DNA of 64,000 bases from Kordiimonas marina. Its GTDB lineage: Bacteria; Pseudomonadota; Alphaproteobacteria; Sphingomonadales; Kordiimonadaceae. The position numbers and the translations under genes are program-made. Each line of letters begins with the position of its first letter. The stretch's first letter is position 1. The notes beneath the pieces are model-generated. The model made no database searches. It was given only the letters and a program-made list of their open reading frames with translations, and was not told the DNA's origin. Below, one piece after another: positions 1-64,000 of the stretch. The stretch covers positions 178,863 through 242,862 of the forward strand of contig NZ_JAINDF010000001.1 of NCBI RefSeq assembly GCF_023006325.1, read 5' to 3'.

Positions 1-318
1 CTTCAGCCAGTCAGCTTGCTTGCGGAGCGTATCCTGAGCATGAGCCGTCAGCTCGGAGCTATCATATTGGAAGAACACACGGTCCGTACCGGCATAGGCA
101 ATCATGCCCTGCTCGTTGCCGCCTTTCCAGGTCATCAGTTCCTGTTCTTCAACAGTCGGTGTCTTAACAGCATCCGGCGTACCAGAGCTTCCGCTCTCAA
201 CAGCAGTTTGCGACTGATCGGTGGTAGCGGACGGTTTGTTTTCGTCTTTCGCACAAGCTGCAACCAGCAGCGCGACAGCGGAAAGATAGACAATCTTCTT
301 GCCCAGGCGCACGGACAT
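1..318 (-). CDS. pal: Peptidoglycan-associated lipoprotein Pal, 5' part (runs off the window edge)
   Basis: Outer-membrane lipoprotein of the Tol-Pal system, which ties the outer membrane to peptidoglycan during division. Reading the minus strand from the ATG at 318 gives 106 codons open to the window edge. They encode a hydrophobic signal segment (residues 9-21), a lipobox LVAAC with the modified Cys at 22, a Ser/Thr/Glu-rich linker, and the start of the OmpA-like domain (DRVFFQYDSSEL at 79-90), which is typical of Pal. GGGAGC lies 6 bases upstream of the ATG. The peptidoglycan-binding part is outside the window, and tolB would be expected beyond the start; instead a LysE gene is found there, so the local order is not the usual tolB-pal, or pal starts its own unit. 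Confidence 0.88.
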   Translation of the reverse strand, partial: MSVRLGKKIVYLSAVALLVAACAKDENKPSATTDQSQTAVESGSSGTPDAVKTPTVEEQELMTWKGGNEQGMIAYAGTDRVFFQYDSSELTAHAQDTLRKQADWLK

Positions 319-526
319 AATTTTGCTCCCTCAACGGATTGGGGGCTTCCCCCAGATTACAAATATCATCAACCGACCGTTAACCCTGCCCTCATGCCCT
401 GATCAACGACCGCTTATTTCGGCAGCAACTATAGAACGCGTTTTCGACATGATCAAGCGCTCAAAATAAGGCAAATACTTGTTCTTTCGTGAATTTTCGA
501 TGAATTTTAAGTGATCTGCATCACCG
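319..526. other. Intergenic region upstream of pal
   Basis: This 208-base gap lies between the pal start and the stop of the LysE-type gene, both on the minus strand. It is AT-richer than its surroundings, which suits a promoter for pal, but no convincing -35/-10 pair or terminator was identified. Reading frames across it look like chance. Confidence 0.4.
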
Positions 527-1165
527 TTACGTGGGCACAACAACACTGGCAATTGCAACGATGGCAAAAACGGCGATAAGCGCCGCGGAAATATGGTTGA
601 TAATTTCCAGAAGCCGGTCGGTGACTTTATCCCGCAGGAAACGACCAAGGCTGACAAGCGTGCCCCACCATAAAGCGGCGCCAAGAAAAACCCCCAGGAC
701 GAGCGCGATGGCATCCTGATGGGCGGCTTGGCCACCCGACCCGAGGTCGCCAATGCCTGCGAGCGTATAAAGCCCCAGAAACCCGACAAAAACGCCCGGA
801 TTCGTCAGCGTCAGCACCAGGCTTGCCGCCATGCCGCGTTTGACACCGCCTGTCTGCGGCTCCCGGTCCAGATGCGGGTGGCTGCGCCAGATACGGATGG
901 CAAAGACCATCATGATCAACCCACCGCCGAGCCGAAGGGCAATATCATAGGTATTGATCAAGCCGATGACCGCATTGAGGCCCAAGGCGGCTAGCCCGGC
1001 ATAGAAGGCGTCCCCCACCGCGGCGCCGAGACCGATGGCAAAGCCGTCACGTGCCCGACCGAACAGGCTGCGCCTCAAGCAGATTATATTGATGGGCCCC
1101 ACGGGTGCTGACAGAACGAAGCCAAAGCTAATGCCCCAAAGCAGATATCCGACTTCGCTTATCAC
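527..1165 (-). CDS. LysE/RhtB-family translocator
   Basis: Probable inner-membrane exporter of amino acids or related small metabolites. The 212-aa product has the family size and about six hydrophobic segments. It carries the N-terminal signature SAPVGPINI (19-27), corresponding to the conserved PGP-type motif of LysE/RhtB proteins, and a second conserved TLTNPGVFVGF stretch in the middle. The start is GTG with AGAGG just upstream. It follows pyrC on the same strand after 53 bases and may be co-transcribed with it. The substrate cannot be told from sequence. Confidence 0.85.
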   Translation of the reverse strand: MISEVGYLLWGISFGFVLSAPVGPINIICLRRSLFGRARDGFAIGLGAAVGDAFYAGLAALGLNAVIGLINTYDIALRLGGGLIMMVFAIRIWRSHPHLDREPQTGGVKRGMAASLVLTLTNPGVFVGFLGLYTLAGIGDLGSGGQAAHQDAIALVLGVFLGAALWWGTLVSLGRFLRDKVTDRLLEIINHISAALIAVFAIVAIASVVVPT

Positions 1166-1218
1166 CGCCTCTTTGGTCCCTGCTGTTAGTGGGAAAGACT
1201 GTTGTTGGAAAGCTGAAC

Positions 1219-2289
1219 TTACGCGTTTTCAAACCCGGCAAAGTGCCAGTTAAGCGTTTCACCGGCATGGAACGGCACCAACGTGGTGCCCGCGCCTTCA
1301 ATGGCCTCCGGCACCAGCGTCGGCTTGCGTTCCAGCACGACCCGGCGGTTGTTGAGCGGCAAACCATAGAATTTCGGGCCATTTTCGGACGCGAAGGCCT
1401 CAAGCTTGTCGAGCGCGCCTTCTTCCTCGAACGTCTTGGCGTAGCTTTCAAGCGCGAAGGGCGCATTGAAGATACCGGCGCAGCCACAGGCGGTTTCCTT
1501 GCGGTCCTGCGCGTGAGGGGCAGAGTCTGTCCCGAGGAAAAACTTGGGCGAGCCCGATGTCGCCGCCTTACGGAGCGCAAGCCTGTGTTCCTCCCGCTTG
1601 ATGACCGGCAGGCAATAGAAATGCGGTTTGATGCCGCCGACCAGCATGGCGTTCCTGTTGCATTCCAGATGCTGCGGCGTGACGGTGGCGCCGATAGTCG
1701 GGCCGCTTGCCTCAACGAAAGCGGCGGCGTCCTTCGTGGTGATATGTTCGAAGACGACCTTGAGCGCCGGGAAATCTGCCGTCACTTTCGACATGACCCG
1801 CTCGATGAACACGGCTTCACGGTCGAAGATATCGATCTCCGGGTCCGTGACCTCACCATGCACCAGAAGCGGCATGCCGATGCGCTGCATGACCTCCAGC
1901 ACACCATGGATGTTCTTAACGTCCGTCACCCCGAAGGCCGAATTGGTGGTCGCGTTCGCTGGGTAAAGCTTGCAGGCGGTGAAACCGCCTTCGGTGAACC
2001 CGCGTTCCACCTCAGCCGGGTCGGTATCGTTGGTCAGGTAACAGGTCATCAGCGGTGTGAAGCCCGTGTCCTTGGGAAGCGCCGCCAGGATACGGTCCCG
2101 GTAGGCGATAGCCGCCGCGACCGTGGTAACGGGCGGGGTGAGATTCGGCATGATGATCGCGCGGCCAAACTGTCGGGCGGTAAAGCCGACCACGGTTTCC
2201 ATCATCGCGCTGTCACGGACATGGACGTGCCAGTCATCCGGCTGCCTGAGCACGAGGCGGTCTGTGGGTTCCGTGGCGGTTTTGGTCAT
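1219..2289 (-). CDS. pyrC: Dihydroorotase (E. coli PyrC type)
   Basis: Closes the dihydroorotate ring in de novo pyrimidine synthesis; cytoplasmic zinc amidohydrolase. The 356-aa length matches the short homodimeric PyrC class. Visible metal ligands are His21 and His23 (DWHVHVRD), the lysine expected to be carboxylated (Lys107 in [12 protein letters not shown]), His144 (LVHGEVT), His182 (FEHITTKDA) and Asp255 (GTDSAPH). The open frame extends 39 codons further upstream without family similarity. The ATG at 2289, with GAGAG before it and the typical [14 protein letters not shown] start, is chosen instead. It is divergent from ygfZ. Confidence 0.96.
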
Positions 2290-2420
2290 CGAATACTCTC
2301 GGCAAATATCAAATTCATTCTGGCAGCAGTTGTAACGGCGTTCCGCCCGGCTTACAACTTCAAAGCCGTAAGGAGCTGGCACCATGACGCCATGCCATAG
2401 CCGCACGATGAGGATGTTTT

Positions 2421-3221
2421 ATGACAGCACACACCGTCAAACTGGGAAACCGCAGCGTGATCCGCCTTTCGGGCGCAGAGACACGCAGCTTCCTTCAGGG
2501 CCTCGTCACCAACAACGTGATGGCGGTGGCGCCCGGCCACGCTGTCTATGCCGCGCTTCTGACCCCCCAGGGCAAATATCTCTATGACATGATCATCATG
2601 GCGGACGGTGATGACCTCCTCCTCGATGTGGAGGCCGAACGGCTCGGCGAGCTGCTGCGCCGGTTGATGATGTACAGGTTGCGGGCCGCCGTGGAGATCA
2701 CGGACGAAAGCGACCGCCTGAGTGTCTGGGCGGTCTTCGGGGATGCGCCGGGCAAAGGCATTTCGACCCCCGACCCGCGAAGCGCTGACCTTGGCACCCG
2801 GCTTGTCCTGCCTGCGGGCGAAACTCCGGACGCCGAGCCGATGCCCCTTGAGGGTTATGAGACCAAACGCCTCAGCCTCGGTGTGCCGGACGGCAGCCGC
2901 GACATGAAGGTAGACAAATATTTCTGGCTGGAAACCGCGGCCGAACGCCTGAACGGGGTATCCTTCACCAAGGGCTGCTTCATCGGGCAGGAGCTGACCG
3001 CGCGCATGAAGCACCGCACCACGCTCAAGAAGCTGCTGGTTCCTGTTACCGTGACTGGTGGCGCGCCTGAGCCTGATACAGCCATTGTCACCGCAAGCGG
3101 CAAGGATGCAGGCGAAATCCGCACCGGCGCGGGCGACCATGCCCTCGCCTACCTGCGTCTGGAATATAAGGATGAGCCCTTAAGCACGGATGGCAGGGCC
3201 GTCACCGTCCAGGATAGCTGA
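2421..3221 (+). CDS. ygfZ: Folate-binding Fe-S cluster assembly factor YgfZ
   Basis: GcvT-like tetrahydrofolate-binding protein that supports maturation or repair of certain iron-sulfur enzymes. The 266-aa product begins with the conserved LSGAETRSFLQGLVTNN region and carries the YgfZ signature K-G-C-F-I-G-Q-E at 184-191, whose Cys186 is the conserved reactive residue. Length is normal for alphaproteobacterial YgfZ. It is transcribed away from pyrC and is followed after 69 bases by a 41-aa membrane peptide gene. Confidence 0.94.
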   Translation: MTAHTVKLGNRSVIRLSGAETRSFLQGLVTNNVMAVAPGHAVYAALLTPQGKYLYDMIIMADGDDLLLDVEAERLGELLRRLMMYRLRAAVEITDESDRLSVWAVFGDAPGKGISTPDPRSADLGTRLVLPAGETPDAEPMPLEGYETKRLSLGVPDGSRDMKVDKYFWLETAAERLNGVSFTKGCFIGQELTARMKHRTTLKKLLVPVTVTGGAPEPDTAIVTASGKDAGEIRTGAGDHALAYLRLEYKDEPLSTDGRAVTVQDS

Positions 3222-3290
3222 TGCGGCGTTCCACACACTTGCACCCGGGTGATTTTATGGTGCGGTAGCCAACATAAGAGGGGAAGGCTT

Positions 3291-3416
3291 ATGACTAAAT
3301 CAAAGAAGCAACGCGAAAAAGACATCAACACCCAGCATGACCGCCAGCGGATGCTGGTGCTGGTTCTTGCCGTTGCCGCGATTCTGGCGACTGTGCTCTC
3401 CCTCGCCCACGGCTGA
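3291..3416 (+). CDS. Small single-pass membrane protein, 41 aa
   Basis: This short gene has a strong ribosome binding site (GAGGGGAAGG, 4-6 bases before the ATG). It encodes a charged N-terminus rich in Lys, Gln and Arg (residues 2-19), one hydrophobic segment of about 18 residues (20-38), and a stop after a final His-Gly. The pattern is a small membrane protein with a cytoplasmic basic tail. It sits between ygfZ and the convergent PhyH gene. No family is recognised. The RBS and clean amphipathic layout argue for a real gene. Confidence 0.6.
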   Translation: MTKSKKQREKDINTQHDRQRMLVLVLAVAAILATVLSLAHG

Positions 3417-3427
3417 GGCGGCACGCC

Positions 3428-4264
3428 TTATCCGCGTTTAGGCGGCAGGGTCTTGAGCGGATGAAAGCCGCCCGCGTGCCCCATGAAGGGCGGGTGGATA
3501 TTATAGCCCAGAAGCGCCTGCAGTTCTGGCGGCATTTCCGCCACCGTCTCCTTCGGGATCGAAAGAAAGAAATTCTCCTGCGTGCGCGCCCAGGCCGCGC
3601 AATATTGCGGGAAGATGCCCAGGCGGGCCTTGCCGGTCACATTCCCCCCTGCCCGGTGCCATAGGTTGCCCATAAAGATCAGCACGGAGCCCCGCGGCAT
3701 TTCAGCAGCGATAATCTCATCGCCTTCCGGGTCCCCCCAGCCAGTTTTTCCCCCGGGCTGATGGCTCTGGAAGGCTTCATCGAGTTCCAGCACGCCTTTC
3801 GGCACCCGGTCCTCGCCCCACAAATGGCTGCCCGGAATGAGCTGGGTCGCGCCGTTTTCGAACGTGAAGTCGTCCATCGCCCAGATCGCCCCGACCGAGA
3901 AAGCCGGACGGGGCCGCGGGATCGGATAGAAACCATCATCAATGTGGAAAGCCTGCGGCTGTTCACCCGGTAGCACGTTGGCCGCCAGCGCCGCCGTAAT
4001 CAGGCAGTCATCCCACAGGAGCGGCTTGACGACCTTCAGCACATCCTCATGCATGAAAAAGGGCCACAGCGCGGGCGAAAGCTTGGGGAGCGAATAGATG
4101 CGCTGGGTCTTGAAACCTTCGAACTGGTTCCGCCCCGTGGGGCCACCCGCGAAGATGGGGTCGAGCACGTCCCGTGCCGTCTGAACCTCACGCTCAGGCA
4201 TCAGGTTCTCGAGGATGACATATCCCCGGGTCTTCATGGTCTCAATCAGTGCGGCATGATCCAT
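3428..4264 (-). CDS. Phytanoyl-CoA dioxygenase (PhyH) family protein
   Basis: Likely Fe(II)/2-oxoglutarate-dependent oxygenase that hydroxylates an unknown small substrate. The iron facial triad is visible as His107-x-Asp109 (FHIDDG) and His203 (LWHRAGG), with a downstream Arg (KARLGIF) suited to the 2-oxoglutarate carboxylate. Residues 139-148 (ATQLIPGSHLW) match the strongly conserved PhyH core. The 278-aa length is typical. AAGGGGAC precedes the ATG. It lies downstream of ppdK but is separated from it by a strong terminator, so it is probably its own unit. Confidence 0.87.
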   Translation of the reverse strand: MDHAALIETMKTRGYVILENLMPEREVQTARDVLDPIFAGGPTGRNQFEGFKTQRIYSLPKLSPALWPFFMHEDVLKVVKPLLWDDCLITAALAANVLPGEQPQAFHIDDGFYPIPRPRPAFSVGAIWAMDDFTFENGATQLIPGSHLWGEDRVPKGVLELDEAFQSHQPGGKTGWGDPEGDEIIAAEMPRGSVLIFMGNLWHRAGGNVTGKARLGIFPQYCAAWARTQENFFLSIPKETVAEMPPELQALLGYNIHPPFMGHAGGFHPLKTLPPKRG

Positions 4265-4312
4265 TGTGGCGTCCCCTTTGTTTCCATGAGGGTAGGCCGC
4301 GCGCCCTAAAAG

Positions 4313-4340
4313 AAAAGGCCCCGGAGAACCGGGGCCTTTT
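4313..4340 (-). terminator. Rho-independent terminator of ppdK
   Basis: A perfect 12-bp stem (4313-4324 with 4329-4340) with a 4-base loop and A/T-rich ends lies 5 bases past the ppdK stop. On the minus strand it ends in a run of T, as expected for an intrinsic terminator. Confidence 0.9.
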
Positions 4341-4345
4341 GATCT

Positions 4346-7006
4346 TTAGCCTTTCAGCGCGGCCTGTGCGGCGGCGAGCCTTGCGATCGGCACCCGGTAG
4401 GGCGAGCAGGAGACATAGTCGAGCCCGGCGCCGTGGCAGAATTCCACGCTGGCAGGATCACCGCCATGCTCACCGCAGATACCAAGCTTGAGGTTCGGCT
4501 TGGTGGACCGGCCGCGCTCGGCGCCCAGCTTCACCAGAGCACCGACGCCGTCCTGATCGATGGAAACGAACGGGTCGATCGCGAAAATATCCTTCCGGAC
4601 ATATTCCTCCAGGAAACGGCCCGCATCGTCCCGGCTAATGCCGATGGCGGTTTGCGTCAGGTCGTTGGTCCCGAAGGAGAAGAAGTCGGCCGAGTTCGCG
4701 ATCTGGTCGGCGCAGATAGCCGCGCGCGGCAGCTCGATCATGGTGCCAACCATATAGGTGAGCGTGTGACCCTTCTCCGCGAACACCTCTTCAGCCATGG
4801 CTTCAACGCGGGCGCGCAAAATCGCCAGTTCCTTTTCGGTGGCGACGAGCGGGATCATGATCTCCGGCACGACGGTGTCGCCGGTTTCCTTCTCGACCTC
4901 AACCGCGGCTTCGAAGATGGCCCGCGCCTGCATCTCATAGATTTCCGGATAGGTGATACCGAGACGGCAGCCACGGTGGCCGAGCATAGGGTTGAACTCA
5001 TGCAGTTCAGCCGCCCGGCGTTTCAGCAGGTCCGCAGTCGTGCCCATGGCCTTGGCGACATCCTCGAACTCATCATCCTCACGCGGCAGGAATTCATGCA
5101 GCGGCGGGTCGAGAAGACGGATCGTCACAGGCAGGCCACGCATGATCTTGAAGATGGCGACAAAGTCACCGCGCTGCATCGGCAGAAGCTGGGCGAGCGC
5201 ACGCTTGCGGCCGTCCACAGCCTCAGCAAGGATCATCTCCCGCACCGCAACGATACGGTCGCCTTCGAAGAACATATGCTCGGTCCGGCACAGGCCGATA
5301 CCTTCGGCACCGAAGTCCCGTGCGGTTTGGGTGTCGCCCGGCGTGTCGGCGTTGGTGCGGACACGCAGCTTGCGGTACTTGTCAGCCCAGACCATGAGCG
5401 AGGCAAAGTCCCCGGCGAGTTCAGGCTGGAGCGTCTTGACCGCCCCGACCATGACTTCACCGGTGGCACCGTCGATGGTGATCTTCTCACCCTTCTTGAC
5501 CTCACGGCCCATGCAGACGAGCGTTTCGGTTTTGGCATCGATGCGGAGCTGGCCTGCGCCCGATACACACGGGCGGCCCATGCCGCGCGCCACAACGGCG
5601 GCGTGGCTGGTCATGCCGCCACGCGCGGTCAGGATACCCTTGGCGGCGTGCATGCCGTGGATGTCTTCCGGGCTGGTCTCAAGCCGGCACAGGATGACGT
5701 CACGACCGTCCTTGGCCCAGGCTTCGGCATCATCCGCGGTAAAGACCACAGCGCCCGATGCCGCACCAGGCGACGCTGGCAGGCCGCGGGTCAGCAGGTC
5801 ACGCGGCGCGTCAGGGTCGAGCGTCGGGTGCAGAAGCTGGTCGAGGGCCGCGGGTTCAACACGCAACACAGCGGTTTTCTCGTCAATCAGGCCTTCAGCC
5901 ACCATGTCGACCGCGATCTTGAGCGCGGCCTTGGCGGTGCGCTTGCCGTTCCGGGTTTGCAGCATCCACAGCTTGCCGTGCTGGACCGTGAATTCGATGT
6001 CCTGCATGTCCTTATAGTGACGTTCCAGCTTCACGAACACGTCTGCGAGCTGGCCGAACACCTCAGGCATACTTTCTTCCATCGAGGGTGCCGTGGCGCC
6101 TGCTGCCTCCCGGGCGCGCTTGGTCAGGTTCTGCGGCGTACGGATACCGGCCACCACATCCTCGCCCTGCGCGTTGATGAGATATTCGCCATAATATTCG
6201 TTTTCACCGGTCGACGGGTCGCGGGTGAAGGCCACGCCGGTTGCCGACGTGTCACCCATGTTGCCGAACACCATGGCCTGAACGTTGACGGCGGTGCCCC
6301 AGCTTTCCGGGATATTGTTGAGGCGGCGGTAAACCTTGGCACGCTCGATCTGCCAGCTGCCGAAGACGGCGCTGATGGCGCCCCACAGCTGTTCCTGAAC
6401 ATCCTGCGGGAACGGACGGCCGAGCTCTTCTTCCGTCTTGGCCTTGAACTGGCCTGCGAGCAGTTTCCAGTCCTCCGCGGTCAGGTCGGTATCCAGGTCG
6501 ACGCCCTTGTCTTCCTTATGCATTTCGATGAGTTCTTCGAAATGGTAATGGTCAACGCCGAGCACGACGTCCGAATACATCTGGATGAAGCGGCGGTAGC
6601 TGTCCCACGCGAAGCGCTCATTGCCGCTCATGGCCGCGAGGCCTTCAACCGTTTGGTCATTGAGGCCGAGGTTTAGGACCGTATCCATCATGCCCGGCAT
6701 CGAAACGCGCGCGCCGGAGCGCACGGAAACCAGAAGCGGGTTCTTGGCGTCACCGAACTTGGCGCCCACGCTTTTCTCGATCTTCTCAACGGCTGCATCC
6801 ACGTCCGCCTTCAGGCTTTCGGGGTACTTCTGGCCGTTGTCATAATAGTAGGTGCAGACTTCCGTGGTGATGGTCAGCCCCGGCGGGACGGGCAATCCCA
6901 GGGAAGCCATTTCGGCAAGGTTGGCGCCTTTGCCGCCCAGAAGATTTTTCATGTCGGCCCGGCCTTCAGCCGCACCGTCCCCGAACGTGTAAACCCATTT
7001 GGTCAT
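4346..7006 (-). CDS. ppdK: Pyruvate, phosphate dikinase
   Basis: Interconverts pyruvate + ATP + Pi and phosphoenolpyruvate + AMP + PPi, linking the TCA cycle to gluconeogenesis. The 886-aa product has the full domain order: N-terminal nucleotide-binding domain ([20 protein letters not shown] near residue 25), the swivelling phosphohistidine domain with the TSH motif ([13 protein letters not shown], His468), and the C-terminal PEP/pyruvate barrel with catalytic Cys867 (VSCSPYRVP). The frame is open 37 codons further upstream, but the ATG at 7006 has AAGGA before it and the conserved MTKWVYTFG start. It is transcribed alone, with its own terminator. Confidence 0.97.
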
Positions 7007-7132
7007 AATAGACGGTCCTTTATCCGCGCTGCCCGATCCCCTTATGTCCCGCGTGGTTGCGAAAACGGGCAGTGCCGATGGTTGGTCAATCGCTGGGCCG
7101 GCTTTATGTCTATTCACCCAGTACTTACGGTA

Positions 7133-9337
7133 TCAGCCTTCAATAAGACTGAAATCGGCCACCGTATTCACGGCAGCCCGAATATCGCTTAGAAGCGCCA
7201 GACGGTTGGCGCGCAAGGCGGCCTCATCGGCGTTCACGGTCACCTTATCAAAAAAGGCATCGATAGGCGCGCGCAAAGTGGAAAGCTGCGACATCGCGCC
7301 CTCAAAGTCTTCGCCCGCGAGCGCTTTTTCGGCCCCGGCCTTCGCGGTGGTAAGGGCGGCGGCGAGCGCTTTTTCCTCAGCCTCAACCAGTTCAGCGGCG
7401 TCAACCGGCTGGTCGTAGCTGCGCTCGTCCTTCTTCTCCTCAATCTTGAGGATGTTGGCGGCGCGCTTGTAGCCTGCGTGCAGGTTTTCCCCGTCATCGG
7501 TCGCGAGGAAATCGCTGAGCGCAGCAACGCGGTTGAGCACACGGACGAGGTCATCATCGCCCTTGGCGAACACGGCATCGATCAGGTCATGCCGCACACC
7601 CTTGTCCTTCTGCTGGACCTTGAGACGGTCAGCAAAGAAAGCGAGGAGGTTTCGTACTTCTCTATAATCCTCAAACTGAGGCCAATAGTAGCTGCCAGGG
7701 GCATCCTCACTGACGACCCGCTGAACTTCGCCATCTTTATAAACATGTATTTCATCGCCAACCAAAACTATGTCGGTGATCGATCCCGTTGCAGTTGTCA
7801 GAATTGATGCTTTTTTCTGTGAAGCATAGAAATACGCTGCGGCATTAAATATCTCATGCAACGAAAAACGAACATCATTCTCCGTAATCAAGCGTATCGC
7901 ACCAAGCGCGGCACGGCGGAGGGCATAGGGATCCTTCGAGCCTGTCGGCTTCTGGCCGATACCAAAGAAGCCAACCAGCGTGTCCAGTTTCTCAGCGAGG
8001 GCAACAGCGACCGAAACCGGTGCGGTCGGGCAATCGTCATTCGGGCCTTGCGGGGCATAATGGTCACGGATGGCATCGGCCACCGCGGCGCTTTCGCCCT
8101 GCTTCTGGGCGTAATAGCGGCCCATGACGCCCTGCACTTCCGGGAATTCGAACACCATGCCGGAGACAAGGTCAGCCTTGGCGAGTTCAGCAGCGCGCTC
8201 GGCTTCCCCATTGTCACAGCCCGGAATGAACTGGGCGAGATAACCCGCCAGTTTCTTCATACGATCAGCTCGACCAGCTACTGTACCAAGGTCAGCATGG
8301 AACACGATGTCCTTGAGGTCGTCGAGGCGGTCATCCAGTTTGACCTTCAGGTCCTGCTCCCAGAAGAATTTGGCGTCGCTGAGCCGCGCGGTCAGCACGC
8401 GTTCGTTGCCCTGCCCCACGGCCACGCCGCCGTCCGACGGTTCCATGTTGGCGACCGTGATAAAGTGCGGGGCCAGCTTGCCGGTGTTCGGGTCACGGGT
8501 GACAAAATATTTCTGGTCCTTCTTCATGGTCAGGATCAGCACCTCTTCAGGCACCTCCATGAAGGCGGGATCGAAGTTGCCCATCAGCGGCACCGGCCAT
8601 TCGACAAGGCCTGCGACTTCCGCGAGGAGACCACGGTCTTCAACCCACTCAAGGCCCTTTTCAGCCGCAAGGTCACACACGCGCTTCTCAATCAGCGCCG
8701 CCCGCTCGGAGGGGTCCAGCACCACCTTGTGAGCCAGCAGCTTGGCTTCATAATCGCCAAGGTCGGTCACGTCGAACCACTCGGGCGCCATGAAGCGATG
8801 GCCGAAGGTCTTGCTCCCGGCTTTGATGCCGTCCACGTTCACCGGCACGACGGCGCCGTCGAACAGGCACAGAATGCTGTGAAGCGGACGCACCCACTTG
8901 AGGCTACCCTTACCCCAACGCTGGGCCTTGGGCCACGGGAAGCTACGGATGATCTGTTCAAGCGATTCCGCAATAACCTCGGCGCTCGAACGGCCCTTCT
9001 TCTCGATGATGGCATAGAGGAAGGTGCCTTTAGGGTCTTCCCGCTCCTCACACTCGGCGCGGGTCACACCGGCGCCGCGCAGGAAGCCTTCGATGGCTTT
9101 TTCGGGCGCGTCGGCACGCGGGCCGCGGCGTTCTTCCTTCACGTCCGGCTGTGCGGTCGGCACACCGGCGACATGCAGGGCAAGGCGGCGCGGGGTCGCG
9201 TAAGTATCGGCGCTTTCGAAAGTGAGGCCAGCATCCTTCAACGCACCAGTCATGGCCGCTTTCAGGTCGTCGGATGCTTTCTTCTGCATCCGGGCCGGAA
9301 TTTCTTCGCTGAACAGTTCGATCAGAAGGTCAGCCAT
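7133..9337 (-). CDS. glyS: Glycyl-tRNA synthetase, beta subunit
   Basis: Beta chain of the bacterial alpha2beta2 glycyl-tRNA synthetase; it binds tRNA-Gly and works with GlyQ. The 734-aa product opens with the family signature LLIELFSEEIPARM and holds the conserved HRFMAPE, DPYALRRAALGAIR and LLAFFADRLKV blocks. GGGAGG precedes the ATG at 9337, and glyQ ends 2 bases upstream, so translation is probably coupled. Residues of about 482-562 are coded by DNA visibly richer in A/T than the rest. They hold a stretch (from YASQKKASI to DAPGSYYW) that I do not recognise in other GlyS proteins, which looks like an insertion (see findings). Confidence 0.95.
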   Translation of the reverse strand: MADLLIELFSEEIPARMQKKASDDLKAAMTGALKDAGLTFESADTYATPRRLALHVAGVPTAQPDVKEERRGPRADAPEKAIEGFLRGAGVTRAECEEREDPKGTFLYAIIEKKGRSSAEVIAESLEQIIRSFPWPKAQRWGKGSLKWVRPLHSILCLFDGAVVPVNVDGIKAGSKTFGHRFMAPEWFDVTDLGDYEAKLLAHKVVLDPSERAALIEKRVCDLAAEKGLEWVEDRGLLAEVAGLVEWPVPLMGNFDPAFMEVPEEVLILTMKKDQKYFVTRDPNTGKLAPHFITVANMEPSDGGVAVGQGNERVLTARLSDAKFFWEQDLKVKLDDRLDDLKDIVFHADLGTVAGRADRMKKLAGYLAQFIPGCDNGEAERAAELAKADLVSGMVFEFPEVQGVMGRYYAQKQGESAAVADAIRDHYAPQGPNDDCPTAPVSVAVALAEKLDTLVGFFGIGQKPTGSKDPYALRRAALGAIRLITENDVRFSLHEIFNAAAYFYASQKKASILTTATGSITDIVLVGDEIHVYKDGEVQRVVSEDAPGSYYWPQFEDYREVRNLLAFFADRLKVQQKDKGVRHDLIDAVFAKGDDDLVRVLNRVAALSDFLATDDGENLHAGYKRAANILKIEEKKDERSYDQPVDAAELVEAEEKALAAALTTAKAGAEKALAGEDFEGAMSQLSTLRAPIDAFFDKVTVNADEAALRANRLALLSDIRAAVNTVADFSLIEG

Positions 9338-9339
9338 GG

Positions 9340-10224
9340 TTATACCTCCCAACCGTTTTTCTTGATCCACGCCTCACAGCAACCTTTGGCCAGCTCGCGC
9401 ACCCGGCCGATATAGGCCTGGCGTTCGGTGACCGAGATCACTCCGCGCGCGTCCAGAAGGTTGAAGGTGTGGCTGGATTTGATGCACTGCTCATAGGCAG
9501 GCAGCGGCAGCTCGGCGTCCAGGAGCTTCTTGCACTCCTCCTGCGCCTCGGCGAAGTTGCGGAACAGGCGCTCTGTATCGGCATGTTCGAAGTTATAGGC
9601 CGACTGCTCGCGCTCGTTTTCCAGATAAACGTCGCCGTAGGTTACGCCCGCGCCGTTGAAGTCCAGGTCATAGACATTGTCCACACCCTGCACGAACATC
9701 GCCAGGCGTTCGAGCCCGTAGGTGAGTTCGCCCGCGACCGGCTTGCAGTCGAAACCGCCAACCTGCTGGAAATAGGTATATTGGCTGACTTCCATACCGT
9801 CGCACCAGATTTCCCAGCCAAGGCCCCAGGCGCCCAGGGTCGGGCTTTCCCAGTCATCCTCCACGAAGCGAACGTCATGCAACTCGGTGTCGATACCGAT
9901 AGCCTTGAGGGAGCCGAGATACAGCTCCTGCATATTCTCCGGGCTCGGCTTCAGGATCACCTGAAACTGGTAATAATGCTGAAGGCGGTTCGGGTTCTCG
10001 CCATAACGGCCGTCGGTCGGGCGGCGGCACGGCTGAACATAGGCGGCTTTCCAGTGGTCCGGACCGAGTGCCCTGAGCGTGGTCGCCGGGTGAAAGGTAC
10101 CCGCGCCCATTTCCATGTCATAGGGCTGCAGAATCACGCAGCCTTGTGCCGCCCAGTAGGTCTGGAGCGTCAGGATCATTTGCTGGAACGGCAGAGGGCC
10201 AGCCTTCTCAGGAACTTGTGTCAT
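9340..10224 (-). CDS. glyQ: Glycyl-tRNA synthetase, alpha subunit
   Basis: Catalytic class II chain that activates glycine with ATP. The 294-aa length fits GlyQ. Recognisable blocks are [15 protein letters not shown] near the N-terminus, [48 protein letters not shown] (motif 2 region, read in pieces) and [12 protein letters not shown] (motif 3). The open frame continues 25 codons upstream; the ATG at 10224 is used because similarity begins there, although the ribosome binding site is weak. First gene of a glyQ-glyS pair. Confidence 0.96.
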
Positions 10225-10350
10225 ATGAAACCGCGTTGAATCCGAATCGAATACGCCAATATTGCGCTGCAACCTAACGGGCGCGTGAGGTGCGGTCAAG
10301 CAAAGGAAACTGGCCTATTGGGTTAGTCTGGTCGTTCGTCCGATCGTTGA

Positions 10351-11091
10351 TCACGCGGTCAAAATAATCGGCGCGCCTTTGGTGACGACGAACGTGTGTT
10401 CGAACTGGGCGCCATGGCCGCCCTGGGCCAGCCGGAGCGTCCAGCCGTCCTCGGCCTCTACATACTGGTGGCTGTGGGTCGCGAGGAAGGGTTCGATGGT
10501 GATAACCTGTCCTTCGGTCAGCTTCTCCCGCTCGCTCGGGTAATAGATGTTGGAAATGGTCGGGTCCTCATGGATCCAGCTCCCGACACCGTGGCCGTTG
10601 AGGCCTTCGATAATTTTGAAGCCGTGCTTTTTGGCTTCACGCTCGACCACCTTGGCGATGGCATTGAGCGGCTGGCCCGCGCGCGCAGCATACATGGCCT
10701 TGCGCTGCGCCGCCTTGGTGGCGTCCAGAAGCTTCTGAAGCTCCGGCGCGATGGCGCCGACTGCGAAGCTGGCACCAGTATCCCCGAAGAAACCGTCCTT
10801 CTCGGCCGAGACGTCGATATTGACGAGTTCACCTTCTTCGAGCGGCCGGTGATCCGGAATACCGTGCGCGACCGCATCCCCCACCGAAATGCAGGTATGG
10901 CCGGGGAAATTATAGGCGAGCCGCGGCGCGGACGTCGCACCGCGTTCTTCCAGCATTTCGCCCGCGAGCTGGTCGAGCTCCCACGGGGTCACCCCGGGGG
11001 CCACGCGTTCGCCCATCGCGTTCAGAACATCGCGGCAGATCGCGCCGATTTCCTTCAGTTTTTCAAGCTGGTCGGGGCCGTCAACAGTCAT
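10351..11091 (-). CDS. map: Type I methionine aminopeptidase
   Basis: Removes the initiator methionine from nascent proteins. All dinuclear metal and active-site residues are visible in the 246-aa product: His76 (HGIPD), Asp93 and Asp104 (NIDVSAEKDGFFGDTG), His167 (NGHGVG), His174, Glu200 (TIEPF) and Glu231 (QFEHT). It is the third gene of a run sppA, chorismate mutase, map. The aroQ stop is 3 bases before its ATG, and its ribosome binding site (GAAGGCGAG) lies inside the end of aroQ, which implies coupling. Confidence 0.96.
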   Translation of the reverse strand: MTVDGPDQLEKLKEIGAICRDVLNAMGERVAPGVTPWELDQLAGEMLEERGATSAPRLAYNFPGHTCISVGDAVAHGIPDHRPLEEGELVNIDVSAEKDGFFGDTGASFAVGAIAPELQKLLDATKAAQRKAMYAARAGQPLNAIAKVVEREAKKHGFKIIEGLNGHGVGSWIHEDPTISNIYYPSEREKLTEGQVITIEPFLATHSHQYVEAEDGWTLRLAQGGHGAQFEHTFVVTKGAPIILTA

Positions 11092-11094
11092 CGG

Positions 11095-11421
11095 TCAAAG
11101 CTCGCCTTCATCGCGAATGATTTCATGGTGACGGATCACCTCGCGGATGATGAACTGGAGGAATTTCTCACTGAATTCCGGGTCCAGGTTCGCGGACTTG
11201 GCCAGCGCGCGCAGACGTTCGATCTGACGCTGTTCGCGGCTCGGATCGGCGGGCGGCAACTTGTGTTCCTTCTTATAGAAACCCACAGCCTTCGTGATCT
11301 TGAAGCGTTCCGCCAGCATGAAGACGAGCGCCGCATCGATATTGTCGATGCTTTCGCGGTAGGCTTCCAAAATCCTGGCGTGGTTTTCCATCTGTTCCTG
11401 ATCCGTCCTTGCGTCCGTCAT
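11095..11421 (-). CDS. Chorismate mutase (AroQ class)
   Basis: Converts chorismate to prephenate at the branch to phenylalanine and tyrosine. The 108-aa all-helical product has the AroQ layout: a first helix RESIDNIDAALVFMLAERFKITKAVGFYK with the active-site Arg/Lys positions, DPSREQRQIERL in the loop, and a C-terminal helix FLQFIIREVIRHHE. It is a stand-alone, monofunctional enzyme. Its ATG directly abuts the sppA stop codon and it runs into map, so the three are likely one transcript. Confidence 0.9.
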   Translation of the reverse strand: MTDARTDQEQMENHARILEAYRESIDNIDAALVFMLAERFKITKAVGFYKKEHKLPPADPSREQRQIERLRALAKSANLDPEFSEKFLQFIIREVIRHHEIIRDEGEL

Positions 11422-12336
11422 CTATAATCCAAACTTGTTCCAAAACAGCCGCTCCTCAACGGCCGCGATCGCAGCCCCCGGAATGTCGGCCATGCTGCCC
11501 AGCCCATCATGCGCGTTGCGGCCAAGCCCGATAAGCGACCGCAGCCGTGGCTTGCTTTCACCCACGACCTTCAGCTTCACCTTCCTGCCGAACCGGTTGC
11601 GCATCACCATGCGGACGTCACCGATGCCGTCAATGAGGCCGAGCTTGACGGCATCCTGCCCGGTGAAAACCTCCCCCGAGAATATCTTGCCCCTCAGGCC
11701 CTTCAGGCGCTTGCCGCGTCTGTCGCGCACCATGCTTTTGAAATGTTCGTGGATTTCGCCCTGGATTGCCTTCAGGCGCTCGACATCCTCAGGCTTTTCA
11801 TCCTGGAAGGCATCCAGCATCGCCTTGCTTTCACCCGCGGTATAAAGCCTGCGTTCAACACCGATTTTCTCAATCGCCTTCTTGAAGCCGAAGCCGGAGG
11901 ACACAACGCCGATCGAGCCGATAATCGAGCTTTCGTTGGCGTAAATCTCATCACCCGCCAGCGCCAGCATATAGCCGCCGGACGCGGCAAGGTCTTCGGC
12001 GAAGGCCAATACCGGCACATCCTTTTCCCGGGCGAGCGCCCGGACACGGTCCGTGATCATCGACGCCTGCACCGGCGACCCACCGGGCGAGTTGATGAGA
12101 AGCGCAACCGCCTTGATGCCGCCCATCCCGAACGCATGTTCGAGCTGCCCCGCGACACCGGCCATATTGAGGCTTTGGCGGAACCGCTGGCCCGGCGCGA
12201 TGACGCCATAAAGACGCACCACGGCGACCTTGGGGGCCGGTTCGCCAAAGATCGCACGCCTGAGGGCCTTAAGGGTATTCCCAACCGTCTTCAGCATTCC
12301 GTCTTCATTCTCCGGCTCGACAATCATGTTCGGCAT
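11422..12336 (-). CDS. sppA: Signal peptide peptidase SppA-like S49 serine protease
   Basis: Short S49-family protease (304 aa) expected to degrade cleaved signal peptides or membrane protein fragments. The Ser-Lys dyad is visible: Ser119 in LAASGGYM and Lys171 in AGESKAMLD. The substrate-groove motif INSPGGSP (81-88) is also present. No clear signal anchor is seen, as in the short SppA forms. Two starts are possible (12336 or the Met at 12297); the longer one is given. It leads the sppA-aroQ-map run and lies 26 bases downstream of the methyltransferase gene. Confidence 0.86.
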   Translation of the reverse strand: MPNMIVEPENEDGMLKTVGNTLKALRRAIFGEPAPKVAVVRLYGVIAPGQRFRQSLNMAGVAGQLEHAFGMGGIKAVALLINSPGGSPVQASMITDRVRALAREKDVPVLAFAEDLAASGGYMLALAGDEIYANESSIIGSIGVVSSGFGFKKAIEKIGVERRLYTAGESKAMLDAFQDEKPEDVERLKAIQGEIHEHFKSMVRDRRGKRLKGLRGKIFSGEVFTGQDAVKLGLIDGIGDVRMVMRNRFGRKVKLKVVGESKPRLRSLIGLGRNAHDGLGSMADIPGAAIAAVEERLFWNKFGL

Positions 12337-12362
12337 GATGGGTCTCTAACTCTAACTTGGGT

Positions 12363-13187
12363 TCAGGGGCGCCCGTGGGCAAAATTCTTGAGGTCGAGCG
12401 CGTCGCCGCACCGCAGGATCGCTTCAGCTTCCGGGCTGTAGCGGTCTTCCGTACCGTGTAGCGGCAGCCCTGGCAACAGGGTAGCAGCCCCGCGCACACC
12501 TTTTCGACCCTGAATGATCACCCGCTTGGCAGGCATTCCCATGCGCGGCCAGAAGGGCATGATCTTAAGCTCGCCCACACGCCGGTACAGCCGGGCGATC
12601 ACTTCATCCATACGGTCCGCCCTATAGACGATGGTCACCGTGCCCTTGTGGCGGACATTATAGACGCAGAAACTGATCCAGTCCTTCAAGGTGGCGTTCG
12701 AATCCATATGGGCAAGGCCCTTGGAGGCGGCAGGCGGCCTGATCGCGGTGCCAGCTGCCAGATACGGCGGATTGACCATGACATGGTCATAGGTGCCTTC
12801 AGGGCCGGTCAGGTCCGTGATACTGCCCTTTTCGAGCGTAACCTGATCACTCAGTTCGTTGAAATCGGCATTCTTGCGGGCGAGTGCGAGCATGTCATCC
12901 TGAATATCGATACCGTGGACCTTCACCCCAGGCACGCGGGCCGCCAGCAGAACCGACGCCCCGCCGGACCCGATGCCGCCCTCGAGCACCCTGTCCCCCG
13001 CCTTCGCCGGGATCGCGGCTGCCAGAAACACGGTATCCATTGACACCCGATAGCCTTCGCGTGGCTGAATGAGGCGCACACTGCCGCCCACAAAATCATC
13101 GACGGTGACATTAAGATCGCCCCGGAGATCGGCCTCGCCGGGCCAATTTTTTGTCACGCCATCGTGATTCACGTTATTCTTCACCAC
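12363..13187 (-). CDS. tRNA1(Val) (adenine-N6)-methyltransferase family protein (TrmN6-like)
   Basis: Class I SAM-dependent methyltransferase with the N6-adenine catalytic motif NPPY (VMVNPPYLAAG, about residue 139). The preceding SAM-binding block is VLEGGIGSGGASVLLAARVPGVKVHGID. The N-terminal LIQPREGYRVSMDTVFLAAA and the PFWPRMG/RVIIQGRKG blocks are typical of the TrmN6 group that modifies A37 of tRNA-Val. The exact target is inferred. The start is uncertain: GTG codons at 13187, 13184 and 13157 are in frame and none has a good ribosome binding site. Confidence 0.82.
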   Translation of the reverse strand: MVKNNVNHDGVTKNWPGEADLRGDLNVTVDDFVGGSVRLIQPREGYRVSMDTVFLAAAIPAKAGDRVLEGGIGSGGASVLLAARVPGVKVHGIDIQDDMLALARKNADFNELSDQVTLEKGSITDLTGPEGTYDHVMVNPPYLAAGTAIRPPAASKGLAHMDSNATLKDWISFCVYNVRHKGTVTIVYRADRMDEVIARLYRRVGELKIMPFWPRMGMPAKRVIIQGRKGVRGAATLLPGLPLHGTEDRYSPEAEAILRCGDALDLKNFAHGRP

Positions 13188-13274
13188 ACATTAAGGATTG
13201 CGCGTCATATAGTACGTCGAATTCAGGCGCGGTCAATCGGCGCAGATGGGGCTCTGTCGCTTGCGCTTGGCTTT

Positions 13275-13303
13275 TTGACACAGTATGGTCCGCGCGCTCT
13301 ACT
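13275..13303 (+). promoter_or_regulatory. Putative sigma-70 promoter of the polyprenyl synthase gene
   Basis: A perfect -35 box TTGACA (13275-13280) is followed after 17 bases by TCTACT (13298-13303) as a weak -10. The start codon lies 23 bases downstream, leaving a short leader. Confidence 0.45.
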
Positions 13304-13326
13304 AAACCAACCTGCCGGGGGGCATT

Positions 13327-14355
13327 ATGTCCAGCAATGTAGTTTCCATGCATGGCCACAAAAAGGCCGACACCACAGCCGCAGCGGTTGACCGCTTACA
13401 AGCTTTGGTTGCTGACCAAATGAAAGAGGTCAATGCCACCATCCTCAAACGCATGGAAAGCCCGGTAGCGCTGATCCCCGAGCTTGCAGGCCACCTGATC
13501 AGCTCCGGCGGCAAACGGCTCCGCCCCATGCTGACGCTCGCCTCCGCCAAGATGGTCGGCTATGAAGGCAAGCGCCATATCGGCCTCGCCACCGCCGTTG
13601 AGTTTATCCATACCGCCACGCTTCTGCATGACGATGTGGTGGATGAAAGCACGCTTCGGCGCGGCAAAAAAACCGCCAACCTTATCTGGGGCAACCAGCC
13701 GACCGTGCTGGTGGGTGACTTCCTGTTCAGCCGTTCGTTCGAGCTGATGGTTGAAAGTGATTCGCTTCGGGTGCTCAAAATTCTTGCCAATGCCGCCGCA
13801 GTCATTACCGAAGGGGAAGTGCTGCAGCTGACCACCGCCAACGACCTGAAGACCTCGGAAGACACCTATCTCGAAGTCATCACCGCCAAGACAGCCGTCC
13901 TGTTCGCCGCCGCGTGTGAAGTGGTCGGCGTAGTCGCAGAAGGTGGCAAGGAAATGGAAGAAGCGCTCGAATCCTATGGCCGCTTCCTCGGCATTGCCTT
14001 CCAGCTGGTCGACGATGCGCTCGACTATTCGGCACGTCAGGCAACGCTTGGCAAGAACATCGGTGACGATTTCCGCGAAGGCAAAGTCACGCTGCCGACC
14101 ATCCTCGCCTACCGCCGCGGTAGTGATGAGGAACGGAAATTCTGGAAACGCACCATGGAACGCCGCAAGCAGGAAGACGGCGACCTCGAGCGCGCGATCC
14201 AACTGATCAACGACCATGACACACTGAATGACACGCTGGAACGCGCCCGCCATTATGGTGCCCGTGCCAAGGATGCCCTGGCGATTTTCCGGGATAGCGA
14301 GGCTAAAGAAGCCATGATCGACATCGTGGATTTCTGCATCAGCCGCGCTTACTGA
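13327..14355 (+). CDS. ispB: Polyprenyl (octaprenyl/decaprenyl) diphosphate synthase
   Basis: Builds the long isoprenoid side chain of ubiquinone from IPP and FPP. The first Asp-rich motif is DDVVD (Asp102, Asp103, Asp106, within LLHDDVVDES). The second is LVDDALDY, in the C-terminal half. GGKRLRP (61-67) binds pyrophosphate. The 342-aa length and the small residues before the first Asp motif fit a long-chain trans-prenyl synthase; chain length cannot be read from sequence. Divergent from the methyltransferase gene. Confidence 0.92.
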   Translation: MSSNVVSMHGHKKADTTAAAVDRLQALVADQMKEVNATILKRMESPVALIPELAGHLISSGGKRLRPMLTLASAKMVGYEGKRHIGLATAVEFIHTATLLHDDVVDESTLRRGKKTANLIWGNQPTVLVGDFLFSRSFELMVESDSLRVLKILANAAAVITEGEVLQLTTANDLKTSEDTYLEVITAKTAVLFAAACEVVGVVAEGGKEMEEALESYGRFLGIAFQLVDDALDYSARQATLGKNIGDDFREGKVTLPTILAYRRGSDEERKFWKRTMERRKQEDGDLERAIQLINDHDTLNDTLERARHYGARAKDALAIFRDSEAKEAMIDIVDFCISRAY

Positions 14356-14385
14356 AAAGAAAATCGGCAGAGGCGTTTTTCACGC

Positions 14386-14414
14386 TTGCGCTTCTGAAAT
14401 GCTTATCCTATATA
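14386..14414 (+). promoter_or_regulatory. Putative promoter of tRNA-Pro
   Basis: TTGCGC (14386-14391) and TATATA (14409-14414) are separated by 17 bases. They sit about 40 bases before the tRNA, with the expected short precursor leader. Confidence 0.5.
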
Positions 14415-14452
14415 AGCGCCCACGAATTGGCCCTGTCCCACAAATTCCATAT

Positions 14453-14529
14453 CGGGGAATAGCTCAGCCTGGTAGAGCACTGTGTTCGGGACGCAGGGGC
14501 CGGAGGTTCGAATCCTCTTTCCCCGACCA
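14453..14529 (+). tRNA. tRNA-Pro (anticodon CGG)
   Basis: A 77-base cloverleaf including an encoded CCA. The acceptor stem is CGGGGAA (14453-14459) with TTCCCCG (14519-14525). The D-arm contains GGTAGAGCAC. The anticodon stem CTGTG/CGCAG encloses the loop TTCGGGA with anticodon CGG, and the T-arm reads GGAGGTTCGAATCCTC. It reads the proline codon CCG, which is frequent in these GC-rich genes. Confidence 0.97.
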
Positions 14530-14532
14530 ATA

Positions 14533-14560
14533 AAAAGGCCGTCCTCCGGGACGGCCTTTT
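14533..14560 (+). terminator. Terminator after tRNA-Pro
   Basis: A perfect 12-bp stem (14533-14544 with 14549-14560), a 4-base loop and a T-run begin 4 bases after the tRNA. Because the stem starts with A's and ends with T's, it could also serve the minus-strand VOC gene that ends at 14600. Confidence 0.9.
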
Positions 14561-14599
14561 GCTTTTCCGACACACCTGGACCAACGGCTACACGCCGTC

Positions 14600-15058
14600 T
14601 CAGGCTTGCTCCAAAGCCTTGATGTCGATCTTCTGCATTTTCATCATAGCGGCCATCACACGGCCCGCCCGGGCAGGATCCTTCTCGCCTAACAGCCTGG
14701 GCAGAGCCTTCGGCACCACCTGCCAGCTAAGACCGAAGCGGTCCTTCAGCCAACCGCACTGGCCCGGGGCGCCACCATCACAAAGCCGCGCCCACAAGGT
14801 ATCCACCTCTTCCTGGTCCTCGCATTCGATATACAGTGAAACAGCCTCATTGAACTTGAAATGCGGCCCGCCGTTCAGGGCCATGAAACGCCTGCCCGCC
14901 AGTTCGAACGTCGCACCAAAAAGCGGACCATCATCCCCGCCTTTCCGGGAGGTGCTAACAATCCGCGAATCCTTGAATGTACCGAGATAGAAGTTGATCG
15001 CCTCCTCCGCATTGTCGTCGAACCACAAAAACGGGGTGATCTTGTCCTCTGCTGCCAT
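14600..15058 (-). CDS. VOC-superfamily protein (PhnB / 3-demethylubiquinone methyltransferase-like fold)
   Basis: Small cytoplasmic metal-dependent fold of unknown substrate. The 152-aa product has the PhnB-type pattern [18 protein letters not shown], then [29 protein letters not shown], then [15 protein letters not shown]. These pages of the family are often misnamed methyltransferases. The ATG at 15058 has AAGGAAGG before it and lies just downstream of a TATAAT box; an upstream ATG at 15079 would start almost at that box and is less likely. Confidence 0.82.
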
Positions 15059-15079
15059 CGGCCTTCCTTTCGTTGCCAT

Positions 15080-15085
15080 ATTATA
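15080..15085 (-). promoter_or_regulatory. Putative -10 box for the VOC gene
   Basis: The minus strand reads TATAAT about 22 bases before the chosen ATG, within a very AT-rich stretch (15075-15115). A -35 box is not obvious. Confidence 0.35.
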
Positions 15086-15171
15086 CGTTGATATAAACAT
15101 ATTAATAAAAAAGAAAGCCGTCCCCTGTCAAACCTGCGCCTTCTAAAAGGCCATCGAACTGCATAAAAAAC

Positions 15172-15200
15172 AAAACCCCGGCCATCAAGACCGGGGTTTT
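15172..15200 (-). terminator. Terminator after the 15.2 kb lipoprotein gene
   Basis: A 10-bp perfect stem (15172-15181 with 15191-15200), a 9-base loop and terminal T's on the minus strand, 33 bases past the lipoprotein stop. Confidence 0.85.
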
Positions 15201-15232
15201 CTGTCTCCACGCACTAGAGGATGGGCGCGTCC

Positions 15233-15739
15233 TCAGCGCTCCATATTGTACATGGCTTCCTCAGGCGTCAGCTGGAAGCCGAGGAGCACTTCGTAGTTAT
15301 AGCGTTTCGCCTGCGCCATCGTCGGGATGAACTGCTCAACCGTCTGGGTCGCATGGGCGATACCGTCCCGGCCGAAGGTCAGCGTCACGTCATAGCGTTT
15401 CTTCGAGACGATCTGGCTATTGTCCTTCAGGACGGCAACAAAGTAAGGCAGCGTCACCGTACGGCTGGTCAGCGCCTTGCCCGCCTCGGCGGTGATATCG
15501 AAAGTCACATGCGATGTAACGCTGTCTGCTTGCTTGCAATCAGGCTTCACATTGGTGATCGAGGCGGTGAATTCCACATCGTTCGTCGTGCGTCCTTCGC
15601 CCTTGAAGCGGGTCAGCGTGCCGACATCACCTACCACCGCAACAGCCGGGCAGTGCGATACGACAACCTGCAGCGGGTTTTTGGCACAGGCCGCAACGAG
15701 AAGAGACAAAGAGGCCAAAAGCGCAAAACGGACGGACAT
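15233..15739 (-). CDS. Putative lipoprotein of unknown function
   Basis: The 168-aa product has a signal peptide with lipobox LVAAC (modified Cys18), so it is probably anchored in a membrane facing the periplasm. The mature part is mainly beta-strand-like, with a Cys near its start (HCPAV), a second Cys in NVKPDCKQ, and a Tyr-rich C-terminal end. No enzymatic motif is seen. It resembles conserved alphaproteobacterial lipoproteins without a known role, which is an impression only. Monocistronic, with its own terminator. Confidence 0.75.
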   Translation of the reverse strand: MSVRFALLASLSLLVAACAKNPLQVVVSHCPAVAVVGDVGTLTRFKGEGRTTNDVEFTASITNVKPDCKQADSVTSHVTFDITAEAGKALTSRTVTLPYFVAVLKDNSQIVSKKRYDVTLTFGRDGIAHATQTVEQFIPTMAQAKRYNYEVLLGFQLTPEEAMYNMER

Positions 15740-15904
15740 AGAAACCCTTTCAAAAATCGAACCGGCGGCCCCCTATACGGTGCCGCGAGCGGGGCGATCA
15801 TAAGGACTACCCCCATAAAGAGCAAGCGGCCTTCTGACCTCCTAACATTCAGGCCCGAATAAGCGCCGAGCATGACAAAAGTGTGGCACCGAAGCGCCCC
15901 GTGC

Positions 15905-15933
15905 TTGACCCTATGAGGCGCGGGGGTTAGCTA
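15905..15933 (+). promoter_or_regulatory. Putative sigma-70 promoter of ispH-thrB-rnhA
   Basis: TTGACC (15905-15910), a 17-base spacer and TAGCTA (15928-15933) stand 30 bases before the ispH ATG. GAGGAG provides the ribosome binding site. Confidence 0.5.
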
Positions 15934-15963
15934 AGGGTTCGAAGGTATCGAGGAGACTTTCTC

Positions 15964-16938
15964 ATGACGTCCACCGCGCCTGCCTCTGGCCGTGCCAGCC
16001 TGCGCATCCTGCTTGCCAACCCTCGCGGCTTCTGCGCCGGGGTCGACCGCGCGATCAAGATCGTCGAACTCGCGATCAAAAAGTTCGGCGCGCCCGTCTA
16101 TGTGCGCCATGAAATCGTACATAACCGCTATGTGGTGGAAAGCCTGGAAGCCCAAGGCGCCGTCTTTGTCGACGAGCTGGATGAAGTACCGGAAGACGTC
16201 CCCGTGGTCTTTTCCGCCCACGGTGTGCCCAAAGCCGTCCCCGCGGAGGCCGAACGGCGCGAAATGATCTATTTGGATGCCACCTGTCCACTGGTCTCCA
16301 AAGTCCACCGGGAAGTGGAGCGCCATCAGGGCGCCGGGCGTCATATACTGATGATCGGACACGCCGGCCATCCGGAGGTGATCGGCACCATGGGCCAGGT
16401 TCCCAAGGGCTCCATGACACTGATCGAAACCGTGGAAGATGCTGAAACCATTGACCCCACCGACCCGGAACACTTGTCGTTTGTCACGCAAACCACACTG
16501 TCGGTCGATGACACGGCGGATATTGTCGCCACGCTCGAACGCCGGTTCCCGTCGATGATCACACCCAAGAAGGAAGACATCTGCTACGCCACCACCAACC
16601 GGCAGTCGGCCGTGAAAGCCATCGCCGAGGACTGTGACCGCGTGATCGTGATCGGCGCGCCGAACAGCTCCAACAGCCGGCGCCTTGTAGAGGTAAGCGA
16701 AAAGGCCGGCTGCCCTGCCCGGCTTGCCCAGCGTGCCTCCTGTCTGGATTGGGACTGGCTCGAAGGCGCCCGGACCATCGGCATTACCGCGGGCGCCAGC
16801 GCGCCGGAAGTGCTGGTTGAAGAAGTCATTGAGGCGATCCGCAGCCATTATGACGCAGATGTCGCGGTAGAAGTGGTCACCACCGCCGAAGAAAATGTCA
16901 CCTTCAAGGTGCCGCCGATCCTGAAGGATATCGCCTGA
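15964..16938 (+). CDS. ispH: 4-hydroxy-3-methylbut-2-enyl diphosphate reductase
   Basis: Last step of the MEP isoprenoid pathway, giving IPP and DMAPP; a [4Fe-4S] enzyme. The three cluster cysteines are visible at Cys24 (RGFCAGV), Cys108 (DATCPL) and Cys207 (EDICYAT). The [12 protein letters not shown] and SSNSRRL substrate-pocket motifs are intact. The 324-aa length is normal. Its TGA overlaps the thrB ATG (TGATG), so it leads a coupled ispH-thrB-rnhA operon, an arrangement common in Alphaproteobacteria. Confidence 0.97.
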
Positions 16939-17897
16939 TGGCCGTTTACACCCATGTGGACGACACAACCCTCGCTGCGTTTCTGGATCGCTATGACGTC
17001 GGCCAAGCCGTCAGCTTCAAGGGCATCGCCGAAGGTGTCGAAAACTCCAACTATCTGCTGGAGACGACCAAAGGCCGCTATATTCTCACGCTTTATGAAA
17101 AGCGCGCGAACCCCGCGGACCTGCCCTATTTCCTGGACCTGATGGAACATCTGGCCGCCGCAGGCCTGCCTGCGCCGCTGCCGATCCATGACAAGACCGG
17201 CCAAGCGCTTCAGGAGCTTGCAGGCCGCCCGGCGTGCCTGATCAGCTTTCTGACAGGTGTGAGCGTTGACCACCCGTCCCCGAACCAATGTGCCTCGCTT
17301 GGTGCTGTGCTCGCGGGGATGCACAAGGCCACCGAGACCTTCCAGGAAACACGTCCGAATGACCTAGCGCTCGCAGGCTGGAAAAAGCTCGCCGAACAGA
17401 CCGCCGATCGTGCCGATGAGGTGGAGGACGGCCTGTCAAAGCTGATTGCTGATGAAATCGCCTTCCTCGAAGCCAACTGGCCCAAGGGCCTGCCCACCGG
17501 CACCATCCATGCCGACCTGTTCCCGGACAATATCCTCTTCTCAGGCGACCGCATCACCGGCGTGATCGACTTCTATTTCGCCTGCACCGATATGCTGGCC
17601 TTCGACATCGCCACCTGCATCAACAGCTGGTGCTTCGATGAGGCCCACCTGTTCGTGCCCGCGAAGGCCAAGCGCCTGACCGAGCTTTATGACGGCCACC
17701 GCCCGCTCAGTGCCGCGGAGATCGACGCGCTCCCCATCCTGTGCCGAGGATCGGCGCTTCGCTTCCTGCTCACGCGCCTTTATGACTGGCTCAACCCCGT
17801 CCCCGGGGCGGTCGTTCGCGCGAAGGACCCACGTGAGTATCTCAAGAAACTGAATTTCCACCGCGCCGTCAGGGATGCTGCCGATTATGTCGTCTAA
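16938..17897 (+). CDS. thrB: Homoserine kinase (aminoglycoside-phosphotransferase fold, ThrB type II)
   Basis: Phosphorylates homoserine on the way to threonine. The 319-aa product has the kinase-like layout: [15 protein letters not shown] (nucleotide loop, 30-44), catalytic loop [14 protein letters not shown], and the metal-binding Asp in [11 protein letters not shown]. This is the APH-fold ThrB of Alphaproteobacteria, not the GHMP enzyme of enterics. Its partner thrC is about 9 kb away in this window. The 3' end overlaps rnhA by about 11 bases. Confidence 0.94.
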
Positions 17898-18351
17898 AGC
17901 CGAAATCAAAGACACCACCTCTGTCGAGATCTATACCGACGGCGCCTGTTCCGGGAACCCCGGCCCCGGCGGCTGGGGCGCGCTGCTTCTCTATGGTGCC
18001 CTTGAAAAGGAAATCACCGGCGGCGAGATGCACACCACCAACAACCGCATGGAAATGATGGCGGCGGTGGAGGCCTTGAATGCGCTCAAGCGCCCCTGCA
18101 AGGTGAAGCTCCATACCGACAGCCGTTACCTGCGCGACGGCATCACCAAATGGATCCACAATTGGAAAAAACAGGGCTGGCGGACAGCTGACAAGAAGAA
18201 GGTCAAGAACGCCGACCTGTGGCAGGCGCTCGATGCCGCCACCAAACATCATGATATCGAATGGGTATGGGTAAAGGGCCACGCAGGCCATGACGGCAAC
18301 GAACGCGCCGATGCGCTCGCCAACCAAGGCATGGCCCCCTACAAGCTCTGA
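17887..18351 (+). CDS. rnhA: Ribonuclease HI
   Basis: Cleaves RNA in RNA-DNA hybrids. The four catalytic acidic residues are visible in the 154-aa product: Asp18 ([16 protein letters not shown]), Glu56 (NNRMEMMA), Asp78 (HTDSRYL) and Asp142 (NERADALA). The basic protrusion [10 protein letters not shown] is present. The start MSSKAE (17887) is preferred over the Met four codons earlier. Last gene of the ispH operon. Confidence 0.96.
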
Positions 18352-18371
18352 ACACATTCTCAGATAAGAAG

Positions 18372-18406
18372 AAAAGGCGGCACCCTATGAGGGTACCGCC
18401 TTTTTT
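18372..18406 (+). terminator. Terminator after rnhA
   Basis: A long hairpin with one internal mismatch (about 15 bp, loop of 3 bases) is followed by a six-T run. It sits 21 bases after the rnhA stop and before the convergent M28 gene. Confidence 0.88.
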
Positions 18407-18424
18407 GTCTCTAATCGCTGCTGC

Positions 18425-20104
18425 CTACCTGGAGCCCGCGAAGGTCTTGCCGAAGAAGTCACCCTTGTTCCAACTCGGACGCTTGTCGGCGTTGGCGATC
18501 GCGCTACAGATTAGCCAGTTCACATAGGCGAACTTGGCCCCGGCCTGATAATTGATCGGCAGGGTGATCTGGTCGGCTGGCGAATGGTAGGTGTGGTTGA
18601 GGAAATTCATGAAGATGGCGCCGCCATCCTCACCCTCGGCCGTTTTGCCGAAACCGGTGATCAGAAATACCGACGGAATACCCTGCTGAACGAAACGGTA
18701 ATGGTCGCTCCGCGTAAAGATGCCCTCTTCCGGGATCGGGTCGGGGCTCAAGGTAACCCCAGCCTTCTTAACCGCTTCCGCCGTGATCGGGCCAAGGCTT
18801 GACCGGTCGGCACCGAATGCGACGACATCGCTGAAATCATACAGAAGCACCGGCATGTCCAGGTTCACGTCCGCGACGAGGTCCTTCTTCTGAACTGTCG
18901 GGTAATGGGCGAAATATTCTGCGCCCAGAAGGCCCTTTTCCTCGGCCGTGACCGCTGCGAACAGGATAGAGCGGCGCGGTTTCTTGTGGGCCCGAGCGTA
19001 GGCACGGGCGACTTCCATCATCACCGCAACACCCGAGGCATTGTCGAGCGCGCCATTGTTGATCTTGTCATCACCCTTGGCGTTCGGCGACACACCGATA
19101 TGGTCAAGGTGCGCCGACAGGACAACATACTGGTCCTTCAGTTTCGGATCGCTGCCTTCGAGGACACCGAGTACGTTCGGGCTGTTGAACGGATCGGAGA
19201 CGATACTGTCGCGCTTCATATGGACCGTCGCCTTCAGGGGGAAGCCCTTGGGCGAGCCATCTTCCGCAGCGGCCAGGACATCATCAAAACTGTGGCCGCT
19301 GCCCTGGAACATCATCCGGGCGGTATCGGCGCTGATCGCCGCGCTGACCTTGATCAGCGATGTCGGGTCCTGCTGGCCGTTCTGCATCACCCACTCATAG
19401 CTCTTGCGGCCGAGATATTTTTTGTAGCGCGCAAACGGCCGATGCTTTTCACGTTCGATGGTGTTGACGCTGATATAGCCAACAGCACCCCGGCGCACAT
19501 ATTCCATCAGCTTTGTCCGTGTCGAGGCATAGTAAGCGCGGATTTCGGTGTTGAAGCTTTGGGGCGCCCCGGCAAGCGCGAGGACGATCTTGCCCTTGAG
19601 GTCGAGGCCAGCCAAATCATCATGACCGAAATCCGGCGCGGAAACGCCGTAACCCACGAACACCACTGGTGCGGTTATATCCCCATTGGGGGTACGGACA
19701 TTGCCGCCCATGACATAATCGTCGCCGAGGGCGAGTTTCTTTTCCGTGTCGCCGACACGCACGGTCATCAGCGCCGTTTCCTGGTTGAGCGCCGCGGTCT
19801 TGAACGGCACTTCCTGGAAGTAGCTGCCATTATCGCCCGCGGGTTTCAGCCCCAGCCGCGCATATTCGGCCGCGACATAATTGGCTGCGATCCGGTGCCC
19901 GACCGAGCCGGTATCCCGCCCGCGGAGTGTGTCATCAGCGAGGAAGGCGATATCCGCCTTGATGCGCGCTGCGCTGAATTGCACCGCCGGGTCCTTGACC
20001 TTGTGGTCCAGACCATGGCCGGCGCACGCGGCCAGCATGAAAACGGCGGTTATCGCACCGCCAAGCCGGGCACGTGATGGCCCGATTTTCGTAAAAATAT
20101 TCAT
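18425..20104 (-). CDS. M28-family zinc metallopeptidase, lipoprotein
   Basis: Likely periplasmic or outer-membrane-attached aminopeptidase. The 559-aa product has a lipobox FMLAAC (Cys27), a PA-type insert (PVVFVGYGVSAPDF...GKIVLAL) and the M28 metal ligands: His in SAHLDHIG, Asp in GALDNASG, Glu-Glu in TAEEKGLLG, Asp in VNLDMP and His in NHTYHSPAD. The start MNIFTK (GGGAAG upstream) is used; an ATG five codons earlier is possible. A promoter lies about 70 bases upstream. The specific substrate is unknown. Confidence 0.92.
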   Translation of the reverse strand: MNIFTKIGPSRARLGGAITAVFMLAACAGHGLDHKVKDPAVQFSAARIKADIAFLADDTLRGRDTGSVGHRIAANYVAAEYARLGLKPAGDNGSYFQEVPFKTAALNQETALMTVRVGDTEKKLALGDDYVMGGNVRTPNGDITAPVVFVGYGVSAPDFGHDDLAGLDLKGKIVLALAGAPQSFNTEIRAYYASTRTKLMEYVRRGAVGYISVNTIEREKHRPFARYKKYLGRKSYEWVMQNGQQDPTSLIKVSAAISADTARMMFQGSGHSFDDVLAAAEDGSPKGFPLKATVHMKRDSIVSDPFNSPNVLGVLEGSDPKLKDQYVVLSAHLDHIGVSPNAKGDDKINNGALDNASGVAVMMEVARAYARAHKKPRRSILFAAVTAEEKGLLGAEYFAHYPTVQKKDLVADVNLDMPVLLYDFSDVVAFGADRSSLGPITAEAVKKAGVTLSPDPIPEEGIFTRSDHYRFVQQGIPSVFLITGFGKTAEGEDGGAIFMNFLNHTYHSPADQITLPINYQAGAKFAYVNWLICSAIANADKRPSWNKGDFFGKTFAGSR

Positions 20105-20174
20105 GAGGTGACTTCCCATTTCCTACCCCCGTTTATCTGCCCAGCCCAAGGGCAACTTTTCGTTCAGGAGCTTG

Positions 20175-20202
20175 AGAATAGAGGGGTTACGCCGCCAGTC
20201 AA
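20175..20202 (-). promoter_or_regulatory. Putative sigma-70 promoter of the M28 peptidase gene
   Basis: On the minus strand TTGACT (20197-20202) and TATTCT (20175-20180) are separated by 16 bases, about 70 bases before the ATG at 20104. Confidence 0.5.
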
Positions 20203-20235
20203 CGCTAACGATAGAGGTAACGTTCGGAACGGGTG

Positions 20236-21525
20236 TCAGGCCTGCTCGAGCGCGTCGATCACCGCCCACAGCCGGTCCTGCCCCCACAGCGTGGTGGTAC
20301 CAACCCGGAAGGTGGGCACACCCCAACTGCCAGCCATCAGCATGTCCTGGCGGTTCTTTTCTGCCTTGGCTTCCCAGTCCAGGCCCGGGGTGGCATCCGC
20401 TTCGGCGAGCCAGTCTTTCTCAAGCCCGGCGCGGGCGAGGATTTTGGCGATGCCCTTGTCGCTGGCGCCATCGATACCTTCGGCCCACACGCCGCGCGTG
20501 AAAGCCTTGAAAAAGGCGAGGTCTTTGCCCTCCTCGGCCAGCGCGAAACCAAGCGCCATAGCCCGGCGCGTGGCGAGGCCAAGCGGGTCGACTATGGTGC
20601 CGAATGTAATACCCTCCAGCCGGGCTTCGCGGGTGGCATCCATCAGGATATAGCGGCTTTTGGAAGGCGGGACCTTCATCCCGCGCATCAGCATCGGCAT
20701 GACGGGGCGGAGCTTCAGGCGGATGCCCGAGCGCACCGCCAGTTCCGATGCCAGCGTCAGGCCCAGGTAGCTGTAGGGACTGCGGACCGAGAAGAAGAGC
20801 TCCACCGTCTTGCCGGCGACGGATTTCTCCATGGTTTCAAGCCGGTAGCGCCAAAGACGGGTAAGCTCGAAATGCACCTCGTCATCGCCGACACCCAGGC
20901 GGTTCAGGCGGCGCTCCAGATGGTCAAGCCGGTCAAGCCCGGGGTAGAATTCGCCACCATAATAAACTGTTCCGCTTGCGTAATGACCAAGCGTGCGCAA
21001 CAGCTTCTCATTCTCCGCCAGCCGGTCGTCGCCAATATCGGCCACCACGCACAGGCTGCGGATATCACCAAGGTCATGGCGCCAGAGGGCGGCGCCGACT
21101 TCCTCAGCGACCGACAGGAAATTCGGGTCGTCTTCGATGCTGGCGAGATAGCGGTTGGCCATGCCGACAGCGAGCCTGTCCGGCACCATCGCGGTGTTCG
21201 GAAACCCAAGGCCATAAAGGCGCGCGAGCCTTGTGGCATCAAGGATGCTGTAGGCTTCATAGCGTTCCGGGTCCGGGTACATATTGGCGGGCAAACGTTC
21301 CACCACTTTGGGGCGGAGCTTGACATTGAAGCGCGCCAGAAAGTCCGGCAGCACCTGCACCATCAATTGGCAGTAGGGGTCATCAACCCTATGAAAATAA
21401 AGGAGTTCATGGCCCTTACGGGACAGACGACGGCCGATTTCGGCACGCGCGCGGGTCAGGCCGAGCCTGGTGTCGCTGGTAAGCCAGGTCGAAAGACCGG
21501 CTGAAATCAGTGCTTTAGCGCTCAT
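20236..21525 (-). CDS. Double thioredoxin-fold protein, HCCA-isomerase/DsbA-like (two tandem domains)
   Basis: The 429-aa product looks like two related halves. Residues from about 40 onward begin ELLYFHRVDDPYCQLMVQVLPDFL. Residues from about 240 begin VELFFSVRSPYSYLGLTLASELA and end with WGVPTFRVGTTTLWGQDRL, as in 2-hydroxychromene-2-carboxylate isomerases and kappa-class GSTs. The usual family member is about 200 aa, so this is a fusion or duplication. The C-terminal half has Ser (SPYSYLG) where DsbA has the CxxC. The N-terminal half has a single Cys (DPYC). Function is unknown; glutathione-dependent chemistry is a guess. Confidence 0.82.
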   Translation of the reverse strand: MSAKALISAGLSTWLTSDTRLGLTRARAEIGRRLSRKGHELLYFHRVDDPYCQLMVQVLPDFLARFNVKLRPKVVERLPANMYPDPERYEAYSILDATRLARLYGLGFPNTAMVPDRLAVGMANRYLASIEDDPNFLSVAEEVGAALWRHDLGDIRSLCVVADIGDDRLAENEKLLRTLGHYASGTVYYGGEFYPGLDRLDHLERRLNRLGVGDDEVHFELTRLWRYRLETMEKSVAGKTVELFFSVRSPYSYLGLTLASELAVRSGIRLKLRPVMPMLMRGMKVPPSKSRYILMDATREARLEGITFGTIVDPLGLATRRAMALGFALAEEGKDLAFFKAFTRGVWAEGIDGASDKGIAKILARAGLEKDWLAEADATPGLDWEAKAEKNRQDMLMAGSWGVPTFRVGTTTLWGQDRLWAVIDALEQA

Positions 21526-21662
21526 TGAACCCCGACATCGCCCCCACGGCAACTGTTGCATGACTGTTGTTTTGCTGTTGCACCTGCAACACTTAGCCGT
21601 TTGCGCCCAACAGTTAAAGTCCAAACATAAGGGCCTTCATCCCACGGCCCATGCCCCCCATA

Positions 21663-21688
21663 AAAAAGGACGGCCGAAGCCGCCCTTT
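21663..21688 (-). terminator. Putative terminator after the peroxiredoxin gene
   Basis: AAAGG and CGGC arms around a CGAA tetraloop with one mismatch, followed on the minus strand by T's, 22 bases past the peroxiredoxin stop. Confidence 0.7.
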
Positions 21689-21709
21689 CAGGTCAGGAAT
21701 GCCCAGCCC

Positions 21710-22192
21710 TTAAAGTTGGGTCAGCATATGGTCGGCGCTCGAGACATGGAACGCACCCGGGTCCTCGATATTGAGCTCGGTCACAACACCGTCCTTCACG
21801 ATCATCGAGAAACGCTTGGCGCGGGTGCCCATGCCGAAGCCGGAGGCGTCAAGCTCCATCCCCAGCGCCTTGGTGAAATCGGCGTTACCATCGGCGAGCA
21901 TGACGACCTTATCGTCCGCGCCCTGGTCCTTGCCCCAGGCGTTCATGACGAACACGTCGTTGACCGACATGCAGGCGATGACGTCCGCGCCCTTGGCCTT
22001 CAGGTCACCCGCGTGGGTCACGAAGCCCGGCAGGTGCTTGGCCGAACAGGTCGGCGTATAGGCGCCGGGCACGGCGAAAAAGGCCACGGTTTTGCCGGCG
22101 AAAAATTCGTCGGTGCTCACGGGTGCCGGGCCGTCCGCCGTCATGGTGGTCAGCATTGCGCTCGGGATCTTGTCGCCAACTTTAATGGTCAT
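21710..22192 (-). CDS. Peroxiredoxin (Prx5 subfamily)
   Basis: Thiol peroxidase reducing hydrogen peroxide and alkyl hydroperoxides. The 160-aa product has the Prx5 signature PGAYTPTCSAKHLPGF with peroxidatic Cys49, the conserved NDVFVMNAWG helix, and FSMIVKDGVV. A second Cys occurs in VIACMSVND; a one-Cys, glutathione-coupled mechanism is common in this group. Upstream start context is GAGGAGC and the ORF length is exact for the family. Confidence 0.94.
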   Translation of the reverse strand: MTIKVGDKIPSAMLTTMTADGPAPVSTDEFFAGKTVAFFAVPGAYTPTCSAKHLPGFVTHAGDLKAKGADVIACMSVNDVFVMNAWGKDQGADDKVVMLADGNADFTKALGMELDASGFGMGTRAKRFSMIVKDGVVTELNIEDPGAFHVSSADHMLTQL

Positions 22193-22301
22193 CGGTTTGC
22201 TCCTCGCATAGATCTATCAAGTCAGATGAAGTTGCCGCCACTCTACCCCCGGTTTGGGCGCAGGCAAACGATTCGTTTTACCGGCGCTGAAGCGGCGACG
22301 A

Positions 22302-23153
22302 TCAGGGGCGGGTAATCTTGAGCGTGCGGTCGATCGCCTGGCCGTGGCCGTCGCTGATGGTCAGGCGCACGTCATGGCCCAGAAGGTCGAACGGCTTGTT
22401 GCCCATCATCGGCGAGAGCACAAAGCGCGCGCTTTTGCCGTCCGCCATCAGCTTCATCTTCGGCGTGCCGAAATGCACCATGTCCCCCGCTTCGGCGAAC
22501 AGGTCGGCCCCCGAAAGCGTCACATCGGCGGCGACATCGACGATCAGCCGCTGATGGCCCTTGGTGCCCATCAGCCGCATCCCGGTGACCTTGAGGCCGA
22601 CACCGGCATCGCCTTCGCGCACCGGCACCCGCTTGAGCCAGACACCGATCCGGATATCGTTCCCGGAAATATCAGGGGTTTCAGGCAGCTTGTAGGTGGC
22701 TTCAAACGGCACGCAAATGTCCTTGCACACCATGAAGTCGGCGCTGATAACGGTTCCCGGCTTGGTACCCTTCTTCATGCGGAAAGGCAGCATCACCCGG
22801 TTGTGGTAGCCCGTGGTTCCAATGCCGAACAGCGTGAAGCGCTCAGGCAGCGGAAACAGGATTTCGATCGGCTTGTCGCCTTCGCGCAGGCGCACGGGCA
22901 ACCCGGCCTCCCCCGGCGAACGCCAGTAGGTTTTCCAGCCCGGTGCCATATCCGCTTCCCAGGCATAAAGCCGGTTGCCGTCCTTGTCCGTCATCGCGGC
23001 CGAGGCGGCGACAAGGTGCGTCCGCACCATGCCGTCATGATCCTGCCATGGGGTTTCCGCGCCAGCGTCATCCGCCATGACGGACGGCGCCCAAAGGGAA
23101 AACGCCGCAGCAGCGGCCAAAGCAAGGCAAGATAAGAACCGGGGCATCGGCAC
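22302..23153 (-). CDS. Periplasmic DsbD N-terminal-domain protein (stand-alone)
   Basis: The 283-aa product has a cleavable signal peptide (hydrophobic 8-24, cleavage after about SVMA) and resembles the alpha domain of the thiol reductase DsbD, with the CxxxC pair Cys143 and Cys147 (MVCKDICVPFEATY) and GWKTYWRSPGEAGLPV. No transmembrane or C-terminal thioredoxin domain follows, so electrons would have to come from a separate CcdA-like partner not seen here. A role in cytochrome c or periplasmic disulfide reduction is inferred. Confidence 0.85.
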   Translation of the reverse strand: MPMPRFLSCLALAAAAAFSLWAPSVMADDAGAETPWQDHDGMVRTHLVAASAAMTDKDGNRLYAWEADMAPGWKTYWRSPGEAGLPVRLREGDKPIEILFPLPERFTLFGIGTTGYHNRVMLPFRMKKGTKPGTVISADFMVCKDICVPFEATYKLPETPDISGNDIRIGVWLKRVPVREGDAGVGLKVTGMRLMGTKGHQRLIVDVAADVTLSGADLFAEAGDMVHFGTPKMKLMADGKSARFVLSPMMGNKPFDLLGHDVRLTISDGHGQAIDRTLKITRP

Positions 23154-23341
23154 CTCCTAACAAATATTCGCCCGATCCATAGCAGGACCGGGCGCCGGGT
23201 TCCAACCACGCTATTTCACGAATGTGTCAAAGTCTGGTCATCTTCGCTGATTATCACCCCTTCACTGGGGCCAAAAGCCAGTCCCAAGATCAGCGTATGA
23301 TTGCACGTCCCGCCCATAAAGGCTAAGCTCGGGGAAGCGAC

Positions 23342-23917
23342 ATGAGGAAGCGGATGACATCTTCAACATATCTCGACAACAAGCTTCTGCTGGCGATGCC
23401 CGGCATGCTGGACCCCCGGTTCGACCGCAGCGTGATCTATGTCTGCTCGCATGACAGCGAAGGCGCCATGGGGCTGATCATCAACCAGCCGTTCGACGGG
23501 CTGAGCTTCCCCGACCTACTGGAGCAACTGGAGATCGACGTGAAGGGCCAGGCGCCCGACATCACCATCCATCACGGCGGCCCGGTTGAACCCGGCCGCG
23601 GATTTGTGCTGCATTCGGCTGACTATGTGCAGGAAAGCACGCTTGTCGTCTCCGAACGGCTGGCGCTCACGGCCACAGTCGATGTCCTCCGTGCCATTGC
23701 CGAAGGCACCGGCCCGAAGCATCACCTGCTCGCGCTCGGCTACGCCGGGTGGGGCGCAGGCCAGCTGGAGCAGGAAATCCAGTCCAACAGCTGGCTGACC
23801 GCCGAAGCCGACGATGAGATCATCTTCAATACCGAGCTTGAACAGAAATGGCCCCGCGCCATGGCGATGCTGGGCGTGAATGTCTCCATGCTGTCCGCCG
23901 AAACCGGCCACGCGTGA
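23342..23917 (+). CDS. YqgE/AlgH family protein
   Basis: Conserved cytoplasmic protein of unknown biochemical role, often called AlgH. The 191-aa product shows the family blocks LLLAMPGMLDPRFDRSVIYVC, GAMGLIINQP, HHGGPVEPGRGFVLHS and LALGYAGWGAGQLEQEI. Two starts are possible, each with a ribosome binding site: ATG at 23342 (GGGGAAG) and ATG at 23354 (AGGAAG). The first is given. Divergent from the DsbD-like gene. Confidence 0.93.
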   Translation: MRKRMTSSTYLDNKLLLAMPGMLDPRFDRSVIYVCSHDSEGAMGLIINQPFDGLSFPDLLEQLEIDVKGQAPDITIHHGGPVEPGRGFVLHSADYVQESTLVVSERLALTATVDVLRAIAEGTGPKHHLLALGYAGWGAGQLEQEIQSNSWLTAEADDEIIFNTELEQKWPRAMAMLGVNVSMLSAETGHA

Positions 23918-23982
23918 AATATTCAGCATCCAACCATTAGCGGTAGGTTCGCAATATTTTTCCAGCCAATTTTTAGGACCAA

Positions 23983-24534
23983 ATGAGCGACATATCCCTA
24001 TGGCAATCAGTTATGAGCACTGTGTCTACAATCGCAGCCACAGGAAGCGCCATTTTTGCATTTATGACAATTCGCTTAGCTGTCAATGAGCGTAAAGAGC
24101 AGGAGAAGAATGGACGTCCATATTTATCTATGACTTCTGCGACCGAAGAACAAAACCGTAGCTTCATCGTTATAGCTCTTAGAAACATTGGTCTCCGCCA
24201 GGCTAGATCGTGTGAACTAAAAGTTGCCTTTTACCGTGCGACAGACCTCAGTGAATCACTAGCCCATCCTCCAAGCAATTTCGCCACCGCGCTTCTCCCT
24301 GATATGCCCCATCATTTGAGGGTTTCTTGCCCAGATGATATGTCACAGCATTATGCTTACATGGTTATTGGGACGAGGTATGAAGACCCAATTGATGGCA
24401 GGGTATATTCCGAACGCCACTACTTCCAAAACTCACAACGCAATGATGTACTTAGCTTGGGATACTGCAGCATTCATGAAGTTGAGAAGCTAAGGGGTGC
24501 AATTGCGCCGGCGTTCTCTCGTTACCCAGAATAG
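23983..24534 (+). CDS. Hypothetical protein, AT-rich, one N-terminal membrane segment
   Basis: The 183-aa product begins with a hydrophobic segment (about 10-32), a positively charged stretch (NERKEQEKNGRP) and a soluble domain with alternating hydrophobic residues and no motif I know. The topology recalls small membrane-anchored proteins of unknown function. AGGACC precedes the ATG. Codon use differs from both neighbours: many A/T-ending codons (AAA, ATT, TTA) in a sequence otherwise dominated by GC-ending codons. This suggests recent acquisition. It lies between yqgE and the convergent MAPEG gene, with only 3 bases to the latter. Confidence 0.72.
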   Translation: MSDISLWQSVMSTVSTIAATGSAIFAFMTIRLAVNERKEQEKNGRPYLSMTSATEEQNRSFIVIALRNIGLRQARSCELKVAFYRATDLSESLAHPPSNFATALLPDMPHHLRVSCPDDMSQHYAYMVIGTRYEDPIDGRVYSERHYFQNSQRNDVLSLGYCSIHEVEKLRGAIAPAFSRYPE

Positions 24535-24537
24535 CCC

Positions 24538-24921
24538 TTAAATCAGTGGCAGCGCCATCATGATGAGGCCGACGTTGGCCGCGATCCAGAAGATCGAGCG
24601 GAACCAAGGCAGGCCACTGGCGTAGGCCGGGATGAACAGAACCCGCATGGCCAGGAAAAGCATGGCGCCGTTCATGACATCGCTTGACGTATCCACACCT
24701 TTGACCATCGCCAACAGCGCCAGCGCAAGGAACAGCGGCATGGCTTCCATCATGTTGTTCTTGGCGCGGTCGAGCCGGGCGGCAACGGCGGTCATGTCAG
24801 GCGGGTTGTCCCGGTTGCCGACAAGAACCGTCACATTGAGGCCGAAGCGCGAAACTTCCTGAAGAAAAAGCTGGAGCACATAAAGCACCAGCACCAGAAG
24901 AATGATAGTTGTGAGCGACAT
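24538..24921 (-). CDS. MAPEG-family membrane protein
   Basis: The 127-aa product has four hydrophobic segments and the family signature RLDRAKNNMMEAMPLFLALALL (in pieces, about 49-70). The MAPEG family includes microsomal glutathione transferases and eicosanoid enzymes; bacterial members of this kind usually have no known substrate. GGGAGG precedes the ATG. It might handle lipophilic or glutathione-conjugated compounds, which is inference. Confidence 0.88.
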   Translation of the reverse strand: MSLTTIILLVLVLYVLQLFLQEVSRFGLNVTVLVGNRDNPPDMTAVAARLDRAKNNMMEAMPLFLALALLAMVKGVDTSSDVMNGAMLFLAMRVLFIPAYASGLPWFRSIFWIAANVGLIMMALPLI

Positions 24922-25025
24922 TGATATTTCCTCCCCAAGAGTAATGTCCCAGCTCGATTATTGGCTGAAAGCATGACCTTGGCAATCTTTGCGTCTGCGC
25001 TTGGGAAGACTAGAGGCCTGACGCC

Positions 25026-25718
25026 TCAGTTCAGGGACTGTTCCTGGGGGCCGTCGAAGGCGTCTAGGCTGAGGGAGGGAACGTCGGGGTATTGCTCCTG
25101 AACGCCGAGGCGGTCGAGTTCCAGCATGGTTTCCATATCGAGCGCACGCATCTCCAGCCCGGCGCGGTCCATCGCGCCAAGGACGCGCGGCGACAGGTGT
25201 TTTGGCGTCAGGATACGCGGCGACGGCACCACAAGCAGGCTGTTGATTTCGTGCTCGAACCCGCCCCATTTATCGATGAAGCCCTGGTTCTGATAGTCGA
25301 ACGGCCGCACGACACCGACCAGTTCCGTCCCGCCCATGACCCGCGGCTCCGCGAACGGCAGGACCAGCACTTCAAGGTCGAACCGGCGGCCGGACGCAAG
25401 TGAAAAGGCCCCGGTGCGCAGGATGCCGCAGCTTTGCACAAGCGCAACGGCATACAGCTCCTCCATCAGGGCGGCCTGGTCATGATCGGCGAAGATATCG
25501 GCATAGACGCGGCCCGACATGCCGCAGCCGACCGCGCCCTCAAGCGAGGACCCGGAAAGACGGTAGCGAAGCGCGCCCTCCTTGCCCATTTCCAGGATGA
25601 ACATCCAGGACAGCAAAGAGGTCAGCTTACGGAGATCAAGCTGATTACGATCCGGAACCCGGTCCCCACCACCAAGTGACCGCCAATATCGCAAGAACTG
25701 GCAGAGCTCAGGACTCAA
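25026..25718 (-). CDS. PAS-domain (PAS_5-type) protein
   Basis: The 230-aa product shows the pattern of the alphaproteobacterial PAS_5 family: LCQFLRYWRSLGGGDRVPDRNQLD, a line LRYRLSGSSLEGAVGCGMSGRVYADIF, and LPFAEPRVMGGTELVGVV. There is no output domain. An extra C-terminal helix of about 70 residues (145-230) is specific to this copy. Role unknown; such proteins are presumed small-ligand or redox sensors. The start is TTG with GGGGG about 7 bases upstream. Two more proteins of this type occur at 37.8 and 38.4 kb. Confidence 0.78.
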   Translation of the reverse strand: MSPELCQFLRYWRSLGGGDRVPDRNQLDLRKLTSLLSWMFILEMGKEGALRYRLSGSSLEGAVGCGMSGRVYADIFADHDQAALMEELYAVALVQSCGILRTGAFSLASGRRFDLEVLVLPFAEPRVMGGTELVGVVRPFDYQNQGFIDKWGGFEHEINSLLVVPSPRILTPKHLSPRVLGAMDRAGLEMRALDMETMLELDRLGVQEQYPDVPSLSLDAFDGPQEQSLN

Positions 25719-25849
25719 GAAACACCCCCTGAAATAAGTTTCTTATATTGCAGAGCCTATCACCTTAACCGATGGTCAGCAATACTTTGACGATAGTAAG
25801 AAATTCTTTCCAGGGACTCGGGAATTAAAGAAAATTTTGGATAATTATT

Positions 25850-27088
25850 TTAGAAATTAACCTTTTCCAGCGCACCACCCCCAACAAGGGCAGTCGAAAC
25901 GGCATTCTCGTCAAGGATGCGGGTGGCCATGGCCTTAACATCGGCAGGTGTCACGCGCGATACATTGGCGAGCATTTCCTCGACCGGGATGATGCGGTCG
26001 AACACCAGCATCTGACGGCCCAGCTGCTCCATGCGGGATGTGGTGGCCTCAAGCGCCATGGTGAGCCCGGCCTTGAGCTGCGCGAGCGCGATACCGAATT
26101 CCTGGTCGGTCGGCCCCTTGGTCAGCGCCTCCATCTCGGCGCGGATGACCGGCATCATATCTGCGGCCATGTCAGGCCCTGTCCCGGCATAGAGGCCGAA
26201 AATACCGGTTTCCTTGTGGCTGGAGGTAAAGCTGTAAACCGAATAGGCGAGCCCACGGTTTTCCCGCACTTCCTGGAACAGGCGCGAGGACATGCCCCCA
26301 CCCAGGATGGTCGAATAGACCTGAAGCGCATAATAGTCATCTTCATGGAAGGACGCGCCCCGCCAGCCGAGGGCGACGTGGATTTGCTCCAGCTCCCGCT
26401 TGTCCAGATGGCGGCCACCGGTGAAGGTGGCGGGCACCGTTTCATGGCGCGGGCCTTCCGGCAGGGCACTGAACTTTTCCATCACCTGGGCGACCAGCGC
26501 GCCATGGTCGAGGTTGCCAACCGCCGAAATGACGATGTTGGACGCGGTATATTTCGATTGCAGGAAGCCGCGCAGGTCATCCGGCGTGAAGGAGCGCACG
26601 GTCTCCGGCTCGCCCAGGATCGACCGGCCGAGCGGTTGCCCCCCGAAGGAAACAGCCTGCAAGTGGTCGAAGATGATATCGTCGGGCGTATCGATCGCCT
26701 GACCGATTTCCTGGATGATCACCTCTTTTTCGCGCGTGAGCTCGCCCGCATCGAAACGGCTGTTGAGGATGATGTCGGCCAGAAGGTCGAGCGCGAGGCC
26801 CATGTCTTCCTTCATCACGCGGGCGTAATAGCTGGTCTGGTCACGCGCTGTCCCGGCGTTCATATGGCCGCCGACCGCCTCGATCTCGAAGGCGATATCG
26901 CGCGCGCTCCTCCGCTCGGTGCCCTTGAACAGCATATGTTCGATACAGTGGGTGATGCCGTTCTGGGCCGGCGTTTCATGCCGCGCCCCGACATCGACCC
27001 ACACGCCGACCGCGACAGTCTGAAGGAGAGGACGGCTTTCGCTGACGATACGCAGCCCGTTGTCGAGCCGGGTCAGGCGGACGCTCAA
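25850..27088 (-). CDS. M16-family zinc peptidase (mitochondrial-processing-peptidase-like)
   Basis: Insulinase-family endopeptidase of 412 aa with the inverted zinc motif HxxEH at 47-51 (HCIEHMLFKGT) and the downstream Glu in the ELTREKEVIIQEI helix. It is the bacterial relative of the mitochondrial processing peptidase, usually found downstream of thrC in Alphaproteobacteria as here. The start is TTG, overlapping the thrC stop (TTGA), with AAGGGGG eight bases upstream, so translation is coupled to thrC. Confidence 0.93.
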   Translation of the reverse strand: MSVRLTRLDNGLRIVSESRPLLQTVAVGVWVDVGARHETPAQNGITHCIEHMLFKGTERRSARDIAFEIEAVGGHMNAGTARDQTSYYARVMKEDMGLALDLLADIILNSRFDAGELTREKEVIIQEIGQAIDTPDDIIFDHLQAVSFGGQPLGRSILGEPETVRSFTPDDLRGFLQSKYTASNIVISAVGNLDHGALVAQVMEKFSALPEGPRHETVPATFTGGRHLDKRELEQIHVALGWRGASFHEDDYYALQVYSTILGGGMSSRLFQEVRENRGLAYSVYSFTSSHKETGIFGLYAGTGPDMAADMMPVIRAEMEALTKGPTDQEFGIALAQLKAGLTMALEATTSRMEQLGRQMLVFDRIIPVEEMLANVSRVTPADVKAMATRILDENAVSTALVGGGALEKVNF

Positions 27089-28482
27089 GACCAGCCCCCT
27101 TCAAGGATGCGCGCCTGCAATGCAGCCATGTCGTTGGCGAGCGTGAGGTAGCGTTCTTCCCGGTCCATCAGGTCCGCCATATGGGCGGGGAGCGTGGGGG
27201 TGACGCCTGTGGCCTTGATGACCGCATCGCCGAACTTGGCGGGGTGCGCGGTCGCCAGTGTCACACGTGGCGCGCCAGTGGCCGGGAGGCAATCTTCCGC
27301 CGCCTTGATGCCGACGGCGGTGTGCGGGTCTGCGACATAACCGGTGGCTTCGTGGACCGCCTTCATGGTCGCGGCGGTCTGGGCGTCATCGACCCGTTCG
27401 GCGGCGAAGGTGGCCTTGAGCGCATCATAGTGCGCGCCCTCGAGCGCGAAGCCGCCTTCAGCCGTCAGCGCGTCCATATAGCGGCGGACAGTGTCACCGT
27501 CGCGGCCCGCGAGGTCGAACAGGAAGCGTTCGAAGTTACTGCTGATCTGGATATCCATGCTGGGCGACAGGGTCGCGAACACGTCGCCGCGTTCATAGCG
27601 GCCGGTCTTCAGCGTGCGGGCGAGGATGTCGTTACTGTTGGTGGCGATCACCAGCTTGTCGATATTGAGGCCCATGCGCTTGGCGATGTAGCCCGCGAAG
27701 ATATCCCCGAAGTTGCCGGTGGGCACCGAGAAGCTGACCGCGCGTTCGGGCGCACCCAGCGCGGTGGCGGCGGCGAAATAATAGACGATCTGCGCCATCA
27801 CCCGCGCCCAGTTGATCGAGTTGACGGCCGTGAGGCCGACCCGGTCGCGGAAAGCATGGTCGTTGAAGCAGGCTTTGACGAGCGCCTGGCAGTCGTCGAA
27901 CGTACCGTCGATGGCGATATTGACGACGTTTTTCTCGATGACCGTGGTCATCTGGCGGCGCTGAACCTCGGAGACGCGGCCCTTCGGGTGCAGCATGAAG
28001 ATGCTGACGTTATCGCGGCCCCGGCAGCCCTCGATGGCGGCCGACCCGGTATCACCCGAGGTGGCGCCGAGGATGGTCAGCCTCTCGCCGCGCTTGGCGG
28101 TGAAATGGTCGAAGAAGCGGCCCAGGAGCTGGAGCGCGAAATCCTTGAAGGCGAGCGTGGGGCCGTGGAACAGCTCCAGCACCCAGTCATTGGGCGCGAG
28201 CTGGACGAGCGGCGCGGTCGCGGCGTGGCGGAAAGCCCCCGCATAGGTGGCGTCGAGCATCGCCTTCAGCTCGGCATCCGTGAGGCTGCCTTCGACGAAC
28301 GGGCGGATCACCCGGAAGGCGATCTCGGCATAGGGAAGGCCCCGGAGCGCGCGGATATCCTCCGCGCTCAGGCTCGGCAGTGCCTCCGGCACATAAAGTC
28401 CGCCATCGCGGGCGAGCCCCGCCATGGTGACACCTTCAAAGTCGAGAATATCGGCCTGGCCGCGCGTGGAGATATATTTCAC
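27085..28482 (-). CDS. thrC: Threonine synthase
   Basis: PLP enzyme converting O-phosphohomoserine to threonine. The 465-aa product shows the PLP lysine in GPTLAFKDFALQLLGRFF and the phosphate loop in TSGDTGSAAIEG. FSVPTGNFGDIFAGYIAKRMG is typical of the long fungal/proteobacterial thrC class. The start MKYISTRGQ is standard. It works with thrB (16.9 kb). It leads a thrC-M16 pair downstream of the cytochrome oxidase cluster, with 153 bases between it and SURF1. Confidence 0.96.
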   Translation of the reverse strand: MKYISTRGQADILDFEGVTMAGLARDGGLYVPEALPSLSAEDIRALRGLPYAEIAFRVIRPFVEGSLTDAELKAMLDATYAGAFRHAATAPLVQLAPNDWVLELFHGPTLAFKDFALQLLGRFFDHFTAKRGERLTILGATSGDTGSAAIEGCRGRDNVSIFMLHPKGRVSEVQRRQMTTVIEKNVVNIAIDGTFDDCQALVKACFNDHAFRDRVGLTAVNSINWARVMAQIVYYFAAATALGAPERAVSFSVPTGNFGDIFAGYIAKRMGLNIDKLVIATNSNDILARTLKTGRYERGDVFATLSPSMDIQISSNFERFLFDLAGRDGDTVRRYMDALTAEGGFALEGAHYDALKATFAAERVDDAQTAATMKAVHEATGYVADPHTAVGIKAAEDCLPATGAPRVTLATAHPAKFGDAVIKATGVTPTLPAHMADLMDREERYLTLANDMAALQARILEGGWS

Positions 28483-28635
28483 AGCTCTCGTACCCTACAT
28501 GACTAAACGCGAGCCGATAGTCATAGGGGCGGAAGGCCCGAGAATCAAGCGATTCAAGCCTTCCCGGCCGAGCGGGGCAGGCAATTTTTCTAAACAGGTG
28601 CGATAGCGCACACCCACCTGGGCGGCGCTAATGTC

Positions 28636-29355
28636 TCAGGCGCCCGGCTTGTCCTCACGCCCTTCCGAGAAGCCGAAGGACACATAGATGAGGATGAGGG
28701 CCGCGGCGAGGCCGAACCAGGTCAGCGCATACTGGAAATGGTTGTTCGGGATATCGACCCGCACCTGGCCGCCGACCGGCAGGTTGCCCGCGAGCACGCC
28801 TTTGTCGGCGATCACGCGGAAATGATAGAAATCCTTGGAGCCGAGGCCGTAATGCTTGGCCATCTGGTAGATGTCCGCCGTGAACCACTCACCCTTGTCC
28901 GGCACATTATCCGGCGTCATCCAGCCTGCTTTGGCACTCTGGCGCAGGATACCGGTCACGGTGATCATCTCGCCCTGATGCAAGGACGGCGGGGTTTTGA
29001 TGGCGGCGGGCACCCAGCCGAAATCGACGAACACGGCGCGGCCGAAGCGCATGGTCACCGGGATATAGAGGTGATAGCCCGCCTCGCCCATCGTGTTGGT
29101 GCCGAACACCTTGACGGGCGCCGTCTTCATCACCGTGCCTTCGAAGCCGACATGGCGGTATTCGAGCACGCTGGGATCATCGATATGAACGGTGAGTTCC
29201 ATCGGCGCTTCGCTCATCCCGGCCTTGATGCGGGTGATCAGCTCGGTCTTGGGGCCGACCTTGAGGGCCTGCCAGGTGCCGAGCGAGAAGAGAATAGCGA
29301 GACCGATAAGGGCTGTGACGGTAGCGGAGGTGCCAGGGGCAAAACGCTTGGACAT
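28636..29355 (-). CDS. SURF1 family cytochrome oxidase assembly protein
   Basis: Inner-membrane helper that delivers heme a to subunit I of cytochrome c oxidase. The 239-aa product has two transmembrane segments, near the N-terminus (15-32) and C-terminus (about 205-225), enclosing a periplasmic domain. Conserved YRHVGFEGT, GYHLYIPV, FVDFGWVP and HFQYALTWFGLA motifs are visible. Its ATG overlaps the stop of the DUF983 gene, so it is the last gene of the cox operon proper. Confidence 0.93.
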   Translation of the reverse strand: MSKRFAPGTSATVTALIGLAILFSLGTWQALKVGPKTELITRIKAGMSEAPMELTVHIDDPSVLEYRHVGFEGTVMKTAPVKVFGTNTMGEAGYHLYIPVTMRFGRAVFVDFGWVPAAIKTPPSLHQGEMITVTGILRQSAKAGWMTPDNVPDKGEWFTADIYQMAKHYGLGSKDFYHFRVIADKGVLAGNLPVGGQVRVDIPNNHFQYALTWFGLAAALILIYVSFGFSEGREDKPGA

Positions 29356-29798
29356 TAGGTGTCGTCGCCTTCCTTTTTCTCGTGGGCAATGTCCTCCTGA
29401 CGGCCTTCCCGGGCGTCATGGTGGAACTGAAGCGCGATCAGGAGCGCCTTGAAGACGCGGAGCATCCACAGGCTGCCGAACACCACCATGGCAAACAGCA
29501 CACCGGCAACCACCGCAGGCGGCAGCCCGACCGGGCCATAGAGGATAACGCCGATGATGGCGCACAGGGCCCCCATCACCAGGATCACGAAAACCTGGGC
29601 GCCGTCGCCCGGGTCAGCGGCAGAAAGGTCGAACCCGCAGACGTCGCAGCGGTCCTTGACCTCGAGGATGTTGGTGAACAACGCCCCCTCGCCGCAGTTC
29701 GGGCAGGTGCAGGTCAGCCCGGCCTTATAAGGCGAAACCGACCGGGAGGTGTGCTCCCGGCCGGTATCGGCATTTTTATGGTCCGGCGTTCCGGTCAT
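29355..29798 (-). CDS. DUF983 family zinc-ribbon membrane protein
   Basis: The 147-aa product has an N-terminal CxxC pair (Cys32, Cys35), a second pair (Cys51, Cys54: RCDVCGFDL) and two transmembrane segments near 68-90 and 95-115. DUF983 genes lie between coxC and SURF1 in many Alphaproteobacteria, so a role in oxidase assembly is inferred from context only. The ATG at 29798 overlaps the coxC TGA (ATGA). An upstream in-frame Met would lie inside coxC and is rejected. Confidence 0.88.
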   Translation of the reverse strand: MTGTPDHKNADTGREHTSRSVSPYKAGLTCTCPNCGEGALFTNILEVKDRCDVCGFDLSAADPGDGAQVFVILVMGALCAIIGVILYGPVGLPPAVVAGVLFAMVVFGSLWMLRVFKALLIALQFHHDAREGRQEDIAHEKKEGDDT

Positions 29799-30658
29799 CA
29801 GGCGTTGCCGCCCCAGATGTAGACGCACATGAACAGGAACAGCCATACGACGTCAACGAAGTGCCAGTACCAGGCGGCAGCTTCGAGACCGAAATGGTGG
29901 TCCGGCTTGAACTGGCCTTTGTAGGCGCGGATCAGGCACACGGCCAGGAAGATCGTACCCACGAGAACGTGGAAACCGTGGAAGCCGGTGGCCATGAAGA
30001 AGGTCGAACCGTAGATGTTGCCGGCGAAGCTGAAAGCGGCTTCGCTATATTCGTGCGCCTGCACCATCGAGAAGCTGGCGCCCAGGAGGACGGTCAGCCA
30101 CAGGCCCTTCTTGAGGCCTTCGCGGTCGCCGTGCTGGATGGCATGGTGCGCCCAGGTCACAGTCGTGCCCGACAGGAGCAGGATCAGCGTGTTGATGAAC
30201 GGCAGGTGCCACGGGTCAAAGGTTTCAATACCCTTCGGCGGCCACGGTGCGTTGGTGCCCAGGCTGTCCCAGAAGGCGCTGACATCCGGCACCGGCAGGT
30301 GCGGGTAGAGCGAAGAGTTGAAGAAAGCCCAGAACCAGGCGACGAAGAACATCACTTCCGACGCGATGAACAGGATCATGCCATAGCGCAGGCCAAGGCG
30401 TACGACCGGTTTGTGGTCGCCCTGCTCGGCTTCCTTGATGACGTCCCGCCACCAGGAAAAGACCGTGTACAGAAGACCGAGGAAACCGATCCCCAGCATC
30501 CAGTGGCCGAAATAGTGACCTTCGATCCCAAAGAGGGTGGCATTCGGCTTCATGCTGAAGACCGCACCGATCAGAGCCACCAGGATGCACAGCGAACCAA
30601 ACGCCGGCCAGGGGCTTGGGTTGACCAGGTGGTAATCGTGTTTAACGTCGCCCGCCAT
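29798..30658 (-). CDS. coxC: Cytochrome c oxidase subunit III
   Basis: Membrane subunit of the aa3-type terminal oxidase. The 286-aa product has seven hydrophobic segments. Typical motifs are [36 protein letters not shown] (in parts), and [12 protein letters not shown] and [11 protein letters not shown] near the C-terminus. AGGAGAG precedes the ATG. It is separated from ctaG by 50 bases and overlaps the DUF983 gene. Confidence 0.97.
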
Positions 30659-30708
30659 TAATTCTCTCCTAACAAAGCGCCGATATTCGGCTGACTTTTC
30701 CCTACCTA

Positions 30709-31320
30709 TTATTTCTTAACTTCTACTTTTTGTATATTTTGGGCCACCGGCTTGGCATCAGCCTGATCCTTGTCACCGTCCTTCACGACAAAGAAGGTGT
30801 ATGACAGGGTGACCTCGTTTACGTCGTCCACATCGTGATCCTTCACAATCTCAGGATCGATATAATAGACGACGGGCATATCCGCACGTTCATGCGGCTT
30901 AAGCGTCTGCAAGGTGAAGCAGAAACAGTCGATCTTCGCGAAATAGGTCGCCGCCTTGTCGGGCGTGATATTGTAGGACGCCCGGCCCGTAATGGTTTTA
31001 TCCGTCGGGTTGTAGGCCGAGAAGTAAGCGACCTTCTGCTCACCCACCTTGATCTGTTGCTTGTTCTGCTCCGGCTTGAACTGCCAGGGCATATTATAGT
31101 TGACGTTGGCCGCGAAGCGAACCGTCATGTCACGGTTGACCACCTCGTTCGTCGCATCTTCGGCGCTGACCCGTTTCGGCGTACCGCCGTACCCGGTTAC
31201 GGCACAGAAGTGCCGGTAAAGCCAGGGGCCGCCGATAAAGGTCAGAAGCCCCATCCCGATCACGACGGTGAGGGTGATCAGAACGACGCGGCCATTGCTG
31301 TTTTTCCGTCCGTCGGTCAT
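30709..31320 (-). CDS. ctaG: Cytochrome c oxidase assembly protein CtaG (Cox11)
   Basis: Inserts copper into the CuB site of subunit I. The 203-aa product has one N-terminal membrane anchor (11-34), the Cys in [13 protein letters not shown] (Cys39) and the copper-binding CFC motif (Cys132, Cys134) in [16 protein letters not shown]. The periplasmic immunoglobulin-like domain ends YIDPEIVKD. The start at 31320 overlaps the stop of the 45-aa gene upstream (ATGA). Confidence 0.95.
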
Positions 31321-31454
31321 GGAGCCAATCCCTTCATGCGGTAAAAGCTCATAACCGCCAGAAAGAGGACAAAGCCCCACAGAACCATGCCAAGCACCCG
31401 GTTGCGCTTCTTAATGCGCGCCATGCGCTCGTCATTGTCGCGGTTATCACTCAT
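31317..31454 (-). CDS. Small membrane protein of the cox operon, 45 aa
   Basis: The frame opens with ATG at 31454, overlapping the ctaB stop, and ends with TGA overlapping the ctaG ATG. Its product has a charged N-terminus ([17 protein letters not shown]), one hydrophobic segment (20-37) and a short basic tail. The double ATGA overlap with both neighbours strongly supports translation. Small proteins at this position (CoxF-like or small oxidase-assembly proteins) are known in other Proteobacteria; equivalence is inferred from place and topology. Confidence 0.8.
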
Positions 31455-32386
31455 ACCATCAGGCCTTCAATCAAACGTTCAGCGGCCAGGGTCGCGAACA
31501 CAATAAACAGATACAGGATCGAAAAGGCGAACAGCTTGCGTTCGGCTTTCTCCCGCTCGCGCCACACCTGGAAAGCCAGATACAGGAACCAGGCCCCGAG
31601 CGCGCCGGAGACAATCCCGTACACCGGGCCCGCAAACCCCATGAAATAAGGCGCGACACCACACGGCACCAGAAGCAGGCTATAAAGCAGGATCTGACGG
31701 CGGGTTTCCTTGACGCCAGCCACAACGGGCAGCATCGGCACGCCGACCTTTTCGTAATCCTTGGAGATAAACAGGGACAGCGACCAGAAGTGCGGCGGCG
31801 TCCACAGGAAGATGATGCCGAAAAGCACCATCGACTGCAGGGTCACACTGTCGGTCACGGCAGCCCATCCGATCATCGGCGGGAACGCGCCGGCAGCCCC
31901 GCCGATCACGATATTCTGCGGTGTGCGCCGCTTCAGCCAGATGGTGTAGATGAGCACATAAAAAACGATGGTCAGCGCCAGAAGCGCCGCCGAGGTCACA
32001 TTGATCATGAGACCGAGGAGCACCACGGAAGCAACGGAAAGCGTGACCCCGAAACCGAGGGCCTCACCGCGGGTCAGCTTGCCCGCCGGGATCGGCCGCT
32101 TGGCGGTGCGGTTCATCACCGCATCGATGTCGGCATCGTACCACATATTCAGGGCGCCGGACGCACCGGCACCGACCGCAATCATCAGGAGGGCTGCAAA
32201 CGCCATCACGGGGTTCATGGTCCCGGGCGCCGCAACAAGGCCGACGAAAGCAGTGAAAATCACAAGCGACATGACCCTCGGCTTCAAAAGCGCGAAGAAA
32301 TCACCCGCTTCAGCTTCGCGCATCGGGTCGTAACCCGATGCGGAAGACTGTTTGCTGTTTTCAAAGGATGTAAGGCTATCAGCCAA
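31451..32386 (-). CDS. ctaB: Heme O synthase (protoheme IX farnesyltransferase)
   Basis: Adds a farnesyl group to heme B, the first step to heme A for the oxidase. The 311-aa UbiA-fold product has the Asp-rich motif [24 protein letters not shown], and the second loop [16 protein letters not shown], with about nine transmembrane helices. The start is TTG (32386) with GAGGA eight bases upstream. It sits between coxA and the 45-aa gene. Confidence 0.95.
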
Positions 32387-32413
32387 AACCGTATCCTCTA
32401 CGTCTCAAGCAAG

Positions 32414-34932
<2,519 letters not shown>

Positions 34933-35249
34933 AGTTCTGCTTTCCTTTTTTCCTACCCCTACCCGGGCAGTCGAACCTCAATTGCCCCCGCAACCGATGT
35001 CCGACATTTCGATCTTTGGCCAGTTGTCCGCCAGCCCCGATCGATAATAATGCGCGCCAGTTATACCAGAGGATAGCTCAGGCTCAAGTATGTGAGCACG
35101 CATCTTGCCATTTTTCTGCCACAAAATTCTATTTTTCGGCATCATATCTTGTCAACGGCAACACAGAGTACCATGGTTAGGCTAACTACTGCGCATCCCC
35201 TGCGGCCTTTTGACGCACAGGGGCAGAATGTCACCCTTAGGAGTATGCC
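34933..35249. other. Divergent control region between coxB and tldD
   Basis: This 317-base non-coding region holds the putative cox promoter (35126-35155, minus strand) and the tldD ribosome binding site (TTAGGAG before the ATG at 35250). The 187-base stretch from the predicted cox start site to the coxB ATG forms a long leader with no evident ORF. No clear tldD promoter was found. Confidence 0.6.
35126..35155 (-). promoter_or_regulatory. Putative sigma-70 promoter of the cox operon
   Basis: The minus strand has a perfect TTGACA (35150-35155), an 18-base spacer and TAGAAT (35126-35131), a five-of-six match to TATAAT. It is the best promoter match in the coxB-tldD intergenic region. A transcript from here would carry a leader of about 187 bases before coxB. 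Confidence 0.6.
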
Positions 35250-36683
35250 ATGACGGATGCGGCATCGTCGCTGAATTTCTTTTTCACAGACTCGGACCTG
35301 GACGAAAAGCGTACGGAAACCCTTGTCTCAGAGGCTCTTGAGGGCATGGAGGATGGGGAGCTTTACCTCGAAAGCACCCAATCCGAATCCTTCAGCTTCG
35401 ACGATGGCCGCCTGAAGGCCGCCAGCTTTGACTCCAGTCAAGGATTCGGGCTCAGGGCCGTGCTGGGGGACTCCACCGGCTATGCCCATTCGAACGAACT
35501 CTCCGAAGATGCCATCAAACGGGCGGCAAATACCGTCCGCGCGGTCAAAACCGGCAGCTCCGGCAGCATGAGTCTCGCGCCCGCGCGCACCAACAAGCAG
35601 CTCTATACCGACGAAAACCCGCTCCTCGGCATCGACTTCGACCGCAAGGTTTCGCTCCTTGGTGAGATTGACGCTTTCGCCCGCGCGGCCGACCCGCGGG
35701 TAAGACAGGTCAGCGCCAGCCTGCTCGGCAGCTGGCAGGCGGTGGAGATCATCCGCGCCGACGGCCACCGGGTGCGGGATATCCGCCCGCTCGTCCGGCT
35801 CAATGTCTCCGTTGTCCTCGGCGAAGGCGACCGGCAGGAAAGCGGCTTCGACGGCGCGGGCGGCCGGCGCGACTATGACTTCCTGTTCGGCGAAGACCAG
35901 TGGCAGGCGCAGGTCAATGAAGCGATCCGGCAGGCCAGCGTGAACCTGGAAAGCGTGGACGCGCCTGCGGGCGAGATGACCGTCGTCCTCGGCCCGGGCT
36001 GGCCCGGCGTGCTGCTGCATGAAGCGGTCGGCCACGGCCTGGAAGGCGACTTCAACCGCAAGAAAACCTCGGCCTTCGCAGGCCTTCTGGGCGAGCGCGT
36101 GGCTGCGCCCGGCGTGACGGTGGTCGATGACGGCACCATGGATGCCCGGCGCGGGTCGCTGACCATCGATGACGAAGGCACGCCGACCGAACGCACCGTG
36201 CTGATCGAAGACGGTATCCTCAAGGGCTATATGCAGGACCGGCTGAACGCGCGCCTGATGGGCATGAAACCCACCGGCAACGGCCGTAGGCAAAGCTTCG
36301 CCCATTCGCCGATGCCGCGCATGACCAACACCTTCATGCTCGCGGGGGACAAGGACCCGGCCGAAATCCTCGCCAGTGTCGAGGACGGGCTCTATGCCGT
36401 CAATTTCGGCGGCGGGCAGGTGGATATCACCTCCGGCAAGTTCGTCTTCAGCTGCACCGAGGCCTACCGGGTCAAGGGCGGCAAGATCCTGCACCCGGTG
36501 AAGGGCGCGACGCTGATCGGCAACGGCCCCGATGTCCTGAAGCGCGTGTCGATGATCGGCAACGACCTTCAGATCGACCACGGCGTCGGCTCGTGCGGCA
36601 AAGGCGGCCAGACCGTCCCCGCCGGTGTCGGCCAACCGACCCTCAGGATCGACGGCCTCACCGTCGGCGGCACCGCGGGTTAG
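35250..36683 (+). CDS. tldD: Metalloprotease TldD
   Basis: TldD forms a heterodimeric protease with TldE/PmbA, acting on unfolded peptides and peptide-antibiotic precursors. The 477-aa product carries the zinc motif HExxxH at 257-262 (LLHEAVGHGLEGDF), the downstream DDEGTPTERT region and the closing RIDGLTVGGT. No tldE is in the window. GGAG precedes the ATG. It lies divergent from coxB; its stop overlaps the convergent membrane-protein gene by 4 bases. Confidence 0.96.
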   Translation: MTDAASSLNFFFTDSDLDEKRTETLVSEALEGMEDGELYLESTQSESFSFDDGRLKAASFDSSQGFGLRAVLGDSTGYAHSNELSEDAIKRAANTVRAVKTGSSGSMSLAPARTNKQLYTDENPLLGIDFDRKVSLLGEIDAFARAADPRVRQVSASLLGSWQAVEIIRADGHRVRDIRPLVRLNVSVVLGEGDRQESGFDGAGGRRDYDFLFGEDQWQAQVNEAIRQASVNLESVDAPAGEMTVVLGPGWPGVLLHEAVGHGLEGDFNRKKTSAFAGLLGERVAAPGVTVVDDGTMDARRGSLTIDDEGTPTERTVLIEDGILKGYMQDRLNARLMGMKPTGNGRRQSFAHSPMPRMTNTFMLAGDKDPAEILASVEDGLYAVNFGGGQVDITSGKFVFSCTEAYRVKGGKILHPVKGATLIGNGPDVLKRVSMIGNDLQIDHGVGSCGKGGQTVPAGVGQPTLRIDGLTVGGTAG

Positions 36684-37630
36684 GCTTCCACGCGGCGGCC
36701 ACTGAGACGGGCGCTGAGCCAGAAGGCCAGCGCCCGGATGAGGAGCGGGACGAAGGTAACAAGCGCCATGATCCATATCCACTTCATGCCCGGACCATGA
36801 CCTGTGATCAGATAGCTACTGATCAGATATTGCAAAGGACCGATCATTAACATCAGCATCAGGATGAGCATACAGCCGATGACCTGCCCGAACGGCGGAG
36901 CCTTGAAGTACTTCCCATAGACATATCCACTTCCACAGCCCATCAACAGGCCAGCTGCAATGCTAATAGTTATTCCAAACACGGGAATGGCCCAATGAGA
37001 CGCTGATCCGGCCATGAGAAACCGCCAAGGCACACCAGAAGTAAGGGCGGCCACTGTGATGACATCACTAAGCCGTTCAGCAAGAACAGACGCAGCAGCA
37101 AGCCCCGCCAGCACAGAAAACCAGTTTTGTACGAAAGTCTGGAACCCGCTCTGTTTCTTCACTATGCCTTCAGCACTCTCATCGGCAGCATCAGGTTCAC
37201 GGAAAGGCCAGTAGATCATGAGAGCCAAGGCATAGCCACCCGCCATGTAAGCGACATAGATAAATGCCGCGCTGAAAGGCTGAGTGACATAATAAGCGTT
37301 GGCATGATGCATCCCGGCTGCTGCCGCCTCAGCGCGATAGACAGAGGCTTGGATTCGGTTCAGCCAAATCCCAGCCAGCTTCATGCCAAGGTCAAATAGC
37401 AAGAAAGCCGCCACCATCCAGAAACGGAAGCCGCGCCATAGAAAAAGCACTAACAACAGGACTGTCAGTGCCCCCAATGACATCAACCCTAAACTCACCC
37501 ATTCCGAAGTAAAATCCGGTAAAGCAAAAGCTTGCCAGCCAACGGACAAAAGCCTCTGTACGAACTGCACCAGCAACCATGCGCCTGCCCAGACACCGAA
37601 TACGGTGATAAGGTCTTTCCGATGTTCCAT
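36680..37630 (-). CDS. Polytopic membrane protein of unknown function, 316 aa
   Basis: About eight hydrophobic segments spread over the whole length, with a short charged loop in the middle (PFREPDAADESAEGIVKKQSG in part). No transporter or enzyme motif is recognised. The frame is open far upstream, but the ATG at 37630 has a strong GGGGGG ribosome binding site and similarity-free sequence precedes it. Codon use is somewhat less GC-biased than tldD. It is convergent with tldD, with a 4-base overlap. Confidence 0.7.
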   Translation of the reverse strand: MEHRKDLITVFGVWAGAWLLVQFVQRLLSVGWQAFALPDFTSEWVSLGLMSLGALTVLLLVLFLWRGFRFWMVAAFLLFDLGMKLAGIWLNRIQASVYRAEAAAAGMHHANAYYVTQPFSAAFIYVAYMAGGYALALMIYWPFREPDAADESAEGIVKKQSGFQTFVQNWFSVLAGLAAASVLAERLSDVITVAALTSGVPWRFLMAGSASHWAIPVFGITISIAAGLLMGCGSGYVYGKYFKAPPFGQVIGCMLILMLMLMIGPLQYLISSYLITGHGPGMKWIWIMALVTFVPLLIRALAFWLSARLSGRRVEA

Positions 37631-37822
37631 AATCCCCCCTAAATCGATGCGCGCCTGCCCGGTTGCCCGCCCGGACCCGCATGACGCGCCTTGACGGCCA
37701 AATAGACAACCAAAGGTCGCGCTTGTCCAGTGTGCTGCGCGATCCCGCTTTCCGCTTGCTTGCCGCCGTGGTACGCTTGCCGTGGGATCGAGTGACAGAT
37801 GAGGTAGAGCCGAGCGACGATC

Positions 37823-38350
37823 TTGACTGGATTCACCACCTTTTCCGATGGCCAGACCGTCAGGGGCCTGAACTTGAGAAGCCAGGCTGAGGAAGTCTCG
37901 CTTCAGGCCGCAAGACAGCTTGAGCCCTTCACCCTGCCCGTCAGGCTCCATGACATGTGGACCGCCCTCCCCGGCACGCCGCCGAACGCGACATCGGTCA
38001 CGCCGTCCTGGCTGGGGCGCGAGCTGTTACCGCTTATGTATATCGTCGAGGTTCTGGACGGTGGCGCCGACTTCCGCTGGCGCCTGTTCGGCACCGAACA
38101 TACGCTCCGCTACGGCGCGGAAGCCACCGGAATGCGGCTGAGCGACGCCGCGAAGCGTGACACCAGCGCCCGCGACAGCCTCACCTTCGCCCGCCGGGTT
38201 TACGCAACCGGCGTGCCTTGCTTCTATGTCACGGACTTTTTCGGCGAGTTGGGGCTGATCAAACGCTCCTACACCGTCATCCTGCCGCTTCGGGGGCCGG
38301 ACGGGACCGTCAGCCGGCTGTTCGGCTGCGCCTCCTGGGAAAAGCCTTAA
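37823..38350 (+). CDS. PAS_5-type sensory-domain protein
   Basis: The 175-aa product is similar in layout to the proteins at 25.0 and 38.4 kb. It has an N-terminal region ending ELLPLMYIVEVLDGGADFRWRLFGTEHTLRYGAEATGMRLSD (in pieces), the PAS core with ligand-type pocket, and a closing strand YTVILPLRGPDGTVSRLFGC. No output domain. The listed start is TTG without a good ribosome binding site; the true start may be a later codon, because the nearest Met (MWTALPG) is at residue 45. Divergent from the membrane-protein gene. Confidence 0.65.
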   Translation: MTGFTTFSDGQTVRGLNLRSQAEEVSLQAARQLEPFTLPVRLHDMWTALPGTPPNATSVTPSWLGRELLPLMYIVEVLDGGADFRWRLFGTEHTLRYGAEATGMRLSDAAKRDTSARDSLTFARRVYATGVPCFYVTDFFGELGLIKRSYTVILPLRGPDGTVSRLFGCASWEKP

Positions 38351-38386
38351 GCCGGGGAACAAGCCCGGCTGGGGCGCCTATTCCTG

Positions 38387-38962
38387 TCAGGCCTCGACGC
38401 TCTGGTCCGGCAGCCCCGCCCCGATATCCAGATAGCGGAACTTCTGGGACAGATGCACTGTATCATGCCGCTGGGCAATGGTCGACGGGCGGACATGGTG
38501 CAGATCGCGCAGGTGGACCATCACCTGCATCACGATGAGAGGCTGGCCCAGGTCATCCGGCAGGACAGGCACGCTCGCCCCGACAAAATCAACCGTATCG
38601 ATAGCGGGGGTGGTCCAGACTGCGGCAGCCGGCTGTTCCGCCACGTTCAGAAGCCTCCTGGCCCGCATATCCCGGTCGGCGGGCGCCGTCAGTTCATAGT
38701 AATTCTTTCCCGTGAAGTCCACGCCGTAGAAATCCTGAAGCAGGCTGCCTGCATAGCGAAAGACGATGCGGTCGAGCCCATACATGTCGAGAAGCATGCA
38801 GCCACTCATCAGGTGGGGAATTTCGCCTGGCTTGATCTGGCTGCGTTTCGGCACAAGCGCCTCGCCGCGCCAGCGGTGCCAGGCATCGAAAAAGTCCCGA
38901 ATCTGCTGATGATCCGCGAAATCCGGAAACTCGGTGACGGGTTCATATCCCTTCGTGGGCAT
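38387..38962 (-). CDS. PAS_5-type sensory-domain protein
   Basis: The 191-aa product begins MPTKGYEPVTEFPDFADHQQIRDFFDAWHRWRG, then IPHLMSGCMLLDMYGLDRIVFRYAGSLLQDFYGVDFTGKNYYEL, a pattern seen in alphaproteobacterial PAS_5 proteins. It ends with a strand VLPDDLGQPLIVMQVMVHLRDL. No effector domain. GAGGA precedes the ATG at 38962; the longer open frame lacks support. It is convergent with the 37.8 kb homologue, 36 bases apart, so the pair may be a diverged duplication. Confidence 0.75.
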   Translation of the reverse strand: MPTKGYEPVTEFPDFADHQQIRDFFDAWHRWRGEALVPKRSQIKPGEIPHLMSGCMLLDMYGLDRIVFRYAGSLLQDFYGVDFTGKNYYELTAPADRDMRARRLLNVAEQPAAAVWTTPAIDTVDFVGASVPVLPDDLGQPLIVMQVMVHLRDLHHVRPSTIAQRHDTVHLSQKFRYLDIGAGLPDQSVEA

Positions 38963-39196
38963 CTCGTCCTCTTCCCCCCGTGCCCGCACCACAAGGTCTA
39001 GCGTATGGCACAAAGACAAGATTGGCCTATTTCTGCCTTTTTAACAAGCATCCACGGTCTTTCCCGGGTCTTATAGGACAAATCGCATGTGTCCCATTTT
39101 GGCAAAGGAGGATGTGCCATATTGGTGCTTGATCCTACGGTCAAGATAGACGAGGCTTAAGGTCTTCTAAGACTAAGAGGGGTCACGAACCAAACC

Positions 39197-39961
39197 GTGG
39201 TTAAGTTTTTCATTTTATCGAGCCTTCTGGCTGCCGCATCGCTGGCGGCTGGCGCGGATGATGCCGTGCCTACAGCCTTGGCCGTAACCTATTATCATTA
39301 CCCGCCCAAACTGCGGGTCGAGGGGGACAAACCGACCGGGCCTTACGCCGAGGGGGTCGAACGCATCGTCGCCAAAGCCGGGCTGAAGATCGAATGGCTC
39401 AAATCCACGATCAACGAAGAAGCCCGGATGCTGAATGACGGCCGCCGCAGCTTCTGCACCACGGGCCGCTACTATACGGCTGAACGCGCCAAACACTGGA
39501 CGTTCCTGCCCTATCTGTTCGACAAGATCCCGGCCGACGTGGTTGTCACCACCCAGGAAAAAGCCCCGGCCCTCAAGGCGCACGGCACCATGGCGTCTGT
39601 CGTCCGGGACCCGAAACTGATCGGCACCCTGCTTGGCAGCGGCATCTACGGCGGCGGTATCGATACCGTCGTCCGCTCATCCCCGCCCTGGATATACCGG
39701 GACGGCAAAACCGATTTCCAGCTCATGCATATGGTCGCCGCCGGCCGCGCGCATTATGCCATCGTGCCCGAAGACCAGTGGCAGATCGCCCGCAAGCACG
39801 ACCCTAACCTGGCGAAACTGGTCATGTTGCCGGATCTCGGCACGCTGCCGCCCACAAACCTGTATCTGGTGTGCAGCCACGGTGTCACGCCCGCGACGAT
39901 CAACCGGCTGGATCAGGCCATGCAGGACCTGGGCTACAGGTATCACAGCCTGACAAACTGA
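39197..39961 (+). CDS. Periplasmic substrate-binding-like protein (SBP_bac_3 type)
   Basis: The 254-aa product has a signal peptide (hydrophobic 3-19). It then shows a solute-binding fold: AVTYYHYPPKLRVEGDKPTGPYAEGVERIVAKAGLKIEWL, followed by RSFCTTGRYYTAERAKHWTFLPYL. No ABC permease or ATPase is adjacent, so it may be an orphan receptor or part of signal transduction. The start is GTG; the nearest purine-rich stretch AGAGGGG is about 14 bases upstream, an unusually long spacing. Followed by a terminator. Confidence 0.78.
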   Translation: MVKFFILSSLLAAASLAAGADDAVPTALAVTYYHYPPKLRVEGDKPTGPYAEGVERIVAKAGLKIEWLKSTINEEARMLNDGRRSFCTTGRYYTAERAKHWTFLPYLFDKIPADVVVTTQEKAPALKAHGTMASVVRDPKLIGTLLGSGIYGGGIDTVVRSSPPWIYRDGKTDFQLMHMVAAGRAHYAIVPEDQWQIARKHDPNLAKLVMLPDLGTLPPTNLYLVCSHGVTPATINRLDQAMQDLGYRYHSLTN

Positions 39962-39962
39962 A

Positions 39963-39984
39963 AACGGGGCCCGAAGGCCCCGTT
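39963..39984 (+). terminator. Terminator between convergent genes
   Basis: A perfect 9-bp stem (39963-39971 with 39976-39984) around a CGAA tetraloop, 1 base past the binding-protein stop and 30 bases before the convergent CoA-transferase stop. The T-run is short, so bidirectional use is plausible but weak. Confidence 0.75.
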
Positions 39985-40014
39985 CCCGAAATCATCTGAG
40001 AGCAGCCCGGCGGT

Positions 40015-40644
40015 TTACCCGACCAGCGCCGCCTCGGTCTTCGCCTTGACCTCATCGAGCGTGACGTCGGGCGCCAGCTCAACCACCTTGAGGCCCCCTT
40101 CGACAATATCGAACACCCCGAGGTTTGTGATGATGCGGTCGACCACGCCCGCGCCGGTCAGCGGCAGCGTGCAGGCCTTCAGAAGCTTCGCCTCGCCCGC
40201 CTTGTTGGTATGGTCCATGATCACGACAACGCGCTTGACGCCCGCCACCAGGTCCATGGCGCCGCCCATGCCCTTGACCATCTTGCCCGGGATCATCCAG
40301 TTGGCCAGATCGCCGTTTTCAGCCACTTCCATGGCGCCGAGGATCGAGAGGTCGATATGACCGCCGCGGATCATGGCGAAACTGTCAGCGGATGAGAAAT
40401 AGCTTGAGGTCGGCAGTTCAGTGATCGTCTGCTTGCCGGCGTTGATAAGGTCGGCGTCTTCCTCACCCTCATACGGGAACGGGCCCATGCCGAGCATGCC
40501 GTTTTCGGACTGGAGCGTCACATCCATATGGTCCGGGATATGGTTGGCCACCAGGGTCGGGATACCGATGCCGAGGTTGACGTAGAAGCCGTCCTGCAGT
40601 TCACGGGCGGCGCGTGCCGCCATCTGGTCACGATCCCAAGCCAT
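40015..40644 (-). CDS. scoB: 3-oxoacid CoA-transferase, subunit B
   Basis: Beta chain of a succinyl-CoA:3-ketoacid-type (or acetoacetate) CoA transferase. The catalytic Glu47 is visible in the SENG motif ([15 protein letters not shown]). [14 protein letters not shown] and [14 protein letters not shown] are family blocks. The 209-aa length is normal. Its ATG overlaps the scoA stop (TAATG), so the subunits are translationally coupled. The acceptor acid cannot be told from sequence. Confidence 0.93.
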
Positions 40645-41348
40645 TATGCAGTCTCCCTTTTGCGGGTGGTGCGCTGCTCGATGCGTTTCTCGAACGTGCC
40701 TTTGATGATGCGCTGCACATAAATGCCCGGCGTATGGATATGGTCCGGGTCGATCTGGCCCGGTTCGACCAGTTCCTCGACCTCGACCACCGTCACCTTG
40801 CCGGCCGTCGCCATCATCGGGTTGAAGTTGCGCGCGGTTTTCCGGAACACTAGGTTGCCCTCGGTGTCGGCCTTCCAGGCCTTGACGAGGGAAACGTCCG
40901 CCTTGAGGCCGGTTTCCATGATGTAGGTTTCGCCGCCAAACTCCTTGTGTTCCTTGCCTTCGGCGATCAGCGTGCCGACGCCGGTCTTGGTATAGAAGCC
41001 CGGAATACCGGCGCCGCCCGCGCGGATGCGCTCGGCCAGCGTGCCCTGCGGGTTGAACTCAAGCTCCAGCTCACCGGCGAGATATTGGCGTTCGAACTCC
41101 TTGTTCTCGCCAACGTAGGAGCTGACCATCTTCTTGATCTGCTTGGCGCCCAGAAGGATGCCGAGGCCGAAATCATCGACACCGCAGTTGTTGGAGATGA
41201 AAGTCAGGTCGCGCGTGCCCGCCTTATGGACCGCAGCGATCAGATTTTCCGGAATACCGCACAGGCCGAAACCGCCTGCCATCATGGTCATGCCGTCGAA
41301 CAGCAGACCGTCAAGCGCCTCTACGGCGCTCTCGTAAACTTTGTTCAT
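40644..41348 (-). CDS. scoA: 3-oxoacid CoA-transferase, subunit A
   Basis: Alpha chain (234 aa) of the same enzyme, probably making acetoacetyl-CoA from ketone bodies and thereby allowing growth on short-chain or poly-hydroxybutyrate products. The motif [14 protein letters not shown] (23-36) and the [25 protein letters not shown] and [31 protein letters not shown] blocks identify it. GGGAGC precedes the ATG at 41348. The further upstream Met is rejected. Confidence 0.93.
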
Positions 41349-41627
41349 CGCAAGCTCCCGCTTGTAAATTTGGACGTCCACCAGTCCGGCTGCACAAGTC
41401 AGCTTCCCCACACCGGCAACCGGTTTGGCATACCGCTTGTTAGTTTCACATGCAACAAATTGTTAGCCTGTCAAGCCGCAGATTTCCCTGCCCAGTGGGT
41501 CATAATTCCTTGTATGGGTCATCTTGAAGCCATTGTTAAGCCACATTATATTGATCCTATAAATAGACAAAACGTATGGCGCCGCATGGCGGCGTCACAC
41601 ATAAAGACAGCGATCGGAGAAAACGCC

Positions 41628-41897
41628 ATGCTGCGCATCCTGTGCCAGCTTATCGGCAGCGCATTTTGCCTTGTCGGCCTTGTGGGTATGCTCACCCCCA
41701 TCCCCTTTGGGCTTATCCTTTTTGTCATCGGGCTGATGTTCCTGATCCCGACGACACCGTCTGTCACCCGCAGCGTGCGCTGGGCCCGGGGCCGTTCGGG
41801 CCTGTTCGACCGCAGCATGCATGCCGTCACCCGCCGCGCGCCTGCCCCTTACCGCCGCGTCCTGCGCCGGACGGAAGTCGGCGGCACCGACTGGTAA
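41628..41897 (+). CDS. Small PGPGW-like membrane protein, 89 aa
   Basis: The product has a hydrophobic hairpin (about 5-47) with turn LTPIPFGLILFVIGLMFLIP, then a basic cytoplasmic tail rich in Arg. It resembles the 92-aa protein at 50.9 kb. The pattern recalls bacterial PGPGW-type membrane proteins of unknown role. GGAGA precedes the ATG. A much longer open frame upstream in this phase is not conserved and is discarded. Confidence 0.7.
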   Translation: MLRILCQLIGSAFCLVGLVGMLTPIPFGLILFVIGLMFLIPTTPSVTRSVRWARGRSGLFDRSMHAVTRRAPAPYRRVLRRTEVGGTDW

Positions 41898-41934
41898 GCC
41901 TTCCTCCTGATACGGCTAAGTCTTCCCCCTTATA

Positions 41935-41951
41935 CTGACAAATTTTGTCAG
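41935..41951. promoter_or_regulatory. Perfect 17-base palindrome, putative operator of the GST gene
   Basis: CTGACAAA and TTTGTCAG flank one central base. The site overlaps the end of a possible -10 box TATACT (41931-41936) and lies 48 bases before the GST start, a good position for a repressor. No regulator gene is next to it. Confidence 0.65.
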
Positions 41952-41998
41952 GATGGCTATGGTAGGTCCTTCTTCGTCACACAAGCGAGGAGGACACC

Positions 41999-42724
41999 AT
42001 GACCAACCTGACCCTGTATGCCTTTCCGACCGCACCGGGCTTTTTCAACCTGAGCCCCTTCTGCGCCAAGGCAGACATCCTGTTGAAACTGAGCGGGCTC
42101 GACTACCGGACTGACATGCCGGAGGACTTCAAGGCACTGCCGAAGGGCAAGTTGCCGGTATTGAAAGATGGCGACACGCTCATCCCGGATTCGGAACTGA
42201 TCCGCCTTTACCTGGCGGAAAAGTACGGCAAAACGCTCGATGACGGCATGGATGAAACCCGCAAGGCCACGGGCCATGCGCTCTGCCGCATGCTCGACCA
42301 CCGCACCCATCTGTCTCTGATGTGGACACGCTGGGTAGATGATGCCGGGTGGGCACAAACCAAGCCGCTGTATTTTTCAGAGGCGCCCGAGGGGCTGGCT
42401 GATATGTCGCGCGGCCTCGTGCGACAAAATCTAGATGGCACCGGCTTCAGCCGCTTCAGCGACGCCGAGCGGTTGGCCTTTTTCCAGGCCGACCTTGAAG
42501 CGGCCGATACGCTGATCGGCGATCGCGCCTTTTTCGGCGGGGACCAACCCTGCTATGTCGATGCCTCCCTGTTCGGCCATATCGCCAACTATTATGCCAG
42601 CCCAATCAAAAGCTGGACGACTGCGGAGGTAGCCAAACGCCCACGACTGGTCGCCTATATCGAGCGCGGTTTGGCGCTCTGGTACCCAGATGCCGCTGCC
42701 ATGATGGCCGGCGCCGCCGAATAG
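41999..42724 (+). CDS. Glutathione S-transferase-like protein (metaxin/FAX type)
   Basis: The 241-aa product has a thioredoxin-like N-terminal domain (TLYAFPTAPGFFNLSPFCAKADILLKLSGL in parts, then LPVLKDGDTLIPDSELIRLYLAEKYG) and an alpha-helical C-terminal domain. The layout is that of Tom37/metaxin-FAX GST relatives. An S-x-F-C in place of a Ser/Tyr catalytic site leaves activity open. GAGGAGGAC precedes the ATG. A palindrome upstream suggests regulated expression. Confidence 0.86.
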   Translation: MTNLTLYAFPTAPGFFNLSPFCAKADILLKLSGLDYRTDMPEDFKALPKGKLPVLKDGDTLIPDSELIRLYLAEKYGKTLDDGMDETRKATGHALCRMLDHRTHLSLMWTRWVDDAGWAQTKPLYFSEAPEGLADMSRGLVRQNLDGTGFSRFSDAERLAFFQADLEAADTLIGDRAFFGGDQPCYVDASLFGHIANYYASPIKSWTTAEVAKRPRLVAYIERGLALWYPDAAAMMAGAAE

Positions 42725-42741
42725 CACCCGCCATCAAAAAC

Positions 42742-42777
42742 AAGAAGGCCCGGACAGTCACCTGCCCGGGCCTTCTT
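42742..42777. terminator. Bidirectional terminator between GST and ppa
   Basis: A perfect 12-bp stem (42742-42753 with 42766-42777) with A/T ends lies between the convergent GST and pyrophosphatase genes. Confidence 0.9.
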
Positions 42778-42799
42778 CATTCTTGAAGGACGAAAAGCC

Positions 42800-43336
42800 T
42801 CAGTCTTTGGCAACTTTGGCGGCGGCGATGCCGGCTTCGATGAGCGCAGCGGCCTTTTCCGGGCCTTCCCAGCCTTTGACCTTCACCCATTTGCCAGCTT
42901 CGAGGTCTTTATAATGCTCGAAGAAGTGAGTGATCTGGTCGAGGAAGATTTTCGGCAGCTCTTCATAGCTCTGCACGTCCTTGTGGAACGGGTGCAGCTT
43001 GTCGACCGGGACCAGGAGGAGCTTCTCGTCCATGCCGGCTTCGTCTTCCATGATCAGCACGCCAAGCGGGCGGCAGCGGACAACCGCGCCCGGCATGATC
43101 GGCGTGTGGTTGGCGAGGATAACGTCAACCGGGTCGCCATCATCCGCCAGCGTGTGCGGGATGAAGCCGTAGTTGCACGGGTAACGCATGCTGGTGTGCA
43201 TGATACGGTCGACGAACAGCGCGCCCGAATCCTTGTCCAGCTCATACTTCACAGGTTCGGTGCCCGCCGGAACCTCGACGATGACATTGACGTCCCAGGG
43301 CACATTGTGGCCGACGGAAATCTTGGTGATATCCAT
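42800..43336 (-). CDS. ppa: Inorganic pyrophosphatase (family I)
   Basis: Hydrolyses PPi, driving biosynthetic reactions. The 178-aa product holds the signature DDGDPVDV (Asp65, Asp66, Asp68, Asp71). Other active-site residues lie in KYELDKDSG and YPCNYGFIPHT. The C-terminal HFFEHYKDLEAGKWVKVKGW is typical. AAGGATA precedes the ATG. Monocistronic with its own terminator. Confidence 0.97.
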   Translation of the reverse strand: MDITKISVGHNVPWDVNVIVEVPAGTEPVKYELDKDSGALFVDRIMHTSMRYPCNYGFIPHTLADDGDPVDVILANHTPIMPGAVVRCRPLGVLIMEDEAGMDEKLLLVPVDKLHPFHKDVQSYEELPKIFLDQITHFFEHYKDLEAGKWVKVKGWEGPEKAAALIEAGIAAAKVAKD

Positions 43337-43384
43337 GGGGGTACTATCCTTTACACGAAGGGTGGGGAGAACCCTTTTACCCGG

Positions 43385-44317
43385 CTAGTGTGACACCTGT
43401 CCTGCAATCAGGGCCAGGAACACGATCCAGCCAAACAAAATGTTCGAACGAAATATTTTTAAGCAGACGGCTGAATTGTCAATGTCAACCCGCACCACCT
43501 GTACGGCGAGGTGTAGCCCCGCAAACGCGATGACGATGTAATAGATTCCGCCGAGCTTTGCAAGGATTCCTGCGGCGATCAGCGAGATAAAGAACAGGCC
43601 ATAGAAGACGGCGAGCGCAAGCCGGGTATGACGCCCGAGCGCAAGCGCGGTGGACTTGACGCCGATGAGCACGTCATCCTCCTTGTCCTGGTGGGCGTAA
43701 ACCGTGTCGTAGCCCAGCGTCCAGAAGATGCCGCCGATATATAAAATCACCGCGGGCCAGCCGATTTCGCCGCGTACGGCCACCCAGCCCATCAAGGCAC
43801 CCCAGTTGAAGGCGAGGCCCAGGAACAGCTGCGGCCAGTAGGTCACGCGCTTCATGAACGGGTAGATGGCGACGAGTGCCAGCGAAGCGATGCCGGTCAG
43901 GATCGCAGGCACATTGAACTGGATGAGGACAGCGAGCCCGATCAGGCTTTGGAACACGAGGAAGCCCCAGGCGCCCTTCACCGTCACCTCGCCCGCCGGG
44001 ATCGGCCGGCTTTTGGTGCGTTCGACCGCGCCGTCGAAATCCCGGTCGACGATATCGTTATAGGTACAGCCCGCGCCGCGCATGGTCAGTGCGCCGATGC
44101 CGAACAGCACCATGAGCCACAGATGCCAGAGCGAAAAACCGAGCGTTGAGGCCAAGGCGACAGACCACCAGCACGGCCACAACAGCAGCCAGGCCCCGAC
44201 CGGACGGTCCAGCCGCGCGAGCTTCAGGTATGGCCGCCAGTGTGTCGGCGCGTGCCTGTATACCCAGCTGCCTTCAACGGCGTCCGCCGTTACCACCACC
44301 TGTTTCGGATCAGCCAC
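43385..44317 (-). CDS. ubiA: 4-hydroxybenzoate polyprenyltransferase
   Basis: Transfers the polyprenyl tail to 4-hydroxybenzoate in ubiquinone synthesis, presumably using the product of the polyprenyl synthase at 13.3 kb. The 310-aa membrane protein has the first Asp-rich motif NDIVD (87-91, GCTYNDIVDRDFDG), then TKSRPIPAG, and a second YDTVYAHQDKEDD. The start is GTG with AAGGAC upstream. It follows the sulfotransferase gene by 5 bases, so both may be one transcript. Confidence 0.95.
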   Translation of the reverse strand: MADPKQVVVTADAVEGSWVYRHAPTHWRPYLKLARLDRPVGAWLLLWPCWWSVALASTLGFSLWHLWLMVLFGIGALTMRGAGCTYNDIVDRDFDGAVERTKSRPIPAGEVTVKGAWGFLVFQSLIGLAVLIQFNVPAILTGIASLALVAIYPFMKRVTYWPQLFLGLAFNWGALMGWVAVRGEIGWPAVILYIGGIFWTLGYDTVYAHQDKEDDVLIGVKSTALALGRHTRLALAVFYGLFFISLIAAGILAKLGGIYYIVIAFAGLHLAVQVVRVDIDNSAVCLKIFRSNILFGWIVFLALIAGQVSH

Positions 44318-44322
44318 TGTGC

Positions 44323-45942
44323 TTAGTCCTTCTTAACCGGGTTGCCGTCTTCATCCACGACGCCAGCCGCCATCAGCCGCGCCTTCAGGGGCTCAAGCCC
44401 GTCCGCGTAGCGCCGCCATTTGCCGACAGAGCTGGTGTAAACCGCCTGCCTGACCTGCGCCGCACTCGCGGTCGTGGAGGCCTTGTCATTCTCGGACGGC
44501 TTGAGGACCGCGTCTTCCCACTGAAGGCCGCACCAGTCGAGAATGCGGTGCGCCTCAGCCTCGGTATCGCGGACCACGTCCTCATAATGCACATCGAGAA
44601 TGGCGCCGGGCATCACCGTGTGCCAATGCGCCATCATCCGCTGGTAGGCTGCATAATAGGTCGCGAGCTCATCGAGGTCGTAGGAGAAGCTGTAGGACCG
44701 GTGGAACAGCGTCTTATAGACCGCATAGCAGCTGTCCATCGGGTCCCGCACCAGATGGATGATGCGCGCGTTCGGCAGCGCCTTCTTAATCAGCCCGCAA
44801 TAAAGGAAATTGACCGGCATTTTATCGACAAACACCGGCGCACCGTGCACGGCATCCCGCGCCCCGGCGATATAATCCTGCCCGAGCGCGGCAAAATCGG
44901 TCTTGAGCGAAGCCTCGACCATATTGGCGCCCCGGCTTGGGTCCGCCGCAAGCTCAGCCTCCACCCGAAGGGACAGGACGCGGGCGAAATCCGGCAGCTC
45001 ACCTGCCGAGGTAACCTGGCTGTGACGGCCGAGCATCCGTTCCACCAGCGTGGTGCCCGTGCGCGGCATCCCGACGATGAAGATGGCGCCTTCGTCCGCG
45101 CAGCCTGCGGTTTTCGCCTGCATGGCCTTCTTGGTATAGGCCTTCGCGATCGCCTCCATGGCGGCGCATTCAGGGGCAACATCATAGCGCATCGACGCGC
45201 GCTTCATGTCCGCCCCGGCCTTGAGCGCAGGGAAGGATTTTTCCACGTCACCCAGATCCTCATATTCCTTGGCAAGGGCATAATAGGCGCTGGCTTTTTC
45301 CTCACCGTCCGGCAGGACCTTCAGGCGGCGTTCCAGGTCCCCGACATGGTTCTCGGCCTTGGTCTGCCGCTTGAGGATCGAGCGCAGATAAAGCGCCTGC
45401 CCGCTGCCCGGCTGTTTCTTGAGCACCTCATCGAGGTTTTTCTCGGCCCCCACGGGGTCCCCGAGGAAAAACTGCGCCGTCGCCATATCGAACATGAGCG
45501 CCGGGTTGCCCGGTGCGGCCTTGAGCGCACGCTTGATAAAAGGCCGTGCGCCCGCCGGGTCGTCGCTCTGGCTGAAAAGCTGGCCGACCGCCTGCAACGC
45601 CTGCGCATCCTGCCCCGCATGGGCCGCTGCTTCGGTTGCCGCCGCGCGCGCGTCCGTCCGGCGGCGCATGGCCAGCAAAATCTGGGCTTTGCGGAACATA
45701 AGCTGGAACTGGCCGGGGTCGGCCTTGATCGCGGCCTCGAGAAAGCGCAGGGCGTCGTCCGTGCGGCCATAAGCCGCCCGGGCTTCCGCCGCGAAATAGA
45801 GCACATGGGCATGGCCGCGGTGGCTTGCTACAAGGCTATCCGCCAGCCGGACGGCATCCGCCGCCCTGCCCTGGCGCAGAAGGTCAAACCCCTGCCCGAT
45901 CGCCTGCCTGAGGGCCATTTCCTGCTGCTGCGTCTGAACCAT
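44323..45942 (-). CDS. TPR-repeat protein with C-terminal sulfotransferase domain
   Basis: The 539-aa product has an N-terminal alpha-solenoid (about 1-260) of tetratricopeptide repeats, followed by a PAPS-dependent sulfotransferase-like domain. The 5'-phosphosulfate loop is GMPRTGTTLVERML (around residue 291), and HLVRDPMDSCYAVYKTLF is the 3'-phosphate-binding element. Bacterial proteins of this fusion are common in Alphaproteobacteria but their acceptors are unknown. The ATG at 45942 has GGAAAGG upstream. It sits upstream of ubiA. Confidence 0.9.
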   Translation of the reverse strand: MVQTQQQEMALRQAIGQGFDLLRQGRAADAVRLADSLVASHRGHAHVLYFAAEARAAYGRTDDALRFLEAAIKADPGQFQLMFRKAQILLAMRRRTDARAAATEAAAHAGQDAQALQAVGQLFSQSDDPAGARPFIKRALKAAPGNPALMFDMATAQFFLGDPVGAEKNLDEVLKKQPGSGQALYLRSILKRQTKAENHVGDLERRLKVLPDGEEKASAYYALAKEYEDLGDVEKSFPALKAGADMKRASMRYDVAPECAAMEAIAKAYTKKAMQAKTAGCADEGAIFIVGMPRTGTTLVERMLGRHSQVTSAGELPDFARVLSLRVEAELAADPSRGANMVEASLKTDFAALGQDYIAGARDAVHGAPVFVDKMPVNFLYCGLIKKALPNARIIHLVRDPMDSCYAVYKTLFHRSYSFSYDLDELATYYAAYQRMMAHWHTVMPGAILDVHYEDVVRDTEAEAHRILDWCGLQWEDAVLKPSENDKASTTASAAQVRQAVYTSSVGKWRRYADGLEPLKARLMAAGVVDEDGNPVKKD

Positions 45943-46108
45943 TAAATGCCTTTCCGCCTGTCCGTGCCCCCTACCTAGCCGATGCCGCGCGCCAGATAAA
46001 GAACGCAGTTGCGCCGAGGCTGTTTCTTGACGCTCCACACTCGGCTTGACAGCAAGGCCGCCGCACAACACCCTAGCGGCCAATTTTTCATAGAGTCAGC
46101 GGTATATC

Positions 46109-46588
46109 ATGAGCCTCACCTTCACCCCCCTTGCCGACCTTGCCGAAGCGCCGATCCTCGCGCTCAATAACGCGCATGAGAAGGAAACCTCTTATCTCAG
46201 CCTGGAGAAATACCGGCAGATGGTGGCGGCAGCCTTTTATGCCAAAGGGGTCGCGCCCGCCGATGCCTACCTGATCGCCTTCGACCAGAACGGCGCTTAC
46301 GACAGCCCCAATTTCCTGTGGTTCAAGGACCGCTACGCGCGCTTCGCCTATATCGACCGCATCGTCACCGCACCCGAGGCCCGCGGCCGGGGGCTGGCCC
46401 GCGCGCTTTACGAGGACCTGTTCGCCCAGGCCCGTGCGGGCGGCCACACGCTTGTCGGCTGTGAGGTGAACAGCGACCCGCCCAACCCGGGCTCGGACGC
46501 CTTCCACGCCAAGCTGGGGTTCGAGGAGGCCGGCAGCACGCTTCTTGCCAACGGCAAAACCGTGCGCTACTTGGTCAAGTTCCTGTAG
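46109..46588 (+). CDS. GNAT-family N-acetyltransferase
   Basis: The 159-aa product has the acetyl-CoA loop RIVTAPEARGRGLARALYEDL (in parts) and the C-terminal KLGFEEAGS element. The N-terminal part LNNAHEKETSYLSLEKYRQM is not from a named subfamily I recognise. Acceptor unknown. The gene ends 19 bases before rsmE, so the two are likely co-transcribed. Confidence 0.83.
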   Translation: MSLTFTPLADLAEAPILALNNAHEKETSYLSLEKYRQMVAAAFYAKGVAPADAYLIAFDQNGAYDSPNFLWFKDRYARFAYIDRIVTAPEARGRGLARALYEDLFAQARAGGHTLVGCEVNSDPPNPGSDAFHAKLGFEEAGSTLLANGKTVRYLVKFL

Positions 46589-46607
46589 GCACACGGACCC
46601 GAGACCC

Positions 46608-47351
46608 ATGAGCGATAAAATCCATATCCGGCTTTATGTTGAAGACAGCCTGCCCGGCGGCGGCATTTTAACGCTCGCGCCCGACCAGTCCCATTATCTC
46701 GGCAATGTCATGCGCGCGAAGGCGGGGACCCCGGTCGCCCTTTTTAACGGGCGCGACGGTGAATGGGCCGCCGAGGTCGCCGAGGTTCAGAAAAAAGCCG
46801 TCACCCTGCGCATTGACCGCAAGATCAAGGAGCAACGCGCCGAGCCCGACCTGTGGCTGGTGTTCGCGCCCATCAAGAAGGCGCGCCTCGATTTCATCGC
46901 CCAGAAGGCGACGGAGCTGGGGGTCAGCCACCTCGCCCCCGTCTACACCCGCCGCACGATTGTCGACCGGGTCAAGACCGACCGGCTGGGGGCCAATGCC
47001 ATCGAGGCCGCCGAGCAGTGCGAACGCCTGAACGTGCCCACCATCGCCGAACCGGTGAAGCTCGATAAACTGCTGGCAGACTGGCCCGCAGACCGCCGTA
47101 TCATGTTCTGTGATGAGGACCTTTCCGGCCAATCGGCCCACACCGCGCTTGCGGCCGCCGCCGACAAGGCGGACCCCGGCAAATGGGCGATCCTGATCGG
47201 CCCCGAAGGCGGGTTTGACGATACCGAGCGCAAAATGATCCGCGCGCAGGAGAATGTCACCGTCGTCTCGCTCGGCCCTCGTGTCCTCCGCGCCGACACT
47301 GCGGCCATGGCCGCCATCGCCCTGTGGCAATCCGCCCTCGGCGACTGGTAA
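46608..47351 (+). CDS. rsmE: 16S rRNA (uracil(1498)-N3)-methyltransferase
   Basis: SPOUT-class enzyme modifying U1498 in helix 44 of 16S rRNA. The 247-aa product has an N-terminal PUA-like part (DQSHYLGNVMRAKAG) and the SPOUT knot with LIGPEGGFDDTE (197 onward) and LGPRVLRADTAAMAAI. The ATG at 46608 is used, where similarity begins; the frame extends further upstream inside the GNAT gene. Confidence 0.95.
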   Translation: MSDKIHIRLYVEDSLPGGGILTLAPDQSHYLGNVMRAKAGTPVALFNGRDGEWAAEVAEVQKKAVTLRIDRKIKEQRAEPDLWLVFAPIKKARLDFIAQKATELGVSHLAPVYTRRTIVDRVKTDRLGANAIEAAEQCERLNVPTIAEPVKLDKLLADWPADRRIMFCDEDLSGQSAHTALAAAADKADPGKWAILIGPEGGFDDTERKMIRAQENVTVVSLGPRVLRADTAAMAAIALWQSALGDW

Positions 47352-47435
47352 GCCCCATCATTTTACGATTCCGCCTGTCGCCAGCATGAGCTTCCAGCCC
47401 ATGGGCGGCAGGAATGATTTTATGCTATATCCTTT

Positions 47436-47467
47436 GGTTTAGCAGAAAATATATTTTACACTAAACC
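47436..47467. repeat. 7-bp inverted repeat with AT-rich centre
   Basis: GGTTTAG (47436-47442) and CTAAACC (47461-47467) flank an AT-rich 18-base centre, in the 209-base gap between rsmE and the cupin gene. It might be an operator or a weak terminator; no T-run follows. Confidence 0.4.
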
Positions 47468-47560
47468 GCATTTCATTCGAACTTCGAAAACAATTATCAC
47501 AGAAACATTGGTATCATATCCCACATATCGTGACTTCACCGAACTAGTGGACCTGATGCC

Positions 47561-48115
47561 ATGCCCAAAGACAGTACCGTTTCCCTGCACACCTGCGGCG
47601 ACCTGACCCGGCTGATTAACGAAGCCGAGGCCCTGACCTGCGCGGTGAATGAAACGGACCACAGGGCCGCGGTCGCGAGCCTCATGCGCCTGGCGCTGCC
47701 CCATGTCGGCATCCCGGACTTTTCCGACACCCCGGTGAACGATGGCGGCTATGCCCGCAAGATGCTGCATATCCATCCGCACGGGCATTTCTCCGTGCTC
47801 GCCGTTCGCTGGATGCCCGGCGCCAATACACCCGTTCATGGGCATAACGCCTGGGGCTGTGTCGGCGTGCTGGAGGGCGAGATCGGCTGCGAAACCTATT
47901 GCTGCCGCGAAGACGCCTGCGAATGTTCGATGGCGTTCCTGAGCTCGACCGGCCTAATCCGGGCGGGGGCCGGGGCTGTCGCCACGGTGGGCGCGAACCC
48001 AGAAGGCATCCACCGGCTTTTCAACCCGACGGAGAAGGAAGCCATAACCCTTCATATTTACGGCATGGACCTGTCCCGAGACCCGCTGGCGATCAACGTT
48101 CCTTACCAGCACTAA
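47561..48115 (+). CDS. Cysteine-dioxygenase-like cupin (thiol dioxygenase family)
   Basis: The 184-aa product is a double-stranded beta-helix with the iron ligands His93 and His95 (NTPVHGHNAWG) and His151 (GIHRLFNP), plus the tyrosine (Tyr167, LHIYGMD) of the cysteine dioxygenase active site. That pattern fits oxygenation of cysteine or 3-mercaptopropionate. The six Cys residues clustered at 100-122 are unusual. It is followed by gshA after 118 bases, consistent with thiol metabolism. Confidence 0.85.
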   Translation: MPKDSTVSLHTCGDLTRLINEAEALTCAVNETDHRAAVASLMRLALPHVGIPDFSDTPVNDGGYARKMLHIHPHGHFSVLAVRWMPGANTPVHGHNAWGCVGVLEGEIGCETYCCREDACECSMAFLSSTGLIRAGAGAVATVGANPEGIHRLFNPTEKEAITLHIYGMDLSRDPLAINVPYQH

Positions 48116-48233
48116 TGTCTGAGAACAGAAATTCTGGCGTCACGCCCGCGTGATAGCATATTTACTTTTCTTGCTTAGTCCCTATCTAGGACCTACTTTC
48201 ACTGATCAATAAGGTTCAAGGGACACCTGCCAT

Positions 48234-49616
48234 ATGTCCAGCCCAAGCGCTGATAGCGACGCTCGCGTCATCGAATCGAAAGCCCAGCTTGTCGAATTCC
48301 TCGAAACCGGCGTCCGGCCTGACCGGAGCACCTGGCGTATTGGGTCCGAACATGAAAAGTTCGTATTCCACCGCGGTGACCATGCGCCCCTGAGCTACAC
48401 CGGCGAAAATGGCCGCCCCGGCATCCGTGATGTCCTGACGGCCTTCGTCTCGCGCGGCTGGCTGCCGATCGAGGAAGACGGCAACCTGATCGCCTGCGTG
48501 AAAGACGGCGCCTCAATCACGCTGGAACCCGGCGGGCAGTTCGAGCTTTCAGGCGCCCCCTTGGAGACGATCCACCAGACGTGTGACGAAACGTCCTCGC
48601 ACCTGCGCATCGCCAAGGAAATCGGCGAACAGCTGAACATCGGCTTCCTCGGCCTCGGCTTCCACCCGACGTGCACGCGGGAGCAAATCCCGGTCATGCC
48701 CAAGGGCCGCTACGGTATCATGCGCGCCTATATGCCGAAGAAGGGCAACCTCGGCCTCGACATGATGCTGCGCACCTGTACCGTGCAGGTGAACCTGGAT
48801 TTCGCGTCCGAAGCCGACATGGTGGAAAAATTCCGCCTCGGCCTCGCGCTGCAGCCGCTTGCGACCGCGCTTTTCGCCAACAGCCCGCTTAAAGAGGGCA
48901 AGCCCAACGGCATGAAAAGCTATCGCAGCCATGTCTGGACCGACACGGACCCGGACCGCTGTGGCATGCTGCCCTTCGTCTTCGAAAGCGGCATGGGGTT
49001 TGAGCGCTGGGTCGACCATGTTCTCGATGTCCCGATGTATTTCATCCGCCGGGGTGGCCGTTATATCGATGCCTCCGGCCAGTCCTTCCGCGCCTTCATG
49101 AAGGGCGAACTGCCCGCGGCCCCCGGCGAATTGCCAACCATGGAGGACTGGAAGGACCATATGACCACGCTGTTCCCGGAAGTCCGCCTCAAGACGTATC
49201 TTGAAATGCGCGGCGCCGATGGCGGCCCCTGGTCGCGCCTCTGCGCCCTGCCCGCCTTCTGGACCGGGCTTCTTTATGACGCCGACGCCCAAGCCGCCGC
49301 GCTCGACCTGATCAAAGGCTGGTCGATTGAGGACATGGCAGCCATGCGGGACAATGCGCCCAAGCTGGGGCTGGAGACCAAGGTCGACGGCCATGGTGAC
49401 TTCATGGGGCTCGCACGGGAAGTGCTGACCATCGCGGACGCAGGCCTCAAGAAACGCGGCAAGCTCTCCACTTCGGGCGAGACCGAGCAGGGCTTCCTCT
49501 CGAGCCTGTGGGAAAGCGTGAACACCGGCATGACGCCCGCGGACCAGATTCTCGCCAGCTATAATGGCGAGTGGGACGGCGACGCCGACCGCGTGTTCGA
49601 CGCCCTCAGCTACTGA
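48234..49616 (+). CDS. gshA: Glutamate-cysteine ligase
   Basis: First and rate-limiting step of glutathione synthesis. The 460-aa product is of the plant/alphaproteobacterial type. Recognised blocks are RIGSEHEKFVFH, EPGGQFELSGAPLETIHQTCDE, MPKGRYGIMRAYMPKKGNLG and LPAFWTGLLYD. The ATG at 48234 is followed by a hydrophilic leader of about 35 residues without the family core. Downstream is the convergent DUF2007 gene. Confidence 0.95.
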   Translation: MSSPSADSDARVIESKAQLVEFLETGVRPDRSTWRIGSEHEKFVFHRGDHAPLSYTGENGRPGIRDVLTAFVSRGWLPIEEDGNLIACVKDGASITLEPGGQFELSGAPLETIHQTCDETSSHLRIAKEIGEQLNIGFLGLGFHPTCTREQIPVMPKGRYGIMRAYMPKKGNLGLDMMLRTCTVQVNLDFASEADMVEKFRLGLALQPLATALFANSPLKEGKPNGMKSYRSHVWTDTDPDRCGMLPFVFESGMGFERWVDHVLDVPMYFIRRGGRYIDASGQSFRAFMKGELPAAPGELPTMEDWKDHMTTLFPEVRLKTYLEMRGADGGPWSRLCALPAFWTGLLYDADAQAAALDLIKGWSIEDMAAMRDNAPKLGLETKVDGHGDFMGLAREVLTIADAGLKKRGKLSTSGETEQGFLSSLWESVNTGMTPADQILASYNGEWDGDADRVFDALSY

Positions 49617-49624
49617 GGACCCCG

Positions 49625-49647
49625 CCTGCGCTTACAGAAAGCGCAGG
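49625..49647. terminator. Possible hairpin terminator at the gshA / DUF2007 junction
   Basis: A perfect 9-bp stem (49625-49633 with 49639-49647, 5-base loop) overlaps the last codons of the DUF2007 gene. No strong T-run. Confidence 0.4.
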
Positions 49648-50171
49648 AAGTTGATAACCCACATGAGGCCGAGGCTCGCAAGCCCCAGCACCGCCGCCCA
49701 CATAACGGCGATGGGCCAGCCGCTGAAGCGTTTGCGGCCTTCCTCATAATAGCTGTCGCACTGCAGGCAGTGGTACCAGCGCTCATTCTTGCCGGACTGA
49801 AGCTTGAGGCCCGGGATCAGGGTCGGCACCTTCCCTTCATAGGGATGCACGCGGGTGGAGCCGCAGTGGTGACAGCTCAGCTCCTCACCGTCCTCATCGA
49901 AGCGGTGCGGCTGCATGGCACGCGGCAAGGTCACGACATTGCCGAGAATGGCGTCCGCCTTAGGCTTATCCACCGCGCGGACATAAAGGTCGACCGACAC
50001 CGCGTGGCCCGTCATCCCGGACACCGCCGATTCATTGACGAGGAACACCTGCAGGCCCTTGCTTTCAAGGAGCGAGCGCAACAGCTGAGCGTCCGCACCT
50101 TCAAGCCCGGTCCTTAGCGCAACCAGCCGGTTGCCATCCATGAGCGCAGTGCCGCCCGCCTTCTCAGTCAT
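49632..50171 (-). CDS. DUF2007-type signal-transducing protein with zinc ribbon
   Basis: The 179-aa product has an N-terminal DUF2007-like fold (NRLVALRTGLEGADAQLLRSLLESKGLQVFLVNE), a zinc ribbon with Cys100, Cys103, Cys135 and Cys138, and a C-terminal membrane anchor (150-175). The domain is presumed to bind a small ligand or protein; function is unknown. GGGAGTGAAGG precedes the ATG. Confidence 0.75.
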   Translation of the reverse strand: MTEKAGGTALMDGNRLVALRTGLEGADAQLLRSLLESKGLQVFLVNESAVSGMTGHAVSVDLYVRAVDKPKADAILGNVVTLPRAMQPHRFDEDGEELSCHHCGSTRVHPYEGKVPTLIPGLKLQSGKNERWYHCLQCDSYYEEGRKRFSGWPIAVMWAAVLGLASLGLMWVINFLRFL

Positions 50172-50200
50172 ACCTTCACTCCCAACAGCGCCAGGGGTTC

Positions 50201-50743
50201 TCAGCCCTCAAGGCCGGTATCGAATCCGTCGATCGACCGGGCATTCTTCTCAAGCCTGTAGGCCTGAAGCCCTTCCGGCCCTTTGCTGACCGCCCATTTC
50301 TTGAGCGTCTGCCGCTCACCCTTCAACTCCATCTCCGGCACGGCATAGCCACAGCTCGTCTGCACGCTGTCGACCTCGATAAGGATGATCTGCCGTGCGC
50401 CCGGTATCTCCGGAAAGGTGCCCTTCATCTCATCATACGCTTCCGTGCCCGGCCGCACCACCCGCCCGTGGCCATAAAGCCGCAGGATCAGCGGGTTGCG
50501 GCTGAAGCTGTTGAACATCACGGTGATGCGCCCATCCCGGATGAGATGCGCCGAGGTTTCGTTGCCGCTGCCCGTCACATCCAGATAGCCGCACAGGTTG
50601 GGGCCGAGGACCCGGAAACAGTCCATGCCCTTGGGGCTTAGGTTGATGCGCCCGTCAGACGCCGCCGTCGCCGTGAAGAACATCGGCTGCGCCTCGATGA
50701 AAGCTGCATGTTTCTCCGTGATATGGTCCGTAAAATCCGCCAT
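50201..50743 (-). CDS. Pyridoxamine 5'-phosphate oxidase-related flavin-binding protein
   Basis: The 180-aa product has the split-barrel fold: FIEAQPMFFTATAASDGRINLSPKGMDCFRVLGPN, then SGNETSAHLIRDGRITVMF, then NPLILRLYGHGRVV. It belongs to the PNPOx-like superfamily that includes F420/FMN-binding proteins and is not PdxH itself. The substrate is unknown. AAAGG lies before the ATG at 50743. Not operonic with the flanking genes. Confidence 0.82.
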   Translation of the reverse strand: MADFTDHITEKHAAFIEAQPMFFTATAASDGRINLSPKGMDCFRVLGPNLCGYLDVTGSGNETSAHLIRDGRITVMFNSFSRNPLILRLYGHGRVVRPGTEAYDEMKGTFPEIPGARQIILIEVDSVQTSCGYAVPEMELKGERQTLKKWAVSKGPEGLQAYRLEKNARSIDGFDTGLEG

Positions 50744-50901
50744 GGCCGCCACCTTTCTTCGCATGAAAGCCCGATACTAGCTCCGTGTCGGCCAAATGCC
50801 ACCGATAAAGCCATCTTCATAAATATGTGACACAATCAAGGTATGACACGCCGCCGGGGATGCCTGAACGTCAGGCCAGCCGGGAAGCGGAGTGACGGCG
50901 T

Positions 50902-51180
50902 ATGAGACGCTATCGACATATCCTGAGATGGCTGGCGCTGCCGGTGGGTGCCCTGATGCTGGTGCTGGGCGCTATCACCCTGCCGCTCCCCATCCCGACC
51001 GGCCTGTTGCTGATTGCGGCGGGGTTGGGCGTCATCGCCTTCAACCCGCTTATCCTCCGGTGGATCAAACGCACCCGCAAGCGCTTCCCGCACGCCAACC
51101 ACAAGATCCGGCAGGTCACGCCGCACCTGCCCGGCTTTTTGAAGCGTATCCTGACACGGACGGACACACGCCCTCGTTAA
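50902..51180 (+). CDS. Small PGPGW-like membrane protein, 92 aa
   Basis: The product has two hydrophobic helices (about 9-30 and 33-52) with the turn ITLPLPIPTGLLLIAAG and a basic tail rich in Arg, Lys and His. It is similar in layout to the 89-aa protein at 41.6 kb (LTPIPFGLILFVIGL). It is followed after 80 bases by the GNAT gene. Function unknown; GAAGCGGAG lies upstream of the start. Confidence 0.7.
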   Translation: MRRYRHILRWLALPVGALMLVLGAITLPLPIPTGLLLIAAGLGVIAFNPLILRWIKRTRKRFPHANHKIRQVTPHLPGFLKRILTRTDTRPR

Positions 51181-51260
51181 GCCCTTACTAGCTTTCCGCT
51201 TGCCGAACGATGGCGGGGACGGCACTCTCGCCCGAGACAGACCTCATGGAGAGACAGGCG

Positions 51261-51752
51261 ATGGTGACCCTCCGCCCTTACCGCACAGATGACTGGCCCG
51301 CCGTCCGGCGCATTTATGCCGAAGGCATCGAAACCGGCATCGCCACCTTCGAGACCGAGCCCAAGCCCCAGCAAACCTGGGAGGGCAAAAGCGTGCCCGG
51401 CAGCCAGCTTGTTGCGGAAGAAGACGGTGACGTCATCGGCTGGGCGCTGTTGTGGCCGGTCTCCGACCGCTGTGCCTACCGGGGCGTGGCCGAGGTCAGC
51501 GTCTATATCGCCGCATCTGCCCGCGGCCGCGGGGTCGGCAAGGCCCTTCTGACCGCGCTTAATGGCCTGAGCGAGGAACTGGGCATCTGGACCCAGCAGG
51601 CCGGTATTTTCGCGGAAAACACAGCTTCCATCGGCCTCCATGAAGCCTGCGGCTACCGCCTTGTCGGCATCCGGGAGCGGCTCGGCTGCCTTGATGGCCG
51701 CTGGCGCAACATCGCCTTCATGGAACGGCGCAGCACCGTCGTGGGGGTGTGA
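51261..51752 (+). CDS. GNAT-family N-acetyltransferase, phosphinothricin-acetyltransferase-like
   Basis: The 163-aa product has the Pat-type pattern: LRPYRTDDWPAVRRIYAEGIETGIATFETEPK near the N-terminus, EVSVYIAASARGRGVGKALL for acetyl-CoA binding, and IGLHEACGYRLVGIRERLGCLDGRWRNIAFMER. Such enzymes acetylate methionine sulfoximine or phosphinothricin, but this member's substrate is not known. GGAGAGAC precedes the ATG at 51261; two earlier Met codons are possible. Confidence 0.85.
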   Translation: MVTLRPYRTDDWPAVRRIYAEGIETGIATFETEPKPQQTWEGKSVPGSQLVAEEDGDVIGWALLWPVSDRCAYRGVAEVSVYIAASARGRGVGKALLTALNGLSEELGIWTQQAGIFAENTASIGLHEACGYRLVGIRERLGCLDGRWRNIAFMERRSTVVGV

Positions 51753-51843
51753 CACGCACCAAATCAGGGAACTCTATATATTTATAGTTGCCTAATCCGA
51801 ATGTTCTTCTTATGTTCCTTATGGAGCTATGAGGGGGGACAGT

Positions 51844-52650
51844 ATGAAACGGCATCTACTCGCATTTTTGCTTCTTTGCGCCTGCGCGCCTCCGCTCACG
51901 GATATTGAGCGGAGCCACATGCAGGAAGTCCTGCCCAAATATCAGGCCATGTCGCTTGAGGAGTTGCGTGCCATTGACACCACCTTGCTCGATGGCGGCC
52001 AGCAAGTCGCTTTCAAGAAAGCGCTCAGGGAAGCTGAGAAGCAGCGCCGAAAAGAAGAGCGCGCCGAACGCAAACGCCTGGCGCAGGTGATCAAAGCCTA
52101 TAAATATACTGACATCCGGCGGTCGCCCTATGAGCGGGACATCCGGGTTTATGGTCGCAGCATCAGCGAGCTGTTTTCCATGACGGATTCATCCTGGTAC
52201 CTTGCTGCTTCCTTCGGCCCTGACGGCGCGAGCTTCGAAGTCATCTATACGGTCGATTATAATAATTTCGACTATAACCGCACGCCGGACGACCCGCCGC
52301 CCCAGATCACCCCAGGCAGCTGGCGCATTTATAACCGGGCGAGCTTCTATGGCGGCGAACCGGCAGCCATCAATAATACCCGCCAGTCAGACAGCGGCTG
52401 CGACAAGGTCCAGTGTGACTTTGAGGAAACCGTGTGGATCGACCTGCCCTACAGCAAGATCATCGAAGCCCTTGAAAATGGCGGCGATATAGACCTGCGG
52501 GTTGTCGCCCGGTCAGGCGACAAGGATTACATCACCATCTCGCATGGCGACCTTGTCGGCTATATCCGCAGAATCCATGACGAGCTGGGTTATTTCAAGG
52601 AAGCGACAGCCAGGTTCCCGGAATTGCGGGAACCCCTGCCGATCAAATAA
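51844..52650 (+). CDS. Putative lipoprotein of unknown function with charged coiled-coil segment
   Basis: The 268-aa product has a short signal peptide and a Cys-rich lipobox (LLLCACAPP, Cys about 14). A strongly charged helix (residues about 60-80, with KKALREAEKQRRKEERAERKR in part) is followed by a beta-rich domain with aromatic residues and a CDKVQCDF Cys pair near 195. No motif is recognised. GAGGGGGG precedes the ATG at 51844. It is convergent with a cupin gene. Confidence 0.72.
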   Translation: MKRHLLAFLLLCACAPPLTDIERSHMQEVLPKYQAMSLEELRAIDTTLLDGGQQVAFKKALREAEKQRRKEERAERKRLAQVIKAYKYTDIRRSPYERDIRVYGRSISELFSMTDSSWYLAASFGPDGASFEVIYTVDYNNFDYNRTPDDPPPQITPGSWRIYNRASFYGGEPAAINNTRQSDSGCDKVQCDFEETVWIDLPYSKIIEALENGGDIDLRVVARSGDKDYITISHGDLVGYIRRIHDELGYFKEATARFPELREPLPIK

Positions 52651-52652
52651 CG

Positions 52653-52710
52653 GCGTCTTGCGCCCCAAATACGGTCGTGCCGCACCGGCCATGGGCCGGG
52701 CGCTAGACGC
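52653..52710 (+). terminator. Hairpin between convergent genes, terminator-like
   Basis: GCGTC and GCGCCC (52653-52665, split by TT) pair with GGGCGC and GACGC (52698-52710, split by TA). A CCGGCC/GGCCGG hairpin occupies the loop and overlaps the outer arm by two bases, so the two cannot both be complete. A T-rich stretch follows on the plus strand. It starts 3 bases after the lipoprotein stop and reaches into the end of the cupin gene. Confidence 0.5.
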
Positions 52711-53014
52711 TGCCTTTCTTTTCGACCACCAGCACCCGTGCGGGGCCATTGGGGTGGGCGACATGTTCATCCCCGGGCTCAGCCAGGCAGATGTCGCCCG
52801 CCTCAAGCCGCCTGACATGCTCGTGCCCGTCCGCACGGTAATGCATGTCCACGACCCCACTCAGCACCACGAACACTTCCGCGCCGTCATTGACGTGCCA
52901 TTTATAGGGTTCGTCGGTCCAATGCAGACGCACGCTGGCGCCTTCGATCTCTGCTATATCGAGCGCATCCCAGGCGCGGGACGCCGTAAAGGCGGCCGGA
53001 TCGGTGAATTTCAT
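52703..53014 (-). CDS. Cupin-domain protein, 103 aa
   Basis: The product begins MKFTDPAAFTASRAWDALDIAEIEGA, followed by a cupin barrel with HWTDEPYKWHVNDGAEVFVVLSG, then LEAGDICLAEPGDEHVAHPNGPARVLVVEKKG. Possible metal-binding His residues sit in the first and last motifs. The ATG at 53014 has AGGAAGG upstream; the frame extends further upstream without support. Function unknown. Divergent from the glycosyltransferase-like gene. Confidence 0.78.
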   Translation of the reverse strand: MKFTDPAAFTASRAWDALDIAEIEGASVRLHWTDEPYKWHVNDGAEVFVVLSGVVDMHYRADGHEHVRRLEAGDICLAEPGDEHVAHPNGPARVLVVEKKGSV

Positions 53015-53138
53015 CGCTATCGTCCTTCCTATAATTTTCGCCGCGTACCATCCTTCGGTCACGGGGACTTGCCATGCATAGCAGGGGGCGCTAGCGTGCG
53101 CGACATCATCTGCAGTCATAACCGAAATAAGAAGCACC

Positions 53139-54050
53139 ATGAACACACGCTCCGGCACAGGTATCCTCCAGGTGGCGTTCGGCCATCAGTATCTTGAAGA
53201 GGCCATCCAATCGGCCAAATCCGCCAAGGCCATGATGCCCGACACGCCGATCGCCCTTGTGGCGGACGCAACCAGCCCCGAGGCCGACGCCCTGTTCGAC
53301 CAGGTCATTATTCTGAAGCCGGAGACCCCCGACATCCCGGAGAAATTCTGGGGCTTCTACAACAAAGTATGCGGCCTTCAGGCCTCCCCCTTCGTCCAGA
53401 CCCTGTTCATGGATGTCGATATCCTCTGCGTCTGCGATGTGGCGGAATGCTTCACCATGCTGGAAAAGAAGACCATGCTGGCCGTGCCGGTTCCGCCACG
53501 GGATCGCGGCCGTGACAGCTTCGCCACCGCGAACCCGCTGCCGCCGATGAACACCGGCGTCCTGGGCCTTAACTTCGACAAGCTGCCGGACGATTTTTTC
53601 GAGGTATGGAAACAGCTTTATATCGACCAGTGCCCGGACAGTGAGGACCAGAATTTCGGTGACCAGTCAGTCTTCCGCAAGCTGGTGTGGGACCTGAACA
53701 TCGACCTGCTGCTTCTGGATTACGCCTATAATTTCCGCTTCTCGAAACCCGCGCTTTTCAGTGGCCCGGTGAAGCTGCTGCATGGCCGCGCTTCCAACGC
53801 CGCCTATGTCGGGAATTTCATCAATATGACGACGGCCCCCCGGTTTTACCTGCCGGCAACCGCGCTTCTGGCCCAAGACCAGGAAACCCGGGATTGGATC
53901 GTCTACCCCTATGATGCCCCCAGGGAGCCAAGCCGCTTCAGCACACTGACCTTCGCCGATGCCTTTTTGCTGCTGGCCCAGGACAACGGTCTCGATTCCA
54001 AAGCCGCAGAGGAAGCGTTCAACACCCTGAAAGCCATGCAGACGGCCTAA
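53139..54050 (+). CDS. GT-A-fold glycosyltransferase-like protein
   Basis: The 303-aa product has the nucleotide-sugar fold with a DxD motif (Asp92-x-Asp94 in TLFMDVDIL) and NTGVLGLNF later on. This resembles GT8-like proteins. Acceptor and donor are unknown. The ATG is in an AT-rich promoter-like gap, with AGAAG upstream. It is convergent with uvrB after 16 bases. Confidence 0.72.
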   Translation: MNTRSGTGILQVAFGHQYLEEAIQSAKSAKAMMPDTPIALVADATSPEADALFDQVIILKPETPDIPEKFWGFYNKVCGLQASPFVQTLFMDVDILCVCDVAECFTMLEKKTMLAVPVPPRDRGRDSFATANPLPPMNTGVLGLNFDKLPDDFFEVWKQLYIDQCPDSEDQNFGDQSVFRKLVWDLNIDLLLLDYAYNFRFSKPALFSGPVKLLHGRASNAAYVGNFINMTTAPRFYLPATALLAQDQETRDWIVYPYDAPREPSRFSTLTFADAFLLLAQDNGLDSKAAEEAFNTLKAMQTA

Positions 54051-54066
54051 GGGCGCCTGATCATCC

Positions 54067-56211
54067 TCAGCCCATTTTCGGGCGGCTTTTGGATTTGGTC
54101 GTCCGCGTGCCGGGGCGGCCACCGGTCGCCCGCCCCTTGGGCTTGACCCGGGAATCCGGAATGCCGAGCTCGCCTGCTTCAAGATGGCGGATTTCATCAC
54201 GGATGCGCGCGGCTTCCTCGAATTCCAGGTTTTCGGCGGCTTCGCGCATCTTTTTGTCCAGGCTTTCGAGGTGCGTCTTGAGGTTCGAGCCGACAAGGTG
54301 CTTGGCCTCGGTGCCCATCTCGATGGTGACATAGTCACCCGAGGTCGCGTGCTGGATGATATCGCCGATATGCTTCTTGATGCTTTCGGGCGTGATGCCG
54401 TGCTCGACATTATAAGCCATCTGCTTCTCGCGGCGGCGGCTGGTCTCATCCATCGCCACTTTCATCGAGCCGGTGATCTTGTCGGCATACAGGATAACCC
54501 GGCCTTCCACATTCCGCGCGGCACGGCCGATGGTCTGGATGAGCGAGCGTTCCGAGCGCAGGAAGCCTTCCTTATCGGCGTCCAATATGGCGACGAGCCC
54601 GCATTCCGGAATGTCGAGACCTTCGCGCAGGAGGTTGATGCCCACGAGCACATCGAAGGCGCCAAGCCGCAGGTCGCGGATGATCTCGATCCGTTCCAGC
54701 GTGTCGATGTCCGAGTGCATGTAGCGGACCTTGATGCCGTTTTCGTGCAGATATTCGGTGAGGTCTTCGGCCATGCGCTTGGTCAGCGTGGTCACCAGCA
54801 CGCGCATGCCCTTTTCGGCCACGCGGCGGGCTTCGTGCATCAGGTCGTCCACCTGGGTGTCGACCGGGCGGATGTCGATCTCCGGGTCGATAAGGCCGGT
54901 CGGGCGGATCACCTGCTCGGTGAAGACACCGCCGGTTTGCTCCAGCTCCCAGTTGCCCGGGGTGGCCGAGACATAGACGGTCTGCGGCCGCATGGCGTTC
55001 CATTCCTCGAACTTTAAGGGGCGGTTGTCCATGCAGCTCGGCAGGCGGAAGCCATAGTCTGCCAGCGTGCTTTTGCGCGCGGCGTCGCCCCGACTCATGC
55101 CGCCGATCTGGCTGACGCTGACGTGGCTTTCATCGACGAAAAGCAGGGCGTTATCCGGCAGATACTCAAACAGGGTCGGCGGTGGGTCCCCCGGCGCGCG
55201 GCCGGTCAGGTAGCGGCTGTAGTTCTCGATGCCCGCGCAGGCGCCTGTGGCCTCCATCATCTCAAGGTCAAAGCGTGTGCGCTGCTCCAGCCGCTGGGCC
55301 TCAAGGATGCGGCCGACGCTTTCATAATATTTCAGCCGTTCCTTCAGCTCGTGCTTGATGCCCTTGACCGCCTGGTCGAGCGTCGGCCGCGGCGTGACAT
55401 AGTGGCTGTTGGCATAGACCTTCACGCTTTCCATCGCGCTGATCCGCTCACCGGTGAGCGGGTCGAACTCGACAATTTCCTCGATCTCGTCACCGAACAT
55501 CATCAGGCGCCAGGCCCGGTCCTCATAGTGGCTTGGGAAAATGTCGATGGTGTCGCCGCGCACCCGGAAGGTGCCGCGCTGGAAGGCGGCGTCGTTCCTT
55601 GTGTACTGCATGGCGACCAGCCGCCTGAGAAGCTCGCGGTTGTCGATACTGCCACCCTGCTTCAGCGTCAGCGTCATCGCCGTATAGGTTTCGACCGAGC
55701 CGATGCCGTAGATGCAGGACACGGACGCCACGATGATGACGTCGTCCCGCTCCAGCAGCGCGCGGGTGGCCGAATGGCGCATCCGGTCGATCTGCTCGTT
55801 GATCGTGGCTTCCTTCTCCACAAAGGTATCGGTGCGCGGGACGTAGGCCTCCGGCTGGTAATAGTCATAGTAGGAAACGAAATACTCGACCGAGTTCTCC
55901 GGGAAGAAGGCCTTGAACTCACCGTAAAGCTGGGCTGCCAGCGTCTTGTTATGCGCGAGGATGAGCGCCGGGCGCTGGGTCGCCTCAATCACCTTGGCCA
56001 TGGTGTAGGTCTTGCCCGAGCCGGTGACACCGAGGAGAACCTGATCCCGTTCCTTGTGCTTGATGCCTTCGACCAGCTCCTTGATTGCCTGCGGCTGGTC
56101 GCCCGCCGGCTCGAACTCCGACTCCACCTTGAAGGCAATACCGCCTTCCGATTTCTCCGGCCGGTCGGGCCGATGGGGGACAAAGGGCACATTTGCGCCG
56201 TCGGGGATCAT
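54067..56211 (-). CDS. uvrB: Excinuclease ABC subunit B
   Basis: Damage-verification helicase of nucleotide excision repair. The 714-aa product has Walker A GVTGSGKT (61-68), the damage-binding beta-hairpin [17 protein letters not shown] (read in part, near 117), the DExD-box variant FVDESHV, and the C-terminal UVR motif [26 protein letters not shown] precedes the ATG. uvrA is not in the window. Confidence 0.97.
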
Positions 56212-56511
56212 GCTCTTCTCCGGATCAGGATTGGGGCCGCCTGGGGAGGCCCTTGTTCACGTTCGCCACACTGGCGCGTTCACCCTTTGTTTTCAAGTCA
56301 CGAATGCACACGGGAGCGGCGGATTAAGTGCATATAATTTAATCACTGTATATTTTTTAATCTGATAATAGAGCGCCCGCTAGGCAGCTCAATAAATGTT
56401 TTCTTTAATTTCAAGTACTTAACAAATTCATTCCAGCTGGCACACCCCTTGCTTTTTATGAGGTGCTTTTTAGAAACACGCCAAAACAAAGGCTCTCTTT
56501 TGGAGGAAACC

Positions 56512-57231
56512 ATGCCCATCAAATCTTCCCTTACGTCAAGAGTCAGATTTGCCCTTGCAGCCACGGTCGCCATGAGCGCCCTCTACGCCCCGGCCGCCAG
56601 CGCTGAAGACGACGGCCCCGTCAGCCTGTCGGCCAACGTCGCTTTCGCAACCGAATACCGCTTCCGCGGCCTGTCGCTCAGTGACCACGACCCGGCGCTG
56701 CAGGGCGGTCTCGATGTCTCGACCAAAAGCGGCTTCTATGTCGGCACCTGGGGCTCGTCGATCCAGCCTTACGGCGGATCCGAACTCGAAATGGACATCT
56801 ACGGCGGCTACAAACACGACTGGAACGGCATCACCTCGGATATCGGTGTCCTTGCCTATACCTACCCGGGGTCGAAGCACACGCATTATATTGAAGGCTA
56901 CGGCAGCTTTTCTGGCACCGCAGGCATCGTCAACTGGAAGGTTGGTGCCGCCTATGTCTGGAGCCAGGCCAACACCGGCAACCAGGACAATATCTATCTG
57001 TACCTGAACGGTGACGCGCCGATCGCCGACACGCCCTTCTCGATTGCAGGCCATATCGCTTACGAAAACGGCGCCTTCGCCGACAAGAAGTGGGACTGGA
57101 GCATGGGCGTCGCCTACGCCTACAAACAATACACGCTGTCACTCTCCTACGTAGACACCAACCTTAACGACGCCACCACGGACGGCATCGGCAAGGCCAC
57201 GGTTGTCGGGATGCTGTCAGCCAGCTTCTAA
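56512..57231 (+). CDS. TorF-family putative porin
   Basis: The 239-aa product has a classic signal peptide (cleavage after about ASA at residue 30) and then an outer-membrane beta-barrel with alternating hydrophobic residues and a C-terminal Phe. The pattern VSLSANVAFATEYRFRGLSLSDHDPALQGGLDV is typical of the TorF/TIGR02001 family. Expected in the outer membrane; substrate unknown. TGGAGG is well placed before the ATG at 56512. The upstream in-frame Met is not used. Confidence 0.9.
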   Translation: MPIKSSLTSRVRFALAATVAMSALYAPAASAEDDGPVSLSANVAFATEYRFRGLSLSDHDPALQGGLDVSTKSGFYVGTWGSSIQPYGGSELEMDIYGGYKHDWNGITSDIGVLAYTYPGSKHTHYIEGYGSFSGTAGIVNWKVGAAYVWSQANTGNQDNIYLYLNGDAPIADTPFSIAGHIAYENGAFADKKWDWSMGVAYAYKQYTLSLSYVDTNLNDATTDGIGKATVVGMLSASF

Positions 57232-57246
57232 GGACCAAATACCAAC

Positions 57247-57287
57247 CGCGTACCGGCGGTTCTCAGACACATCGCCGCCGGTACGCG
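57247..57287 (+). terminator. 13-bp hairpin after the porin gene
   Basis: A perfect stem (57247-57259 with 57275-57287) and a 15-base loop lie 15 bases past the porin stop. No strong T-run, so it may be a terminator or an mRNA-stabilising hairpin. Confidence 0.65.
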
Positions 57288-57325
57288 TATTTAGAAGAAA
57301 GCAATAACTGAAATAAATTTTTTAA

Positions 57326-57356
57326 TTGACTCTCTAAAACAACATGTATTTATAAT
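57326..57356 (+). promoter_or_regulatory. Promoter-like boxes in the AT-rich block
   Basis: TTGACT (57326-57331) and a perfect TATAAT (57351-57356) are separated by 19 bases, two more than optimal. A transcript from here would run into the repeat cluster. No start codon follows the AAGGAGG at about 57405. Confidence 0.35.
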
Positions 57357-57448
57357 GTTAATGAAACAAAGACTAAGTAATATGAAGTAAATATAGAGAG
57401 AAAAAGGAGGACTGTTAGAAACAAATACTGAACCATAAATGCCATAAT

Positions 57449-57492
57449 CCTTCCCAGGTATACCCTTCCCAGGTAAAAAACCTTCCCAGGCA
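57449..57492 (+). repeat. Three tandem 12-mers of type CCTTCCCAGGTA (unit A head)
   Basis: The motif occurs at 57449-57460, 57464-57475 and 57481-57492 (the last with one change). Repeat starts are 15 and 17 bases apart. Two further copies are at 57706-57717 and 57723-57734 (one change). Confidence 0.9.
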
Positions 57493-57564
57493 TTTACGGT
57501 TCACCTATCCCTCCCTGGCTTGCCGGCACGGTGCCGACCTTCACCTTGCCGGTAAGCCATCCCA
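57461..57564. repeat. Composite repeat, copy A (about 104 bases)
   Basis: Starts with two of the 12-mers, continues to TATCCCTCCC and ends with an imperfect 12-bp inverted repeat of type GGCTTGCCGGCA / TGCCGGTAAGCC (one G-T pair). It is nearly identical to copy B over the last 58 bases, with one indel and two or three substitutions. Inside the loop GGCAC/GTGCC allows an alternative small hairpin. Confidence 0.9.
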
Positions 57565-57702
57565 GGGACCGGTCCTAAAAACCGGAAAGCGGGCACAGGT
57601 AGGGAGCTTTGAAAGAACCGATTTATTTGTTCATTCAGAGCCTGCGGTATTGGTCAATTTCGGACTAGCCAACGGCAAAATGGACGACTACCGACGGACA
57701 CT

Positions 57703-57803
57703 TACCCTTCCCAGGTAACAGACCTTCCCAGGTGTCCCGAGGTATCCCTCCCCTGGCTTACCGGCACGGTGCCGACCTTCACCTTGCCGGTAAGCCATTC
57801 CCA
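57703..57803. repeat. Composite repeat, copy B (about 101 bases)
   Basis: Same order as copy A: two 12-mers (57706, 57723), TATCCCTCCCC, then a perfect 12-bp inverted repeat (57755-57766 with 57785-57796). It starts 242 bases after copy A. Confidence 0.9.
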
Positions 57804-57824
57804 TTTCTGGGCCCCTGCAAGTAG

Positions 57825-59207
<1,383 letters not shown>

Positions 59208-59216
59208 GACCGCCGC

Positions 59217-60077
59217 TTGGCCGCGCCCGATACCATAGCCACCGGACTGATCCTGACCTCGGCCTTGCTGCACGCGAGCTGGAACGCGGGGGTCAAGAAA
59301 GCGCCGGACAAGTTCGCCGCGATGGTCTTCATCTCGGGCATCGGCGGCCTTCTGTTCCTGCCGTTCGCACCGCTCGTACCCTTGCCAACGCCCGAGCTTT
59401 GGGGCTGGATCGCGGCTTCGCTGTGCATTCATCTGTTTTACCAGCGCATCCTGTCCCTGGCGCTCGAGGCCGGGGACCTCACCTTCACCTACCCGGTGGC
59501 GCGCGGCACGGGGCCGATGCTGGTGGCCGTTTTCAGCTATTTCTTCCTGAAGGGGGAGATGAGCCTCTCTGAGCTCGGGGCCGTCGGCGTGCTGGTGGGT
59601 GGCATTTTCGCGACCGCGGGCGCCAGCCGGAAACTGACGGCGGATCACGCCCAGTTCCGCACCGCCCTCCTTTATGCCGTGCTCTCGGGTTGCCTGATCG
59701 CCAGCTATACGGTGGTGGATGGCCTCGCCGTCCGCCGGGCCGAAAACCCCTTCACCTATGTCGTCTGGTCCGGGCTTGCCTTCGTGCCCGTGCTGACAGG
59801 CTATGCCCGCATCCGCCACGGCCGCGCCATTTTCACCCGGTCGCTCGCCTGGTGGAAGATCGGCCTGCCGCTCAGCATCATCGCGCAAGGCGGCTACGGC
59901 ATCGCGCTGTATGCCTATAGCCTGGGCGCGCTCGGTGAGATTGCCGCGCTTCGGGAAACCAGCATCATTTTCGCGAGCCTCATCGGCTTCTTCTGGCTGA
60001 AGGAAGCTTTCAGCCGCCGCAAAACAGTCGCGGTCCTCATGATCGCGCTCGGCGCCGTCCTGTTGAAGTCGGTCTGA
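59217..60077 (+). CDS. EamA/DMT-superfamily permease
   Basis: The 286-aa product has about ten hydrophobic segments in two EamA halves (TGLILTSALLHASWNAGVKKAP and a second half ALLYAVLSGCLIASYTVVDG). Likely an inner-membrane metabolite exporter; substrate unknown. The listed start is TTG without a strong ribosome binding site, 9 bases after the aminotransferase stop, so coupling is likely. It is convergent with the DAO gene. Confidence 0.85.
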   Translation: MAAPDTIATGLILTSALLHASWNAGVKKAPDKFAAMVFISGIGGLLFLPFAPLVPLPTPELWGWIAASLCIHLFYQRILSLALEAGDLTFTYPVARGTGPMLVAVFSYFFLKGEMSLSELGAVGVLVGGIFATAGASRKLTADHAQFRTALLYAVLSGCLIASYTVVDGLAVRRAENPFTYVVWSGLAFVPVLTGYARIRHGRAIFTRSLAWWKIGLPLSIIAQGGYGIALYAYSLGALGEIAALRETSIIFASLIGFFWLKEAFSRRKTVAVLMIALGAVLLKSV

Positions 60078-60087
60078 CGGGGCGGGC

Positions 60088-61362
60088 CTACAGCCTGTCC
60101 CTGAGCTTGTAATAGAGGATCGCCGACGCGACAATCTGGCGGCCGATGGTACGCCCGAACGGCAGGCGCCATTTGGGCACGTCGGCGAGCAGGTCGAAGC
60201 GCGCGCGGTCGCCCATCATGGCCTCCGCCACCACCTTGCCCATCAGGTTGCCCATATTCACGCCGTGGCCGGTATAGCCGAAGCTGTACCAGATATTATC
60301 GCCGATCTGGCCGACAAGCGGCACCTCCCCGATGGAGACCCCCAGCTTGCCGCCCCATTCGTGGGTGACCTTGATGCCTTCAAGCTCCGGCCATGTTTTC
60401 AGAAGCCGCGGCAACAGCTTGGCCTTGATCGAGCGTGGCTTGCGGCCGGAGAAATTCACCCGCCCGCCGAACAGGATGCGGCCGTCCGCGCCCATGCGGT
60501 AATAGTCGCACACCATGTTGCTGTCGCAGATGGCCCAGCGGTTGGGGTTGAGCCGTGCGAGCTGCTCGCCGCTGAGGGGCTCGGTCGCGATCATGAAGCT
60601 GCCCGCCGGGAAGGCGAAGCCGGACATCCTGCGCTTGAACAGGTCATTGTGGGCATTGGCGGCGAGAACCAGTTCCTTCGCCCGCACCGTGCCGCCCGCG
60701 GTGTGGATCGCCACGGTCTCGCCCGGCTCGATCTTCGTCACCGCGCTATGTTCATGGATTTTGACGCCGAGCCCATCGGCAGCCGCGGCAAGCCCGAAAC
60801 AGAGCTTGAGCGGATGCAGGTGACCATCCGACTTACTGAGGAAACCGCCCAGGTAACGCTTGGTGCCGATCCGCTCCTCAAGTTCGTCCGGCCCCATATA
60901 ATGAAAGCCCCGGTCGGGATACAGCGTCTCCATCTCATTATATTGATGATAGAGCCCGGCATTCTGGCGCGGCGTCAGCGCGACTTCGAGCCAGCCCGGC
61001 GTCAGGTCACAGTCGATGCCGTAGGTATCCACGCGTGCGCGGATCAGGTCATGCCCGGCCCAGGTCAGCGCGCGCACCGAAGCAGCCTTGTCCGCCCCGG
61101 CATGTTTGGCGACCCGGTCTTGGCCGACAAAGCCATGGATCATCTGGCCGCCATTCCGGCCCGAAGCCCCCCAGCCCACTTGCCGCGCTTCCAGAAGCAC
61201 GACGTCGCGCCCCTGTTCAGCCAGGCTCAGGGCGGTCGAAAGCCCGGTGAAACCGCCGCCGATCACGCAGACGTCGGCGGTTACATCACCCGCAAGCGCA
61301 GGCCAATCTTTCGGCTTGCCGGCTGACGCCGCATACCAGCTTTCTGGAAATTCACCCGCCAT
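60088..61362 (-). CDS. FAD-dependent DAO-family oxidoreductase (PuuB-like)
   Basis: The 424-aa product has the dinucleotide loop GGGFTG (35-40) in ADVCVIGGGFTGLSTALSLAEQGRDVVLLEA, then VGWGASGRNGGQM. The C-terminal part GVNMGNLMGKVVAEAMMG is typical of gamma-glutamylputrescine oxidase-like and related amino-acid oxidases. The substrate is not determinable. GAGGG precedes the ATG at 61362. Divergent from feoA, so its promoter may lie in the same iron-responsive gap. Confidence 0.9.
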   Translation of the reverse strand: MAGEFPESWYAASAGKPKDWPALAGDVTADVCVIGGGFTGLSTALSLAEQGRDVVLLEARQVGWGASGRNGGQMIHGFVGQDRVAKHAGADKAASVRALTWAGHDLIRARVDTYGIDCDLTPGWLEVALTPRQNAGLYHQYNEMETLYPDRGFHYMGPDELEERIGTKRYLGGFLSKSDGHLHPLKLCFGLAAAADGLGVKIHEHSAVTKIEPGETVAIHTAGGTVRAKELVLAANAHNDLFKRRMSGFAFPAGSFMIATEPLSGEQLARLNPNRWAICDSNMVCDYYRMGADGRILFGGRVNFSGRKPRSIKAKLLPRLLKTWPELEGIKVTHEWGGKLGVSIGEVPLVGQIGDNIWYSFGYTGHGVNMGNLMGKVVAEAMMGDRARFDLLADVPKWRLPFGRTIGRQIVASAILYYKLRDRL

Positions 61363-61443
61363 GGAACCCTCGATAAAAATGAGATCACATTTCAAGGTCG
61401 GCAGTGTGCGTCAATATGCTCAGGCGATGCAATCCCATACTGC

Positions 61444-61471
61444 TTGCATTCTCTTATCCGTTCATGATAAT
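61444..61471 (+). promoter_or_regulatory. Putative promoter of feoAB
   Basis: TTGCAT (61444-61449), a 16-base spacer and GATAAT (61466-61471). The Fur-box palindrome lies just after it, about 15 bases downstream of the -10. Confidence 0.5.
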
Positions 61472-61484
61472 GAGCAAATATATA

Positions 61485-61501
61485 TTGAGAACTATTCTCA
61501 A
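61485..61501. promoter_or_regulatory. Fur-box-like palindrome before feoA
   Basis: TTGAGAA, three bases and TTCTCAA form a palindrome resembling the Fur operator core. It lies near the predicted start site of feoAB, and a second GATAATGAG half-site sits at 61466-61474. Repression of ferrous-iron uptake by Fur-iron would follow; related iron regulators of Alphaproteobacteria (Irr, RirA) use other motifs. Confidence 0.75.
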
Positions 61502-61527
61502 AAACATCCAAGGATGTGAGTATCTTC

Positions 61528-61824
61528 ATGCGTAGCACCACTAAACCAACCCGCCCCGACCTGGACTTTACTGGCCAGAACCGCCTCGGCCTTCTGCGTC
61601 CGGGGCACAAGGGTCGTATTTCCCATTTTGATGCCGAACACCTCAATGGTGAAGGCGTCGAGATGACGGACCGGCTTCGGGAAATGGGGTTCGCGGAAGA
61701 TCTGATGATCGAGGTTCTGCATCAAAGCCCGTTCGGACGCGACCCGATCGCCGTCCGTGTCGGCAGCATGACGGTTGCGCTGCGCCGGGCTGACGCCAAC
61801 ATCGTGGTGGTTTCTGACGAATGA
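61528..61824 (+). CDS. feoA: FeoA-family ferrous iron transport protein A
   Basis: Small cytoplasmic SH3-like partner of FeoB. The 98-aa product shows RPGHKGRISHF, DRLREMGFAEDLMIEVLHQSPFGRDPIAVRVGSMTVALRRADANIVVV (in parts), a usual FeoA layout. The ATG at 61528 is chosen; a GTG at 61516 has an AAGGA only 1 base upstream. Its stop overlaps the feoB start (ATGA). Confidence 0.9.
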   Translation: MRSTTKPTRPDLDFTGQNRLGLLRPGHKGRISHFDAEHLNGEGVEMTDRLREMGFAEDLMIEVLHQSPFGRDPIAVRVGSMTVALRRADANIVVVSDE

Positions 61825-63665
61825 GCACGCCCACGAGCCTCGTCGCCGTAGTCGGTAACCCCAACTGCGGCAAGTCGGCCCTCTTTAACGCCCTCACCGG
61901 CCTCCGCCAGAAAGTCGCCAACTATCCGGGTGCGACGGTTGAACGCCGCGCGGGGCCGCTTCTGGGTGACAACCGCGTCGAACTGGTGGACCTGCCCGGC
62001 ACCTACAGCCTGACCCCGAGAAGCCCGGACGAAGCCGTCACCCGTGACGTGCTGATGGGCAATTATATCGGTGAGCGCAAACCCGCCGCCATCCTGTGCG
62101 TGGTCGACGCCACCAACCTGGCCCAGCACCTGCGTTTCGTGCTGGAACTCAAGACCCTGGGCCTGCCGATGGTGCTGGCGCTCAACATGACCGACCTGGC
62201 GGCGCGGGAGAAAATCACCATCGACAGCCGGGCGCTGAGCCAGAAACTGGTGATGCCGGTGATTGAGACCGTCGCCGTGCGCAAGAAGGGCCTCAGCGAG
62301 CTCAAGGATGCCCTCAACGGCGTCCTCAGTGTGCCGATCGCCAACCCGGTTGAATATGCCACCGACGTGAGGAGCCTGCAGACCTTCGCGCGCCGGATTG
62401 CCGCCAAGGTCACGCTTTCCGAAGGCATGGGTCACAAAACCACGCGGCTTCTGGACAAAGTGCTCCTCCACCCTGTTGCGGGACCCATCATCCTGTTCGG
62501 ACTATTGTTCCTGATGTTCCAGGCCGTCTTCAGCTGGGCGGAAACGCCGATGGAATGGATCGATGCCGGTATCGGCTGGCTGCAGGCCCATATAGACGCC
62601 TTCCTGCCCGGTGGCTGGGTCAAAAGCTTCATCGAGGACGGCATCCTCGCGGGCGTCGGTTCCGTGGTCGTGTTCCTGCCGCAGATCCTGATCCTGTTTG
62701 CCTTCATCCTGCTTCTGGAATCGTCCGGTTATATGGCGCGGGCAGCCTTCCTGATGGACCGGCTGATGGCATCGGTGGGGCTCAACGGCCGTGCCTTCAT
62801 TCCGCTTCTGTCCAGCTTCGCCTGCGCCGTACCCGGCATCATGTCGGCACGCACGATTTCGGACCAGAAGGACCGGCTGACCACGATCCTGATCGCGCCG
62901 CTGATGACCTGCTCGGCACGCATTCCGGTCTATACCCTGATCATCTCTGCCTTCATTCCCAACAAGCCGGTGATTGGCGGCCTGTTCGGATTGCAGGGGC
63001 TGGTGATGTTCATCCTGTATCTTTCCGGTATCCTGTCGGCGCTTATCGTCGCCTTCGTGCTCAAGCGCACGGTGGTGAAAGGCAAGCCGCAGACCTTCAT
63101 GCTGGAGCTGCCGAAATATCAGGCGCCCAAGCTGAATTATGTGCTGATCGGGCTGATGGAACGCGCGCGCATTTTCCTGCGCCGCGCCGGCACCATCATC
63201 CTCACATCCACCATGGTCCTGTGGGTGCTTTCGAACTTCCCGGCCGCACCTGCGGATGCCAAGGGCCCGGCGATCCTGCACAGTTTCGTCGGCATCATCG
63301 GCGGCTGGCTGTCGGTCATTTTCGCGCCCATCGGCTTCAACTGGCAGATGTCCGCGGCCCTGGTGCCCGGCATGGCCGCCCGCGAAGTGGCGGTTGCGGC
63401 GCTGGGTACCGTCTACTCGCTGTCCGGCAATGAGGACGCGGTGCAGACCGGCCTTGTGCATATGCTGCAGGGCGCCTGGTCGCTGCCGACCGCGCTTAGC
63501 TTCCTCGCCTGGTATATTTTCGCGCCCCAGTGCCTGTCGACCATCGCCATCACGCGGCGTGAGACCGGCGGCTGGAAATGGACCGGTTTCATGATCGGCT
63601 ACCTGTTCGTGCTGGCGTATCTGGTCTCCTTCGCGACCTACCAGATCTCCTCCGCCCTGCTCTGA
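61821..63665 (+). CDS. feoB: Ferrous iron transport protein B
   Basis: Polytopic Fe(II) permease with an N-terminal G-domain: G1 is GNPNCGKS (12-19), G3 is DLPGTYSL, and G4 is NMTD. The membrane part has the gate motifs FACAVPGIMSARTI and MAAREVAVAALG. At 614 aa it is shorter than the 770-aa E. coli protein but complete for this subgroup, without the C-terminal extension. Translation is coupled to feoA. No feoC was found. Confidence 0.95.
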   Translation: MSTPTSLVAVVGNPNCGKSALFNALTGLRQKVANYPGATVERRAGPLLGDNRVELVDLPGTYSLTPRSPDEAVTRDVLMGNYIGERKPAAILCVVDATNLAQHLRFVLELKTLGLPMVLALNMTDLAAREKITIDSRALSQKLVMPVIETVAVRKKGLSELKDALNGVLSVPIANPVEYATDVRSLQTFARRIAAKVTLSEGMGHKTTRLLDKVLLHPVAGPIILFGLLFLMFQAVFSWAETPMEWIDAGIGWLQAHIDAFLPGGWVKSFIEDGILAGVGSVVVFLPQILILFAFILLLESSGYMARAAFLMDRLMASVGLNGRAFIPLLSSFACAVPGIMSARTISDQKDRLTTILIAPLMTCSARIPVYTLIISAFIPNKPVIGGLFGLQGLVMFILYLSGILSALIVAFVLKRTVVKGKPQTFMLELPKYQAPKLNYVLIGLMERARIFLRRAGTIILTSTMVLWVLSNFPAAPADAKGPAILHSFVGIIGGWLSVIFAPIGFNWQMSAALVPGMAAREVAVAALGTVYSLSGNEDAVQTGLVHMLQGAWSLPTALSFLAWYIFAPQCLSTIAITRRETGGWKWTGFMIGYLFVLAYLVSFATYQISSALL

Positions 63666-63735
63666 CGGCCTTGTCCCCGCCACAAATCTGGGTTAGCCAA
63701 GTAGGCAACCAGAAAAATGCGGGAGGACAGACCAG

Positions 63736-64000
63736 ATGAAAGCCCTGATTGCCGCGGTATCGCTGCTTGCGCTTGCCGGATGCTCGGACGCTGGCACCGA
63801 GAAAAAAGCCGAACAGATCGCCCATGACGACCTGATCGTCGACACCCATATCGACGTGCCCTACCGCCTGGCCGCCAAATGGGAAGATGTTGCATCGGCA
63901 ACAGAAACAGGCAATTTCGACTATCCCCGCGCGGTGAAGGGCGGGCTCAACGCCCCCTTCATGTCCATCTATACCCCGGCCCAGTATGACGGCACGCCCA
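63736..64000 (+). CDS. Membrane dipeptidase (M19) lipoprotein, 5' part (runs off the window edge)
   Basis: The frame from ATG at 63736 (GGGAGGAC upstream) to the edge gives 88 codons. They encode a signal peptide with lipobox ALAGC (Cys17), then DDLIVDTHIDVPYRL, the His-x-Asp metal motif of M19 renal-dipeptidase-type enzymes, and VKGGLNAPFMSIYTP. The rest lies outside the window. Likely a periplasmic or outer-membrane-attached dipeptidase. It follows feoB by 70 bases, on the same strand. Confidence 0.85.
   Translation, partial: MKALIAAVSLLALAGCSDAGTEKKAEQIAHDDLIVDTHIDVPYRLAAKWEDVASATETGNFDYPRAVKGGLNAPFMSIYTPAQYDGTP

Follow-up and report, generated by a model that had tools for sequence, protein, structure and literature searches.

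A torF-linked array of stem-loops with C/U-rich loops, a candidate regulatory RNA of the genus Kordiimonas

The NfeR1/alpha-r14 RNAs of Sinorhizobium and relatives, which silence ntrBC, are built of three hairpins carrying CCUCCUCCC anti-Shine-Dalgarno (anti-SD) motifs on variable stems, and offer redundant seeds (PMC10746234, PMC3927594). NfeR1 is under positive control of LsrB and negative control of NtrC (PMC10746234). CcsR RNAs are cotranscribed with a gene of the DUF1127 type and matured by RNase E (PMC10253847, PMC8307010). The enterobacterial small RNA GlnZ originates by release from the glnA 3' UTR, that of a nitrogen-regulated mRNA, and targets sucA by one conserved seed (PMC9731577).

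The array described here follows torF, a putative porin gene, in Kordiimonas marina. It shares with NfeR1/alpha-r14 the presence of several hairpins, in which anti-SD-like motifs appear unpaired on variable stems, and the nitrogen-linked biology of those RNAs is given as common ground. It differs from them in its place behind a putative porin gene whose promoter motif is of the sigma-54 type; moreover, CCUCCUCCC is not among the C-rich words of the array (CCUUCCC, UCCCUCCCC, UCUCUCUCCCC and similar), and three hairpins with identical CCUCCUCCC motifs were not found. As in the cuckoo/CcsR RNAs of Rhodobacter, an alphaproteobacterium, tandem homologous RNA units are located downstream of a protein gene. 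In the latter the gene encodes a DUF1127 protein and is served by an RpoHI/RpoHII promoter, whereas the gene upstream of the array is a member of TIGR02001/PF09694 and no DUF1127 gene takes that place. The array RNA is proposed to derive from a transcript 3' end, like GlnZ, but it has tandem loops, which are not mentioned for GlnZ (PMC9731577). By analogy, the best reading is that the array would work like the NfeR1/alpha-r14 and cuckoo/CcsR RNAs, missing a defining feature of each. NrsZ of Pseudomonas, a sigma-54/NtrC-dependent small RNA with repeated stem-loops, may be a further likeness. The array has no match at gathering score in Rfam 15, where the sub-threshold matches looked like chance. 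A literature search, largely confined to journals readable without subscription, listed among its matches no paper on a torF-linked RNA.

Structure of the array

The window is the whole stretch of K. marina DNA that was analysed, 64,000 nt long; coordinates refer to it, and all features of the array region are on the + strand. The array is enclosed by torF (56512-57231), assigned to TIGR02001/PF09694 (Gcw_chp) above the Pfam and NCBIfam cut-offs, and by an aspC-like aminotransferase gene (58005-59207; PF00155, Pfam/NCBIfam), whose product scores 568.5 bits with its best NCBIfam model, aspartate transaminase, below the cut-off of 617. The start of torF was placed according to the SD sequence GGAGGAA (56502-56508). 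Further upstream, TGGCACACCCCTTGCT (56438-56453) is a sigma-54 (-24/-12) type promoter motif reading TGGCAC-N5-TTGCT, and is the single match to this pattern in the window. The preceding stretch (about 56330-56437) has an AT-rich motif of the type TTTAATCANTG-TTATTTTT, seen by eye also in many relatives, which may be an activator-binding site. A perfect inverted repeat folding into a 13-bp hairpin comes right after the torF stop codon (57247-57287); its loop is not C-rich, and it possibly marks a transcript end. An aspC promoter-like motif fitting a loose pattern, TTGCGG-N15-CCTAAG, is found 3' of the array (57939-57965). A scan of the + strand around the array revealed neither sigma-70-type promoters with spacers of 16-18 nor U-run terminators. 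The sequence TTGACT-N19-TATAAT, in an AT-rich stretch 5' of copy A (57326-57356), is possibly a local promoter; its spacer is too long and outside the range scanned, and by eye it is not conserved in the relative G001.

The array is made of two composite units, copy A (57429-57559) and copy B (57696-57797), with two long hairpins in all. CCTTCCCAGG is present in five exact copies, all between 57449 and 57732, with start-to-start spacings of 15 and 17 in copy A and of 17 in copy B, in agreement with the five 12-mers spaced 15-17 bases of the preliminary description. With at most one mismatch, 14 sites are found in the window against 5.15 expected, a number reached in none of 100 shuffles. Exact sites in the whole genome are 11, five at the array and six as singles elsewhere; a reversed control pattern has 5.

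In part 1 of copy A (57429-57503), three CCUUCCCAGG motifs (57449, 57464, 57481) are surrounded by an outer stem of 15 nt (57429-57443 / 57489-57503), in which a single mismatch, A-C, occurs. The anti-SD-like linker UAUCCCUCCC (57506-57515) joins it to part 2, a long hairpin with loop CCGACCUU (57516-57559), which is included in the alignment of covarying hairpins discussed below. Copy B has in part 1 (57696-57737) two CCUUCCCAGG motifs (57706, 57723) inside an 8-pair stem of the minimum-energy fold (57696-57703 / 57730-57737), the inner end of which overlaps the second motif. The linker UAUCCCUCCCC (57743-57753) holds CUCCCC, the complement of GGGGAG, and precedes the terminal long hairpin (57754-57797), marked by inverted repeat, covariation and covariance model matches. 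The long hairpins have 18-nt arms and an 8-nt loop; arms are 94% complementary in copy B, and copy A has one mismatch more, a G-T pair. The tails of the two copies form a 51-nt direct repeat, 96% identical. Directly 5' of copy A lies a purine box, AAGGAGG (57404-57410), a candidate internal partner of CUCC loops. Two composite copies had been reported already, and they are real; the units are larger than described, as the outer stems around the 12-mers had been missed. Likewise, the nearly identical tail, put at 58 bases, is found as the 51-nt repeat, and the hairpin reported as 12 bp long has 18-nt arms, not perfectly paired in copy B, the G-T pair of copy A being confirmed.

That the element is structured, rather than a product of chance, had been guessed from the hairpins, and is borne out by folding and by covariation. 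RNA folding z-scores are -8.4 for copy A, -4.2 for copy B and -6.9 for the 57395-57812 interval, and no shuffled sequence folds as well as the real one in any of the three. The strand is not told by folding energy alone, since the minus strand of copy B folds well too (z -3.9). Thirteen terminal hairpins from 12 genomes, picked as alignable from 17 typed, were aligned; G007, G009, G012 and G016 were left outside because their terminal hairpins do not align. Eight of 12 pairs are changed on both sides, a figure reached by one of 500 shuffles; 98.7% of the cells are paired, and the covariation score is 0.550 versus 0.264, with no shuffle out of 500 attaining it. Mismatches were counted at the outer 12 positions of 16 hairpins, leaving out G012, which is near-identical to G016, and keeping G007 out of register, the source of 8 of the 10 mismatches of other types. 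The tally is 12 G-U versus 1 A-C, some of the G-U cells being shared by descent. The excess of G-U over A-C indicates that the + strand is the RNA; a looser inverted-repeat scan (6 G-T versus 5 A-C) is of no help in this respect.

Stems and loops evolve differently. Comparison of K. marina (G000) with G001 shows paired changes in the copy A outer stem, most letters of the motifs being the same; the G001 copy A has two motifs, one fewer, one of them with a different ending, and the stem of copy B part 1 shows an A-U to G-C change. Across a clade of seven species identity is 0.97 in the loop, 0.82 in the outer stem and 0.60 in the inner part. C/U-rich loops are 33 of the 117 hairpin loops predicted in 17 regions, G012 again being left out, versus a mean of 12 and a maximum of 23 in 20 shuffles; by this minimum-energy criterion G000, G001 and G004 score 0. 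As judged from sequence comparison, a structured + strand RNA array is well supported, and it likely acts via its loops. Among the options initially offered for the locus, a small RNA with repeated C-rich loops fits best, and a tandem array of protein-binding sites on DNA is disfavoured by the compensatory stem changes and by the excess of G-U over A-C.

Conservation of the array and of its surroundings

At E 1e-20, torF matches are found in 18 of 19 genomes of the genus, G003 having only distant ones, located elsewhere; aspC is matched at E 1e-120 in 18 of 19, and is missing in G009. Stem-loops with C/U-rich loops occur upstream of aspC in 17 of 18 genomes, K. marina included, the exception being G004; this count, of one region per genome, was judged partly by eye, and G009 is the weakest case. 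G002 was kept out of all region counts, its torF and aspC not being adjacent. The G009 region was read from the torF side, starting 60 nt past the match, with the aspC start set by eye; the regions of G003 and G013 are the last 300 nt before aspC, and that of G001 the last 560 nt, holding copy B only. A mechanical scan for hairpins with stems of 5 bp or more and UCCC in an unpaired segment returns one or more in the same 17 regions, two or three in nine and just one in eight. The criterion is weak alone, as 44 of 772 background windows of 330 nt, taken from the two strands of the window, contain one or more such hairpins; three contain two, and one of these is the locus itself.

Arrays are mostly unalignable between lineages, and the C/U-loop theme persists. 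A DNA search at E 0.001 of 59 genomes (K. marina and 58 relatives) gave matches in four. These are K. marina itself; G001, where the two copies are joined by a third hairpin, located at a different contig's end; G008, where the hairpin is matched; and G057, where the match is of 27 nt. The C-rich word is CCUUCCC in G000, G001 and G011, CCCUCCCC or CCCUCCC in G008, G012 and G016, and UCUCUCUCCCC or near variants in G003, G006, G010, G013, G014, G015 and G018. By eye, loops within one species tend to one common word, and the word differs between lineages. Thirteen of 18 regions have a GGAG box ahead of their first C-rich motif, and in nine of these it adjoins the torF stop codon. The last bases 5' of aspC are in several relatives often CUCCCC-like, and resemble the loop word.

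Some loci have peculiarities of their own. In G001 the ends of contigs C38 and C15 (loci L023 and L020) are assembly breaks inside the repeat, and the third hairpin, GGCATACC...GGTATGCC, in which a T-A pair is swapped to A-T, adjoins torF. G018 repeats the UUCUCUCUCCCC loop in a second tandem hairpin of this locus, on a different stem (G018:C1:800627-800672, L215). In G014 torF is split into two overlapping matches in different frames (G014:C125:32806-33479; L103, L109), possibly a frameshift or an assembly error; the array is intact.

It had been stated that nothing in the flanking genes explains the repeats. This calls for amendment, as torF, with its conserved sigma-54-type motif, adjoins the array upstream in most of the genus. 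Fourteen of the 17 carriers have the gene immediately 5' of the array on one contig; in G001 torF and aspC are at the ends of different contigs, and adjacency is deduced across the break. Of the 18 loci of the genus linked to aspC, 16 have the sigma-54-type pattern (TGGCAC or TGGCAT). The exceptions, the copies next to aspC in G012 and G016, read TGGCAC-N5-ATGC by eye and fail the strict pattern, which is also absent at torF copies not linked to aspC in G002, G012, G016, G023 and G025. The rpoN gene is present in all 19 genomes of the genus. The pattern TGGCACNNNNNTTGCW has 10 sites in the K. marina genome, and the genes following two of them look flagellar by eye, so that control by nitrogen need not be assumed. 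In two other genera, three torF-aspC loci share the sigma-54-type motif and have no such array, plain terminator-like hairpins being seen there by eye. A torF copy not adjoining aspC in G025, of another genus (L137), is followed 3' by a predicted stem-loop with C-rich UUUCCCUCCC, possibly a distant counterpart of the array.

In G003 and G013 a torF remnant only is left, and the sigma-54-type motif (TGGCAT in G013) and the array are both kept. Motif and array are separated by 287 nt in G003 and 325 nt in G013, versus 823 nt in G018 and G006; the longest ORFs have 75 and 78 aa in G003 and G013, respectively, and the sequence immediately 5' of the array still aligns to the torF 3' end. Retention of array and promoter motif after the loss of most of torF is the strongest sign that the RNA may be maintained for itself.

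Alternative explanations

Inverted repeats and near-identical copies, the number of which differs among species, are features expected of a REP/MITE-like mobile or dispersed repeat, as was initially suggested. The recommended copy search, run on the K. marina genome and on those of relatives, found in the former the array locus and its own inverted halves, all other matches having E of at least 0.36, and in the latter the matches described above, both G001 copies included; plasmid and phage records gave no match at E 1e-5. A covariance model of the terminal hairpin was run on 29 genomes of the family, scoring 150 candidates per genome. The 16 sense hits with E <1e-6, in 13 genomes, are all at this locus; 13 are the sequences of the model itself, and three, from G001, are new. 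None of 10 genomes of other genera gave a match at E 0.1. Five weaker hits lie elsewhere; of these, two fall in long ORFs and one in an intergenic region. At the present search sensitivity a mobile or dispersed repeat is refuted, and we regard it as extremely improbable. A pattern scan of genome contigs returned 61 stretches; one was assessed, and is probably the record of G001. On the minus strand of another K. marina locus, L219 (about 1498-1535; G000:C19:107578-107612), an intergenic hairpin with a CCUCCCC-containing loop and a U-rich tail follows a gene that by eye looks of the hsp20 type, and is possibly a second anti-SD-loop RNA of this genome. A leader or attenuator controlling aspC in cis would account for the position of the array, 5' of aspC and on the same strand in the regions read, and conservation only upstream of aspC had been proposed as its hallmark. 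The position is as foreseen; however, the stretch from array to aspC contains the promoter-like pattern TTGCNN-N15-NNTA in 14 of the 18 regions, G003, G006, G011 and G013 lacking it. The pattern is loose, reports the shortest permitted spacer (15), and was counted without shuffle control. It seems, from these motifs, that aspC has a promoter of its own downstream of the array, the main aspC mRNA would then exclude the array, and control of aspC in cis is thus very unlikely.

Two further explanations leave the array as RNA and change its role. It could act in cis on the torF transcript, whose 3' end would combine a C-rich, G-poor Rho-utilisation site with protective hairpins, giving termination before aspC. 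Copies A and B are both richer in C than in G (55 to 28, 45 to 24), C-rich repeats are spaced 15-17 nt, the array comes after torF and ahead of a gene seemingly provided with its own promoter, and an intrinsic terminator is not reported on the + strand. Rho, however, depends on YC dimers of unfolded RNA and has no need of the covarying stems and near-invariant loop words that the array has. Moreover, G003 and G013 keep the array without most of torF, although their shorter transcript would also have to end somewhere, the three loci of other genera show plain terminator-like hairpins by eye, and a U-rich stretch follows the terminal hairpin in G006 and G013. On balance we deem such a cis element unlikely. 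Alternatively, the loops may be bound by an RNA-binding protein that recognises C/U, and the array would then be a sponge for this protein or a localisation element, multiple like loops on variable stems being typical also of sponges. The classic system is out: csrA (PF02599) is found in none of the 19 genomes of the genus, 3 of 14 control genomes being positive, and the GGA side that CsrA would need is on the minus strand, which the G-U test disfavours. A minus-strand CsrA sponge of the CsrB/RsmY type is hence rejected. Several loop words match SD complements, the word changes between lineages, and a sponge for some other protein is rather improbable.

Loop words, SD regions and proposed role

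The survey of SD zones drew on 464 kb of the K. marina genome (20 stretches plus the window), in which 345 genes were predicted mechanically. GGGGAG shows the largest hexamer excess (15 versus 0.9), followed by AGGGGA (14 versus 0.3); GGGAGG (9 versus 1.0) and GGGAAG (6 versus 1.7) are also in excess. These are the reverse complements of CUCCCC, UCCCCU, CCUCCC and CUUCCC, respectively. GGGAAGG was found twice and TGGGAA once, neither being enriched, so the main word of this species, CCUUCCCA, fits SD sequences worse than CUCCCC. The linkers and the loops of many relatives would thus fit SD sequences well, and CCUUCCC, the commonest loop here, less so. A genome count of GGGAAGGN{2,14}ATG (141 hits versus 43 for the reversed pattern) was set aside, because the reversed pattern is no fair control.

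Self-targeting through loop pairing was tried and rejected. In 15 genomes, loops pair with their own torF leader no better than with those of other species (-7.93 versus -8.39 kcal/mol, p 0.95), and the same is true of aspC leaders (p 0.25). A torF paralogue following a peptidase-like gene (L112, about 2134-2153; G000:C11:415221-415240) has the SD GGGAAGG, a 7-nt complement of the loops. This SD is absent from the six corresponding paralogues of other species, another paralogue of G002 having GGGAAG; being found only in G000 among seven corresponding paralogues, it was discarded as a target.

C/U loops resembling complements of ribosome-binding sites make the array look like a new regulatory RNA, which may silence messages by pairing. 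A torF-linked, sigma-54-driven RNA with several anti-SD loops, pairing in trans to target mRNAs, is the reading that we hold to be, if narrowly, probable. According to this proposal, the + strand would be transcribed into a structured RNA of tandem stem-loops, the 3' part of a transcript starting at the torF sigma-54 promoter; in this species a local promoter is perhaps a second source. Cleavage by an RNase would release the RNA, and an inducing signal is part of the proposal. Stems would serve as scaffolds, and the working parts would be C/U-rich motifs: CCUUCCC and UAUCCCUCCCC in this species, UCUCUCUCCCC, CCCUCCCC and further words in its relatives. With the help of Hfq, the gene of which (PF17209) is present in all 19 genomes of the genus, loops would pair to purine-rich SD regions of target mRNAs and block their translation, several loops acting as several equivalent seeds. 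Pairing of the loops with the GGAG box, where this is close to the torF stop codon or at it, could tie release of the seeds to torF translation; the box could also compete for the loops.

More tentatively, we consider it possible that the promoter now serves chiefly to make the RNA, which would be a sigma-54-controlled, porin-linked anti-SD RNA with multiple seeds; the basis is the persistence of promoter motif and array in two species in which the porin gene is mostly deleted. The seeds would be rewritten jointly, as if tracking a changing target set.

If the proposal is true, an undescribed, genus-restricted family, tied to a sigma-54-type porin promoter, would join the small class of multi-hairpin anti-SD RNAs. 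Because loops are near-fixed within a clade, stems vary and the word differs between lineages, the genus is a natural series, which could show how multi-seed regulators and their targets change together. It would also suit asking whether, as a protein gene decays, its promoter can pass to an RNA.
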